A stretch of DNA of 64,000 nt from Patiria pectinifera (Eukaryota; Echinodermata; Asteroidea; Valvatida; Asterinidae): contig CM057147.1 in NCBI GenBank assembly GCA_029964075.1, positions 29,161,513-29,225,512 on the forward strand, in the 5' to 3' direction. Below the pieces are notes generated by a model. The model did not search any database, had not been told where the DNA came from, and saw only the letters and a list, made by a program, of their open reading frames with translations. Below, in pieces: positions 1 through 64,000 of this stretch. A program made the translations under genes and the position numbers. The stretch's first letter is position 1, and each line of letters opens with the position of its first letter.

Positions 1-356
1 ATCTGTTTTCTTTCCTGGCCTGTCTTCTGTTTCGGCTCTCACTACTCTCCCATCTCAATATATTCCTTCGAAAATTCATTCTTTCAAGTTTATCTCAGCC
101 ATTTTTTTGGTCGTGAAGACATCAGCGCGAACCAGAGTGGACCTGAGGAATGACAGCTGACGTCACACCCAAATGTCGGGACTATTAATTTTATTGAAGA
201 TCTGCATGTAACACTTTCAAAATCTACAATATGAAAGCCCAATTCTTTCTTTTAGTACAAGAATTATTTAAATCGGTCATGTACTTTTTAAGTTACCGAA
301 TTTTAAACACAACCACCGTTTTAAAGTTCTGTACACGGATCACCAAAACGTTGTGC
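1..356. other. non-coding, nothing recognised
   Basis: No exon, repeat family or RNA gene could be recognised here. The sequence is AT-rich, and the open frames are short with no splice-site support. Confidence 0.4.
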
Positions 357-424
357 CATCTTTCGGCAAAACGAAAACAATTCACACACACATCACATGT
401 GATTTGTTTTCGTTTTGCTGAAAG
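357..424. repeat. short inverted repeat (hairpin)
   Basis: Two arms of about 25 bases, around CTTTCGGCAAAACGAAAACA and its near reverse complement, flank a loop of CA dinucleotides. No flanking target duplication was identified. It probably is a small foldback element. Confidence 0.6.
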
Positions 425-682
425 AACACTTACCTTTTTATTAATGGGGTTATTAATTAAAGTGTAATATTTTTGGTACCGGTATGTCAACCTCTTTGTT
501 TTGTTTTCACCCCATCTCATTACATCTCAAGGTGAAGGCCCCTACAAGCCAAGTGAAAAACAATTAGCAATTAAATTTTACTCACCCTATATAATTGGAT
601 ATATACCACCATGTCACTCATAGTACTCTCCGTATTGGGATAGCATAATAGTTGTCGATGAGAACACTGCTTGAGATTCACA

Positions 683-1234
683 AAATGACTCGGACTCGGA
701 GACAAGGACTCGGACTCGGATACCAAGGACTTGGACTCAGACTCGGACTCGGATACCAAAGACTCGGACACCAAGGACTCGGACTCGGATACCAAGACTC
801 GGACTCGGAGACACGGACTCGGACTCGAAGACACGGACTCGGATACCAAGGACTCGGACTCAGACTCGGACTCGGATACCAAGGACTCGGACTCGGATAC
901 CAAGACTCGGACTCGGACTCGGACTCGGATACCAAGACTCGGACTCGGATACCTCGGACTCGGACTCGGATACCAAGGACTCGGACTCAGACTCGGACTC
1001 GGATGCCAAGGACTCGGACTCGGACTCGGATACCAAGGACTCGGACTCGGATACCAAGGACTTGGACTCAGACTCGGAGACAAGGACTCGGACTCGGATA
1101 CCAAGGACTCGGACTAGGATACCAAGGACTCGGACTCGGATACCGTAAGGACTCGGACTCAGACTCGGACTCGGATACCAAGGACCCGGACTCGGATACC
1201 AAGGACTCAGACTCGGATGGGGTGGACTCGACTA
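683..1234. repeat. GGACTC-based satellite
   Basis: About 550 bases are built from GGACTC hexamers grouped into units such as GGACTCGGACTCGGATACCAA. Because the unit is a multiple of three, several frames on both strands stay open and read as Asp-Ser, Arg-Thr or Ser-Pro repeats. These are not genes. Unit boundaries vary, with AGACTC and GGACTT variants scattered throughout. Confidence 0.9.
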
Positions 1235-1679
1235 CAGCACTGTATATGTAGTTCAGAACTTGAACCCTCACAAACCCTCAATTGCAAGGGTCACAAAACT
1301 CTCTGAATCAAGAAAAAACTGAGGGCATCCAATGGTGATTAATAGTCAGCGTATAGGCAATTTTGGGCCTATATACTGCTCTGCAACCATAAGAACGTAT
1401 ATAGGCCTACATTGTAATTTGTTTACCGTAATTTATTTCAATATCTGTTGTCATCTCAACTGTCTCTTTTGTGCACATTGCAGGTTGGCTGTTCGACACC
1501 ACAGGCAGTTACACCACAGCATTTGTTTTCATAGGCTCCATGCAATTCCTTCCGATGTTTCCTCTTCTCATTCTCAGGTATTATCGATGCTTAGAGGAGA
1601 TGCACGGGGCGAACTTAAATAGACCTTCTGGTAAATAGAGTCCGATTAGGAACAAACACACATGTATGTGCTCGACGGC
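1235..1679. other. non-coding, nothing recognised
   Basis: Unique-looking AT-rich sequence. The open frame at 1332-1622 has no family resemblance and no splice context. Confidence 0.35.
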
Positions 1680-1682
1680 TTT

Positions 1683-2205
1683 AAAGGGAAAATACAACAT
1701 TTGCAAACATCAAAAAATAAAATTACCAAATCATTTTGAAATACCTTGCTGGACTGTTAGTGCATGACAGTGTAAAGCACCCTGTAAAATCATGACACCT
1801 GGTATACTGTCATTTTCAAGAAAAGTGGTATTTTTGTATCAATTTCCAACGCTGGTCGGCCGACCAGCGTTGGAAAAAACTGGCTTTTTTCAAATACTGG
1901 CCCCAATTGACCATCGCACTTGTTTGCAATCGATTACACACCTATGAACGGGTACAAGCCAGCTAGACTGGTTCCCTGACCTTACAATTCCCCTATGTAT
2001 GTAAAGTGCTATGTTTCTTCTTATATGGAGTCAGGGAACCAGACTACAGGAAAATGATTGTTTTTCTTGGTTTTTATAGCATTTTCGAACCCAAAACCTC
2101 AAAAAAGTCATTGTAACTATATTTGCTTTATATTTCCAACCCCCCAATTCCACCCATTTCTGAAAATTACAGCAAAAGCAAATGATGTATATTCCCTTTG
2201 AACAA
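1683..2205. mobile_element. TTAA-flanked non-autonomous element, copy A
   Basis: The left end reads TTAA-AGGGAAAATACAACATTTGC. The right end reads GCAAATGATGTATATTCCCT followed by TTGA, so the termini are inverted repeats flanked by TTAA or near-TTAA. The middle holds a perfect palindrome, CCAACGCTGGTCGG and its complement at about 1848-1875, and an inverted pair around GGTTCCCTGAC at about 1970 and 2035. A diverged reverse-oriented copy sits at 10919-11455. The TTAA target suggests piggyBac-type mobilisation; no transposase is present. Confidence 0.65.
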
Positions 2206-3168
2206 GTGCGTTTAAAACCAGCTAGGGGCCTGGACGCTAAAAAAAAATGGCCTGAACCAAATGCGATGGCCGTTATCGGCGACCAAGCCCCAAGCCGCAT
2301 TTAAACGTACATGTACTTGTTTAAAGGGGTATTACGGTCTGAAATCCCCGAAAACTTAATGATTTGGATTGCTTACTTATACTAAATCTAAGGTCTTGTT
2401 GAAAGGAAAGATGTCCTACCGTTCCCCGTGAAAAGACGAAAAACCTGGTTGTTTCATCGGACGCCACGGACCTTCTGTGGCGAACCCTTATGTATTTCAA
2501 GTCATGTAACTTCAATGTACGCTTCACGTTGTGTGTGTGTGTGTGGTGCGTAATACCATTGATGTCTATTACATGTATATAGAATTTAATATTGTATTAA
2601 CTAAATACCGCATCAGGATACGATAGTAGTGGACACTAAAAAATAATATTGGCATTCGGCTAATGAAAATTACAGCAAAAGCAAATGATGTATATTCCCT
2701 TTGAACAAGTGCGTTTAAAACCAGCTAGGGGCCTGGACGCTAAAAAAAAATGGCCTGAACCAAATGCGATGGCCGTTATCGGCGACCAAGCCCCAAGCCG
2801 CATTTAAACGTACATGTACTTGTTTAAAGGGGTATTACGGTCTGAAATCCCCGAAAACTTCATGATTTGGATTGCTTACTTATACTAAATCTAAGGTCTT
2901 GTTGAAAGGAAAGATGTCCTACCGTTCCCCGTGAAAAGACGAAAAACCTGGTTGTTTCATCGGACGCCACGGACCTTCTGTGGCGAACCCTTATGTATTT
3001 CAAGTCATGTAACTTCAATGTACGCTTCACGTTGTGTGTGTGTGTGTGTGGTGCGTAATACCATTGATGTCTATTACATGTATATAGAATTTAATATTGT
3101 ATTAACTAAATACCGCATCAGGATACGATAGTAGTGGACACTAAAAAATAATATTGGCATTCGGCTAA
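2161..3168. repeat. near-identical 504-bp tandem duplication
   Basis: 2161-2664 is repeated directly at 2665-3168. Visible differences are one or two substitutions (for example AACTTAATG versus AACTTCATG) and the length of the GT microsatellite near 2530 and 3035. The unit contains the right end of the preceding TTAA element and a copy of the TTAAAGGGG family. The near identity means a very recent event or an assembly artefact. Confidence 0.9.
2319..2664. repeat. TTAAAGGGG dispersed repeat, copy 1
   Basis: It starts TTTAAAGGGGTATTACGG and carries the block GTTGAAAGGAAAGATG, then GACGAAAAACCTGGTTGTTT. The same succession occurs at 24853-25326 and 62363-62872, and again in the tandem copy at 2823-3168. 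No coding capacity. Confidence 0.6.
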
Positions 3169-4362
3169 AGAGATTAATACGCCTTTTCAGTATTATCATC
3201 TTCACCGATGTGTATTTATTGCGCGAAATGTATATTACAGGAATGTCAAATTTCAATTAATTGTACTACTTTTGTTTGGTAACATTTTTGATCGACCAAT
3301 TATCATCAGGAAGTTTGTTATTTTATTATTTAATGGCTCAGTTATCGTGCCAAATTGTTCCGTCTGCAATGCTGGAATGTTGAATAAAACACGGGCAACT
3401 TGTAAATACGTCTGTGCATGGCACTCCAGCGTGCGCATTATTTTGTTTGATGAATTTAATTGAAAAATTCTTGAAATCGATTGAACAAAGACAGATTCAA
3501 TGTAGATGGTCATCAGGTGAGACGAATTCCATTGAAATTTTTAACGACTTCAAAAGGACAAATGTTGAAATTGATTGACCACTGATCAATTGAAATGACG
3601 AACGACTAATATTGTAGCATTTGCGCGTAAGTTCTCGAGACGAAATTAAAGTTAACCGTTTATGAATTTGAATGAAAACAGTTTTAAAATGTGCGGAAAA
3701 ACCTATACTACAATCTGTTTTGAAGTGCTGGCGCTTTCATTTCCTACAAAATGCTAAGTGTCACCGAAATGAGGAAAGCCTACACCTGCCCTCCACCCCT
3801 CCCCCAACCCTTCCCGCTGGATACGCCACTGCTCCCTAAAGATATTTTCCACAGTGTTGTGTATGGACTTGAACTAAGACTAGCAGACTATTAATGTACA
3901 AGTTTGTCAATGCGCAAGCGTTGCACAAGCGTCTGTTTGGAAAGTTCCAGTCATTGCAGCCTCGACTCCTGGGGCGCGTGCTCGTTCCTTACACTAACGA
4001 TCGCGCAAGGCATGATGGGAAACAGCATGGCGCTGCAAGATCGTACCCACGGGGCACGAGGTTGCAGTCATTGATCTTTATAATTATAACCGACATACAG
4101 ATCCTTCTCATTTGATTGGTGGAACTCACATCACGTGGCATTCGTTATTGCTCCCATTCATGCCGCGGCTCAAAAAGTACTATCCGCCCATGGGGAATGG
4201 GAAATATTATAACACCTCACCCACAGATTCTGTGTCTTGATTGGCCAAGAGCGAGTCACATGTTACTTTCTAATTTTGCTATCTTTCTGAGCACGGCCAA
4301 AAGTACTATGCGCATAGCAACCAAAGTACTATACCATTAGCAACCAAAGTACTATTTCCACG
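3169..4362. other. non-coding, nothing recognised
   Basis: AT-rich with short unrelated open frames. Small direct repeats of AAAGTACTAT occur around 4300-4355. No exon or RNA gene supported. Confidence 0.35.
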
Positions 4363-4605
4363 GCGCGGTATTTGTGTGCAAATGCATGCTGGTGTGCGCG
4401 TTGCGCGTTGTGCGTAGCGCGTATTATTCCAAAGAGAGCGCGCTGCAGACTTGGGTTCAAACATTTCGTCAAGGGGTAGTTTTTAAGAGAGAAGTACATT
4501 TTCCACCAATTTTGTATCGAAATTGAAGTTTATTTCAGCTGTGTTCAGATTTAAATAATTTAAAATATTAAAATCAAGCAGAATCTATGGGTGAAGTGTT
4601 ATAAA

Positions 4606-4768
4606 ACAAACATTGAATGCTTTATCTCGTGGTGAAGCAAAACTAGCCTCCCTCGGTGATCCATGGATCATTCTATTTTCCCTCGGCTTCGCCTCGGGAA
4701 AATAGAATGTCCATGGATCACCTCGGGAGGCTAGTTTTACTACACCACTCGAAGCATTCAATATTTGT
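4606..4768. repeat. constant-loop hairpin H1
   Basis: Arms of roughly 70 bases pair at about 85 percent and close on the loop CTCGGCTTCGCCTCG. The outer ends read ACAAACATTGAATGC and, on the other strand, ACAAATATTGAATGC. Loop and ends recur in H2 (5012) and H3 (41716), but the arm sequence in between is different. Confidence 0.8.
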
Positions 4769-5011
4769 ATACTATTCAACAGTTAGGATAATGACGCGGT
4801 ATTTGTGTGCAAAATGCGCACTGGTGTGCGCGTTCAGCGTTGCGCGTAGCGCGTATTGTTCCAAAGAGCCAGCCTGCGCTCGCTACAGCGTTGGTTCAAA
4901 CATTTTCGTGAAAGGGTGGTTTTGAAGAGAGAAATACATTTTCCTCCAGTTTTGTATTGAAAAAAAGTTCAAATATATCAAATGACAAGGATCTATATGT
5001 CAGTTATATAA

Positions 5012-5177
5012 AACAAATATTGAGTGGCTTTAAATTGTGAAATGGGAGTAATATTATCGCTCGGTAAAATCTGGACTTTTCCAGTTCACTCGGCTTCGCC
5101 TCGTGAAATGGAAAAGTCCAGATTTTACCTTGCGATAATATTTCTCCCATTCCACGCTGAGCCACTCAATATTTGTA
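5012..5177. repeat. constant-loop hairpin H2
   Basis: Ends ACAAATATTGAGTGGC, loop CTCGGCTTCGCCTCG, with paired arms including AAAATCTGGACTTTTCCA. Only the block CTCGGT about 35 bases before the loop, the loop and the ends are shared with H1. Confidence 0.8.
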
Positions 5178-5345
5178 TACCATATACACTGTGTAAATGG
5201 AGATCAATGGTTCCAGTACTTTCCCTCTCTTGTTCAAGTGATAGTTTTGAGTTATCAACGTTATTGTGATCCTTGGACAGAACGTTAAAACGGTGGTTGT
5301 GTTTAAAATTACGTAACTTGAAAGCGATTTGAATGATTCTTGCAC

Positions 5346-6088
5346 TTAACTCTTTCAGTGCCCGCGACATTTCAAAAGTTTAACCCTAAAGTGCCCAACT
5401 TCGAGCTTTTTTAAAAATTATTCAAAATTCTCTAAAAAAAAGAAGTAAATACATTGTAAGTTGTAATCACCAAACTTGTTGTATCTTGCTCTCTGGTATA
5501 TTCCTGTTACCTTCAAAAGTCAATATGGGTCATGCACCTAGTAATAAACCCTGAAACACTCTCCTGAACACAGGGGAATTTCGCACTTTTGCAGAATATA
5601 CGTGTGTCGCGTCTGATACCCCTCCTCAGACAAACTCTGTTCATTATCATAAATATTGTCATGATTGTCACTTTTAGCACCATCATTATCATTTGTATCA
5701 GTATCCCAATGTTCGTCTTCTGACTCACCATCCAGTTCTGAAATATCCATGGATTATTCTGAATCAGAAAAGTAATCCCTTTCCCTGTCCAAATTGGCGA
5801 AAAAATACACTGATTCTCTCTGGAGATAACACGCGAGCTCGGTCTATGGGCGCCGCCATTTTGTCAACAAGTCGAAACTCAGTGTGACGCCCTCTCACAA
5901 TAACTCGAATATAAAAATAAATACAGGTCGTACATGCATGAAAATCATGTGATGAAAATTGTACCATTAGAAAGAGCGAGATCGCCCCCTTTTGATAACA
6001 TGTTTATTCTACCTCGTACATGTACGAGGTTTGGCGATTTTAAGCACGAACATTACCTCGTACATGTACGAGTTTGGCACTGAGTTAA
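5346..6088 (-). mobile_element. piggyBac-like element relic
   Basis: TTAA target sites (5346-5349 and 6085-6088) flank inverted termini: CTCTTTCAGTGCC on the left and GGCACTGAG on the right. This matches the TTAACYCTTTCAGTGCC-type ends of piggyBac relatives. Near the right end CTCGTACATGTACGAG occurs twice. A minus-strand open segment at 5538-5750 begins with an acidic stretch (MDISELDGESEDEH), as is usual at piggyBac transposase N termini, but the catalytic part is missing. It is an internally deleted copy. Confidence 0.7.
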
Positions 6089-7986
6089 AGATATAGTTCG
6101 TCATTTGTAATTTGTGCATTTTGTTCGTTTGAAGCAACAAAAGTGTTCAAAATCTAATGAAGGATACTGAACAACTAACCCGATGAAGTTTCAGCTCAGC
6201 TTCAGCTGTATATTCCGAGCAAAACAGCATTCTAGGATCTCAATTTTAAATCAAAAGTTGCTGAATCATGTTTTGAATTTTTTGAATTGCAGCTATGCGC
6301 GATGTCGCGCACTGATCCAACGAATTATAGCAACCGCGCGCGTGTGTGCGTCGTGCCAATGCTTGCGCGCGCTGCGCCGAATAACAAAACGAACTACTAA
6401 TTTAAATTTTCCTACGGTGCGTCTTAAGGCCTTCTTTCGTTGATTACTTCAAAATGACAGCTTGCCAGAAAGAATAATTTCACAGGGAGTTTATTCCCCG
6501 TACTATCTTTCAACCAAGTATGTTTTTCAACAATAATTACGCCAGTTACTTTTCGGATGGCTGCAAATGATGGACAATATAGCTTTAAAAAGAAAAGCGG
6601 CGAACGCACCCTTTTTATATGCCCACCTGTTTCTTGTCCTCAGGTGTGTCTCCACTGCCTTTTGATCTTTGCTTAGGTTTTGTTTCATCCGATATGTCGC
6701 TAAAACCAGCAAATCCGTGCCGGCGAGTGAGGGGATGGGGGATGACCAAACTTGCCAGGTAGTGGAAATTCGACATTCGGGGTTTAGGGAGGGGAGGGGA
6801 GGGTGGCCACAGGGGTCGCTATTTATGATACAGTGGCAGTGTGAAACATGACGTCATCCCGTCTGCGCAATCTGATTGGTGGTTGCCTCCGAAAATTGCC
6901 TCAAAGTAGAAACTGATTCTACGTCGTTGCCTCCGAGTTGCCAGCGTAATGCTTTCGGATCGCATGTCGTGACACACAAGACAATCTGTGAGCAACCAGA
7001 TTGCCAGCAACTTTGATGGCCTCAAAATTGCCCGAAAATTGCCCCGTGTGACATCGGCTTTTAATGGCCGTTCATAAATGATGTGATCAGTGCAGCATGC
7101 AACAGTGTACGCATTATATGTGCACTGATGCATAATCCATCATTTTGGTTCCAAGTTATCAAAGTAGGTACGTGTCAATTGTTGAGTTGTAAAGTTACCC
7201 CAAGGGACACAATTTCTGGCGACGAGCACTGTGTGAAGGCTTCCCGAATCCGCGTCGATAAGGGCTTTACTTGAAATGTTAGGCCCTATATGGGCCTTAA
7301 TTTTGTTACTGGATTAATGAGGCTCCAAAACCCCTTTCGTTAGATTTACTAGAAATATTCTTGACACAGATGGACATTCTAGATTGTTGCATTGTACAAA
7401 TGTAAAGAGGAACTGAATCTCAGGCCAGTTGGACGATTCTTTAATTAAAATTCTAGATAATATATAGGGCCAAATTAGTACGCCGGTGCAGCGCATAAAA
7501 AAAGAGGGACAGCCCCTCCGCCCCGATTCAAAGTGTACTACGAAGTGTTTTTGATAATTGCAACTATAGCTAGAAATTTCTTAATTCCCCTGAGACATAT
7601 CTTAACTAAGCTGTCTAGGCATGCAAAATACATTTGGCATTTTGTACACCCAGTATGGAACACAGCGTATGTGCAAAAGGGCGCCCTCTACCCGATTTCT
7701 CAACCCCAAGAGGGCGCTGTCCATTCTGCAATGTGGGAATTCCCCATGTGAGCAATAAACAGGCATCGGGGGCGTTTCTGTTTCGCGGAATCCACACACA
7801 AAACTGTATTTCGGATTGATGTAGACTCTCATCGACAGCATCAGTGATTCTGGTAAGGTAGTGAAGGTATAATTTATACATCTTTACTAATTCTACCTCC
7901 ATGATGTTTGTAATCTGTAGGGATATTTATTTTATCATTCACTGCTTCAGCGTGTACAGGTGTATGTACCTGACTACTTGCTACGC
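6089..7986. other. intergenic, no gene seen
   Basis: AT-rich sequence with short open frames in all directions and no family resemblance. Small inverted fragments around GGCGCCCTCT and AGAGGGCGCT occur at about 7680-7730. Confidence 0.35.
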
Positions 7987-8466
7987 AGGGGCTAGCCTAG
8001 CCCCATAAATGTGGCCTATTTACTGAACTGCCTCCGTAAACATAGGCCACACACCGACCATGTACAAAAACGTGTCGACGGAGCCAAATTTTGATTTTCA
8101 CATTTAGGCTTACTTTGTAGGTTTTTTTTGCTTTAGAAGCATTCTCATCCTCTATATAGGCTAATCAGAAAGTGCTGCCTTTTTCAGATGTCTAATTTTT
8201 GTGAAATTTCATGTTGAAATTTTGATACGAAAACGTGTAAAAATGAATCTGGAAATTTCACGAAAAATGGACATCTGAAAAAGGCAGCACTTTCTGATTA
8301 GCCTATATAGAGGGTGAGAATGCTTCTAAAGCCAAAAAAACCTACAAAGTAAGCCTAAATGTGAAAATCAAAATTTGGCTCCGTCGTCACGTTTTTGTAC
8401 ATGGTCGGTGTGTGGCCTATGTTTACGGAGGCAGTCCAGTAAATAGGCCACATTTTGGGGCTAGGG
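7987..8466. mobile_element. foldback element FB1
   Basis: Two arms of about 225 bases are inverted copies of each other, from GGGGCTAGCCTAGCCCC and AAATGTGGCCTATTTACTG inward to AGAAAGTGCTGCCTTTTTCA. The central loop is only tens of bases. A single-arm copy lies at 61028-61303. No coding capacity. Confidence 0.85.
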
Positions 8467-9273
8467 CTAGCCCGACTGCATCTGGCCGTACGTACTGTTG
8501 CAAGCTCTGTAGTACGGCCAGACACCCAACGCTCCCCCAAACGCTGAACTCAGATGTGGCGATTTTGCTACCGATTTTGATCGAGATTATCTTCTTATCC
8601 AGGACAGACCTTTCCAAAGTTTACATTACTAGTCTTAGAGGAACTCATACCTTTTCGAAAAAAAACCCATTCTTTTATCCCAAAATCTTCATCCATCTGG
8701 CCAAAAGACGACTTTCAGTCATCATCTTCCACGAATATCGTCCCGAAAATGTCCCTCCATGCGATTTCAAAATGGCGGCCGCATTGTAATGTATGCATTA
8801 TGCAGGCGCACTTTGGCAAGGTTATGAATATGCATTGTTCAGTTCATGACCTCGTGTTTGTATGGCCAGCCGCTCCATGCGACCGACAAACGTCATGAAC
8901 TGCAATGCATATTCATAATCTTGCCCAAGCGCACCCGCATAATGCATAAATTACAACACAACCGCCATTTTGAAATCGCATGGAGGAACAAATCGGGACG
9001 ATATTTGTGGGAGTTGATGACTGAAAGTCGTATTTTTGGCAATATGGATAAAGATTTTGGGATAAAAGAACATTTTTTTCGAAAAAGTATGAGTTCCTCT
9101 ACAACTAGGAACCTTGGAAATGTCTGTCCTGGATGACAAGACAATCTCGATCAAAATTGGTAGCAAAATTGCTACATCAGAGTTCAGCGTTTAGGGGAGC
9201 ATTCGGTGTCCGGCCGTACTACTACAGAGCTTGCGATAGTACCGTACGGCCAGATGCAGTCGGGCTACGCAGG
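8467..9273. mobile_element. foldback element FB2, abutting FB1
   Basis: Nearly 400-base arms are inverted copies around a centre near 8865. The outer ends are GACTGCATCTGGCCGTAC and its complement, followed by GCAAGCTCTGTAGTA. The short direct repeat GCTACGCAGGGG occurs both left of FB1 (about 7980) and right of FB2 (about 9263), so the two foldbacks form a nested or composite insertion. A roughly 90-base miniature with the same ends lies at 51221. Confidence 0.85.
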
Positions 9274-10918
9274 GGTGTATCCAGGAATTTTTTGGGGGGA
9301 GGGTGCGTTGTTGGTTTTCATCAGGAAATCAATGTTAAAGGGTAGATAAGTTTTTTTTCTTGGGACATGTCACACCTGGCCTCCTTAAAATCAATGGGGG
9401 GCTCGTACCATACTTTCAATAGGGGCGCTGTTCTAATCCGTGGATCATAGCCTATCATATCACTACAGTGTACAAATATCATTTTTTGGTTGCGGGAGTC
9501 ACATTATTTTTAATGTATTTCCATGAAAACCTAGTGGAGCTGGGGGGGGGGTTGTTATAAATCCCCCCTCCCCCATCCCCCGGGGGCCGTGCCTGCTACG
9601 ATGTAAATGTAACTTAAAATGACAACTTCGAGTACCAAAACATGTTCAGTTGTAGATGTTCAGTTCTTCTAGATGGCTCACACACTGGACTTGATCCCCC
9701 CCCCCCCTATTTTGAGCGAAATTATTCGTCATTATATGTTCGGGGAAAAGTAGATTTTGAGGATATTGACAATCAGGCCTTTTGTTAAAGTTGATATTAA
9801 AAATGGAACATACCTGATTAAAAACCAGGGAAAATCAAAAGAATTAAATGAACATGTAAAAAAATGACCTTTGACTCAGAGAAAATTACCGTAAATTTTT
9901 TTCGGGGACAAACTCCCTTCAGATTTTGCCTCAAATGTGAAGGACATACATTATGGAGAAGTCCATTATTACTGTATGGCTCTATATTACTGTATGGCTC
10001 TTTTTTATTTGACTTGGTGTCTGTATTATGGTGTCATATGTTTATCACCATAAATAAGACCCATGTTAAATAAGAGCCATTACAGCCTTGAGTGTCAGGC
10101 TACACATTTGCTCCTGTTACAAGACGCGACAGTGATGAGACAGTGACGCACTGGGGGGGGGGGGGCCCTTGGGGGCTTGAGGTCCCCCCTAGAGGTTGTT
10201 TAATTATTTTTTGGGGGGGGGGATGGGGTTAAATTTTTTGGGGTCCATGATTTGACCGTGGTTGTAATTTATGTGGCCTGTTTTCGAGTGGTATGTAATT
10301 GGCACTCGTACTAATGTCAAAAAAAATCCGGCCCCCCCCAATTTTCTTTTCTGCGGCAAACATTTTTGGCAACAAATTTTGAAAACTAAAAATTCTGAAA
10401 ACGGTTTGAAAACAAAATTGTGAGCCCCCCCCCCCAGCCAAATCCTGGGTGCGCCACCGGGACGAGAGGACAAAAACGCTTTAGTTTTTGATAAAGGCGA
10501 TCTGGTTCACCATATTTTTATAAAACCTCTCAGACATGTGGCTTATGGTGTACTCTATCGAAAATGCCTTGTTCCCCGATCCACAGGTTGCTTTAAAAAT
10601 CTGGGATAAAACGCCAAGAATTCTTTCTGAGAAAAAAAATAATCAGAAACAGCGCCCTCTATCGATATAGCCAGAAACCTGTTGCACGTAACGAGTGCAG
10701 GCTAGATGATCCTTCTTTCATGCTAAATTCTTGCTTTTTGTCGTCCTCAGCAGGATGCCAACAATACTTCATTACAGTTTTGTCCAATTTTGAAATGATC
10801 AAGTTTTAAGATCGCAGGTTATTCATTAGCTACAGGAAAATCGCTCGGTATGGTAAATCCTAGAGAAGAAAAATTCATGAACTGTTTTTCTCAGGGTAAC
10901 ACTTTTAGTTCTGGTTAT
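9274..10918. repeat. intergenic with G- or C-run dispersed repeats
   Basis: No gene seen. Dispersed repeat fragments carry long homopolymer runs: near 9280, 9395 (GGGGGGCTCGTACCATACTT), 9540 and 9700, and at 10205-10462. The 10205-10462 copy ends in CAAATCCTGGGTGCGCCACC, which reappears in inverse orientation at 26628. The block at 9395 has an inverted relative at about 50350. Confidence 0.5.
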
Positions 10919-11455
10919 ACTTTAAAGGGAATGTACATCATTGGCTTTTGCTGTAATTTTCAGAAATGAACTATTTGAGAGGTTAGTATAATAGATCAAA
11001 TATTGTTACACACTGACATTTTTGAAGTTTTGTGTTCGAAAAGGTTGGAAAAACCAAGAAAAACACAAATGATCAAGTAGTCTGGTTCCCTGACTCCACA
11101 AAAGATCAAATGGACCAATTTATAGATGATGGAAAATTGTAAGGCAAGGGAACCAGTCTAGCTGGCCTGCACCCGTTCATGAACATTTAACCAATAGCAA
11201 ACAAAATTTTGACTGAAAAAAATGGTAAATTTGGAGCAGTAGTTGAAAAATAGTTAGGTTTTTCCTACGCTGGTCGGCCGAACACCGTTGGAAATGTTTA
11301 CAAAAATACCATTTTCTTGAAAATGACTTCACACCAGGTGCCATAATTTTACAGGATGCTTTAGACTGTCATTTACCAACAGTCCAGCAAGGTATTTCAA
11401 AATGATTTGGTAGTTTTATTTTTTGATGTTTGCAAATGTTGTATTTTCCCTTTAA
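10919..11455. mobile_element. TTAA-flanked non-autonomous element, copy B
   Basis: Reverse-oriented relative of 1683-2205. The left terminus is TTTAAAGGGAATGTACATCATT and the right is AACATTTGC-complement ending TTCCCT-TTAA. The central palindrome is degraded (GCTGGTCGGCCGAAC). It is more diverged than copy A, so the family is not young. Confidence 0.65.
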
Positions 11456-11920
11456 TTTACATTTGTTTTAATATTGAACAGATCCTGCAGTTCACATTTG
11501 ACAATGACACACGAACCGTCTGGAAAACCTTTTTTGCTTGCTAGAGTGATATCGACCTTTGCTATTTTAACCCCAATAAGTAGTTGAAGCTGTGTTGAAT
11601 ATTCATGTCATGTATTCGAATATTCATGGAGTTACTGTTATTATTAGAATTTTTGAATAACAGATTGAAGGAACAATAAACAAACTTTTTGTCGGTAAAG
11701 TTGTTTCTATTTGTCTTTATTTGTTTCTTAAATTTCCTTGATTTATATGATATCTTGATTGATACCAGCAGAAGATAAAATCAAATTGTTATGATTATGA
11801 ACAGATTTGTGCAGTTATTACTTTCGTTGAACAGCTCCTTCCGGTATTTTACTGAATATTCAAATTCTAAATAGAGAGAAATTCAAGTATTTGAAATGAC
11901 TTTCGAAATTGACTCAATTA
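11456..11920. other. non-coding, nothing recognised
   Basis: AT-rich spacer between two repeats. No exon or RNA gene supported. Confidence 0.35.
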
Positions 11921-12580
11921 CAGGGTGAGTCAAAAAAGCGAAACCCAAACCTTCAAAATTATTTTTCGTATTTAATAGGTTATGTGTAGCACCAAACATA
12001 ATAATGACTGGAAAGCCAATTCAATAAGCTACTTTTTGATGAAAAAAATACTGAACTTGCTCAATCCGTTCAAAGAATATCACCATTTAAAAACAATGAC
12101 CCTAAAACCTCTTTCGTCCAAAAATGTGATTTCAAGAATCGTTGTCACAATTTTCTTCAAACACCACCATTAAACCTCAGTTTAAAAGTTACACATATTC
12201 AACAAAGTCCCTTTGAAGGTCCGTCTTTTGAAAATAGTTGATTTAGAAATCATATTGTTTGCCTAACCAGGGTTGTTAATAAAGGTAGTGTGTACTACTA
12301 CGGTTGTTATAAAACATGTATTCTGTGTTATTTTGTTTGTTGTTGCAGTCAGAATACACAATACACTGCTTTTTTGACAAAACAGGTTTTAGGGTCATTG
12401 GTATAAATGGTGATATTCTTTGGACGGATTGAGCAATTTCAGTAATTGCTTCATGTAAAAGTAGCTTATGAAATTGGCTTTCCAGTCATTATTATTATTA
12501 TTTTTGGTTCTACATATTTTTTAAAAATATGAAATATATTGTTTGGGGTTTGGGTTTGCTTTTTTGGACTCGCCCTGTTT
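11921..12580. mobile_element. MITE with CAGGGTGAGTC ends
   Basis: Termini CAGGGTGAGTCAAAAAAGCG and, inverted, CAGGGCGAGTCCAAAAAAGC. Arms extend about 200 bases (matching blocks TGACTGGAAAGCCAATTTCA and ATCACCATTTA). The ends resemble those of the element at 18133. A TA target would fit Tc1/mariner-type mobilisation; here the flanks are TA on the left and TT on the right. Confidence 0.7.
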
Positions 12581-12801
12581 AGCCTGTCAGTTCCGTCTTC
12601 ATCCTAATATTTGTGGCATGAAATTAAAAAGACGACAGCTGAAGACATTGTCAGGAAATATTAATTGTTCTATTCGATATTTTAATGAAACTGAAATCCA
12701 CGTACACTGTAAACAGTTAACTAGTGAACAGGTGTAAGTCTGAATTGTTTTTTTCTTTTTAACAGCCTGGCATAACGGTAAATTACGAAAGGACCAGTAA
12801 C

Positions 12802-15234
12802 ATGGCATCCTCAGACACCACCGTCTCCCCAGGGTTGTTCATGCTGCCTCTTCCCATCAACAAGGACATTAACATTGACAAAGCTGTGGTGGAGACTAAA
12901 GTCCGAGATCTGAATCACTTCCTCCGAGTACGAACCGGCCGGTCGGAGGAGTTTGCTATCCTGAACCTGCAGGGTCTCCTGACCCTCCGACTTCACCGCT
13001 ATGAGGAGGCCCTTGGCTACTTCCACGCAGTCCTGGCGAAAGACCCGGAGAACCTGAACGCCCTGGCCGACCTCCAGTATGTCTTGGAGAAGCTTTTCAG
13101 ACTGGCCGAGGCAGAACACTGCAAAGATAAGCTGAGCCGCCTTCTCCGATCTCAAGATCAATGTGAGTTGATTGAATCTCAGAAGTTGAACAAAGCCCGG
13201 TGCCTGGCCGAACAGGCTTATGCATATGCCTATGACGTCCATAGCGACACTCTCGAAGGAAAGAGATTCATGGATTCTAATGGTTTGTACCGGAAGGCAC
13301 TGGACCTTGGCGGTACAGCTGTGAAGACTGCTGAGAAAGACGACTGGAAATTATGTATGGCCACCAATGCGCATAAGCTGTTTGACACTCTCTATTATGA
13401 GGACAAGCAGGCTGCAACAGACTACATTGACATCGCTGTAAATTTGTTCTATGAAATCACCCAACGGATTCCCGGCGATCCCGAGTTCCAATGGGATAGC
13501 TGGCGACACTTGGCTGACATTTTCAGGGCGTTTAAAAAAAGAAAGAAGATTTTTAAAGAAGTGCGTAAGGAGCTGATGGAGTACAAGGAAGATCCTGAGA
13601 AGTGCATGCTGAAAGCCATGGAAGTCACCCCCAACAATGCAAGGCTCCTAGCTCGGTATGCCAACTTCCTGTATTCCCTCAACAAGGAAAGTTACCAGAA
13701 GCCCCTGGAACTGTTGGAGCAGTCCATAAGTCTGGATAGCACTGAGTTCAACTTCTACGCATTCACCACCAGAGCAATGATCAACCTCAAATACTACAAT
13801 TATCACGTGAAACAGGCAGCGCAAGACAGCTCGAAGATGGGTCTTCTTAGGAATGCTCTCCAGCTTGCCAAAAGTGACTTGGAGAAAGCCATGGCCATGC
13901 ATGTCACCCCGTGGGATTTGGCCCGCCTCGGAGAGGTCTATTACCTCCTTGCAAAGAACCACACAGAGCAAGACAGTGAGGTCAGGTCCCTGATTGAGAA
14001 AGCCCTTCTGCACTTCACCAAAGCCGGAGATTGTCAAGATGGTCACAAGAGGATTGAAGTACATCGCAGTCGAGGACGCTGCCTGTTTGAGATCGGAGAG
14101 AAGCGCTCAGCGATAGGATGCTTCAAGCAAGCAACAGACTGTGAACCCGCAACTTGCAAATACACTGGCAATTTCAATGAACTCTTGAGTGTTTACCTGA
14201 CCATTCTTCGTGAAGAGAAATCTTCGGAGGACAGGTCCATCTTTGCTGAAACTGCATACTCCCTGAGGAGCGCGGTACTTAAATACGGCAAGAAAAACAT
14301 GCGTTCATTTTGTATTGGTAAGTTTAGATCAGAATATGCAGACGAATTGCAACAGCTGGCTGCTTACTGTGATAAGTTTAAGGAACTCAAGCAACTGGCA
14401 TCCTTACTTAAGTTTGAGGAACCAGTTTCACCTGCAAAAGCAACTATTCACACCGGAGGAAAACTGCAGGGGCCTTGGACTAGAACTTACTTTCACAGAG
14501 CAAGTGACGTAACACAAGGAGTTGCACAAGGTCACGGTACTGCTGCTGCTAGACCTGCAGTTGACGAAGACGAGGAATTGAATAAGGGAGTGGTTGTAGG
14601 GAGTGTGAAAGAAGAAACAGAGGTCGCCCCGGGCATGACCCCTGATGAAACTTTGGATGATGCCTCTGCGTCCTTTGATGCACCTGAGAAGAAAGCCGAA
14701 ATAGCTGAGGCTGACCACGAGATGACGTCTCTGGCTGAAGACGTGGCAAAAATGGCCATCATGAGGCCTTCTGGGGAGTTGAAGGAGCAGCCAATTAGGA
14801 AAGCACCTGAGAAAGCAAGGGTCTCCAGCTTTGAGTATGACTTCTTCGTTGTCTATCCGGAGAACCAGAGAGATTGGGTGTCATACGACCTGCTGGTGGA
14901 ATTGGAAGAAATCCAGAAGTTGAAAGGGTGTACTCGTCACAGGGACGCTATTCCTGGCACCTACAAGACCAGCAGTGAGATTGAACTGATGAAATCAAGT
15001 GCCAGCATTTTATTGGTATACGATAAGAACTTCAGTGATTCAGAGTGCCAGTATTCCATGCACCAAGCTCTCCAGCTAAGAAAGAGCAAGGACTGCAGTC
15101 GGGTTATTATTCCCATCTTACGAGATACTTCAGAGATACCGGATGAGATTAGTGTCTTCAATTATTTTGATGCCACTGGTGCAGTTGACTGGAATAAGTT
15201 GGCACTTTGCATCGAACAGCAGATAGCTCGCTAA
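12802..15234 (+). CDS. TTC22-like TPR protein fused to a TIR domain
   Basis: The 810-residue frame is uninterrupted. It lies in one exon, with a likely 5' UTR splice acceptor (TTTTTAACAG) just upstream at about 12764 and the start context GTAACATGG. Residues about 30-560 are helical TPR-type repeats, including EFAILNLQGLLTLRLHRYEE and ARCLAEQAYAYAYDV, which resemble TTC22. Residues about 560-670 are acidic, low-complexity linker. Residues about 675-810 form a TIR domain: box 1 YDFFVVYPENQRDWV, box 2 HRDAIPG, then SASILLVYDKNFSDSECQYS. The position of the catalytic Glu of NADase TIRs (WCxxE) is Ser here (ECQYS), so a scaffolding or adaptor role is more likely than NAD cleavage. IFIT-like TPR ancestry is an alternative for the N-terminal part. 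No signal peptide or membrane segment, so cytosolic. Confidence 0.9.
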   Translation: MASSDTTVSPGLFMLPLPINKDINIDKAVVETKVRDLNHFLRVRTGRSEEFAILNLQGLLTLRLHRYEEALGYFHAVLAKDPENLNALADLQYVLEKLFRLAEAEHCKDKLSRLLRSQDQCELIESQKLNKARCLAEQAYAYAYDVHSDTLEGKRFMDSNGLYRKALDLGGTAVKTAEKDDWKLCMATNAHKLFDTLYYEDKQAATDYIDIAVNLFYEITQRIPGDPEFQWDSWRHLADIFRAFKKRKKIFKEVRKELMEYKEDPEKCMLKAMEVTPNNARLLARYANFLYSLNKESYQKPLELLEQSISLDSTEFNFYAFTTRAMINLKYYNYHVKQAAQDSSKMGLLRNALQLAKSDLEKAMAMHVTPWDLARLGEVYYLLAKNHTEQDSEVRSLIEKALLHFTKAGDCQDGHKRIEVHRSRGRCLFEIGEKRSAIGCFKQATDCEPATCKYTGNFNELLSVYLTILREEKSSEDRSIFAETAYSLRSAVLKYGKKNMRSFCIGKFRSEYADELQQLAAYCDKFKELKQLASLLKFEEPVSPAKATIHTGGKLQGPWTRTYFHRASDVTQGVAQGHGTAAARPAVDEDEELNKGVVVGSVKEETEVAPGMTPDETLDDASASFDAPEKKAEIAEADHEMTSLAEDVAKMAIMRPSGELKEQPIRKAPEKARVSSFEYDFFVVYPENQRDWVSYDLLVELEEIQKLKGCTRHRDAIPGTYKTSSEIELMKSSASILLVYDKNFSDSECQYSMHQALQLRKSKDCSRVIIPILRDTSEIPDEISVFNYFDATGAVDWNKLALCIEQQIAR

Positions 15235-16476
15235 GCTTTTTTAGGTTGCCAACAACAGTGTAAAGTAAAGTAAAGTCTGTCAGCAGCCAAACATGGCCGC
15301 CCTTCAGGCCGGTGTTCATCTCCGGTTTTCTTTGTATGATGAAACAACTGAGAATGTTTTTGTTCCCTCTGGATGGGATGCCGGTCCATCGCAGGAAACA
15401 ACAGTGTACCTGGACATTGTTTGAGTAAGGGGTAGGAACTGAATTCGCTTATTTCCAGCTTGTTTGGCCAATCTTTATCGTGGAACAACTACATTTAGAT
15501 GGGTAGCAAGACTAATCAAGACTAGTAAAGCTGGCCCCAGGCCAAATTGGTCTAATGAAGCGTTTTGGGTGTTATCTGAGTCAATTAATTTTGCCCAAAG
15601 TGAGGCCAGTCCGTCAGTGACTCAGTAAGTCAATTCAATTCTATTCAATATTTTATATCATCACAATTAATAATTTTAAATTGAAATTCATCTTCCCAAT
15701 GTGCACATAAAAACAGTGAACATATATTTAAAAACATAGGCATTTACATTAGGCGAAAATTTACGGGGCAAAAAAAAAAGAGAAGTAGAAAACACAGTAT
15801 CAATCCCCTACTTTGGAAAAATCATCAAAAATGAAGTAAAAAAAAAGAGGAAAAAACGATGTAATAAAGCTGCTATTGTAAACACAAACTCAAATCTGCA
15901 TGCGTACCGATTTGTTAAGTTATAAATTTAAAAAGATATCTGATTTGTTGAAACATTGCAAACAATATTTATCTGATAAAATTAGAATTGTAAATATGAA
16001 TGGCACTAGGTAAAAAAAATATCTGAACCAAGTTGTGTGAGTGGGGAGAGCACGAAATCTTCCTGATCGGAGTATGTGTAAAGATGAATGGCGAGAATGA
16101 GTTGGGTCCCGAGTTAAAATCTGCAGTTAAGTGAGATAGTTTGTTCAACAGTTTCGTTTACCTGTTTTTCCTCCGGACCACTTTAATAATTTTAGTGCAG
16201 CTTTGGTAGAATTGATGCAAAATTTAATCATGGACATTAAAAGAACTGAACTTTCTGAAAAAATGAAGCCTTTTATGAATGACTGTCCCAAAATTCTTGT
16301 ACTCGGTGAAATTTTCCACTTAATACAGGTCCAGCATCATGTGTATTTTTTACGAATGTCAAAAATAAGTCATCGCACCATTGTCATCGCACCATTGTCA
16401 ACGCACCATTCAACAAATTATGAGTTAGTGAGGAAGGTTCAAAGATGATTGTAGGCTTAAAGCAAATTCAAATTCA
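15235..16476. other. 3' flank of the TPR-TIR gene
   Basis: AT-rich with oligo-A stretches. AATAAA at about 15861 is a candidate polyadenylation signal for the TPR-TIR gene. No other exon was recognised. Confidence 0.4.
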
Positions 16477-16755
16477 CAAGTGAATGCCATGATCCAGTGG
16501 TTATGGTGTTTGACTCTTGTACGATGGTGCGTGGGTTCGAACCCTTCCAGGAGCATGGTGTTTGTGCCTTTGGGCAAGACCAACTTAACTCCAATTGCCT
16601 CGCTCCACCCAAGAATATGAACGGTTTATAACCCTGTGAGGTTATCGGAATGTGCGGTGATAGTATCAGCTGCCGCGAGGCCTGATGAACGGGGAATAAT
16701 AATGCTTTGAGATTGTTGGTACGATGGAAAGCACTATCCAAGCATTACAACTTAT
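16477..16755 (+). mobile_element. tRNA-derived SINE, copy 1
   Basis: The tRNA-like head has box A-like CCAGTGGTTATGG and box B GGGTTCGAACCC. It is followed by the body common to all copies here: TTGGGCAAGAC, CTCCACCCA.GA.TAT and CTGATGAACGGGG. Open frames across these SINEs are not genes. Confidence 0.75.
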
Positions 16756-18132
16756 TTCATTTAAGTGACGATCAGTGAGTAGGTGATAACAGTGCAAAAA
16801 GGACAGCAGGCTGGCCGTCCTGGACCAGCAAAATCGGAACATGGTCATCCATCGGGGTGGGGGAATTGTCGGCATCTTCCAAGCCTCCTAGTCTATAGGT
16901 CTGTAGGCCTAGTCCTATTGTTGACGGAGTTTGACTCTGAAAGAGTTCTAAAGATTGATTTAAATTCAGCCAAAGAATGATTATCTTTGTGTCCGCAAGC
17001 AAGGTATTTTGCTTTAATCATGTCTATCTTGCTGATGAGGGCAGAGTCGGAGTACTTGATGGCTGTCGGGGTTTGGCGATTTCCCCACTGAGAGGTTTTG
17101 TCTGTACTGTACTAACAATGTTTAATTTCTAAATTTCAGCAAAGGACGTATTGTGCAAACTTGTGGACAATTCGTTTTCAAAATACAACAAAGTTACAGA
17201 AAGCAAAAACCACTAAACCAGTACAATTCCAATAAACAAGGTACGTCTATGAATCGGCTTTTATGAAAATGTGAACGTGTTTTATATAAGACAATCAAAT
17301 TCCAATGATAAAAATGAATATTTTTGTACGTAAAAAGGAGCAAAAGAGTATTCTCAATCAGTAATTGTCAATTTTGTCAGTTTTTCAGGATAATAAAGAT
17401 CAATAAATTTATCATTTTCAGATTCATACATTTTTCACTCGAGTTGCACCTTGTGCACACATGTAAGTAGTATCCATGAATTGCATAGACTCCTTCCAAG
17501 ACTTTTCAGTGCCCGTGCATCCAGTACGTTTCTATCAGCAGACGATAGTGCTCCACCAAAGCGACTGGTGTGGGAGTCTAGCAGAGTGTGGCATATGCAC
17601 ATAGACAACATTTACACAAAAAGGAATGATTTAAACAATACTTAATCATCACAGTGTTGAAAATGGAATCGGGCAAAATGTTTATTACCCTTGAAAATGT
17701 TTAAACATCCAAGACCGGGTTATAATAACAAAGAATATAATAACCGGGAATGGGTCATTAGGGAGACTTTCACTTTCCCATAGACTTGTGCACAAATTTT
17801 TTTCCAACTGAAATGTGCCCTAACCCAATATTCCCTTGTCCTTTTCCCACGAATTTCGGTATTTTTTCTAATTAGACCACGAGCAACAAATATAACCCAT
17901 TTGCGACAGCAAAATTTTGCAAAATGTTGCCTCTAAATAGGGGTAATGACCGGTGTCTCCCTATTATCGAAAAAAATAACGATAAGGTGTCTCCGGCCCT
18001 AGTGGTACTTTCAGGAATATAATACAAATCTGTACGAGAAAGAGTTCTTTTCAAGGCATTGTTTTCACTTTGAAAGTAAAAATATGGCAAAACTTTGTGT
18101 AGCGGCTAATTAAAACGACATCAAATTTAGTA
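16756..18132. other. intergenic, no gene assigned
   Basis: AT-rich. A minus-strand stretch at about 16970-17100 is open and looks faintly protein-like, but has no recognisable family. It was examined as the missing last exon of the tetraspanin and does not encode a membrane segment. Confidence 0.3.
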
Positions 18133-18578
18133 CAGGGTGAGTCAGAATGATCTGGACCCAATGTCACAATTTTGTGTGTGGCAAATAGAGCATATTGAGA
18201 AATATCTGAGTAATTCATATTAATGGTTATTACCTTGTCTTTCACAGGAAATTTGAATTTTTCAAATTAGTGGCTGTGGTGAGGAGTTATGCCATTTTCA
18301 TTGAAGTGGCTCATTTTCCAGTCTGCACACGGAATTGGTTTTGCCTTTTTTTTTTTTAAAATGTGTCAATAATTTCAAGTGAGTCAGTCACCATGAGTAC
18401 CATGACTAGGTTTATATTTGTTATTACACTGCTTCACATCAGAACGCGATTTTAATAAAGTTGTTGAAACTTTCACCAAATATGTCCACATATTTGCACT
18501 TGTTTTGATACTTGCTACACATTTTTAACATTGTCTTTAATTTGGGTCCAGATCATCCTGACTCCGTCACCCTGTATA
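18133..18578. mobile_element. Tc1/mariner-type MITE
   Basis: Termini CAGGGTGAGTCAGAATGATC and, inverted, CAGGGTGACGGAGTCAGGAT, sharing TGGACCCAA inward. TA on both outer sides is consistent with a TA target duplication. No transposase frame. Confidence 0.7.
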
Positions 18579-18689
18579 GTACTCATAGCTGCTCATTAGA
18601 TAAATTTGTAAAGTAAGAGAGACTTTGGCTTATCCGGTTAGCAGCCACAATGCTATACTGTTTGCATGCTGTGAAGGACGTCTAATGAT

Positions 18690-19046
18690 AATAATAATAA
18701 TAATAATCGGCATTTAAGAACGCTCTTATTAGTAAACTAAATCACAGCGCTTACAGTATTATTATTACCCCTGATCACTGGGCCAGTTAAACATTCCAAA
18801 TACCATCTCAGCTCCCTGGGGAGTATACAGCTCGATGCTGCCTGTTAGGCGCAAGCAAGCTTATTTAATCACAATAGCCATCTCTGCCCTCACAGGTACC
18901 ATTTTACTCCTGGGTGGAGAGAAGCAATGCGTGACAAAGTGCCTTGCCCAAGGGCACACGCACCATGACCCCGGCTGGACCCGAACCCGCAGCTTTATCA
19001 ACAGGCCACGAATCCAGTGCCCTTAACCACGAGGCCACAGCACTCC
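18690..19046 (-). mobile_element. tRNA-derived SINE, copy 2
   Basis: Same family as 16477 in reverse: ACTCCTGGGTGGAGAGAAGC, CTTGCCCAAGG and CCCGAACCCGCAG read towards the tRNA-like head at the right. A TAA trinucleotide run at the left is the 3' tail. Confidence 0.75.
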
Positions 19047-19169
19047 GGTCAATACCTGCTAAGTAAATTTGCTAAATAAGTGTGCTTAATAGTACTCTTT
19101 AACAGCTTAGTACTTTCAGTAGGTATTATATATTTCAGGAAAAAAAATGTAAATTTTCAAAATTCCTTT

Positions 19170-19800
19170 TGATATTTCAGGGTGATTAACAATGTTTTAT
19201 ACAAAATTGTGCATTTTGTGATAAAAGCATGAAACTTGGCATGTGATGAAGTCTTCATACAAAAAACGTGGCATTTGCAATTGTGTAGATCTTATTAATA
19301 TTCATAGGTAGGCTATGGGTTTACAAAGGTCATGACCTCTCGTAAGGTCACCAGAGGTTGAATATGAAATGGCCTTTATGTGAAAAATCTTTTTATAGCA
19401 TGAACACATTTAATTAAGACATGAATCGTGAAAAAAAATGATGGGGTTTAAAGAATAAATCTTACAAATAGCTATAAAGAGGTTTAATGACAATGGTCAT
19501 GACCACTCAAAGGTCACCAGAGGTCAGTATGAATTGTTCCCACATCTGACAATTATATTCATTGTATGAAGACCTATGAGATAGACTTGGGTCATAAGAA
19601 AGTGAAGTTTTGACGAACGAAAGTTATGAAGAGTATGTAAAAGTCATTGACCTCTCAAAGGTCACCAGAGGTCAAATATGAAATGCCTCCATATCTGAAC
19701 ATTTTCTTTTTGGCATGAAGAACTAACATGTGAGGTTTCATGCTTTTTATGCACAATCCTTTGGCATAATTATTGGGGCTATATCCAATTAGCATAGCTT
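19170..19800. repeat. degenerate tandem repeat with AGGTCA motifs
   Basis: Three units of about 165 bases each hold GGTCACCAGAGGT(T/C)(G/A)A followed by ATATGAAATG or similar. Two of the units also have the palindrome GGTCATGACC just before. See findings for the nuclear-receptor half-site arrangement. Confidence 0.6.
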
Positions 19801-20283
19801 CTGGCTTCACGCTTTATGTCATAGTATAGCATCATAGTAAACACCATTCCCAAGATCTGTGGATATTGAAAATACAAAGAAAAATACTGCTAGAGAATAC
19901 GCCAAGGACAGACAGACAAAGGGATAACAACAGATTTTTTGTTGTCCGGGGGGAGGAGGGAGGGGGCGGAGGGGGGGGGGGGGGCTCATGCCATACTTTC
20001 AATAATAATAAAATGTTAGTACACGAGAACAAAGAAATGACTCCACAAGGACACAATTTCCAGTATATACTTGTGGCCGGGGTACCTTTGATAATAGACA
20101 TAATTTCCAGCGCCTTGAGTACCTAATTGTTGGTAGATACGTGCGCTATATAAGACTCCGGTATTATTATTGTTACCAAGGGAAGAATGGTACCCCACAA
20201 GTCAGTCTTGGTCTGACCGTACCCGACAAGGGACATTCTACATAAGAGGGATAAAAGGAAAAAGTACCATGGCTGTGAATGTC

Positions 20284-21153
20284 TAGAGTTGTAATGACTC
20301 AAGTCAATGACTCGACTCGAGTCCGACGCGAGTCACAATTTTTGATGACTCGCCTCGACTCGAGTCCCTAAGGGTAAATGACTCGACTCGACTCAAGTCA
20401 CTGCGAGCCAATGACTCGACTCGAGTCCCTCATCAGAAGAATCGACTCGACTCGAGCGAAGGCTAATAAGACACGAGTCCCAAAAATAAAAGCAAAACGT
20501 TGCGAAAAATATTTGCACACATTATGTTCACGTCACTTTGCGAATACAGTACGGTACAGCGGCCACTTGTCATGTACAAACATACAACGTGTCCCACAGA
20601 CTCCCATCTTGTGGTTCTGGATCGCACAAAATACTATCCCAGAACCGGACATTAAAAAACCACATTTTCCAATTTGTTGTTTCATCATTGGCTTTGGGCG
20701 ATTTCTTATTAAGCTCTTGGATTCGAACGCCAGCTAAATGTATGCCCTCCTTTTAACAATTAAATATATACATGCCCACTTTTAAATAATCAGAAACAGT
20801 TTTGTTTAATGCAATTTGGTTGTGATGCTGTCAGCGATCAGCGGAAAAAAAATTCTAGAACTGAAGCCAAATCAGATAAGAGTCTGTAAGACCAAAGTTT
20901 CACTTCTTGTTAACTGTTAGTGATACAAATGACTTAATCTCTTGTCATTATTTGTTATTGTAGTCTTCAAATATTCGTGACTCGAATTTAATCGAGCTAA
21001 ATATTTGACTCGACTCGACTCGATACGAATACATACTGTGACTCGACCCGACTTGACTCGACCTTGTTGACCTAATGACTCGACTCGGCTCGCGTCACTT
21101 CTTTAAAATGACTCGACTCGAGTCACAAAAATCAGCAACTCGTTACAACTCTG
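20284..21153. mobile_element. hAT-like MITE filled with ACTCG repeats
   Basis: The ends are CTAGAGTTGTAA on the left and, inverted, CAGAGTTGTAACGAG on the right. Candidate 8-bp target copies are GTGAATGT and GTACATGT (6 of 8 match). Both flanks inside the termini are arrays of GACTCGACTCGAGTC. The middle is unique-looking and has no transposase. Confidence 0.65.
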
Positions 21154-21686
21154 GTACATGTTCACAAGTTGATTTGCAAGGCTGCAAAGCTGTCTCCCCC
21201 GTAAAGACAGGCACGGCAAAGCCCAATCCCAGAGATTGAACGAGATGGGTGTCAAGGGCCATGCAGTCTGTAGTCATATCCAGGACGAGATCCGGACACG
21301 CTTTGAGTAGAGTCATTCACTTACTCTCCAATAGAAGCTCTACACTGGTCCCGGACATGTTTCAGTTAAATTTCGTCAACAACCATGGGCGTCGCCAGGA
21401 ATTTTTCTAGAGGGGGGCAAAAAAAATTTTTGCCAAAAAAAATTGTATTTCTTCTCAAATACATTCTTTATCAATTTTAGAGGGCAGGGGACATTTACCC
21501 CCCCCCCCCCATTTTATTTAACTTTGTCGTCAACAACTGCTTGTATCATCAATACTTATACAACTTCATTGTCAAATGATTGCAGGAAGTGGTTCAGAAT
21601 CCTGCAACTAATTTACCACACAATGCCCGGAAGTTGTTTGGAACTCGTCCCAGATATGAATTGAGACGGGGGCCCTAATAACATAC

Positions 21687-24600
21687 CTGGCATACACCGG
21701 AAGCAATGCATCCTGCAACGATGTCGTAGATGGAATCTCCCAGTTGCTTGATCAGTGCTTCTTGGCAACCCTTGAGAAGCAAAGAAATGATTCCATTCAG
21801 ACCGACAGGTTGTGAGAATGGGGGAATTAATATATACGAAATAATTAACCAGCACGGGGTTTGAAGATTGCTCCATTAGAGACACACTCTTGGAAAAAAT
21901 GGTCCGGTTAACATTGTTAACCTATTGCTTATGATGGGACTGCGGTTTGGCCGAAGTCAATTGAGCGTGATCGGCTGACTGATAAGGTTTACATACAAAA
22001 CCCCGAGCCAACGAGGTTTTTGTATAGAAAGCTGCCGGACCACATTTTGCGAGAGTGTGTCCGTAATGTCAGCCCCCACAGCAATGTAGGGTCAATTCAC
22101 TAAAGGTATACCCCTTCAAAATACCCATTTCTTTCATGTTAGGAGGCGCTGTGGTCCAATGGTAATGGTGTTCGACTCACGTGCCGTGGTATGTAAGTTC
22201 GAACCCTGCCGAGGAACATAATGCTTGTGTTCTTGGGCAAGACGCTTTACTTCGATTGCCTCTCTCCACCCAGGAGTATAAATGGGTAGCTGTGAAGGAA
22301 GAGACCTGACTGCACTGATCTGAAGCTGCCGCAGAAAAATGGTATCATTCCTGATGAATAGGGACAATAATTGCAAAACGCTTTGAAACCTTAGGTTTAA
22401 CGCGCTATATAGCACCACCGTTATTTGACATTCCATTGAGAGGAAAAAAAACCTAAATAATAAAACCTCAGAAATTCCAGCATTGAAACAGGATTCTCTA
22501 CAAAATCCTTAAATCAGAATCCTGACAAATTCATCCTTGGACGAAAGGCGAAAAGTAACGAGATAAAGTTAGTAAAGGGCCAGTTCCGACCTCACGTGAA
22601 TGTCAATTGCAAATGCCACACAAACTCGGCCGTCAGGAAGCATTCACAGTGAAATTTACCAATGAGTTGAGATGTGAATTCAACTTTGGAGAGCCTGCAA
22701 TGGTTTCCCATTGCAGTTTGGCATCGAGAAACACATCGCCACGGCTCTAGTTATCGCAACCGGAACTAGTAACAGCACAGTCCTACCACGTATACATTTT
22801 TTCTAGAACGGAAGCCGTAAAATATGAAATCTAAATCTTTATTTTTTTTCCTGAATGCATGAAGGGGAAACTAAAAGAGAAAGGTGTTGTTTTCAAGCTG
22901 CTGCTACTAATATTATAGTGCTTTATACCAAGGTCTCAAAGCGCTTCACGATTATTACCCCTGTTCATCAGGCAATGAGACCAGTTCTGCAGCAGCTCAA
23001 GATCAGCGCAATCTGGTCCCTACCTTCACAGGTACCCATTTATACTCCTGGGTGGAGAGAGGCAATTGTAGTAAAGTGTCTTGCCCAAGAACACAAGCAC
23101 CATGTTCCCTGTCCGGGTTCGAACCCACGTGCCGCGGCAAGTGAGTCGAACACCGTAACCATTGGATCACAGTCGCTCTACTGTAAAGGCCATGTTTCTG
23201 TACACAATTGAAACCATCGTAATAATATCGCTTTGTGCGTACGAAAAATAAAAGTCCAAGATCTTCAAAGTGTATGCTGCCTCTCTTCTAAACTCACATT
23301 ATTTTTAACAATCTCCCTTTTTGGATTGAGCAAATAAACTGCTCTTTTTACCCATATAATGGCACAGTTATAGGGCCTCATTTACTCAGAAATCTGGTGC
23401 AACGGGGCGGGCCAGATTATTCCAAACTGAACCTACCTCTTGGAACTTTCCAATATCATTTGATATACCACATCCCTCTGTATACGGTGAACAGCAACTA
23501 TCTGGGGTTTGGTTCAATATGAAGTCATCATTGTTGTCTGCCCAGTCGCGTAAGCCATTCACACCACAACACTCAGACTTAAAAAAACATTAATTAAAAA
23601 AGATAAAATAATATAATAACTAGAGGTTGTAGGAACAACCACACGGTGTTGGGCTAGTGATGACTGCAAAACTTCGCCACACACATGAACTCAATATGCA
23701 TGTTTGACTTTTTCAACATGCTGCCAGAGGGCGCTCTAACATTTGATGACGTCAACTGCAATATTTTTGTACAGTACTGCCTAGGCAGAGACTTACATCG
23801 TTGAAAGCAAGTTCGCATCTTCTGCCAATTTCAAATAATAAGGCACTTTCGGTTTTGACCGGAAGGAAGGGTCATGTGATTTTGCACTTTTTACCAAAAA
23901 TGAAGACCCTGCAATATTGTATCGATTGCCACAAATAACAAAATCAAATCTGTAACAGTTGATTTTATACTGATTTTCAAAGATTAAATCTGAAAATCTT
24001 TGATTGCTTGTAATATGATTCCTGGTGACGTTATCGTGACGTCATTACCAAAAAGCTCAATAGCTGTGTTAACTGTGCTTTTTTAGCGACATCTTGATTA
24101 TATCTGTCACGAATGATTTTTTAGCAATTTTTGTGTGATTAAAAGGTCTTTTCATTAAAACTTCCGGTGTGATGACGTCGTCGATTTTTTCTATTTTCTT
24201 TTTAACTAATTGAATTTTATATCTGCACAGACCATAACATCTCTATGTGAGCATCAGGCACCTTAAGCAATGTATTCAGTGGTCCCAGACCTTCTGTTAC
24301 CGTTGAGCAACGTTTCAGCACATTGCCAACGACGCCTGACACTCATGCGATGGGCGTTGCCAGGATTTTTTCTAAAGGGGGAGCCAATTAAGCGAAGGGA
24401 GAAATCACCGGCCATGCAAAAATTGACGCCCATTGTAAAATAATAAATATACATTAAATTAACATAAAATGATTCGCCACTCGTTTCCTTTTTTTTTCTT
24501 TTTCTTAATCCCTTACGCGAATAAATCGGTATGCGTAAGTGGCGTTCAGGGAGCCTTCTGAAAGTGGTCAATAAGCGTCCTCTGGTTTTCACCAAGGTGC

Positions 24601-26459
24601 CCATCGAGTCTTACCTCAGTCTGGAGCCTATCCCAGACAAAGGTAAGCCACGCCTGGCCATCTTTGCCATAATTTTTCAGACCTTCGATCATCAGGTAGT
24701 CAGTCACTGCCGTCTGGACCTGTCCTCGGTAGACGAAAGCAAGGATGACAGCGACAACCTCCAGAAGGAAGATCAGCAGCAGGAAGATGAAAAACTACAA
24801 GGAGAGAAAGAAAACGGGAATTAATGACCGAGGTATAATGAGACATCTCCTTAAAGGGGCATAACGCCCTGAGGGGCATAAGGGCCTGAATTCTCTCCCC
24901 CCCCCCCCAAAAAAAAAACCCCACTTTATGTTTTGGATTTGATTACTTATCCTATTTCAAAAGTCTGGTTGAAAGGAAAATAACCCAATGTCTTGCAGTT
25001 CCCTAGAAAAGACGAAAAAAACTGGTTGTTTACATCGGATGCGGTGGACATTTGGTGGCATACGCATACACATTTCCAGCCGTGTGCATTCAATGTAGGG
25101 CTACCGTACATACATATGTATGTTGTGTACGTCATAATACACACAGCACCAACACACAAAATATGTTTCTCGCATGTCCACAGAATGCGAAATGCTGTGC
25201 GGCAGCTCACAACTAGCACGCAATAGCTCATTTTTTGAGAGACAAAATTTTGCCCCCTGAAATTCGTTCTCACTCGCGGTTCTTGCAAGAATAATACAAA
25301 ATCGCCAAACTTTTAAGGATGGTTGTGTGGAAGTTTATATCCTATTTTGAAATGCTCATTCAAATTAACATATGGTTTTTAAAGACTTCTTTTAATGGTC
25401 ACTACTGTATGAACTTCGATCACGTGAAAACGAAGCTAATTTTAGGTCAACTGAATTTTCATTTTGACATTTGCCATTACCCCAAAGAATTCGCTTCGCA
25501 CTGAAAAAATCCACCTCCACTCTTCGAACTAACCTGAAATTGGTGTTACTCACCTGCTTGAGCAGGCAAGTGCTTTCCTTGTATGCACCGTAGCATCCCG
25601 CGCTGGGCATAAGTATGACGATGAAACCAGCTGCAATGCAAATATTAGCGGCGTTCCGGATCAACGGCAGGTCTGGAGCCAGCGGGAAAAAGCGACCCTC
25701 TTTCATACGAAGGAGGATACCCAGGACCAGAATGGCACAGCCCGAGAGCTGTGGATGGTAAAAAAGAAGGTAAATAATATGTGGCTGGTGTTTTGACTGG
25801 TATACTGGCTGATGAAATGGAGGCTAACCTGACTGATGAAATGGCTGCTAAATTAGCTGGGAAAGTGACTGCTAAAGTGTCTGCTAGATTGGCTTGTGAA
25901 ATGGCTGCCAAGATATGTGGCTGCCACTTTGCATGCTAAATTGGTATTTGAAATGGCTGCTCAAATGGTAATTACAATGACTGGTGAAAATGGCTGCTAA
26001 AGTGGCCAGTGAAATAGCCGCTAAATTGTCTAATGAAATGATTGCTCTAATTACCAGCTAAATGACATTTGCCGTTTACTGGATCCGACAGACCACTCTA
26101 CACCGGCGCGGTGCAAAGCGGTGGGCACCGTACACCGTGCACGCACGCTTGCAAAATGGTGATAGCGCAGCAGCTTAGTACAAAATGTTGATATTATTGT
26201 TCGACGCTGTGCACATGTAAAGGATTCTGGAACTTTAAAAAAACCCCATGGACTTAAATGAAGTGTAAAAATGTGTGAGAATTGGTGAAAAAAGTGGTTG
26301 CTCATCGGGCTGGCATCCTGGAACTTTTGGTTGTCCCGGGACGTCGGACAACCGGTTTTGGGAGTCCTGTGATAAACATCAACTTACAAAGAGCAGGAGG
26401 TTGAAGAGGAGCACCAGACGCTTGAGACATCTCATACCGATACACGGTTTGCCAGCCAT
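21687..26459 (-). CDS. tetraspanin (last exon not found)
   Basis: Five minus-strand exons, all phase 0: 26388-26459 (starts MAGKPCIGMRCLKRLVLLFN, TM1), 25554-25748 (LSGCAILVLGI to GCYGAYKESTCLLKQ, TM2), 24615-24794 (FFIFLLLIFLLEVVAVILAF, TM3, into WDRLQTE), 23437-23577 (SECCGVNG, DSCCS, EGCGI) and 21687-21770 (GCQEALIKQLGDSIYDIVAG, start of TM4). The large loop has the CCG signature, a second CC pair and two further Cys, six in all. Together 224 codons; about 20-30 residues of TM4 and tail are missing, and no convincing exon was seen below 21686. Tetraspanins organise partner proteins in plasma or endosomal membranes. Juxtamembrane Cys at the N terminus fit palmitoylation. The member type (CD9/CD151-like or other) cannot be set. 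Confidence 0.9.
22142..22425 (+). mobile_element. tRNA-derived SINE, copy 3
   Basis: Inside the last visible tetraspanin intron. Box A GTGGTCCAATGGTAATGG, box B AAGTTCGAACCC, then TTGGGCAAGACG and CTCCACCCAGGAGTATAAAT, as in the other copies. Confidence 0.8.
22915..23178 (-). mobile_element. tRNA-derived SINE, copy 4
   Basis: Reverse orientation in the same intron: TACTCCTGGGTGGAGAGAGG, CTTGCCCAAGAACAC and GGGTTCGAACCCACGTGC, ending with the tRNA-like head ACCATTGGATCACAG. Confidence 0.8.
24853..25326. repeat. TTAAAGGGG dispersed repeat, copy 2
   Basis: CTTAAAGGGGCATAACGCCC, then TGGTTGAAAGGAAAATAACC and AAACTGGTTGTTTACATCGG, matching 2319 and 62363. It lies in the tetraspanin intron between the exons at 24794 and 25554. 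Confidence 0.6.
25790..26050. repeat. degenerate minisatellite in the first tetraspanin intron
   Basis: Units of roughly 20 bases of the form GTGAAATGGCTGCTAAATTG repeat with many substitutions. Open minus-strand reading is a consequence of the repeat. Confidence 0.65.
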
Positions 26460-26627
26460 CTTGGATATTCTGTTTTCTTCACAGCTTTGTCAAAATCTGA
26501 AGAGTTTGAAAAGAAAACACAAAGCTTGATCAAAGAAGACTTACATGTAAAGGTAATATACAAACATTTGTTTTCGCTGTAATCCTCAAAAATGGATTTG
26601 GGGGTAAGTGTTTTATAGTAAATATTC

Positions 26628-26830
26628 AGTGGCGCACCCAGGATTTGGCTTTAGGCGGGGGAACTCGCACTTTATTTTTGTTTCCAATTTTTCCAAGTTA
26701 AATTTATTTTCAAATATTTTTCCCAATATTTTGACTATTTTGACGTTGGTGGCGCCACTTACACTCCTATTATACCACTCGAAAATACGTCACATACATA
26801 TCACCAAGGTCAGATCGTGGAACTAAAAAA
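26628..26830. repeat. dispersed repeat starting GGCGCACCCAGGATTT
   Basis: Inverse relative of 10205-10462. Shared parts are the terminal GGCGCACCCAGGATTT.G and the far segment with ACCACTCGAAAA. No coding capacity. Confidence 0.5.
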
Positions 26831-27071
26831 AAATACAAAAAACCCCCCAAAACTAGAGGTCAGGGCGTTTGTTGAGTTACAAACGCAGAGTGGTCGGGCT
26901 GACAACTATTTCATTAGACACAGCCCAGTTAAGTTATGAATAATTGTATGTCACAACAAAGGATCACGAAAATTTAACCTTTCAAGTACAACCAATAATT
27001 TCGTTGAAAACAAAAATGTATCAAATTTCAGTGTAAATTTTATGTACACGTACAAGTTATTTCTGGTTTTA
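26831..27071. other. non-coding spacer
   Basis: Nothing recognised between the tetraspanin 5' side repeats and the LINE fragment. Confidence 0.3.
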
Positions 27072-27725
27072 TAATAATAATAATAATAACTGAATTTGTA
27101 TAGCTCCAAATTACCAAAGGATACAAGGCGCTAGAAAAGAAGAAAGAGGAAAAGAAGACAAAAACAACAACAAAAGAAGGACATGCAGCTATACGTTTGG
27201 GGGAAAAGGTAGGTCTTGAGAGCCTTTTTGAAGGAAAAGACACTGCATGAGTTTCTGATGGAGATGGGCAGGTTGTTCCACAGCCGGGGGGCGGCAACAG
27301 AGAAGGCCCTGTCACCAGCCAATTTATGTGACTTGGGGATGACAAGAGACTCACAAGCAGAAGATGAAGGGAGTAAGAATTCTTTTGGATTTTGTGAAGA
27401 GAGCAAAGATAATCTGGTGCAGAGTGTTTAAGTGACTTGTAAGTGTGAACCAGTGTGCGAAACTGAATGCGTTAGGCGACTGGGAGCCAGTGTAGTTGTT
27501 TGAGCAGAGGAGAGGTATGGGTGTGTTTGGGGGTCTGAAAGATAAGCCTTGCACATCTGTTTTGAAGTATCTGAAGACGAGATATTTCTTTCTTAGAGAC
27601 CCCATATTAAGAAGGCAGCTGCAGTAGTCCAGTTTTGAAAGAATCAGGGCACGGACAACATTGTGGCAGTCATCAGTCCAAAAAGAGAAAGTAAATACAG
27701 ATTTAGTTCGGAGAGCCATGTTCAT
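27072..27725 (-). mobile_element. LINE 3' fragment (CR1/L2-like reverse transcriptase C-terminal part)
   Basis: On the minus strand, conceptual pieces ALILSKLDYCSCLL, RLIFQTPKHTH, LLKQLHWLPV and GDRAFSVAAPRLWNNLPISI are the typical end of non-LTR ORF2 proteins. The frame changes at least twice and a stop interrupts the conserved block, so it is dead. The 3' end is a TTA trinucleotide run (27072-27090), as in L2/CR1-type LINEs. Confidence 0.85.
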
Positions 27726-28223
27726 TATGAAGTCGTATGTTGTTCATAAATTGCTCAAAGCCATAGATAATGGTGAATTTTCAATTGGTATTTTTTGACC
27801 TTTCAAATGCTTTCGATACAGTTATATAATCATGAATTTTGTACACAACCGCGGAAGTGGCGTCAGGTTGCAACATTTTTTCCAAGTAAACAAATTTGAT
27901 ACATCAATGAAGTACATCAATGAAGTTCCTAAAATAACTTTTTTTTTATAGCTGTCCATCAAGTATCATTGGAAGCTTTGGAGCCGAGTGAGATTACGCA
28001 CAGGCCTTCAAATACAAATGAGACATTAATCATTTGAGTCAAGACTGAAACATTATTTTTACAGTCAGATTTTGTGTTTTGAATATTAGGAATAAGTCAA
28101 CTTTTTTTCCTGAAATATTGATGGCGATTTTGGTGTGTTCTCCTTTGCAAATGTTTGTTCATTCATGGAGGTGGGAAAAGTATCTCGACGATAAACTCAG
28201 AGAAGAAAAATAGCCGATGAAAA
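27726..28223. other. non-coding, nothing recognised
   Basis: AT-rich spacer without recognisable exon. Confidence 0.3.
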
Positions 28224-28312
28224 TGAGCAGTGACGACGTGGATTCGACCAGGGATCCTTGTGGATATAGCTCATCTCGCTATCCACTAGGCTGTTGCTCG
28301 ACGACGACCGTT
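28224..28312 (-). mobile_element. tRNA-like sequence (SINE head)
   Basis: On the minus strand AGCCTAGTGGATAGCGAG resembles a box A and TGGTCGAATCC a box B. Stems are imperfect and poly-T follows on the plus side, so a SINE remnant is preferred over a working tRNA gene. Confidence 0.45.
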
Positions 28313-28401
28313 CTTAATTTTTTTTAATTTTTTTTTAATTTTTTTTTTTTTTTACTTTACTTTACTTTATTTCATCTCAAGGCATGAAAAAATACAGTTT
28401 A

Positions 28402-28763
28402 GACCAAAAAACAAAATAAGTCGGTCTCTGGTCAGCGCGCGCGTCGATTTTAATCATGCGCGTCGATCTTTTTTTTTCTTCCAAAAATGTTCCGCAGTAG
28501 CTCCAACAGCGCCCTCTATTTCCGCCCCTCCTCAATTTTTTTTTACCAAAGAGCACCAAGGAATGGGAAATTGCACCAAGGCAAATGATCGAAAGCACCA
28601 AGGCAAATTATGGAGGACACCAATGTACATGAGGACACCAAAAAAGCAAAATAGTACCCACCTTGTCTGTACAATCCAAGCTTGAAGAAAAAAAAAAAAA
28701 GCCGCGTGGCCGCGTCAATGTCGGAACTTTGGTCTGACCAGAGACCAAACATTTTTTGGGGGC
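28402..28763. mobile_element. MITE with GGCC-type ends, TCTCTGGTCA arms
   Basis: The left end AGACCAAAAAACAAAATAAG leads into GTCTCTGGTCA; the right end TGACCAGAGACC leads out to TTTTTTGGGGGCC. GCGCGCGTCG inside is shared with 29588-29955. It is related to that element and to the 30605 family in its GGCC-A-run ends. Confidence 0.6.
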
Positions 28764-29189
28764 CTTATACTTAGAATTTACTATGATTCATGCATTTTAG
28801 AATATAAAGATGAGAATAACATTGGAATAACACAACCAAGAGATGCAGGGGACCCACAAAAAGCACAGCTTGTCGAGTTTGAGTCTCCTGAACATAAACA
28901 ACAAAGAAGATACAGGATGTCAAGAACAATTATAAACAAAGACAGTATGAAAGCTAAATAAAAAACATACATACACAAAAAAAACCTTTCTCTCCCTCTC
29001 CCCATCATTGACTTTGTCCTTTGTGTTCCCCACCTCTTGTGGTCAACCATCCCCTTCCCCCAATCCCCCTCCCATTTGTTACCCTCCTTTCTGTTCAGCC
29101 ACCTGCTTTCTCTGTGTATTTTCCTCTGCATCATCTATTTCCACTTGACTGCTTTTGTTACTTCAGTAATGTATACATGTACCTGTTTA

Positions 29190-29258
29190 TGTTTATAGTC
29201 TTGTCGTTTAGCCTTCGAGAAAGACTCTGCTAGGGTTGAAACGTCAGGCCACTAACTA
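29190..29258 (+). repeat. possible Penelope-like 3' signature
   Basis: GACTCTGCTAGGGTTGAAACGTCAGGCC resembles the GAAACGT-type end often seen on Penelope-like retroelements. Similar short motifs occur at about 43350-43395 and, reversed, 47370-47420. No coding sequence accompanies them, so the assignment is weak. Confidence 0.3.
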
Positions 29259-29587
29259 TTTTTTACACAAAATAACGTAACATAATAGTTAAACTAAAAG
29301 TAAATTTTAAATGAAAAAGAAAATGATAATAAGCTACGCGAAAGCCACAATATGGCAAACAATAACAAATAAGTTAAAGGTGAATTTTACAGGGAAATGA
29401 ATGAATTTGTAAAATAAAATAACATGAAATAAAGGGTTCCAAAACAATGACATAACTCCTATACTTATAACTGTCACCAACTATCAAAAACCCCGACCTG
29501 GAACTCTCTCGGAAGCTTTTGTACAGACTGGTCACCAACTACCACAAATACCCAGGATTACACCGAAAAACTGCCAAAGTGCGTTTA

Positions 29588-29955
29588 GGCCAAAAAAAAA
29601 AGTCTTCGGTTTCTGGTATGCGCGCGCGTCGCCGTAGCCATGCGCGTCGGCAAAATGAAAACGTTTTTTTTCAATGAAAGATGATGTCTCAAAACCGCCA
29701 AACTCACTGGTTTGACTGGAATCCTGCTGCTGCACAATTTTAACGTGTTTTTAGATGGAGTTATGATCGAGAATAAGCTTTATGTGGCTTCTCTTGACTC
29801 CCATGTATTTGCGCTAAGTTTAGTCGGGCACCATTTGCAGTCATCAGCCGACATTTGAGGCAAAAAAAATCAGGTAAAAAAAAACAAAAGCCGCGTCGCC
29901 GCACCACTTTTTGGGCAAGCTCCATACCAGAAACCGGAGACTTATTTTTTTGGCC
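29588..29955. mobile_element. MITE with GGCC ends and TTCTGGTATG arms
   Basis: Left GGCCAAAAAAAAAAGTCTTC then GGTTTCTGGTATG; right CATACCAGAAACC then GACTTATTTTTTTGGCC. Flanks read TTA on the left and TAA on the right. Internal GCGCGCGTCG and GCCGCGTCGCCG pair up. Related to 28402-28763. Confidence 0.7.
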
Positions 29956-30844
29956 TAAGCCTGTTTAAGTGGTTTGATACATCGGTTGACCATTAATAAT
30001 GATAAGGTTGTGTGTAGCAGCCATTTTAACCTGTCAATTGTACCAATATTTTGAGGCCAGGCCAGTTTACAGACATAGATAGGGTTACCAGCGACAGATT
30101 GTCACTGAGTGTAGGAGGGTTATGTACCGGTTGATTAAATAACAACAATGGTCTTGAAATCATTGTCACCACTGGAGTTGTACCGGGGAGATTCGTTCGT
30201 AGATTCTACCAAAAGGCATACTTGCGAATCTCCCATGTCATGAGCACGCAAGCCTAGAACTAAGCTGCACATCGCCTTTTTTATGTTGTATATTTTTTTC
30301 CCGAAAGTGTTTTTCCCCCGATTATAAGTTACATTGTTCAGACAAATTTCTCACCAAAATCCACAGCAGGCACATCAGCTTCTTTTCTGAATCGGTTGAT
30401 ATGTGGAACACATTACCCCATTCAACCGTTAATTTGTGCAACGTCTACATCAAATTTCCAAAGTAAACAAGTCCCACTAGAACATGTAGGAAGCGTACAT
30501 GTACCAGTACCACCATCATGAAACCGCCAGTTATCATGTTATACTCCCATTAGGATGGTTGTTTTGACGTACAAAGTACAACTTCAAGTACACGGTACAA
30601 TTAAGGCCAAAAAAAAATAGTTCTGCTTCCGATTACATGGCATTCGAAAATAGGGTAGGTAGGGAATTATTTTTTTGCCAATTTTTTTTTGTGTGTACGA
30701 TCATCATATGGAGGCGTCTGCGTGCAGTCAAGGGTAAAATTGATGGTTTTGGGTTTTTTTTCCCTCATTTTTTCCATAAAAACATCTCAGAATAGGGTAG
30801 GTAGGGTACGGAGCCCCTAAAGGGACATCCAAAATATTTTTTTT

Positions 30845-31052
30845 ATCTCGTGCGCACGACATATATCTCGTGCGCACGACATAATTTATCTCGTGCGCAC
30901 GACATATATCTCGTGCGCACGACATAATTTATCTCGTGCGCACGAGATATATCTCGTGCGAACGACATAATTTATCTCGTGCGCACGACATATATCTCGT
31001 GCGCACGACATAATTTATCTCGTGCGCACGACATATATCTCGTGCGCACGAC
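30845..31052. repeat. left palindrome array of the transposon
   Basis: Ten copies of TCTCGTGCGCACGAC (one altered to GCGAACGAC) alternate at 20- and 23-base spacing, giving a 43-base unit with ATATA and ATAATTTA linkers. TCGTGCGCACGA is a perfect 12-base palindrome. These are plausible transposase-binding sites or a self-amplifying subterminal satellite. Confidence 0.9.
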
Positions 31053-31070
31053 ATAATTTATCATCACAGA

Positions 31071-31279
31071 TTCCTTCACTTGGCTTTGATGAAACCCCAT
31101 CGCTGGAGTTCATGCACGACCATGAAGAAGGAGCTCACGGCTCCTTTATCTCTCCATACCCTGTCGCACGTACCTGCATTAACTGCCTGAAGCTGCCAGT
31201 AAAGCACCAAAAATACGATGATTTCAAACGGTATATGCTTGATGGCATCATGGGTGCCAGGGGGTTTGGACTGATGTAA
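31071..31279 (+). CDS. HECT E3 ligase C-lobe fragment inside the transposon
   Basis: Right after the left array, a candidate acceptor (TTTATCATCACAG) opens a 69-codon frame ending in TAA. Its end, YPVARTCINCLKLPV then YDDFKRYMLDGI then GARGFGLM, follows the HECT consensus P-x-H-T-C-F-N-x-L-x-L-P ... GFGL. The catalytic Cys would be in TCIN, and a Phe lies four residues from the C terminus, as HECT ligases require. The rest of the HECT domain (N-lobe, E2-binding part) is absent: the terminal repeat array lies directly upstream. It is therefore a fragment, either cargo of a fuller element or captured from a host gene. Codon choice and the intact tail suggest it was under constraint recently. 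Confidence 0.6.
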
Positions 31280-31754
31280 GCATGAGAGAGATGTAGCAGG
31301 CCCCATCTGATGTATTGTCGCACCTCATGTAGTTATTCAAAGAAGTCTGTCACAAGTGCGGCCAGTGTACATGGTACAATTTCGTTTTCTTGGGAAATTG
31401 CACTGAAACATAAAAGTAATTCTTCTCGAAGTAGAAAGTGCAAGTGTAGTGCACAAAAAAATAGGATTCTGTATGAAGTACTGGGAAACTTTTGGGACCT
31501 AATTGGAAGTATACATACCAGTCTGTACCCATGCTTGACAATGGGGAAAATCCGGTATGTACATTCTGTCTGCATCTCACAAGTCTCACAAGTCTTTTGT
31601 AGAACTTTCTACAGTGTTCTTGTTTTATAAGTTGACTATATTTCAAAACCATGACGTTGATTGAGGTATTCCATTTATATATTCCATGTTTTATAAGTAA
31701 CCCTTTTTATTTTTCTATACTAACTAGTTCATTCGCTAAAGCTTTTTTTACAAA
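31280..31754. other. transposon interior, nothing recognised
   Basis: Short open frames on both strands with no family resemblance. Confidence 0.3.
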
Positions 31755-31895
31755 ACATTGCCAAGGGAATCCGTCGTTGCAAACAACCCGGGCAAAAAAT
31801 ATGTCGGGGCGTCCAGGGAGCACACAGGCATTCCTTGATGGTCAAGTTAGGTGTGGGTTCCATGTCTTGACAATGGGCGAGTGAATAGACCTTTG
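31755..31895 (-). pseudogene. decayed second copy of transposase exon 2
   Basis: Minus-strand reading gives VKTWNPHLT, a stop, then PSRNACVLPGRPDIFF, matching VNTWNRHLIRPSRNARVPFG of the intact exon at 33472-33801. Similarity continues through the former splice acceptor, so this is a genomic duplicate and not a retrocopy. It is clearly dead. Confidence 0.65.
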
Positions 31896-33471
31896 ATGAT
31901 CAGTCTGTCAAACATTCACCTTTCCTGTTGTGTATGTTGTCATCTTGAAACACGTTTAAAAAATGCAGTACAGGAAATGTCTTACAGCGACTAAGGACAC
32001 CTCATAGGCAAGGAATATTATAGCAATTTGCTAACAGAGCGTGAGTATGCATTGGCATTCATCTTGTTTACTGTGAAATTGTCAAAAGGTAAAGGAAAAA
32101 GTTGTCAAACGCTTATGTGTGCCATACAAAGACTTGGTATTTTATCTTGGTAATCATGGGCTGAATGGTCCTGCAAGAAAACAAAATAGCTGAGATTTAC
32201 AAAGCCACGTGATGTTGCCATATAAATTGCCATGATGGAAGTTTCTACTTTTATCCTGTAAGTGCAGAATAATTTTGCGAGATACTAAAAGCTTTCCTAA
32301 GCTAAGCCAAATGATGTTGCCAACAAAACTCAATGTAGCATTGTTACTTGGTATATGAGTAGTCCTGCAATATCAACCAAATATCTCTTGCCGAAGCCAA
32401 AAATGTTGCCAACCAATCTCTCAATAGCTATTTCATGGGTTTTGATACAGATACTTGCCGGTTTCAACTTCTTTGCCGATATTAAAACAATGTGTTTCCA
32501 ATCAGTTTATGTATGTCAAAAACATGCAGTGTTTGATACTTTGTCATGTTACAAGGCATTAAATGTGTTGACGTTTTTGAAAAAAGGATCCCACATGTAT
32601 TTCTTCCTGTTTCTTTGTCTTTATTGGTTTCACTTTTAAATTTGCATTTCTTGCAATGAAAACATATCAGATGTACACATATTTCGATGGCCAGTTGATT
32701 ATCTGATTTGTAATAACTTTCAGCTTTAAAACTATTAACCCCTTTATACTTTCTGATAACAAAATAAATAGAAAAACTTTCAGATTTTGAATCCAGCCTT
32801 AGCTTTTATTAACGGAAGATAATTTGACAAAGTTATTTGCAGCCACCCCACATTAACTTACTTATTCTGTTATAACACCATTACCGGCAATAGGATGGTA
32901 AGAAAAGGTCTTTTGAATGTGAAAGAAAAGTCGTGGGTAAAAAACGTGGAAACTATATAAACATCCATGATAACCACAGGGAGAGTAGGTACGTGTTTCC
33001 ATATTTTGTCTAGCAGCTAAGTCCAAAAATATTTTTTGAAGAATTACGAAACGTGGCACGCATGTCAGGGACCCAGTAGGATCATTTTTCGATTAGGACC
33101 TAACATGGCCGGTCCCCTACAAGTTTGCCAAGTTTCATAATTTCCCCAAAAGGTGAAATATTATGCCATATAATTCAGCTGCTGTGCTAGTTGCTGTAGT
33201 TTAAAAGGTTTAGATCACATTGAATCGAAGTTGATAAAATAAACAGGAAACTACACCTACATTTTGAACTTAGAACACAAAAACAAACCAGCATCGATGG
33301 GATTCCTTTATTAGAAGATTATTAAATTAACAAGTCCATTTCTACAGCCTGAAAATGTAACAAGGTGTACTTTCGGTGACAGCATTATGCTTCATTTGGT
33401 AATGACCGTTTACAGTCAAATACGCTTGCACTGATTCAGTCAGTTTATCGCTACTCTGTCCTGTGGAGTAA
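31896..33471. other. transposon interior, nothing recognised
   Basis: AT-rich, without exon-like stretches. It separates the decayed exon copy from the transposase 3' exon. Confidence 0.3.
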
Positions 33472-35318
33472 CTACATTAGAACAGCAGAAATTGTTCTTC
33501 TTAGATTAGTGTATAAATTTACTGCAGACTCTGGACATTTGGGAAATTCGTATCCATTTTCAGCCATAACTGAACAGCAGAGTTCATGCACGTCTTCGTG
33601 GCAGAGGATCCGTGCTCTATATCTGCATTCATCTTTGGCGATATCAACTCTCACTGAAGACACATTGCAAATGCAATCTGTAGTGTCGTAGAGTGTAGGC
33701 AAGAAGTACATCACGTTTGGACGACCGAAGGGTACGCGAGCGTTCCTTGATGGTCGGATTAGGTGACGATTCCACGTGTTGACAACTTCATCCAACTCCG
33801 CCTGTGAACAGACAATAAACCATAACCTCATTGCAGCAACGGCACTAATAAAATTAAATTAAAAACACTGTGACCAATTCCAAGCCTATGTTATACAAAG
33901 AAAATGTTGGTGCACAGTGGGAATGCAGTGAATGGGTAATAGGAAGAAGGTCCAGTTTTAGAGACAGGAGGAAACCGGAGCACCTGGAGAAAACCAACGA
34001 GAGCGAGTACGGAATGGAAAACAAATGGACTTAAAGTCCATGGACCAAGCCGGGGCTCGAAACAGGGACCTCATAGTGCAAGGGGTCAAGTTTACAGTCT
34101 GGTGATTGCCCTTTTATACTGCTGCCGCGTTGATATCCCTGGTACCGAGCGCATGCCACCTATCTTGAAAATAGTTAATAGGCCTACATGCGCATACAAG
34201 TCCCTGGTTTTCTAATTTGCATCTCCGGTGGGACGCTACAATTACCAAATTGAAATTAATTTGACTCCTCGTGGACCAAGCTTTGCTATATAGTGATAAC
34301 TTATTGGAAAGCTAAAAACAAGTACAATTCGATAAATTATATATTCAACTTTAAAATAATAGGGAATCTTTTTCAACTCGCAATTTTCAAAAACATCGAA
34401 GCAGGTTTTAGAGTCATCGACCTTATAGGTTAAGTACCTCCACGCATGCACATTTTAATTTCACATACCCACCTGAATAAGATGCATGAAGCAGAACTGT
34501 ACGAGATTGACATCAAGGAAGTCCCCAACAAATTCGCCCTCATCTATCATACCCTGAAAGAGACAAATCCAATAGTCGGTGCATTCTCGTCGCAAAATGG
34601 ACCACATGTATTCGATCCTTTGATTTGCTGTACTCGGTCCCTCCAGGTAGCTGTGACCTGTCTCTTCATCGTTTTCATCATCCATCTGTAGAAATGTCTG
34701 GATATGCTTCACATGGCCATTCTCAGTACCAAGATCACCCCGGACGAACCTTGGACATCCAGAAAGGGATTCTACAGCTTCCATGTAGTAACCCCAAGTC
34801 AGCTGTGGATCTGAAGAAGTGTTGTACGCATTCATCCAAACGATTCGTCGTGAGAAGCCGTCGACGCATCCGTTGATGCAGATGCCATATCTCCTAAGTT
34901 TGTCATAGCTATCTATGTGCCAGATGAAGTTTGGACCTTTGGCATAGTACGAGCGACGCAGCAACCTTCGTTTTCTTCTTTGTGTGTTGCCTTCAGGATC
35001 AAGAATTTGAAGTATCATTCGCACATCTTCCTTTTTACATTGTAAGTTATGCAAGTGGCATTTCTCGGACATCCATCTGTATCCATGAAGTTTACCAGAA
35101 ATTTGGATTTGATCATGAATAAATTCGACAACATCTGTAATGTTGGAGTAATATTTTCTGCGGAACAGACCAAGTTTTCTTAGAATTCGTTTGAGGTGTC
35201 GTAGTGATAAAATAATGCCATGCTCCAGCGCCAATATCTGTACAATATCTTTGTACAGAAGGCCCATTTCAAAGTACAGCTTGATGGCTTCATCTCTCAG
35301 GTTGTTGACAGCATCCAT
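33472..35318 (-). CDS. DDE integrase-like transposase (two exons)
   Basis: Exon 1 is 34473-35318, exon 2 is 33472-33801; donor CAG-GTGGGT and acceptor TTCACAG-GC join in phase 0 to give 391 residues. Residues about 1-60 form a helix-turn-helix region (MGLLYKDIVQILALEHGI). The rve-type core has D in FIWHIDSYDK, D in VRGDLGTENG and E in NQRIEYMWSI, with 40 residues between the second D and the E. The exon 2 part (NTWNRHLIRPSRN..PFGRPNV) is a family C-terminal region, rich in Cys further on. The frame has no breaks, so it may still be functional. A possible acceptor just before the ATG suggests a 5' UTR intron. It lies centrally between the palindrome-array TIRs and should bind those ends. Confidence 0.85.
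33880..34140. repeat. SINE-like repeat in the transposase intron
   Basis: Contains GAGGAAACCGGAGCACCTGG then AGAAAACC, a core found in dispersed repeats of many animals. A minus-strand tRNA-like part has box B-like GTTTCGAGCCC. It is inserted between the two transposase exons. Confidence 0.5.
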
Positions 35319-35631
35319 TGTCTGCAGCCTGAAAGGAGATTAATACGTATTTCATTACATGCATACACTCTAGACATCATGTCTGTTACCAATACACTGA
35401 GTGAGCTCAGTTTTAGACAAGACGGATTACCAGAACAACTTTAATTAACGTGCCATGTTCAACCATGTACGATAAAGTAACAGAATGACACTCAATTCAA
35501 TGCGATATAGGCCTAGGTCACGTACTACCTGTTTAGTCACTGAAAATGCTGTCTAGACTTTCCACGCCACTTAGGATTACACAAGTTACACCTTTCTGTG
35601 TACGTACTTCTGTCAAAGCAACCGGGAGATT

Positions 35632-35904
35632 ATGTCGTGCGCACGAGATATAAGTCGTGCGCACGAGATAAATTATGTCGTGCGCACGAGATATATGTCG
35701 TGCGCACGAGATAAATTATGTCGTGCGCACGAGATATATGTCGTGCGCACGAGATAACTTATGTCGTGCGCACGAGATATATGTCATGCGCACGAGATAT
35801 ATGTCGTGCGCACGAGATAAATTATGTCGTGCGCACGAGATATATGTCGTGCGCACGAGATAAATTATGTCGTGCGCACGAGATATATGTCGTGCGCACG
35901 AGAT
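35632..35904. repeat. right palindrome array of the transposon
   Basis: Thirteen copies of GTCGTGCGCACGAGATA (one altered to GTCATGCG) in the orientation inverse to the left array, with the same ATATAT and AATTAT linkers. Confidence 0.9.
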
Positions 35905-36339
35905 AAAAAAAAAAAATTGGATGTCCCTTTAGGGGCTCCGTAGTAGGGAAACCGGAAGCAGAACTATTATTTTTTTGGCCTAATTAGGCACGATCACAGG
36001 GAAAAACATAATGCACACACTTGATGCGTAGTGTGCATTATGGTAGCCTTTCGTGTTTACTCGGCATCCGGAATGCAGTATGGCGAACGAGTCGCGGGCT
36101 ACACCGCACGACCATTGAGAAAATGTCTTAGATAAATTAGTATGTTCGCATCGCCATATCGCGATCAGGCTCCAGATCCTCGTAATCCTGTTCGTAAGTG
36201 TGACGTCATCTCAACTTAGCCATGATGGTGTAGCATGGCACCAATGGAACCGGAATTTAACGCAACTTGAGTGATTATCCAATGGGCGCTCGTAATCAGT
36301 GGTGCGTGCGCGTGTATGACGAAGTCACTTACGAACCGG

Positions 36340-36492
36340 ATAGACCTGAGACGTAATGACGTAATGGCTTTGTTTACATATGCGCTTTCCGATGGGAGCG
36401 AAGTCGGGACGCCAGATAAAGTGGGGTCCGTCTACTACATAGGAAAGCGCACATGTAAACAAAGTGTGACGTCATTACGTCTTAGGTCTATT
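36340..36492. repeat. hairpin with ATAGACCT ends
   Basis: Arms of about 65 bases: ATAGACCTGAGACGTAATGA and its inverse outside, then GTTTACATATGCGCTTTCC and its inverse inside. The inner arm TGTAAACAAAGTGTGACGTC is shared with the hairpin at 57594, the outer arm is not. Confidence 0.75.
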
Positions 36493-38689
36493 GTATTTCC
36501 ATGATTTCTGGGAACCGGAAACGACAACTCCTGTGCGATTGACCAGCCACCGTAGATACCACCCCGAGTACTTGAAGACATACTATGAAAGAAAAAGTTG
36601 ACAAATAAGACTTCGTTTTTGGAGAACCCACGCATTTTCATCCAAACAGAAAACGGAATAAATTAATTGTCAAAGATTTCACCCGCCAACGTGAACATGT
36701 CTGTGTACTGCTATTAGATAAAATAATTTTGGGTCAACTTTTGGGGATAAATTTGGGAAAGATTAGCGATACACGTTTTAAAATTTTGTGCACGTTAGAT
36801 GCACGTTTATTGAATGCACGTGACATGATTCTCACGTCAGTTTCATCAGTTTGTATGGATTACTGTCAACCAAGGTTAGTTTTGGATACTTGACTATTAA
36901 TTTTAATGTAAACATTGATGTACTAGGACACATGACATAGGTTGAGAAAGACACAATTTCATGAGTTTGGGGATCAAATCAGTCAGTTTAATTAATCTAG
37001 TTCATATTGCAATTGATTCATGTATGTGCAGGTACATTTTGACATAATCATAGAGACTTATTGTATTTTTTGGTTTTAAGTTAATTGCAGATTGAACCGC
37101 ATACGCATAGCATCACAAACGTCTTGAGAGTACAAACCCGTCACGAATTTGGCTACACATTTGCTATTGGTACAATACAAGGGCATAGAGATTTAAATCG
37201 TCATTCGTCATCAAAGGAGTCCTTTTTGTTGTCGTCCATCACATTATACATTCATAATTTTGCTTTCTTGTATTGGATCCTGAATTTCCTACACTGCAAA
37301 AACTGTGTTTAGCAATTAAACACTTTCCTCAAATTTTCTTCGTATCACTAAAGGATGGATGTAGTGTTTAACGAGGTGTTAACATTATTGAACAGTGATG
37401 TTTAGGAATCGGACACGTAACGTTTAGCTTCTAAACATGTTTACAAAGTGATAGCAAGATTGTGTTTGATTATGGTGTAAATCGAGGACACACACGTGCA
37501 ACATCATCGGTGAATCGAGGACAGGAACCAAATCGAGGACGACCTCGATTAGAAACCGTGTACAAAACTATTCTAAGCTTTTGAAAACTAAATATAGGAT
37601 CGAAAACGTTAATAATTTTGGCTAATGTTTGACTCAAAAGGAAGATCGTGTGAATATAGGGCCTTCTTTATTTGGGTTTCGTTTAAACGTTTTGGAAAAT
37701 TTGTAACGTAAACGGATTTAGAATGTTTTGTTTAAACGTTTAAAAGTGTAAACGTAAACGTCGCATCCCTACAAATAACGTATGCTACAAATTAAAAGCA
37801 ATCGTCAGCAGTGACCTAAAAAAGTCCAATCTATTTATTTTAAACAAGAGTCATGTACATTTCTTATTGTGTTCTGTAGATTTATTTGTTGATCCATTGC
37901 ATTTATCTCTAAATAAATACCAGGTTATTTGATCGATTTGTGTAAGGTGACTAACAAAGTACCTTTTCCGATTTTTTTTTATATTAACACAAAAAGCAAT
38001 ATACACAGAGGCGTGGTTTTGAAGAAATGTAAAATCAGTTTATTGTCTGAACTTTAATGGTTGTGAATAATTAGCATATAAAGTTTATTATGTACAATGT
38101 ACATGTAGTATTGCACTTTGCTTTCCTATGTGCACAGATTTCTCACATAACAATATCAACTTCATGTTGTCTCCTCTAGCGCACTGCCCGAGTAAAACAT
38201 TTGACCCTAAATTGCAGGAATTAATTTTGGCAAGTTGTAAATCTCCCCATTAATACATCTTGAATTTACAAATCTATTACAAAATTTTCATTGAAATGTC
38301 AATTCGACACTAATTTGCAAAAAACACACACCATGTTTAAGTGCTCTATGAACCCTTTCAAATAGTGCCCCGAAATATGGAAATTATTCTTTACCAATAA
38401 TAATGGTTTATCCAATTTTAAAGAAATATCACATGTTCACTTGGGGATTTCTATGATTTGTTCACGTGCGCCACGTTCGGCAAATCTCTTCCCAATTTTG
38501 TGCCTGATTTCTTGTCACTGCCTTTTTTGACATGTAGACGACGTTTTGAGACACTAAAATTGCTTTGCAAGCATGAAACCAATATTTAGCTAAATGAATT
38601 TGAAGCTAAAAAAATCAACAAATTGGCAATGCATGGGGAAATTCTGAGGAAAAGTCAATGTGTTCCACGGAAGAGGCCTTCATTATATA
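36493..38689. other. intergenic, no gene seen
   Basis: AT-rich. A cluster of CGAGGACA/ATCGAGGAC motifs occurs at 37480-37550. No exon supported. Confidence 0.35.
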
Positions 38690-39086
38690 CAACTGTTGTA
38701 GTACTCGTAATCGTACTCCTCATACTCCCGCAAAGACAGAACTCACTCGTACTAGTACACGTACTTTGCAAATGTTCTCCCACAGGAATTAAATTTTTTA
38801 AGAGGTACATGCAGGAAAAGAACCAGTTCTCTACTATTTGGGAGGCTTCTGCATTTGTTTAATGCCTACTTTGATAGCAAAAAGTCCTTGAGAACACGTG
38901 CACCCATTTAAATTTGCTCCTACCCATGGAAAGTACTTGAAGTTTTACTTGTACTCGTACTCGAGTACCTTTTCGGTACCTGTACTCGTACTCGTGGGGG
39001 AACAAATTGCCTTGTACTCATACTCATATTAATGGCAAAGTACTTGTACTCATGGAAAGGTACTCGACTCCGACGGTTACAGCCTG
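38690..39086. repeat. GTACTCGTACTC-rich repeat
   Basis: Arrays of ACTCGTACTCGTA flank a less repetitive middle; the architecture is like 20284-21153 (ACTCG arrays inside a MITE) but the termini are unclear. Confidence 0.5.
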
Positions 39087-39087
39087 A

Positions 39088-39762
39088 TAGTCCGAAGGTT
39101 CGATAGTCCGAAGGTTCTTTTAGTCTGAAGGGTAATTAGTCCGAAGGTTCATTAGTCCGAAGGGCCCATTAGTCCGAAAATAGAATAAGGTTAATTAATC
39201 CGAAGGTTCGATAGTCCGAATAGACGATAGGGTTCGCTGGTCCAAATAGATGGTAAGGTTCGATAGTCCGAATATACGGTAGGGTTTGATTGTCACAATT
39301 GATAATAAGGTTGGACAGTCCGAATGGGCAATATGGTTCGTCAGTTTGACACTTCGGACTATCGGACATTTCTGTTGATTTGGTCTATCGGACCTTATTG
39401 TTGATTCGGACTATCAGACCTTATTGTCGATTCGGACTATCGGACCTTATAGTCTTTTCGGACTATCGAGCCTTGTTGTCAATTCGGAATAATGAACCTT
39501 CGGACTATTGAACCTTATTTTTGTTTCAGACTATTGAACCTTCGGACTGATTACGTTATTCTAAATTGGGACTACCAAACCTTCGGAAAAACGAACTTTC
39601 GGACTATAATGAACCTTCAAATTAATGAAGGTTCGGACTATTGCATCAAATGTTTGGATTAACGAACCTTATTTCATTTTCGGACTAACGAACCCCCTCT
39701 TATGGAAATGTTGCGCATTCGGACTATCGAACCTCCAGCCTAAAGAACCTTCGGACTATCGG
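39088..39762. repeat. inverted arrays of TAGTCCGAAGGTTC
   Basis: The left half is a head-to-tail array of GATAGTCCGAAGGTTC-like units. From about 39350 the array continues in the inverse orientation (CCTTCGGACTATC). The ends read CCTGATAGTCCGAAGGTTC and, inverted, CCCGATAGTCCGAAGGTTC. It is a foldback whose arms are themselves tandem arrays. Confidence 0.8.
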
Positions 39763-40164
39763 GCGGCCCCCAACTACAACACTGTTATACACTGTCCCTC
39801 TGGGGTCTAGAACAAAATTAGCCAATACATTTACATTATACATGTTATCAGTACAAGTGCTTCATTTCACACTTCCATTGGAAAAGTAACCGGTGATGAA
39901 GCCCAAGTGCAGGTATATCCACATCGGTAACAAAGAGTTAGATATGACTGACACGTTTATGCAATTGCTGCCACGCACCTAACACCCATGCAAAGATAAT
40001 ACAGATTTGTACACGTTCAGATGACACATTTCGCACACTCCACACCTAAGGGCAAAGTCCAAGCACATAGGTGTTCCCCTCACTGAACACTGGGGTCCTA
40101 ATGAAAAGGCCACACAGAGGCCACATGAGGAAGTGGGGGATTCGGTGACATCCCCGATAACTTT

Positions 40165-40230
40165 GTCTTGTTGACGACCTGTGGTGCGAGAGGGGCTGGA
40201 AGATTCTGTGCTATTCTGGATATCGTCCAC
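40165..40230 (-). pseudogene. duplicated fragment of the RABGEF1 final exon
   Basis: About 62 bases on the minus strand, GATATCCAGAATAGCACAGA through CCAGCCCC to GGTCGTCAACAA, match the 3' end of the RABGEF1 last exon at 40297-40358 with small indels. It reads in another frame and lacks the TGA after CAACAA, continuing open. It is a local duplication just downstream of the stop, possibly within the 3' UTR. Confidence 0.6.
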
Positions 40231-40292
40231 TTATCCCTGGTGCTAGGCAAGAGCGCCCTCAACAAATCCTACAAATGGCATACGTAAATTCC

Positions 40293-43200
40293 TCATTTGT
40301 TGACGACCTCTGGCACAAGCGGGGCTGGTAGATTCTGTGACGTGCTGGATATCTCTGTGTCCAGTCCTGCGGGCACCTTGGCCCTCCGGACGATCAAGGG
40401 CTTTTCTCTCAAAACGTCATCCACCTGTGACAAAATACAATCAATCAATTATATGAGGGGTGTTTACGAAATCTCGGCTTCTCCTCTGACTTTGGCTTCA
40501 GGTGTGTCTCCTGCTGCATGACTTTCATCCTCTGTTTCATCATGCAATTTTTTAATGGAGACAATTGGAGGATTTGCAGGATTGAAGTTGCATCCCAGTA
40601 AAAATGCCGCGGGAGTTAGGGTTAATGAACATAATGGGGTCCATAAAAAATGTTAATTACAGCGGTTGTTAGTTATAGGGATTGTGCATTATTCATGGAA
40701 TAGCATTGAATATTTTGGGAGCCAATGGGGATGTTTGTTATAGCCAAATGTTTGTTATAGCGGTGTTCGTTATCCGCTTCGTTCACCAGTACCCCTCATC
40801 GGCAAAGAAAGTACAGTTGGGGGTGACCGACTGACGCAATCTTGCCTGACTGCAATTTTGCTGCGACGCGCGGCCGTACCACTGCGTGTACTTGGTACAA
40901 ATCCCCTGGTGTACGTGCGTCACACACAAGGAACGGTGCGCGTCAACCAGCTAAATGTCCCGCCCATGGGACGTTGTTGTTAAGTAAAAGGGCGCCCTCT
41001 TTCGTTGGCGCACGGAGTCCATAGCGGCGTTTTCCTGTATTGCAATCTGCCCCTGGTTACCTGTTTGATGACGCTGTCCTTCCACGCAGTCATCTCGGCT
41101 TGCAGCTCCTTGGCGCTCTTCATCAGTCGGTCCTGCCGTCCCCGTAGCTCCTCCAGGGACGTGAGATTGGCGTACATCAATCGCAGTCCGTCACAGATGG
41201 GCTCCTGGGACAGGCCTCCCGGCGGTACGGCCTCGCCAGCCATGTAGCTGTCGTACTCCTCTTGGGTCAGTGACAGCGACTGTGCATCCAGGTTCTCTAT
41301 GAAGCTGATGGCACAACACTACCAAAAAAAAAAAAAAACAACCCACCAGTTTTGATATTATTCTGTTGGAAAATTAGCCGCATGCGTGTCATATTCACAT
41401 GGACCAGTGTGTCAACACTATACAAAATCTACCCTGCATTGGCTTTCATGAGTAGTCAATGTTGCACTATCAACAGTCCCCGTTTTGTACATTGTAATTG
41501 TGTTGAGTCAAATATCGGGGTTCCTAACACTTTGTGAAAACGAAATTCCCTAAATTTTCCCTGATATTCCATGAGAAATACTTTCATGTTAACAAGGTTG
41601 CTGGGAGGTGGTTGCAGCAAAGCAACTAAGATACTGATAATACACAGGCAACTTGTTGGCCAGCGATGGCCTCCTCCCCTGATAGCCATCCTTTCCTCAC
41701 CATATGCAACAGTATACAAATATAACATGGTTTGAGGGTGGACAGTCGATATTCACTCCCCGAGGTATTGGAATATGACAAACTAGTTTCCGAGGCGAAG
41801 CCGAGGGAACTAGTTTGTCAACTTCCAATACCAAGGGGAGCTAATATCGACTGTCCACCCGAAATAAACCATGTTATATTTGTTTTACTATACCTCATAC
41901 ATATTCAGTTGCCGATTTTTTTTTTTATATAAAACTTGTGCACTTCAAACAAAATTTTCGGAGAAACTTGTTCAGCTTACCAAAATAATATTGTTGCTCA
42001 ACTTCACTGGTTCGGTTCGTTTGCAATACAGTAACTACAGTTGTGGATACATTTTGTTTGTGTACAACTTTCTTTTGTACAGGAGGCATCTTTATTGTCC
42101 ACACATTTCCTCCCAGCACCGCATCATTGAGCTGGGAAAAATGATTATTTACGCGAACTGTTTGCGATGTTAGCGCGTGCGTACCACACCCGTGAAAAAA
42201 ATTCCTCGATTGCTTTGTAAAGTGCATGTGTAGTAGACTGTCACACGTGTAACCCGTGCGACAGTCTACTACACATGTGCATTTACCATGTGCAAGAATC
42301 CTCACACGCGTGTTTGGTAAACAGCAAAAATAACATCTGGCACGTGATCGTGAATTGACCAGTGAGAGTTCGCCTCTCGATCATGAATATGAATGAGGTA
42401 TAGTAAAGACGCACATATGCCAAACTCGTGAAAACCTTTCCCTTCTGGGTCACTGTCCTATTCCCTGAGTTTTCCCTGACTTTTTGTGTTTTTCCCAAAT
42501 TCCCTGAGGTTTCCCTATAGGGAAAAAAATGGAAACTCATTTTCAAGGTTCCCCTGAAAGTGGTTTGGAACTCTGAATATCCTTAAAAACTCAAGTCAAA
42601 TTGAATTTTTCTTGTATCTTTTGCACAACAAAACTGCAACCCAGTGCTCTAAATTTGAAGCATTAAGTCAGACCTGCATATATACACAATTTGGGGGGAA
42701 AAGAGGGGGAAACCATTCAGTAGTCTGGTGGCATCACTGTGGATAGAGTGTACAGAAATCAAGACTGGGTACCAGATATGGCTACTGACAAACTTGAATA
42801 AGCGAGTTGGGTATTCCAACTGCGCATGTGCACATCAAGATTTGACGATTTTTCTTTCGGGATAAACATTTCATCGTATGCGTGCAAAAGCATTGCGGGG
42901 TACCATCAAGATTGAATCTTTGAGATTCTGAAGTATTGTGTTCTGGAGTATAACATTTTGTAAAATGCTTTTTGGACAGCAAAGTGTTTTTAGGTGTCTT
43001 GTGTGTCAAAACTTTTGTGCGAACAAAAGTTCCATCTCTTTTCGATTGCACAAAAAATTTCACGGTTAATGCAGATTTGGTTACCACGTCCCCCATAGCC
43101 TTGTGTGCATTTATCTGCCACGGTTATCCGAAGAAAAAAACACAAAAAAAAACCAAAATCACTGAATCTTGCTGTGCACTAAACCGGCTTATTGTGCTGT

Positions 43201-46200
43201 ACTGAAGAGCTTATGAACTGATTATTGCGAGCACCAGTCAAATTTCTTGTAACGAATGATTCCGCTACATTATTTTGATCATTGAGCCTCTCAATAAAAA
43301 TTTGAAAATGAACAAAACTGCTCTAAAATGCTTACTGATCGGCAAATCTTTGTCTTGACAAAGACCCTGCTTGGATCGAAACGTTAGGCCCCTACTTTTT
43401 TCTCATTTCAATTAAAATATTCAAGAGTTTGAAATTTGAGGACAAAACCAGCACTAAAATGACTGTTTCTAGCCTTCCACCATGTACATACCACATTTGT
43501 AAAGTAGTATCCAGCTTCGCCTTGCATCAACCGGGACGGGTTTGCAAACCTGGTGATGTACTGAATATTGGAGTGCAGTTGGGGCGGGTTGGCTTTAAGC
43601 ACCATGTAGATGATGGCAGGCAGATAGTCGTCGGCACTCGCTGGTGCATCCTGGGACAGGCTGATGATCTTGAAGATGTTCTTGCTGCAGCGCACGATGC
43701 AGGACAGCTTGTCGATGGGCGCCCGACGAGAGTTGACTTCGATGAGGTCTGATGAAGGGATTACCGAGAAAAAAAAAAGTCTCAAACTGTTAGCTCACGT
43801 ACACTACCTAGTTCTCTTTCAATTGAAATCCTCAAATACTGCTTTTGACCGAACAAAATAAAGAATTGTTGTAACGCTCACTCTATGAAGGTTGTTAGTT
43901 CTTGAAAATTTTGATGATTTTACTAAAAGGAGATTATTATTTCCAAGACTATGGATTTGATTTATCATGTCGATAGCGCCGTCTACTGCTGCGGCAGCTT
44001 GGCTCGGGTAATTATCAGCACCCAGACTCTAAGCAGTCTTAAACAGAGTGATTAAAACCTCTCGAGCACACATTTATTCCCTTAATTAAGGTATTTCATA
44101 ATAATTTGGTACTTCAAATGATCATTCCAATTCAGTCTCTGACCAAGACTAACTCCGGAACAGCCCACTGGCCCTCAGTTTTTATGCAATACTCCTAAGT
44201 TAATAACACTAACCTGTTTGGGCCCTCTCGATCAGCTCTCTCACCCTGGGGCTACTCTCATCAATGACTGCATCCAGCATGGCAGGCAAGATCCATCGCA
44301 GACGTCGGATGCGATTCTGGACGGCTAGGTCCTTTTGCTCATCGTCCGTGTACGGCGGGCAGAAGAGCGTGCGGTACAAGCGGGTCATGATGACCTTCTC
44401 TATGTTGTCCAGCATGCCTTCCAACTGATCTTGTGACGACCCTGAAATTTGACAGTGATGAATTTCAAGGACCATTTAAGCACATTTTGCTCCGTGGATC
44501 CGTAGTCAAATCATCAATGACAATAAAAGCCAAAAACAGAAAAAAAGTCTCACGGCCGGTTCATAATTAACGCGAATTTATTGGGAAAACGATCGAAGAG
44601 CGTCACACTGAAATCTTAATGTGTAACGTCACGAATTAACTTTGCTTTATTGCTTTCATGTGAAATATGACCCGGCCTTGAGCCAAACCCTGCTCTACAG
44701 ATTGTACGTCAAAGTGGGAAACACAAAATAGTCAACGGGGCAACCAAACATTACAGGGAACATACGGCAGCTATTAGGTGGAATTATGAGTGGTCGGATT
44801 CTACTTTAACCCTCCTATGCAAACATACATTCTGTGCAAAGTTGTCCTTTTAGTCAAAATCAAGTGACTGTTTTTAAAGGTTAAGTGCTCCCTGCCTACA
44901 TAAAGCAGGTGATTGATAAGCCAGCTGTGCCCACCACCTGTCTGAGTTTGTCTGTTGAATGAATTTGACTAGTCGCAGCGCTTGCTTGAAATATGATCTG
45001 ACTGTTGGTGACTAGCCTGCGTAAAAAGCATGGCAGGGAAGAGGATTGATATTTTTTTTGACTGTCTGTGACTGTTCAGAGAGCAGGAAGGTTAATACCC
45101 ACTTGCTGTGCACAATGACTGAACCCTTTAGCAGTTGTATGAGATTGTATTACATTGTATTTATTCCTCATTAAAATCAATAAAACTATAGGATGCTTGG
45201 GCAGTTTTAGGCGGTATGAGGAGTAACAGGCAGGGCAGTATGGACGGTACGAGGGCTAATGGGTTAATTAAAAGCAGCCTGCTCTAGCTGGGAGCACACT
45301 GGGAACAGATCAAGTATGCAGTATTATTCAAAATGAAGAATTGAAAAGGAAGGACGTTCTGAGATTTGTTCTCTCTTTTTTATGTCTTCATTCATGTAGT
45401 TTTTAAAAGAAAGCCATTAATACGAATGTAAAATTTCAAGTGCCAGAATTATTGTTGTTAGCTTTCCATTTCCATCAAAACATATTGGGTGACACTTTTG
45501 GAGAGCTGCATGACGCATGTTGTGAAGTAGAATGATTGGTTTGATCTTGAAGCACTGTTTGAAAAATGTTGACAGCCCGTATCTTTGCACACTTTGACCC
45601 CATAAAGCAAAATGTAAGAGTTACTGTGTTCGACTTATGTGCAACGGTACGTAGGTTTGAACCCTGACAGGGAACACGGTGCTTGTGTTCTTGGGCAATT
45701 GCTCTCTCCTCACAGGAGTATGAATGGGTACCTGTGAGGGTAGAGACCAGAGTTTGCTGATCTTGAGCTGCTGCAGAAAATGGTATCATGGCCTGACGAA
45801 CAGGGGTAATAAATGCGAAGCGCATTTCCATCACAAGTCAATCACAAGTCATCACATGTCAATCACAAGTCATCACGAGTCAATCGCACGTCATCACAAG
45901 TACATCACAAGTCAATCACTAGTCCATCACAAGTCCACCACGAGTCAATCACAAGCCATCACAAGCCATCACAAGTCAATCACAAGTCATCACAAGTCCA
46001 TCACAAGTCAATCACACATTATCACAAGTCAATCACAAGTCATCAAAAGTCAATCACAGGTCATCACAAGCCATCACAAGCCATCACAAGTCAGCACAAG
46101 TCAATCACAAGTGAATGACAAATGTCATCCAGTTCCAATTCACGTCAAAAGCTATTTACATGAACTTCACACCCTATTTCTTGTAACTGGACCCATGAAT

Positions 46201-49200
46201 GGACTTGCGAGTTATAATGTACTTGTGACTGGACTTTTGACAAACTCAACTCCAGCCATGTTTTGTGGGATATGATAACAGATCCCTGTCTACTTAATGG
46301 ACCAAAAGAAAATGTACTTGCTGCGCCGGAAGAAAAGTCTGAAGAGCAGCTGTAAACGATGCCTCAAAGCAGATGACGCTGATGGTGGTGATGCGAGAGC
46401 TAGTCCAGCATAGCAACAAAACAGAAAAGATATTTACCTTGCGCGAGTTTACCTTTGAACGCTACATGGCTCTTGATGCGTTCGCCCATGGCGGCGTAGA
46501 AGTCCTGCACCATCTCCGACTGCTCGTCCACGCTGAGGTGGGTGGCGCGCTGGATCTTCTCCACGAAGAGCCGGCACTGCTTGTTCAGGTCCTGGGCGGC
46601 CGGACGGTTCAGCATCTTCAGGAACTCCATGAAGTCGCCCATGGCCTTCTGGCTCTCTGTGCTGTGCTTGCGCTCCAAGGGAGGATGCTGGGCAACCATT
46701 TCTGCAAAATCACAAAAATGGTGTGAAGTTTCATAATTATCATTCTAATAATTTGCATACACATGTATACCATAAAAGGTGCTGCTGGCATGAAAGTGTG
46801 TCCTAGCCTACCAAATTTCATAAAACCAGTCACTTCATTTCCAAATCAGAAAGGGGGTAGGCAGGAGTGGGGGAATCCCCCCTTTTGTTTATGTTCCTGT
46901 TTGATTACAACTGACATCTTGGAGCCCCCAAATGGGGCAATTCAGACAAATTTTTTTTTAATAGCTAGCCTTTTCTAGTGATACAAAAGTTATTTTCTGT
47001 TGAATGACACCTTGAATAATACATTTTAAAAATCGGCCAAAGTTTAGTTACGGAATCATTACAAATTGTTTTTTTTTTTATGGCCCAACGACAGTTCAGT
47101 TTTCACAGGGTAGTCTGGTTCCAGCCCCCCTCCCCAAATCAGAACTACTAATGTAGGGATGGAACCAGTTTACTCGCAGGACAGATTTGTCTGTGGGCAA
47201 AGCAACCCAAAATAAAAAAGACAGACTTTTCCTGTCAAAATACAACATACAAGATAACAATTCCACAAATTCCACACATTAAATTGCTTGAAGAGCAAGT
47301 AAAGAAAGGTTTGCGGAAACACCATGTGCGAATAATTTCTCAACTAAGAGAATGGTTCTGAAGAGAACCAGAGGTATAAACTCGACGTTCCGGTCAGTAT
47401 GCTCTGACCGTCTTCAGGTCTTGAAGAGCAAGGGCAGTACAGCATTAAGGATCCGTAAAACATTAAACACTCTGCCATATATTCAACATTTTTCATCACT
47501 GTAAACATCTACAAGTATCTTACCCTTGTTTGGACTCTTGGCAGTTTTACCGAAGAACGTCTTGACCGCTTTGCTGCGGGTGGATGATTGCTGCTTCTTC
47601 TTCTCCTCAAACTTGTCAAAGGTGAGCGGTTCGTTGCTCTGGCCCGAGGCGGGCTGAAGCGAGTGGGCACGCTCGCTGTCCGCAATTCTTCAGGACACAA
47701 AAGATCAATAAAGTTGTAGTTTACTAGACATAAACTGGATAAATTTCAGTTTAGCTGTAAGCACAAATTCTTCGCTGAGGACCTTCATGAGTCCTCTTCA
47801 ATCCTGAGATAACAAACTTATACATGTACCTCCAGGAGGGGACTAAGTAGGTTAACGTCCTCCTTAATTCTGATTGATTGTCCATCTTAGACCCCCATGT
47901 CTGCAAAAGCTGCAGTTCCAGAAAGTGGGCTTGATTAAGGTACAGGTAAGTGTAATTATTAGGCTGTGTTTGTAAAGTCCTTCCCATCTGCCCCCATAGA
48001 CTTAACTTTTTTTAAGAACACGAACTAACACTCCCTCTCTGGCTGGCAAATTCAACAAGGCAAGCCCAGCAGTCAAAATAAATCAAGTGACTGTGATAGT
48101 TGAGTGCTCCCTGCCTACATGAAACAGGATTGACTGGCTGTGACTGTTATGAAACTTGATACAGCTATGCATTGGCTGTAGGAGATTGATAAGCCAGCTG
48201 TGTCTACCCGTTACCTGCTTTTGTTTGTTGATGGAATATGACTAGCCAAGCGCCTACAGAAATATGGTCTGATTCAGGGATGTGATTGGTCTGTGACAAA
48301 AAAACCTGAAAATGTTATGCATGAAGTGCAAACTCTGGCGAGCGCGAAGCGCAAAGCCATTTCGGCATGGGGTCCGGGGCCCACTTAAGGGCCCCGAAAA
48401 TTTTTTGATTTAAGATGCTCTGTGGTGCAATCTGAGGCGATTACTGGGCACTTTCCTCTGAAATTTTGGAGCAGAATTTGCTTTAATTTTAAGAAGAATT
48501 TTCCTTCATTTGTTAAATTGTACTCTTGTTCTTATAAAGTTTCTTCTGTACTCAAATTTGAGAACCATGCATTTTCATGTTACCTCGCCGTATTGGCCAT
48601 GCTTTGGTGTGCTTTGGGTGTTTCACATGGGATATGACTCGAGCGATTTCTATCCACTCGACGCGTAGTTAATAATGTCGTTGCAAACATTGCAAAAAAC
48701 CTTGCCAGCGCCGGGTTGCTATTTTATCGAAACACTCTTGAAATTCATGCTGATGCCCGTCAATAATTACGGAGTCCCGAAACCATTCCTACCGGAACTT
48801 ATTTTTCACTTCTTTATCAAGCTCTAGCAGTTGCACTAATAAATCTCCTTGCGACAGGATCGACTTGTTGGGCGCAGCCATGTTGGAAGTATACGTACAC
48901 AAATACTCCGAGTCGACGCACGTTAAACAACGCAACAACGTGCATAATCCACATTGTACCGTACTGTATGCTGAGTAATATTAGTCTGTACACCTGACCA
49001 GCGCAACACGTGCATCTCTCAAGTATCGACACAGGAACAAGACCTAAATAATCACAACCTTGGACCCGAGCGAAAGATCACATGATCGCGCTAATGGCAA
49101 CGCATAGTCTTCAACTTCGTTCTCACATTGGGTATCCAATATGTGCGTGTGTTAAAAGAAATATCGATCAACGAAGTAATGTCCGTAAGTTAATTTCGGA

Positions 49201-49820
49201 TATTTCGGCAAGCAAAACTCATTATGAATAATTAATTAGCACATTCTACCCCCTATTTTCTCAACGGATTCACACGATTCACATTGGTGGACTTTTGATG
49301 CCCAAAAAAACTGGATTTCCGGAAAAAAACGGAGAAATCACATCCCTGCTGATTGTTGGTGACTAGCCTGCCCAAAAGGCATGGAGGGGGAAGTGGAATG
49401 AAAGTTTGACTGTCTGTGATGTGACTCATCAAACAAAACGATGGTTTGAATAGACCCATTCACTTAAACCCGCCCAATAAAGTTTCAACCAAACGGGTCG
49501 TATACATGAGTGTATGGCGCGTTTGGCTGGAGCATGTAGGGTGTGGCATTTCAGAGACATGTGTGGTGTTGCTCACGTGCACAGTGGGCCGAGCCTAACG
49601 GAAGGGTCTAACATTCGACACGGAACACCTACTTGCGAGCAAGCAAAGCGTCGCTCTCTATCTGCGCCTGCCGGGACTTCTGGCACACCTCACGCCAACA
49701 CTTGGAGCAGTAGCCCTGCCACGCCACGTTGCCATAGAAACCGCATCCATTCTTGCACATCAGCTCAGACTCCTTCATGTGGAAGCCCCGCTTCTTTTTT
49801 GACGACGATGACATATTCAT
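40293..49820 (-). CDS. RABGEF1: Rab5 guanine nucleotide exchange factor, Rabex-5
   Basis: Seven exons: 49633-49820, 47524-47687, 46438-46701, 44214-44441, 43492-43748, 41061-41318, 40293-40424. All phases agree and give 496 residues (human about 491). Exon 1 has the A20 zinc finger [15 protein letters not shown] (C-x3-C-x11-C-x2-C), followed by a ubiquitin-binding helix. Then come [11 protein letters not shown], a helical bundle and the VPS9 domain (exons 4-6) with [21 protein letters not shown] and GYYFTN, keeping the Asp, Pro, Tyr and Thr of the active site. The C terminus ([20 protein letters not shown] onward) is the coiled coil that binds Rabaptin-5. The protein activates Rab5 on early endosomes. 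The exon 3 donor has an alternative 15 bases upstream in the same phase (AAAG-GTAAAC at about 46454), which would drop five residues. Confidence 0.96.
40810..41035. repeat. dispersed repeat in RABGEF1 intron
   Basis: Its end GCGCCCTCTTTCGTTGGCGC then ACGGAGTCCATA matches GTGCCATCTTTTGTTGGCAC then ACGGAGCCCATA at about 53613-53650. Family unknown. Confidence 0.4.
41716..41882. repeat. constant-loop hairpin H3
   Basis: In the RABGEF1 intron between exons 5 and 6, in the opposite orientation to H1 and H2: loop CGAGGCGAAGCCGAG, ends ACAAATATAACATGG. The arms, including ACAAACTAGTTTCC and GGTGGACAGTCGATATT, pair almost perfectly but differ from H1 and H2. Confidence 0.8.
42217..42287. repeat. near-perfect 26-bp hairpin
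   Basis: GTAAAGTGCATGTGTAGTAG..ACTGTC and its inverse enclose an 18-base loop, with at most a mismatch or two. It sits within the same RABGEF1 intron. Most likely a small foldback; an intronic small-RNA precursor is a remote alternative. Confidence 0.7.
44866..45075. repeat. dispersed repeat with an uninterrupted empty site
   Basis: TTAAGTGCTCCCTGCCTACA, GATTGATAAGCCAGCTGTG and GTTGGTGACTAGCCTGC also occur at 48085-48274 plus 49355-49430, where a hAT-like element splits the sequence. Here the junction reads GATCTGACTGTTGG without insertion. Confidence 0.65.
45610..45822 (+). mobile_element. tRNA-derived SINE, copy 5 (head degraded)
   Basis: GTAGGTTTGAACCC (box B), TTGTGTTCTTGGGCAA, CACAGGAGTATGAATGGGTA and GGCCTGACGAACAGGGGTAA match the other copies. 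It is in the RABGEF1 intron and is followed directly by the satellite at 45829. Confidence 0.75.
45829..46120. repeat. AATCACAAGTCATCACAAGTC satellite
   Basis: Roughly 290 bases of TCAATCACAAGTCATCACAA-type units with minor variants. It produces long artefactual open frames (His-Lys-Ser repeats). Confidence 0.9.
48275..49348. mobile_element. hAT-like element with CAGGGATGTGATT ends
   Basis: Ends CAGGGATGTGATT, inverted, with CTGATT directly repeated on both sides (48269-48274, 49349-49354). If the flanks are extended with mismatches, eight bases as in hAT would be possible. The interior has GAGCGCGAAGCGC and GGGGCCC motifs but no transposase frame. The pre-insertion state is preserved in the related repeat at 44866-45075. 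Confidence 0.75.
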
Positions 49821-51220
49821 GGTGATGATCGGTCTTTTGAACTACTTAATCAACTGTATGAAAGTGCGTTGCCCTGAGGAAGGGAAAAAATCTGCAAATT
49901 CAAATCAATTTGTTATAAGCTAGACCTTTATCATGCTGCCACCATTTCAGTCATGTTCCCTGTATCCAGTAACAGTACTGAATGATAATGTTTTTTGTGC
50001 AAAAAGGAACCAGACTATTTTTCCTTCAAGTTTCGCTTTGGTTACGTTGATTTGAATGGGAACAAATGAAGATGGCCCCAATATGATAATGGTCTACTGC
50101 ATTGTTTAACCAAAAAAACACCCAACTATGTCCAAACAATTTGTTTTCATAAAAATTCATTCAAAATATTGCGACCTCTCCCGCTCTACAACACCCAAAA
50201 ATATTTTAATTATACCATGGAGGAAGGAATGATTATACACAACTGTACTGGTAATGTCTGCCTGTGCACAAAATAGTGTTAGAGGCAGCTTGGTTAGGGG
50301 GTATTTTTACAGTATTCTGTAACATAGTCTTTATAATCGTCGGATTTGAACAACGCCCCCATTGAAAGTATGGTACGAGCCCCCCCCCCCTGCCCCGCCC
50401 CCTTTGATTTTCGGAGGTCAAGACTCAAGTGTTCTTCTTGTTTGACTATCCATACACTTTGTACACAACCAACGAAGTGGCGTTTGGATACTACAAGTAC
50501 AAGTACATTCCTTCCACAATAAATTTATCACGTTTTAAAATTTCGCACTTAAAAAATGGTTTCTTTTTTATTGATACTTACGCCTGATTTTAATGATAAC
50601 GATCATGACGATGACGATAACCGATACGATTCACATGACTCACACATGTATAGCGCCCTCAATAGCTCTGATTAATTAAAGCAATGGCTGGTCCCAATAT
50701 TCAGATGTATTGAGATATCACTGTAAAGTAAGGAAACCAGTTATTAATATGAATATTGAATTTTAATACTGACCTTTGACCAATGTTTACAACATACCCT
50801 CGACAGATGATTTTGATGCACAGAATTTAAAGAAATTCCCGGAATTGTGTGAGTATGTAAACTCTTGTGATGTGCACATTTTGAGAATTGGTGGTTTCGG
50901 TGTAGATTTGTCTAAGCCACGTTCACGGGTCTAATTTGTCTAGAGATCATTCGGGCGGGCAAACGTGTTTAGGAACTCCAATCATCATCATGAACAATGA
51001 TGAATGTCAATTTTCTTGGGTTGATTTGCATGCATTTGTTTGTAGGCCCTACTTTTTTTGTAGGCCTACGTAGTCGTTTCGTTTTCCTAGTTCGGGATTT
51101 TTTCTAGTTCCGGATTGCTTCAAATAAAAACGTACGTACCTCTTTTGGATTAGTTTCCAATAATTTTTTTTCTGACGATGTGCATTTTGAAAAGAAAAAT
51201 GTAAGCTCCTTGATACTACT
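49821..51220. other. upstream region of RABGEF1
   Basis: No further exon recognised. It includes a C-run repeat at 50345-50395 related to 9395. Being 5' of RABGEF1 it should contain that gene's promoter, but no defined element could be picked. Confidence 0.35.
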
Positions 51221-51312
51221 ACTAGCCCAACTGCGTCTGGCCGTACAGTACTATCGCAAGCTCTGCGTACTACAGAGCTTGCAATAGTACTTTACGGCCA
51301 GACGCAGTTTGG
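51221..51312. repeat. miniature hairpin with FB2 ends
   Basis: AACTGCGTCTGGCCGTACAG and GCAAGCTCTG are followed almost at once by their inverse, giving a 40-base-arm hairpin. The arms equal the outer ends of FB2 (8467-9273), so it looks like an extreme deletion derivative of it. Confidence 0.8.
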
Positions 51313-51353
51313 CTACTTGATACACAAAGATTTTTCCGATGAAGTATTTAGAA

Positions 51354-51913
51354 GATAGTGGATATTTTGCCGGATGTAATGACGGCAAACTAACGTTTAC
51401 TAAAGGTTTGCCGGCAATCCATATCAACAGAGGGCGCTGTACTCTTTAAGATAGGGCTGAATCATAAGATGTATTAAATACCCATCAAAAGTTGTGTAGC
51501 ACGTTTGGTGTAGTGGTTAAGCAGAAGCTCTTGTGAGCGGGATGACTCGAGTTCGAATCCGATCGCCGCCACATTTTTAAGTTTTTTTCCCATCCCCAAA
51601 TAAATAAGAATATTCTTCTTTTATTATTTTAATATGTCTCAAACATTTTATTGCAGAGTATTACATTTTCTTTTTCAGATTTGTGGCTCTGGAGGATTTT
51701 TTTTAAAAGGGAAATAAAGTCCGAAATTATAAAATGGTCTGAATCCCATCTTGTGAATACGAGGTTACAACGATAATATTGGCATGGAGCCAGACTAAAA
51801 TTTGTCAGCGGAAAATGTTTAAGTACAAAAAAACAGTGACTGCGCATGTTCAGTGCATATCCGGCAAACTAACGTTTACTAAAGGTTTGCCGTCTCCGGC
51901 AAAATATCCACTG
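51354..51913. mobile_element. composite element: foldback ends around a tRNA-like head and shared tail, copy 1
   Basis: The ends AGTGGATATTTTGCCGG are inverted. Each end holds the motif TTTGCCG, then its complement CGGCAAA, then TTTGCCG again. Inside are AGAGGGCGCTGTAC, a tRNA-like head (51492-51573; TGGTGTAGTGGTTAAGC and GAGTTCGAATCC) and the tail GGAGGATTTTTTTTAAAAGG then GAAATAAAGTCCGAA (about 51691-51727), which is also found in 61418-61800. Confidence 0.7.
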
Positions 51914-53780
51914 CCTATTTAGAAGAGGAATTTTGGCCAGATTTGGGACTCGCACTTCGACATGCATGACATGTTTCAACGGTTTGTAGAAAATCGCGGG
52001 AGCTGCGAATCGACGATAAATTTTCTCCTCGGTATATCACTTGGAACGTGTGATTTCGAATATTTTGTTCATACACTACAGTCGTATAAACTCTTCCATT
52101 GAATACTTGTTGAATCAAAATAAGTTGTCAAGTCTCTAATTTTTGAAAATTTGCCAACGAATGACCGTATGCTTTTGCCTAGTTCCGGATAGCGCGTGCA
52201 CTTACGACCCAACTACATGCGCGTTAATCAATTTTGTGTGACGTATTCTGTGCTGGGTCAAAGATTTTCGGTCCGTGCGTGAGTTCGCGCCGTTGCGCTG
52301 CACTGAGACAAAAGTTTCAAAATCATTTACGTTTTTCTCTTTTTAAAATTTACTGGATTTCTCTTGAATAAATTTTGAAAACCCCACAACTTCAGGTCAT
52401 GAAACAATCGTTTTGTACGCGGGAAAGAGTTCCACAAGAACTCTTGCCTATGACTCGAGCCTTATTGCAAATATTGCTTGAGTGCATTTGAAAAATGAAA
52501 ATTGTATAAACGGCACCATGACAGACATTGCTGCTTTTTCCTTCCCACACTGCTTGGTAGCCATTTGTACAAAATCACTCAAAATGCAAAAAGGTCTATT
52601 TGTCTAGCAATCATATGGTTGATTTTTTTTTTACAGTTTACAGTTTTTTTACAGTTACTATGGAAATGAAATCTGTTGACCATCGCTGGAAAGAATAACC
52701 CTTGTGACTTCCATGTTGCTAATGCTTCAGTGAGTTCTTGAAGACTGGAACAATGGTCTGCTTCTTGAGTTCCCTCCAGGGCCCTGTTCAGGCCATGATG
52801 CGTCCCGCAATGTGGGTACCGGGAGTCAAACTGGTGCACAGCCACAGAGAGAAGTACGCATTCAATAAATCATGGGCAAATTTCCTTTATTAAACCCTAT
52901 TTCCCATATTGCATTGTAAGTCTAGAGTCCGAGGCATGATCTCTGTCACTCAGACTGGGATCCTGAGTGCAGAAAAGCATGCAAAACTAATTCAGGCCAA
53001 CTTTACTCACTCTTTAGCAAACAAAATTTGTCAAAGTTTTCATAAGGCGAAGACAAAGTCCTCAGTATTTCACCAGCCAAGTGGTAGGTCTCAATTGAAA
53101 TTTTAAAGGAGACTTTTCTCCAACATTTTGCGGCTGAGAGTGAAGCCAACTGATTTCAGTTTGAAGTCTAAGACTAGACTGGTACATGTCCAACTGTTTG
53201 AAAAGATTGACCCTTCCGTGGTCTGGTGGCAGACTATGGAGAGATGTGTAGAAATAGAGACCGGTACCAGCTCTCATACACAGTATTGAGAGTCCCAATT
53301 TTTGGACTAGCCCTGGCTATTATCTCCGTGCACAAATACCCCTTCAACGGCCAGAAAAGGAGAGTTGGGGTAGACCTAGACTGGTTCCCAATTCATCCAC
53401 TGCGTATTTCAAATGATCCAAAGTTATTGGGCATGGGAATTAGTCTGGGAGACCATCGCAAAATAAATTCAAATGCATTCGCTGACGCTCACGTGAAGAC
53501 GCTGTGGCTAATAGCTTTTGCACTTTCAGGAAGTCGTGCGTACTTCGCGCGTAAACCAGTACAATCTGCACATGCTGTGTGTCCCGTCCAGGTTGTTCTC
53601 AAAAGTGTTAAAAAGGTGCCATCTTTTGTTGGCACACGGAGCCCATATGGCACAACAGTTATAACACAACAATTCTGACAAGCATCTCATAAAAAAAGAT
53701 AATTCATTGTACATGTAACTTGCATTAATAATCGATTTACTGGTCCTATCCAGAGGGGCCAGCATGTAGTCCTCTTTGTA
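51914..53780. other. intergenic, no gene assigned
   Basis: Includes a dispersed-repeat end at about 53560-53650 (see 40810). The 150-codon open frame at 53226-53678 crosses that repeat and has no family resemblance. Confidence 0.35.
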
Positions 53781-53990
53781 CACCTGACTGACTGACTGAT
53801 GTCCTCCCCGAGTGACTGACTGATTGCAAACTGACTCCCCGACTGACTCCCCGTCCCCGACTGACTGACTCCCCGACTGATGGACTGACTCCCCGACTAA
53901 CTGATTGACTGACTGACCGATTTCCCGACTGACTGACTCAATCTCTCCCCAATCACTGACTGACTCACCCACTCACTCAGTGACACACTT
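53781..53990. repeat. GACTGACT/CCCCGACTGA repeat
   Basis: Irregular tandem units of ACTGACTGACTCCCCG. Open frames on the minus strand (Gly-Glu-Ser-Val-rich) are repeat translation. Confidence 0.85.
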
Positions 53991-54414
53991 ATTGACTAAC
54001 ACTTGTGATAGTCTGGTTGTTGGCTGGTGAAGAGAGCCGAGCAGTGCTATTGTATAGGATGACCCCATTGTGACACGTACCACATGCATGAAGAGATTTC
54101 AAGTGACTAGCCATTCTGTTGAATGGCTTGAATAGATTTTGTTGTGCTCTGGGACCAGCTCTACTATGCTTGAGGTGGTTTATAGCTTGTAATTGTTTGA
54201 TCGTATCTGTTATGCCCTAACGGTAGCAGAGACCCCAACTAGCGAAAAGTCCGGTCACGATAATAATTCTATCACGAAGGCCCCCTTTAATGGCGAAAGC
54301 GTTGTGCTAGCTATTGTTCAGATAATCCATCACAGGGCAGTTGTCTTGTACAGTAGCATGCACAATGGTTTCTCCATTGAAGGGGGCCTCATGAGTGTAC
54401 AGTGATCATGTGCC

Positions 54415-54666
54415 CAGGACCCAATTCAATGTCTCTGCTTACAGTTAGCAAAAAATCCCTGCATACTATAGCAGAAAATTCCGTGCTTACAGTAAGCGCA
54501 TTTCACGTGTTAGCTAGGAATTTTGGCTTACGGGCATGCGTACATCCAATAACTAAGGATTGCGTGCTTACAGGGTTAGCACAGAATTTTTGTGCTAGCG
54601 CGGTTAGCACAGAACGGTAATCGTAAGCGCGGAATGCTGTGGTAAGCAGAGCTATGAAATTGGGCC
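54415..54666. mobile_element. MITE with GGGCCCAATTTCAT-type ends
   Basis: Left GGACCCAATTCAATGTCTCT then GCTTAC; right, inverted, GGGCCCAATTTCATAGCTCT then GCTTAC. Internal repeated GCTTACAGTAAGC- and GTTAGCACAGAA-like motifs. A very widespread repeat type in marine invertebrate genomes, by recollection. Confidence 0.65.
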
Positions 54667-54768
54667 CAGATTCCAAGTGCATGTCGGATCGCGCCCAAAC
54701 CATAGTTGGAACAATGCTACAGTTCGGTCGTAATACTTATAATGTCCTTTTATTTAACTGAACTTTAG

Positions 54769-57700
54769 GTGGGACTGCCCAAACACCTTGCCCGGGGTGT
54801 GTGTCGAGGAGCTCATCAAAGCCGTGGATCGAGTCCAATCTCTGGAAAGCACTAATGGCACATTCTTTGTGAATAAGGTAAGATTGCATCTTTGCTATAT
54901 GGCTAGCAGTAACACACATGACTATGGGAAGTGGCTTCAGCGGCTTCCATAGGCGCGTGTGTAATGGCCAGCCATAGCCGTAGCCATGTCATATACACAG
55001 CCAGAAACAGTAGAGGAGAAATTTGCCATGCAATGTGCTACAAAATGCCTAGAATCCAAAGGCCATTTTGCAGGGTATTTTTGGGTAAAGAGTCAACAAT
55101 TGTGTCAAACCAATTTCCTTTCAAACAAGGGCACGGCATTTTCAGGAGCGCGTTTGACTTCAGTTTGAATTTTTTGTGTGAGTAACAATGAGTTTCTTTA
55201 CGGGATTCCATTTATGTTGGTGTTTAACTTTAATTAAGATGAGAAGGATGCAGTGTTGTATTCGGGTGCTTCCCTGCAAGTCCATCACAAGTCTTTCGAT
55301 CAGTTTTAAGTCAAAGTCATAATTCAAATGCACTATTACGAAAGCATTCCTTTGTCATTGTTCATCCAGTTACTTGTGACTGGCTTTATGAAAGGACTCG
55401 TGAAAGGACTTGTGATGGACTCAAATACAACACTGGAAGGATGTCAAGTTTAGATTTGAGAAATGGCCTCTCCAAGGCAAAGGCTTTGTGGTGCATTGTA
55501 TCGCTCCTGTCGACATACCAGTAAAGACCAGCAGCAATATATCGCACAAGTGTATCACCAGATTGATTGGAATGAATGGAGTCATCACCATTCACCATTA
55601 TTCTTATTATTGGCTATTTAAATAAGGCCAAAACAAAAATAGTTCTACTTCCGATTAATTGGCAATCGGAAATAGGGTAGGCAGGTAGGGATTTTTTTTG
55701 GCCAATTTTTTGTGTGTACGATCATATGGAGGCATCTGCATGTAGTCAAGGGTAAAAGGTAGAAATGTATGGTTTTGGGTGTTTTTTTTCTCATTTTCCC
55801 AATAAAAAAAATTAGGGAAGGGGCTGTCAGAATAGGGTAGGTAGGGAAACCGGAAGCAGAACTATTTTTTTTTTGCCTAATCCCCATCACCATCATCATC
55901 ATCATCATCATCGTCATCTCTACCATAGCACATCATCCAAATCTCTACTATCTTTCACCTTTTTTTTCCTATCAAACGGACAATCTGTCCATTGGATCCT
56001 ATTGTAAGATCTCCAAATGTGTCATCCAAGCCTGCTTAACCCTAGTTCTTTTGACATGATGCCCTCAGGTTGATCGGGAGAAATTCCGAGTTCAGATTTT
56101 CAACTGGACGTGGGCGGAGTGGCTGGACGTCGTTGAAATAGAGTTCAAACATGGTCAGGAGCAAGGTACTGAAGCTGAGGTAAGCTTCCTCCTGCCAACT
56201 CCCTCCCATTCCCAATCCCCTAGCTCCCCTCCCCTTGCAATTCGGGCGATTCACAATGCAGTGCGCCACCAAGAGTTTGCCACGGAGAGTTCATTTTACC
56301 CAGTGCATTGTGGGAGATGGTCGACAAATTCAACATTTGAAATTGTTAGTTTTTTTCCGGTCAGTAGTTTCGTAAGCGTATGATTCGAGGATCTGTTTGC
56401 CCTTTTCTTTTCTTCTTATCAAAATGGTGGTTTTTTTTGTAAGGCGGCTGAGAACGCTATGCTCCAATCTATAACATATTAGCTCAAGTTGTCTTCTGAC
56501 ACTCATTCAAATGGACCATGTTTTGTCGACCGTAAACCTGAAAAATGGACTCTCCATGGCAAACTCTTGGTGGCGCACTGCATTGTGAATCGCCCGAATT
56601 GGCCAGTCCTAACCCCAATCACCAGCTCAAATTTATGCACCTGCTTCTCAGAAAATATTGGTTATCCAGTTAATTTGTGACGCATAAGTCACCTGATGAC
56701 AAGCAATGAACTTTTGAGGACATTTTAGCTGATCCTGCTTGTTTTTTTGCTGAGCTAATACTTTCTAGTCTGTGCTTACCAAATTTCACTTTTTGGGCCC
56801 GGGTCCACCCAGGAGCAGGCAATAGTCAGTGACAGATCCAGCATTTATGGATAGGGGAGGGTTGCAAAAATGGAGGCGAAGACCTACCTCCCCCCAAAAA
56901 ACAAGGAAAAACTGTGAAAATAGAGGGGGAGGGTGGGGAACTGGCTGTGCTGGATCCCCTACTGATAGTCCAACTCATCCATAGAGCCTGAATCTTGAGT
57001 GGTAGATTTGACTTTGTATGAACGTGCATGGTACAATTTTTGCTGATTTGAAAAAAAAAAATTACAGATTATAATTTCGGGAGTACTGGAATAGGAAATG
57101 GCTACAAACAGAAAATTTAGTTTGGCTCATTGGGGTATTAATTTTTAGTTTGTGGAGTTCAACTTGATGGCTTCTGAGTGGTTTAATAGCACATTTTAAA
57201 AGTCTTACTATTTTTCTTGTTTTACAGTGTTTGTCATTCTCCAGCGGCTTTCTGCCTACCTGGTTTCCTCTGTGTTTCATCTTTAATTCGGTAGGTCCTT
57301 TCATTTGAAATAATCTAGGCATCACAAGTCATATGTGTTAAGTCGAGGGAGAATCATTTGAAATGAACAGTGTCAGGACAGTGACAATGGAATTCCTTAA
57401 CATTCATAAGTCGGTTCCGTATCTCGAAGTACATGTAGTCCAGGCCAAAGGTCATTCATGATGAGCATCAAGCATCTTGTAACTGAGATGTTACTCGAAG
57501 GTTGATTCTGCTCGAGTAATGCACGAGCGTCGCGCAACCGTCTCCTTGTGCGTTCATGTGCCTTCGATAAACGTTTGATTATCCCAAATGACCATGCGCA
57601 GTTGAAATAAGCCTCTGTAGTGATGATGTCACACTTCATTTAATTGTGTGCTTTTCTATGTGGCTACGAAAGCATTGTCTTCACCATGCTCCCGTAAGAA

Positions 57701-58641
57701 AGCACACATGTAAACAAAGTGTGACGTCATCAGTGCAGAGGCTTATTCTGAACTTGCTTACATGCATTTGTATATTTTTAACTTGACCTGAGGCTGGATG
57801 ATTTGTCATTGACTTGTGATTGATGTGACAACAGCATGTTTTTAGAGACCTTACCAAAACTGTTCCACATTTGAACCAAATCCCTCACCCATTCCACGTG
57901 AGGTGAAAGACCCCCCCCCCCCCCACTTCTTGGTACACCTCCTATGCATCCCCAACAGAACCTCCAAGAATCATCCACATCCCCCCGCACCCCCAGATTT
58001 TCCATGTTTTCATTGCCAGTGACATCTTGCAGCACTAATGGTGAGGCAAAAAAAAAAAAAATACTGCTGCTTCCGATTACATGGCATTTGAAAATAGGGT
58101 AGATAGGTTAGGGAATTTTTTGTTTGCAATTTTTTTTTTTTGCACGATCGTATGGAGGTGTCTGCGTGTAGTCAAGAGTAAAAGGTAGTAATTGATGATT
58201 TTCAGGTTTTTTTCCTCATGTCCCCCCCCCAAAGAAATTTAGGGTAAGGGCTGTCAAATAGGGTAGGTAGGGTAACCGGAAGCAGAACTATTATTTTTTT
58301 TGGCCTGAGTAGATTGGCTGCCTAGAGAAAAAATTCAATTGACACCCTTGGCCATGTCGGGATAAGATCCTAGGTCACAGAGGTCTAGAGGCGAAAGGCG
58401 AGGAAAGTACCGCACTGCCAACCTGACTCCCCATAGGATTTTTACTTATTTGAGTTAAGTGTTTGTCATCTTTGCTGTACATTTAGGACTTGTGTTTACA
58501 TCTTTTGTACAGGTTTTCTGCTTTTTACCCTTCTGGGACAAGCATTTCAACAGAGACCGACTGCACAGTCTGAGGTCTGCGATGCAGATCGCGTGCAAAC
58601 TCCAAGATGGGGCCAAAGAACTGCAGGATCCCCTGATATGA
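54769..58641 (+). CDS. unrecognised membrane protein, C-terminal exons
   Basis: Four consecutive exons with agreeing phases: 54769-54877 (WDCPNTLPGVCVEELIKAVD..FFVNK), 56069-56179 (VDREKFRVQIFNWTWAEWLD), 57228-57290 (CLSFSSGFLPTWFPLCFIFN) and 58513-58641 (VFCFLPFWDKHFNRDRLHSL.., stop TGA). Together about 136 residues: a soluble, acidic part with a possible glycosylation site (NGT), one membrane segment spanning the third and fourth exons, and a short basic cytosolic tail. The first listed exon enters in phase 2, so more exons exist upstream; none was found. The family was not recognised. MITEs occupy three of the intron or flank positions. Confidence 0.65.
55626..55877. mobile_element. Harbinger-like MITE, intact copy 1
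   Basis: GGCCAAAACAAAAATAGTTC ... GAACTATTTTTTTTTTGCC, TAA on both sides. The inner parts GTACGATCATATGGAGGC and AATAGGGTAGGTAGGG match the copy interrupted at 30605-35980 and show the unbroken junction GTAGGGAAACCGG. Confidence 0.85.
56234..56604. mobile_element. MITE with CAATTCGGGCGATTCAC ends, copy 1
   Basis: Terminal inverted repeats of about 45 bases (CAATTCGGGCGATTCACAAT, GCAGTGCGCCACCAAGAGTT). Body shared with 58716-59078. It lies in the intron after the exon 56069-56179. Confidence 0.85.
57594..57750. repeat. hairpin with AATAAGCCTCTG arms
   Basis: Outer arms GAAATAAGCCTCTG and inverse; inner arms ATGTCACACTTCATTTAATT versus GTAAACAAAGTGTGACGTCA. The inner arm is shared with 36340-36492. 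Confidence 0.7.
58045..58305. mobile_element. Harbinger-like MITE, intact copy 2
   Basis: GGCAAAAAAAAAAAAATACT ... ACTATTATTTTTTTTGGCC with TGA on both sides (58042-58044 and 58306-58308). The TNA target and GGCC ends fit PIF/Harbinger. Junction GTAGGGTAACCGG is uninterrupted. Confidence 0.85.
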
Positions 58642-58715
58642 GTGTGAACGTATGTCAAGGAATCTGACATCCAGTTTTCTGTACAATTTCACCTCCTCGA
58701 TTGGACAGAAAGAAA

Positions 58716-59078
58716 TTTGGGCGATTCATAATTAATGCAGTGCGCCACCAAGAGTTTGCCACGAAGATTTCGTTTTTCCCAGTGCATTGTGGGAGATATG
58801 GTCGACAAATTTGCAGCGCGGGACATTTGAAATTGTGTTAGTATTTCCGGTCAGTCGTTTCGTAAGAGTATGATTTGAGTATTGTTTGCCCTTTTCTTCT
58901 CTTTTTATCAATGTGGTGTTTTTTGTAAGGCGGCAGAACGCTATGCCCCAAGTTAGCTCAAGTTGTCTACTGACACTCGTTCAAATGGGCCATGTTTTGT
59001 GGACTGTAAATTTGAAAAGTTGACCCTCCATGGCAAACTCTTGGTGGCGCACTGCATTGTGAATTGCCCGAATTGGGG
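58716..59078. mobile_element. MITE with AATTCGGGCGATTC ends, copy 2
   Basis: Second copy of the 56234 family, 2.5 kb away and in the same orientation, just behind the stop codon of the membrane protein gene. The left end has an insertion (ATAATTAATGC). Confidence 0.8.
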
Positions 59079-59636
59079 AAAAAAGGGAAAGGAACGGTTC
59101 TGCCTGCTTTATGGCAATCTGAAATGAAAAAAAAGAGGCTAATTTTACTCCCAAAAACGATTAATTTGTAAGACAACTTAAGCAAAAAGAAAAAAAGGGC
59201 TAAAAATCTAAATCTATTGGCAACTTTTACTTCCTGTACGTAGCCCATACATTGCTGAATTGCTAAAAAAACGAAGTTTTTGACGATTTTGATCGTGTAT
59301 AAAAATATTGAATTAAAACTGATTGTAACACAGCTTTCTTTGAAATACAGTTGCCATGTAATTCATTTATGTCAAGTTCTTATTTTTAATATTTCTATTG
59401 TATTATTTTTACATTCTAAATTCCTTACAGGGAATCGTGTTAAAAGTGAAAATTATCGAAGACACAATTTTTACTAGACTTTTGCAGGGACAAATACCGG
59501 TACTGGAGTTGAAAAAAAAAGAATTTTTTTAAGTTCCAAAACTTTGCCTTTGAGAAATATCATGCTATGATGATGGTCGACACTTCCAAAAGTGTACGTG
59601 TGTGTTAGATCTGACTTGAATTTGTGCTCAAATTTG
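59079..59636. other. intergenic, nothing recognised
   Basis: AT-rich spacer without exon or repeat resemblance. Confidence 0.3.
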
Positions 59637-59956
59637 TATCCTTGTGGACTGGAGACACGCACACAATAGGGAACAAAACATTGTAAAGGTCTCCACAAGG
59701 CAATTTCTATAGATGAATAGGTCTCCACAAGGTTTTCATGAAATAGATATATGGATTTTACTCAAAAACAAGGAATTTCCAAGGTGGGTTGATCCGTCGC
59801 AAATGGAAGAGTTTTACAAAAGGGATATTAAGTCCAAATTTCAGCCAAAGAAATTAATTCTGGTTAAAATAAGAGCATTTTGAAACTTCACTTTCAAAAT
59901 TGAAAACTTTACTACACGAAGTCAAAGAAATGTCTCCACAAGGATACAAATTTGAG
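59637..59956. repeat. inverted-repeat element with CTCAAATTTGTATCC arms
   Basis: CTCAAATTTGTATCCTTGTG at the left and its inverse at the right, with three internal GTCTCCACAAGG motifs. Probably a small MITE. Confidence 0.6.
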
Positions 59957-61027
59957 AGTTGCTGAGTGTATCTGTGGGTCAGAATGGAGTTCACCTGTTC
60001 CTGTTACACCTGTCATCAATGATTTTTCAATTCTCATCATGCACCCCTAGATAATTGCAGTCTTCCTCGATTAGTAACAGGGATGGGAAAACATGGCACA
60101 CTTTGGACTCTAAATTATAGAAAGACCAACATTTGAAAAATGTCTTCCTCTTTTATGATGTGAACATAATTACTGTTACTATAGGCAGAACGGATCTCTT
60201 TTCAAGTTGGCATCTAAACTTAAATTGTGATTGGTTTAAAATTCAACAAATTAACTATATATGCATGCAAATCTGCTGGTACTGAAATTTTATTAGACGG
60301 AACATATCTAAAATATTAGCTTTCTATGATATTCTGCCTTTTTTATTTTCTATGCAGCTTAAATCATTTCTTTGGATTTTGTTAAAATTATGTACATGTA
60401 TATAATTATTTAATTGATATGAAACGTATGTCTTATAAAAAATCAGAACTTATTTTTATATTTCTAATTAAGCTTTGTAAACTGATTGTTTTTGTAATAC
60501 GTGTACTGACATAGTTAGCAAAATGAACCAAATAGATTAAATTTTGCCAATTACATAAAAGTTAATGATGTTAAAGTTTACGTGTGAAGTCTAATTTCTT
60601 GTCTGATTCTTATGACTTTGACAATTTTTGTTTGTTTGCCCTATTTAGTTCTTTCATAAGGCATTTAAACATTTTCTCAGGGTCGTAAATTACCTTTATT
60701 AATTGATTGGTTTTTTTGGGGGGGGGGGGGTTGGCCAAAAAAATGTCCTCAAGCTTGAGAGAAGTTTTCACGCAATACTTGAAGAGCGCCACCATTTGGC
60801 TCACTTCGGTGAGTGACAATGGCGGCCTCCATTTACAAATGATTTACGGCAACTGAGTCAGATTTTGGGGCTAATTTTTGTTTATAATGATTGGTAATAT
60901 GCCGAATTTTAGTCGTTTACAGGAGTTAACTTTTGCTTGTGGGTTTTTAGCGCCGATACACATTATACAACACTAAAATTTGGCGACGGTAAGGTAAGAA
61001 ACGTTTATGAAATTTACAATCTATTTT
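59957..61027. other. intergenic, no gene seen
   Basis: AT-rich, with a G run at 60717-60730. No exon supported. Confidence 0.35.
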
Positions 61028-61303
61028 GTCATAAATGTGGCCTATTTACTGGACTACCTCCGTAAACATAGGCCACACATCCACATGTACAAAAACGTGT
61101 CGCACTTTGCCAAATTTTGATTTTCACATTTAGGCTTAGTTTGTAGGGTTTTTTTGCTTTAGAAGCATACTCACCCTCTTTATAGGCTAATCAGAAAGTG
61201 CTGCCTTTTTCAGATGTCTAATTTTTGTGAAATTTCATGTTGAAATTTTGCTACGCAAACGTGTGCAAATGAATCTGGAAATTTCACGAAAAGTGAAAAG
61301 TGA
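61028..61303. mobile_element. single-arm copy of foldback FB1
   Basis: AAATGTGGCCTATTTACTGG through AGAAAGTGCTGCCTTTTTCA to TGAATCTGGAAATTTCACG matches the left arm and centre of 7987-8466; the second arm is missing. Confidence 0.8.
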
Positions 61304-61417
61304 ACTTCCGGACCCTGTTCATTTGTGAAAACAAAAGGCCACTTTAATATGTTTACTTACCTAATTAGCTGGTGAGCACTGTTGGAAGAAAAATCAGAAG
61401 TTTTGTCGTTAATAAAG

Positions 61418-61800
61418 CGAAGTGGCTATCGTTACGGCAATCGTTGTTTAGCGCCCTCTACGATACTTTTTTGATACGCACGCAGGTATATAATTATTTG
61501 TTTCCACACATTTTAGCGAGCAGTGCGACAGCTCAGTCGATAGAGGGTAGGATTTTGCACCGCGAGGTTGCGGGTTCGAATCTCAGTTTTGCACTCGAAT
61601 TTTTTTCCTTTTCTAACCTGAGGCTTTGGAGGATTTTTTTTAAAAGGGAAATAAAGTCCGAATTTCATAACGTTCAAATTCACTTTTTTCCTTCTAATTT
61701 TATATTTTCTTGTCATGTTTTTATAAAAGTTGCAGTCTACCGTAACGATAGAAAATGGGAAATGCGTTACGCCTGCCGTAACAATAGCCACTGCGTTAAT
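61418..61800. mobile_element. composite element with tRNA-like head and shared tail, copy 2
   Basis: The ends AGTGGCTAT(C/T)GTTACGGCA are inverted, with the motif CGTTACG repeated in alternating orientation at the right end. Inside are TAGCGCCCTCTA, a tRNA-like head (about 61525-61592; GCTCAGTCGATAGAGG, GGGTTCGAATC) and the tail GGAGGATTTTTTTTAAAAGG then GAAATAAAGTCCGAA, identical to that in 51354-51913. The two heads derive from different tRNAs. Confidence 0.7.
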
Positions 61801-62362
61801 AAAGAGGTTTTGTTTATACATGTATGACACACATTTTGGGGTACAACAAAAGCTGAAAATGAGAAACGCAACACGAAATGAAGACGGTGAATGATACCCA
61901 CTGCATGAAATGGCTTTGGTTGGCATGGCACCAACTGGAAAACTGGGTTGCATTTTCTACGAAATACATGTTTGCTGGTAAAAAAAGGGAGTCATTGGAG
62001 TAAAAAAATATTGCTTTTAAAGGTTGTAGAACTCATTTTGTGAAGAAGAATAAAAGGGTCCTGAAGTACACTTAACAGCCTGAGCAGTTATTGTAGAAAT
62101 GCCATTTCAATTATAGTTCCTACTGGTTCACTGGCCATACATGTACTTTAAAAAAAAACCAAATTAACTGCTTTTTTTGCCATCCATAGAGCATACCCAG
62201 ACTCCAATGTGAACTTGAATAATTTTATATACATGTATTGGTTGAACTGCAGAGGATTGTCATGAAAAAAGTGCATTATCAAATCATTATGTCATCAAAT
62301 TCTAAAGCCATGCGATTAAGATCAAAAGTGCAAGCAGACAATACATTTATATACATGTAGAT
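61801..62362. other. intergenic, nothing recognised
   Basis: AT-rich spacer before the next dispersed repeat. Confidence 0.3.
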
Positions 62363-62872
62363 TAAAGGGGCACTAGATCCTGAAATCCATGAAAATTTCA
62401 TGTTTTGGATTGTTTACTTATCCTATTTCAAACCTCTGGTTGAAAGGAAACCAACCTACATGTATGTCTTACCGTTCCCGAGAAAAAAACCCTGGTTGTT
62501 TACATCGGTCACGACATTCCCTGTCGTTCCCTGTTTGTACGATATACATACATAAATACACGTTTGTCTCGGGAACAGCGGTGACCAATCCGCAAAAGGC
62601 GAACACTTTACGAATGAAATCACAAGTCACAACTACATGTAGCACCCACACAGCTCAACTTTTGGGGGTCGCAAAAGTGGACCCCGAAATTCGTATTCTC
62701 ATGCATTATACAGGAATAACACCAAAAAAACAGGTTTTAAAGGATAGTTGTAATGTGTGGATGAATATATTCTACTTATAGGGCCTAAATGTTCTTTCCG
62801 ATAAACATCATTTCGTTCAAAGCACATTTTGTAGCCCAATTGGGCTGTTCCAGGACCCAGTGTCCCTTTAGT
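62363..62872. repeat. TTAAAGGGG dispersed repeat, copy 3 (most complete)
   Basis: Left TTAAAGGGGCACTAGATCCTG, right CAGGACCCAGTGTCCCTTTA, which are inverted copies of each other, so this family is a TIR element of about 510 bases. The body blocks match 2319 and 24853. Confidence 0.7.
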
Positions 62873-63199
62873 GTTTCGTTTGTTAGTTTTATTTCATCTA
62901 CTATGTTTTTACTTCAATTTTTTTGTGGCATTTTTAACTATTGTAATGTTTTGGATACCAATATATGGAAGTTTCAAAATTTTCCGATAACTTTTGTTCA
63001 TTCAGGCTCATGATTAGGCCCAAGCCAATCATACTCCATCAATATATTAAGTCATGCCTGGCCTTCTGGACCAAGTCCCCCAAATCCACCAAAATGGGGG
63101 AATGGATTTTGATGGAGTTGGGATAGTTACATGTATGGTTAATTGAACTGTCCTGTCCACATTTTTAAAACTTTTCTTTCTTTCTGTTTTTCCCAATAG

Positions 63200-64000
63200 C
63201 AAATTGATGCTCACCATGAGGAGAACAGCTTTTGAACCAGCACCTTCACCAGCTGATTCCAGTCCCCCACCGACACCCACTTTCCCACCAAAGGAGCTAC
63301 CAAAGTGGTTTGAGCTTAGACCCTTTCAGTACGATGGCCTTGTGTGTGTTGCTGCCCTGCCAGGTCTGTGCTTGGCCCTGGCCCTGTCCGGAGAGCTACT
63401 TCTTGGCGTCGTTGTTGTCGGAGGACTCATTATCCACTTCATGCAGAGTGGGGGCGCCAGACGGAGAGCCGTGTTGGCCTTCCTGTTGGTCTTCATCGCA
63501 GCTCAGGTCAGTACCATCTACTCCGCCCTGCCGCTGGTGTGGGAATCCATGTACCACTTCTTCACCATTCTCCTCCTCAACATGTCGGTGGTGATGACTG
63601 GGGGCTGGGTACTAATACACTTTGAGGAGTTCCTGAAAGAGGAGCCAGTGCTGGCCGAGACCATAGAGATGTCGCTCTTCACGATCTTTCCAACCGTGTC
63701 AGTGGCCGTTTTCAGCTGTGTCCTGGCAATGTTTACCTCGTCCCACTACATACCCTATAGTATCATCATTCATGGCTTCCTTGTACTCAGACTCTTTGTT
63801 ACCCCCTCACAGCCGTCGTTTCGCAAGACAAACTTTGGCTCAAGCTCTGACATCTTTGTTCTCGGTCACGCCGAAGTCTCCTTGCTTCTGATTTTATACG
63901 TATCAGCACCTGCAGAGACCTTCATCATTTTGAACATTTGGAACCTACTCAGTGTGACCACCATTGTGAAGCTCCTGTTCCTGTTCAGTTCACCCTGCTT
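63200..64000 (+). CDS. multi-pass membrane protein, N-terminal part (runs off the window)
   Basis: A splice acceptor (TTTTTCCCAATAG) precedes an open frame whose first ATG is at 63207 (MLTMRRTAFEPAPSPADSSP) and which stays open to the end, 264 codons. A Pro-rich cytosolic start of about 40 residues is followed by six or seven hydrophobic segments, such as LVCVAALPGLCLALALSGEL, RAVLAFLLVFIAAQ, YHFFTILLLNMSVVMTGG, FPTVSVAVFSCVLAMF and VSLLLILYVSAPA. Segment layout and the stretch EEPVLAETIEMSLFTIF are loosely like TMEM168, but this is only a guess. It lies 4.6 kb downstream of, and on the same strand as, the other membrane protein gene. A 5' UTR exon upstream is implied. Confidence 0.75.

Follow-up and report, generated by a model that had tools for sequence, protein, structure and literature searches.

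Eukaryotic DNA transposons carry few accessory genes, most of which are unexplained. Proteases of the ubiquitin and SUMO pathways (ULP1, OTU) are carried by Ginger, EnSpm, MULE and Helitron transposons. The IS3EU/GingerRoot transposons are characterised, in the accessible part of their description, by an integrase-like DDE core without HHCC motif, by TA..TA ends and by 6-bp target duplications (PMC10045372). Fungal IS3EU elements with TET/JBP genes have, in the accessible part of the account, a 6-bp duplication, ends of the form TAYGG..CCRTA and an alpha-kinase gene on the strand opposite to the transposase (Kojima 2025, PMC12730594). Among the literature matches listed, with most subscription journals outside reach, none describes an IS3EU-like element with a ubiquitin ligase gene; a coelacanth paper among them, in its accessible part, deals with retroviral integrases. 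In the following we compare these systems with an element in a 64,000-nucleotide stretch of the Patiria pectinifera genome (the window), and argue, with a probability of roughly 80%, that it is an internally deleted copy from an IS3EU/GingerRoot-like lineage in which a ubiquitin E3 ligase forms the second gene.

The element occupies positions 30807-35942 and is flanked, as read directly from the sequence, by identical 6-bp GTAGGG duplications (30801-30806 on the left, 35943-35948 on the right). Its ends are TACGG...CCGTA. The left terminal inverted repeat (30807-31062, plus strand) opens with TACGGAGCCCCTAAAGGGACATCC and continues with arrayed ATCTCGTGCGCACGACAT palindromes; inverted-repeat comparison places the right one at 35629-35942 (minus strand); the paired arms are 30807-30969/35780-35942 (163 nt, 96%) and 30884-31057/35629-35802 (174 nt, 97%). 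The transposase lies on the minus strand in two exons. The first (35318-34473) holds the D, D and E residues and matches the rva_4 profile (PF24764) with E 1e-23, and the second (33801-33472) holds the stop; across the splice junction they give a translation of 391 aa without internal stop, in which D136, D195 and E236 correspond to a D58D40E spacing. Part of exon 2 recurs as a decayed duplicate at 31807-31873 (minus strand), a 72% direct repeat of 33719-33785. The preliminary description had reported both the matching ends with their 6-bp duplication and an unbroken two-exon DDE transposase, and both are borne out.

With one HHCC pattern tried, no such motif was found upstream of the DDE core. 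The element thus has in common with IS3EU/GingerRoot transposons the 6-bp duplication, the TA..TA ends and the integrase-like DDE core without upstream HHCC, although the accessible part of that source mentions no ubiquitin ligase gene, which the family of the window element possesses (PMC10045372). When one transposase protein was used to scan contigs from IMG/VR and GTDB, a search with a reach limited to close relatives, no relatives were detected.

Just inside the left repeat, at 31062-31279 on the plus strand, lies a 5'-truncated last exon of a HECT gene, which ends with the stop TAA at 31277-31279 and retains most of the C-lobe, including the catalytic cysteine (TCIN) and the terminal GFGLM. 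The frame 31049-31276 aligns to positions 241-305 of the 306 in the HECT profile (PF00632; E 1.3e-4) with 22.2 bits, slightly below the curated cut-off of 23.9, while the longer version of the exon in the copies on contigs C1, C14 and C16 reaches 34.7 bits and exceeds the cut-off. Homology of the window copy to the long copies starts at element base 256, i.e. at window position 31062, and the exon is the last of seven in the HECT gene of the C1 copy. The segment, 219-232 bp long, is 100% identical among five copies on five contigs (window included), and 6-bp duplications occur at four of these five (window, C1, C14 and C16); it does not derive from a nearby host gene. What had been described as a HECT C-lobe is therefore HECT indeed, not as a whole C-lobe but as a truncated remnant that cannot be active.

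A full HECT gene is found in the C1 copy of the same element, which measures 13,081 bp and has its own 6-bp duplication. Its seven exons, separated by six GT-AG introns, encode a stop-free protein of 755 aa that matches positions 5-305 of the 306-position HECT profile, and thereby both lobes, with 57.5 bits (E 2e-15), a clear match where that of the window fragment is weak. Besides HECT, no named Pfam domain was found above chance in this protein. Against the PDB it retrieves the HECT domains of NEDD4/Rsp5, SMURF2, HUWE1 and AREL1 (best E 4.5e-9, Rsp5), with which it shares N-lobe/C-lobe homology and the catalytic cysteine motif at a considerable distance; in place of a further named domain, it has an unnamed N-terminal domain. 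The proposal that the transposon carries a ligase module consequently holds for the family, as exemplified by C1, but not for the window copy, which keeps only a HECT remnant. The latter, an internally deleted and worn IS3EU/GingerRoot-like transposon, could still produce the transposase but not a functional ligase.

Copies with the same ends range from 2.3 to 13.1 kb, and the end motif, scanned with at most three substitutions, is present at 11 of 14 further family loci. The target duplications are all different (CAGGAG in C1, AAAACA in C14, AAGTCA in C16, CAAAAG in C10, GTAGGG in the window). Internal deletions have removed most or all of HECT from other copies, and these depleted copies are no closer to one another in sequence than they are to the full one. 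Since copies with an open transposase frame and without a working HECT gene have transposed, the ligase is evidently not needed in cis.

Similar elements exist in diverged families. An element on contig C21 (7,480 bp) has perfect 24-bp inverted ends, a target duplication with one mismatch in 6 bp (family ends were searched for in the form TACGG..CCGTA) and an open frame of 698 codons that ends in HECT, and a 792-codon frame resembling it occurs on C6. Pfam HECT covers profile positions 195-293 in the C21 protein and 210-305 in that of C6, i.e. the C-terminal third only. TACGG..CCGTA ends thus occur in two families of this genome. The 6-bp duplication, the end type and an opposite-strand second gene are likewise shared with the fungal IS3EU elements, where, in the accessible part of the source, an alpha-kinase forms the second gene and TET/JBP lies in between, as opposed to the HECT or RING E3 found here (PMC12730594). 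An alpha-kinase was considered as companion gene in our genome as well and rejected, none of its 38 matches lying, by inspection, near a transposase cluster.

To describe the pairing in this single genome, a HECT cluster was counted as paired when an rva_4 transposase lay no more than 20 kb away. This applies to 29 of 57 HECT clusters, 28 of the 29 pairs being convergent and one not, against a random expectation with a mean of 0.73 and a maximum of 5 of 53 (2000 placements). Nine of the 29 pairs sit on a single contig, C7, as might be seen if host genes and transposase-like genes had been co-duplicated by segmental duplication rather than joined in a transposon with cargo. We consider this hardly credible, given the precise inverted ends and distinct 6-bp duplications seen at five loci in a single family, the same-ended copies of 2.3 to 13.1 kb, and the perfect 24-bp inverted ends of the diverged family. 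Conversely, 71 of 100 transposase clusters lack a HECT match within 20 kb, and four of these were opened for inspection: the first contains a HECT gene with an internal deletion, the second a frame that resembles the HECT gene by just 25%, crosses a stop and lacks a Pfam HECT match, the third a RING, and the fourth nothing in 4.3 kb. HECT-paired members fall on either side of the midpoint root of the transposase tree. HECT and transposase divergence are correlated (Mantel r 0.33, p 0.018), but nearest relatives agree in just 4 of 13 families, and strict co-evolution is not claimed.

In the E3s of these elements, a conserved unnamed N-terminal domain precedes a variable linker and the C-terminal HECT. 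Of its 50 matches, 29 have a convergent transposase at most 25 kb away, 22 with a same-strand HECT within 12 kb, and the domain recurs among diverged families. Pfam gives no match for it beyond the level of chance, the best value among five members being E 0.23 in one of them, and a single PDB chain matched at E 1.2, which is regarded as accidental. At four loci (C3, C4, C7:15.07 and C7:13.22) a RING convergent to the transposase takes the place expected for HECT, and the four transposases sit on one branch of the tree (84/94). The C3 RING matches zf-C3HC4_3 (E 1.2e-12) and shows the C3HC4 zinc-ligand pattern, at this locus only, while the other three were recognised by their similarity to it. 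Upstream of the RING at C3 and C7:15.07, 3-5 kb away on the same strand, lies the N-terminal domain of the HECT type; at C4, the region upstream of the RING showed none. One transposase branch thus seems to have HECT replaced by a RING finger. If true, such a swap of E3 type with the presumed targeting domain left unchanged would imply that selection keeps ubiquitylation as such.

Further evidence comes from the HECT genes themselves. The TC of the catalytic TC...L-P motif is retained in all 24 HECT tails read (15 sequence versions, three of which were missed by the search pattern and read by eye, among them the C7:18.03 tail, which has TC without the P). In one pair of relatives, dN/dS is 0.171 (0.118-0.239) over 366 codons, with BLAST matches restricted to exons and exon edges, which shows purifying selection in this pair. 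These values bear on the view that this one family captured part of some host HECT gene once, passively, as filler between its ends with no role for the element. Such a capture would fit the truncated exon of the window, the deletions that stripped HECT elsewhere and the occurrence of host-like HECT genes in the genome, but we regard it as very improbable: C1 has a full-length open gene, dN/dS is low, the TC is conserved, the same N-terminal domain is found in diverged families, and pairing extends across the transposase tree, the diverged families already contradicting a single capture.

Under our preferred reading, that of an E3 ligase as regular second gene, the intact element holds, between its TACGG...CCGTA inverted repeats, two genes in convergent orientation. 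The integrase-like DDE transposase would cut and paste the element, leaving 6-bp duplications, and the second gene would supply an E3 with N-terminal domain, variable linker and C-terminal HECT (in one branch apparently RING). Its N-terminal domain may select a target, which the E3 part would then ubiquitylate. The likeliest class of target would be a host factor restraining the element, in silencing or repair, with the E3 acting in trans, because HECT-depleted copies differ among themselves as much as they differ from the full copy; that the target is such a host restraint is our conjecture. Whereas the ULP1 and OTU proteases of other transposons remove modifiers, the element's E3 would attach ubiquitin, each acting on ubiquitin-like modification.

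Alternatively, the E3 could act on its own transposase rather than on host defence, limiting or timing its level and thereby sparing the host. Transposons commonly control their own copy number, the two genes are convergent on one element, and internally deleted copies persist in which the transposase frame is open but a working ligase is missing, all of which would suit such self-regulation; the HECT/RING difference fits the own transposase and a host target alike. We hold self-regulation to be possible but on the whole doubtful. With a ligase under purifying selection, a tree-wide pairing and an apparent exchange of ligase type, both the marked protein and de-silencing are directly testable.

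A wider proposition, which we regard as evenly poised, is that a modular E3 may be standard to the whole transposon lineage, with a constant N-terminal targeting domain and an interchangeable HECT (most branches) or RING (one), that selection would keep ubiquitylation, most likely of a host restraint, and that much HECT expansion in such genomes would be transposon cargo. The preliminary description had offered such elements as a possible explanation of HECT expansion, a view that this genome supports in part, with 29 of 57 clusters transposase-linked. Since roughly one in two HECT clusters detected here adjoins a transposase, mobile DNA may make up part of lineage-specific HECT "expansions" elsewhere, a share of HECT gene counts that can be checked in any assembly.

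The preliminary description placed a DNA transposon at 30807-35942, with matching ends, a clean target duplication and an unbroken two-exon DDE transposase. All of these features held up. The inverted arms measure 163-174 nt and are 96-97% complementary, the 6-bp duplication (GTAGGG) is perfect, and the (-) strand encodes a stop-free transposase of 391 aa with D136, D195 and E236 (D58D40E), which Pfam assigns to rva_4 (PF24764; E 1e-23); an HHCC motif, sought with one pattern, is absent from it. Most of each inverted repeat consists of tandem arrays of palindromic CpG-rich units (TCGTGCGCACGA; 30840-31060 and 35629-35906), which are perhaps putative transposase-binding sites, and a diverged family on contig C21 likewise carries arrays near its ends, with another unit (read from its ORF translations). 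The element also contains, at 31807-31873, a degenerate second copy of a stretch of transposase exon 2. The proposed HECT ubiquitin-ligase segment just inside the left repeat was also recovered: a (+) frame running up to 31279 aligns with the final 65 positions of the HECT profile (PF00632; E 1.3e-4), slightly below the curated cut-off, which sister copies retaining the whole exon exceed (34.7 bits).

Copies of this family were sought in the whole 613-Mb genome that holds the window (contigs are designated C1, C3 and so on, with positions in Mb after a colon). The HECT segment is present five times, the window included, on five contigs, identical over 219-232 bases, and once more at 79%; in those on C14, C16 and C1, additional sequence separates it from the left repeat. 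A longer copy with a full HECT domain, of the kind that the preliminary description proposed to look for, exists: the C1 element is complete at 13,081 bp, has the ends TACGGAGCCCC...GGGGCTCCGTA and the duplication CAGGAG, and contains a whole HECT gene. By their end positions the other sized copies measure 6,503 bp (C16), 6,253 bp (C14), 5,136 bp (window) and 2,297 bp (C10), and all five are flanked by 6-bp duplications. The C15 copy extends across the truncated junction of the window copy (99% identity over 1,975 aligned bases), those on C20 and C6 retain N-terminal exon sequence without a HECT match, and the C6 copy has a stop in its transposase frame. Given these varied truncations, the window copy is one of several deletion derivatives.

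The C1 gene, on the (+) strand, is predicted from sequence to comprise seven exons and six GT-AG introns and to encode 755 aa without a stop when the first ATG in exon 1 is assumed as the start codon; earlier exons may precede it. Its product covers positions 5-305 of the 306 in the HECT profile (E 2e-15); stops listed in two exon matches arise where alignments overrun exon borders into introns. Against a decayed C7 relative, whose last exon contributes only 62 of its 93 codons, 366 codons give dS 0.57, dN 0.097 and a ratio of 0.171 (bootstrap 0.118-0.239), and BLAST matches between the two are confined to exons and exon edges. The TC motif is retained in 24 of 24 HECT tails (15 sequence versions), chosen by HECT similarity with near-copies counted, three of them read by eye since the search pattern missed the motif. 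Sequence comparison thus far points to selection on the HECT protein during the spread of the element. Open transposase frames 98-100% identical to that of the window occur in the window, C14, C16, C20 and full C1 copies, and the first four have no complete HECT; the ligase is therefore not needed in cis.

Merging of matches across the genome gave at least 57 HECT and at least 100 transposase clusters, both lower bounds because the search scores the best candidates only; one transposase match (C7:3.2186), with no HECT cluster near it, was omitted. Of the 57 HECT clusters, 29 have a transposase at 20 kb or less, and in 28 of these pairs the two are convergent. Random placement (2000 runs; 53 clusters on contigs of given length, seven lengths being rounded guesses) averaged 0.73 such pairings and never gave more than 5. 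Among the 28 HECT clusters without a partner, many have several exons and, judged from the matches, seem to be host genes; several resemble transposon genes (e.g. C15:9.83, C14:36.08, C7:20.96). In two diverged families the HECT protein occupies a single open frame, stop to stop, of 698 codons (C21) and 792 codons (C6), with Pfam matches limited to the C-terminal third of HECT; the C21 element is 7,480 bp long, with inverted ends perfect over 24 bp, and its 6-bp duplication has one mismatch. Contig C7, 7% of the genome, holds 47 of the 100 listed rva_4 clusters, and is perhaps a sex chromosome or low-recombination region.

Some copies are clearly without the HECT gene. Four transposases lacking a HECT match were inspected: C17 has an internally deleted HECT-protein gene; C14:49.5 has a frame, interrupted by a stop, that shares 25% identity with the C21 protein (E 2e-30) and gives no HECT match in Pfam; C3 bears a RING finger in place of HECT; and C14:36.93 has no companion gene in the 4.3 kb inspected. 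Owing to such companions, the 29 paired transposase clusters of 100 are a lower bound.

The HECT protein starts with a domain of the pattern W...VR..GGG....FFP.G, for which Pfam returned no family above chance. Genome searches with two versions of it gave 50 different matches. Of these, 32 have a transposase within 25 kb, 29 of them in convergent orientation, and 18 have none at that distance; a same-strand HECT lies within 12 kb at 22 of the 50 and a RING at two, by a HECT list that omitted host-like clusters and added two of the inspected loci. Matches at C10:22814147-22814452, C9:15091737, C5:18490916, C12:783513 and others have neither such a transposase nor, within 12 kb, a same-strand transposon-type HECT or RING, and are possible old remnants or domesticated genes. 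On C3 the RING (E 1.2e-12) occupies the expected place of HECT, and the N-terminal domain lies in the same orientation 5 kb upstream; the spacing at C7:15.07 is 3 kb. We infer that splicing joins this domain to the RING in a single protein. On C4 and at C7:13.22, RING matches, some with stops, are convergent to the transposase at 1 and 6 kb, and the stretch inspected upstream of the C4 RING contains no N-terminal domain. A further RING (C7:3.196) lies 22 kb from the omitted transposase match.

In a tree of 23 transposases, the midpoint root has HECT-paired members on either side, and all four RING-paired transposases group on a single branch (support 84/94, below the tool's top class). HECT versus RING requires one change; when HECT is set against every other row, the five without a label among them, four are required. 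Identities among the transposases track those among the HECT C-lobes only partially (Mantel r 0.33, p 0.018; same nearest neighbour in 4 of 13), so families may have exchanged some cargo.

What the sequence establishes is that the element moves, that it is organised as two genes, that its HECT protein is constrained and that, in one branch, a RING stands in the position of HECT. Mechanistically, the N-terminal domain would select a target and the E3 part would ubiquitylate it. We favour, at a probability of about one in two, a host factor restraining the element as that target; the element's own transposase ranks second and appears distinctly less probable.

Ends, duplication and transposase type all fit IS3EU/GingerRoot elements as characterised in PMC10045372 and PMC12730594. 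According to the latter, fungal TET-carrying IS3EU elements have an alpha-kinase opposite the transposase, whereas here an E3 ligase takes this position. Among the literature matches listed, none describes a transposon of this kind with a ubiquitin ligase; Repbase, outside the search, may record one. By inspection, none of the 38 alpha-kinase matches in the genome lies near a transposase cluster. Thirty-three of them, mostly long open frames, fall within ~1.4 Mb of C22 (29.3-30.8 Mb), a large local expansion. Outside the element, the window also contains an 823-aa ORF on the (+) strand (12763-15231) whose product combines TPR repeats with a TIR domain at the C terminus (PF13676; E 6e-7) and resembles a host protein of immune type.
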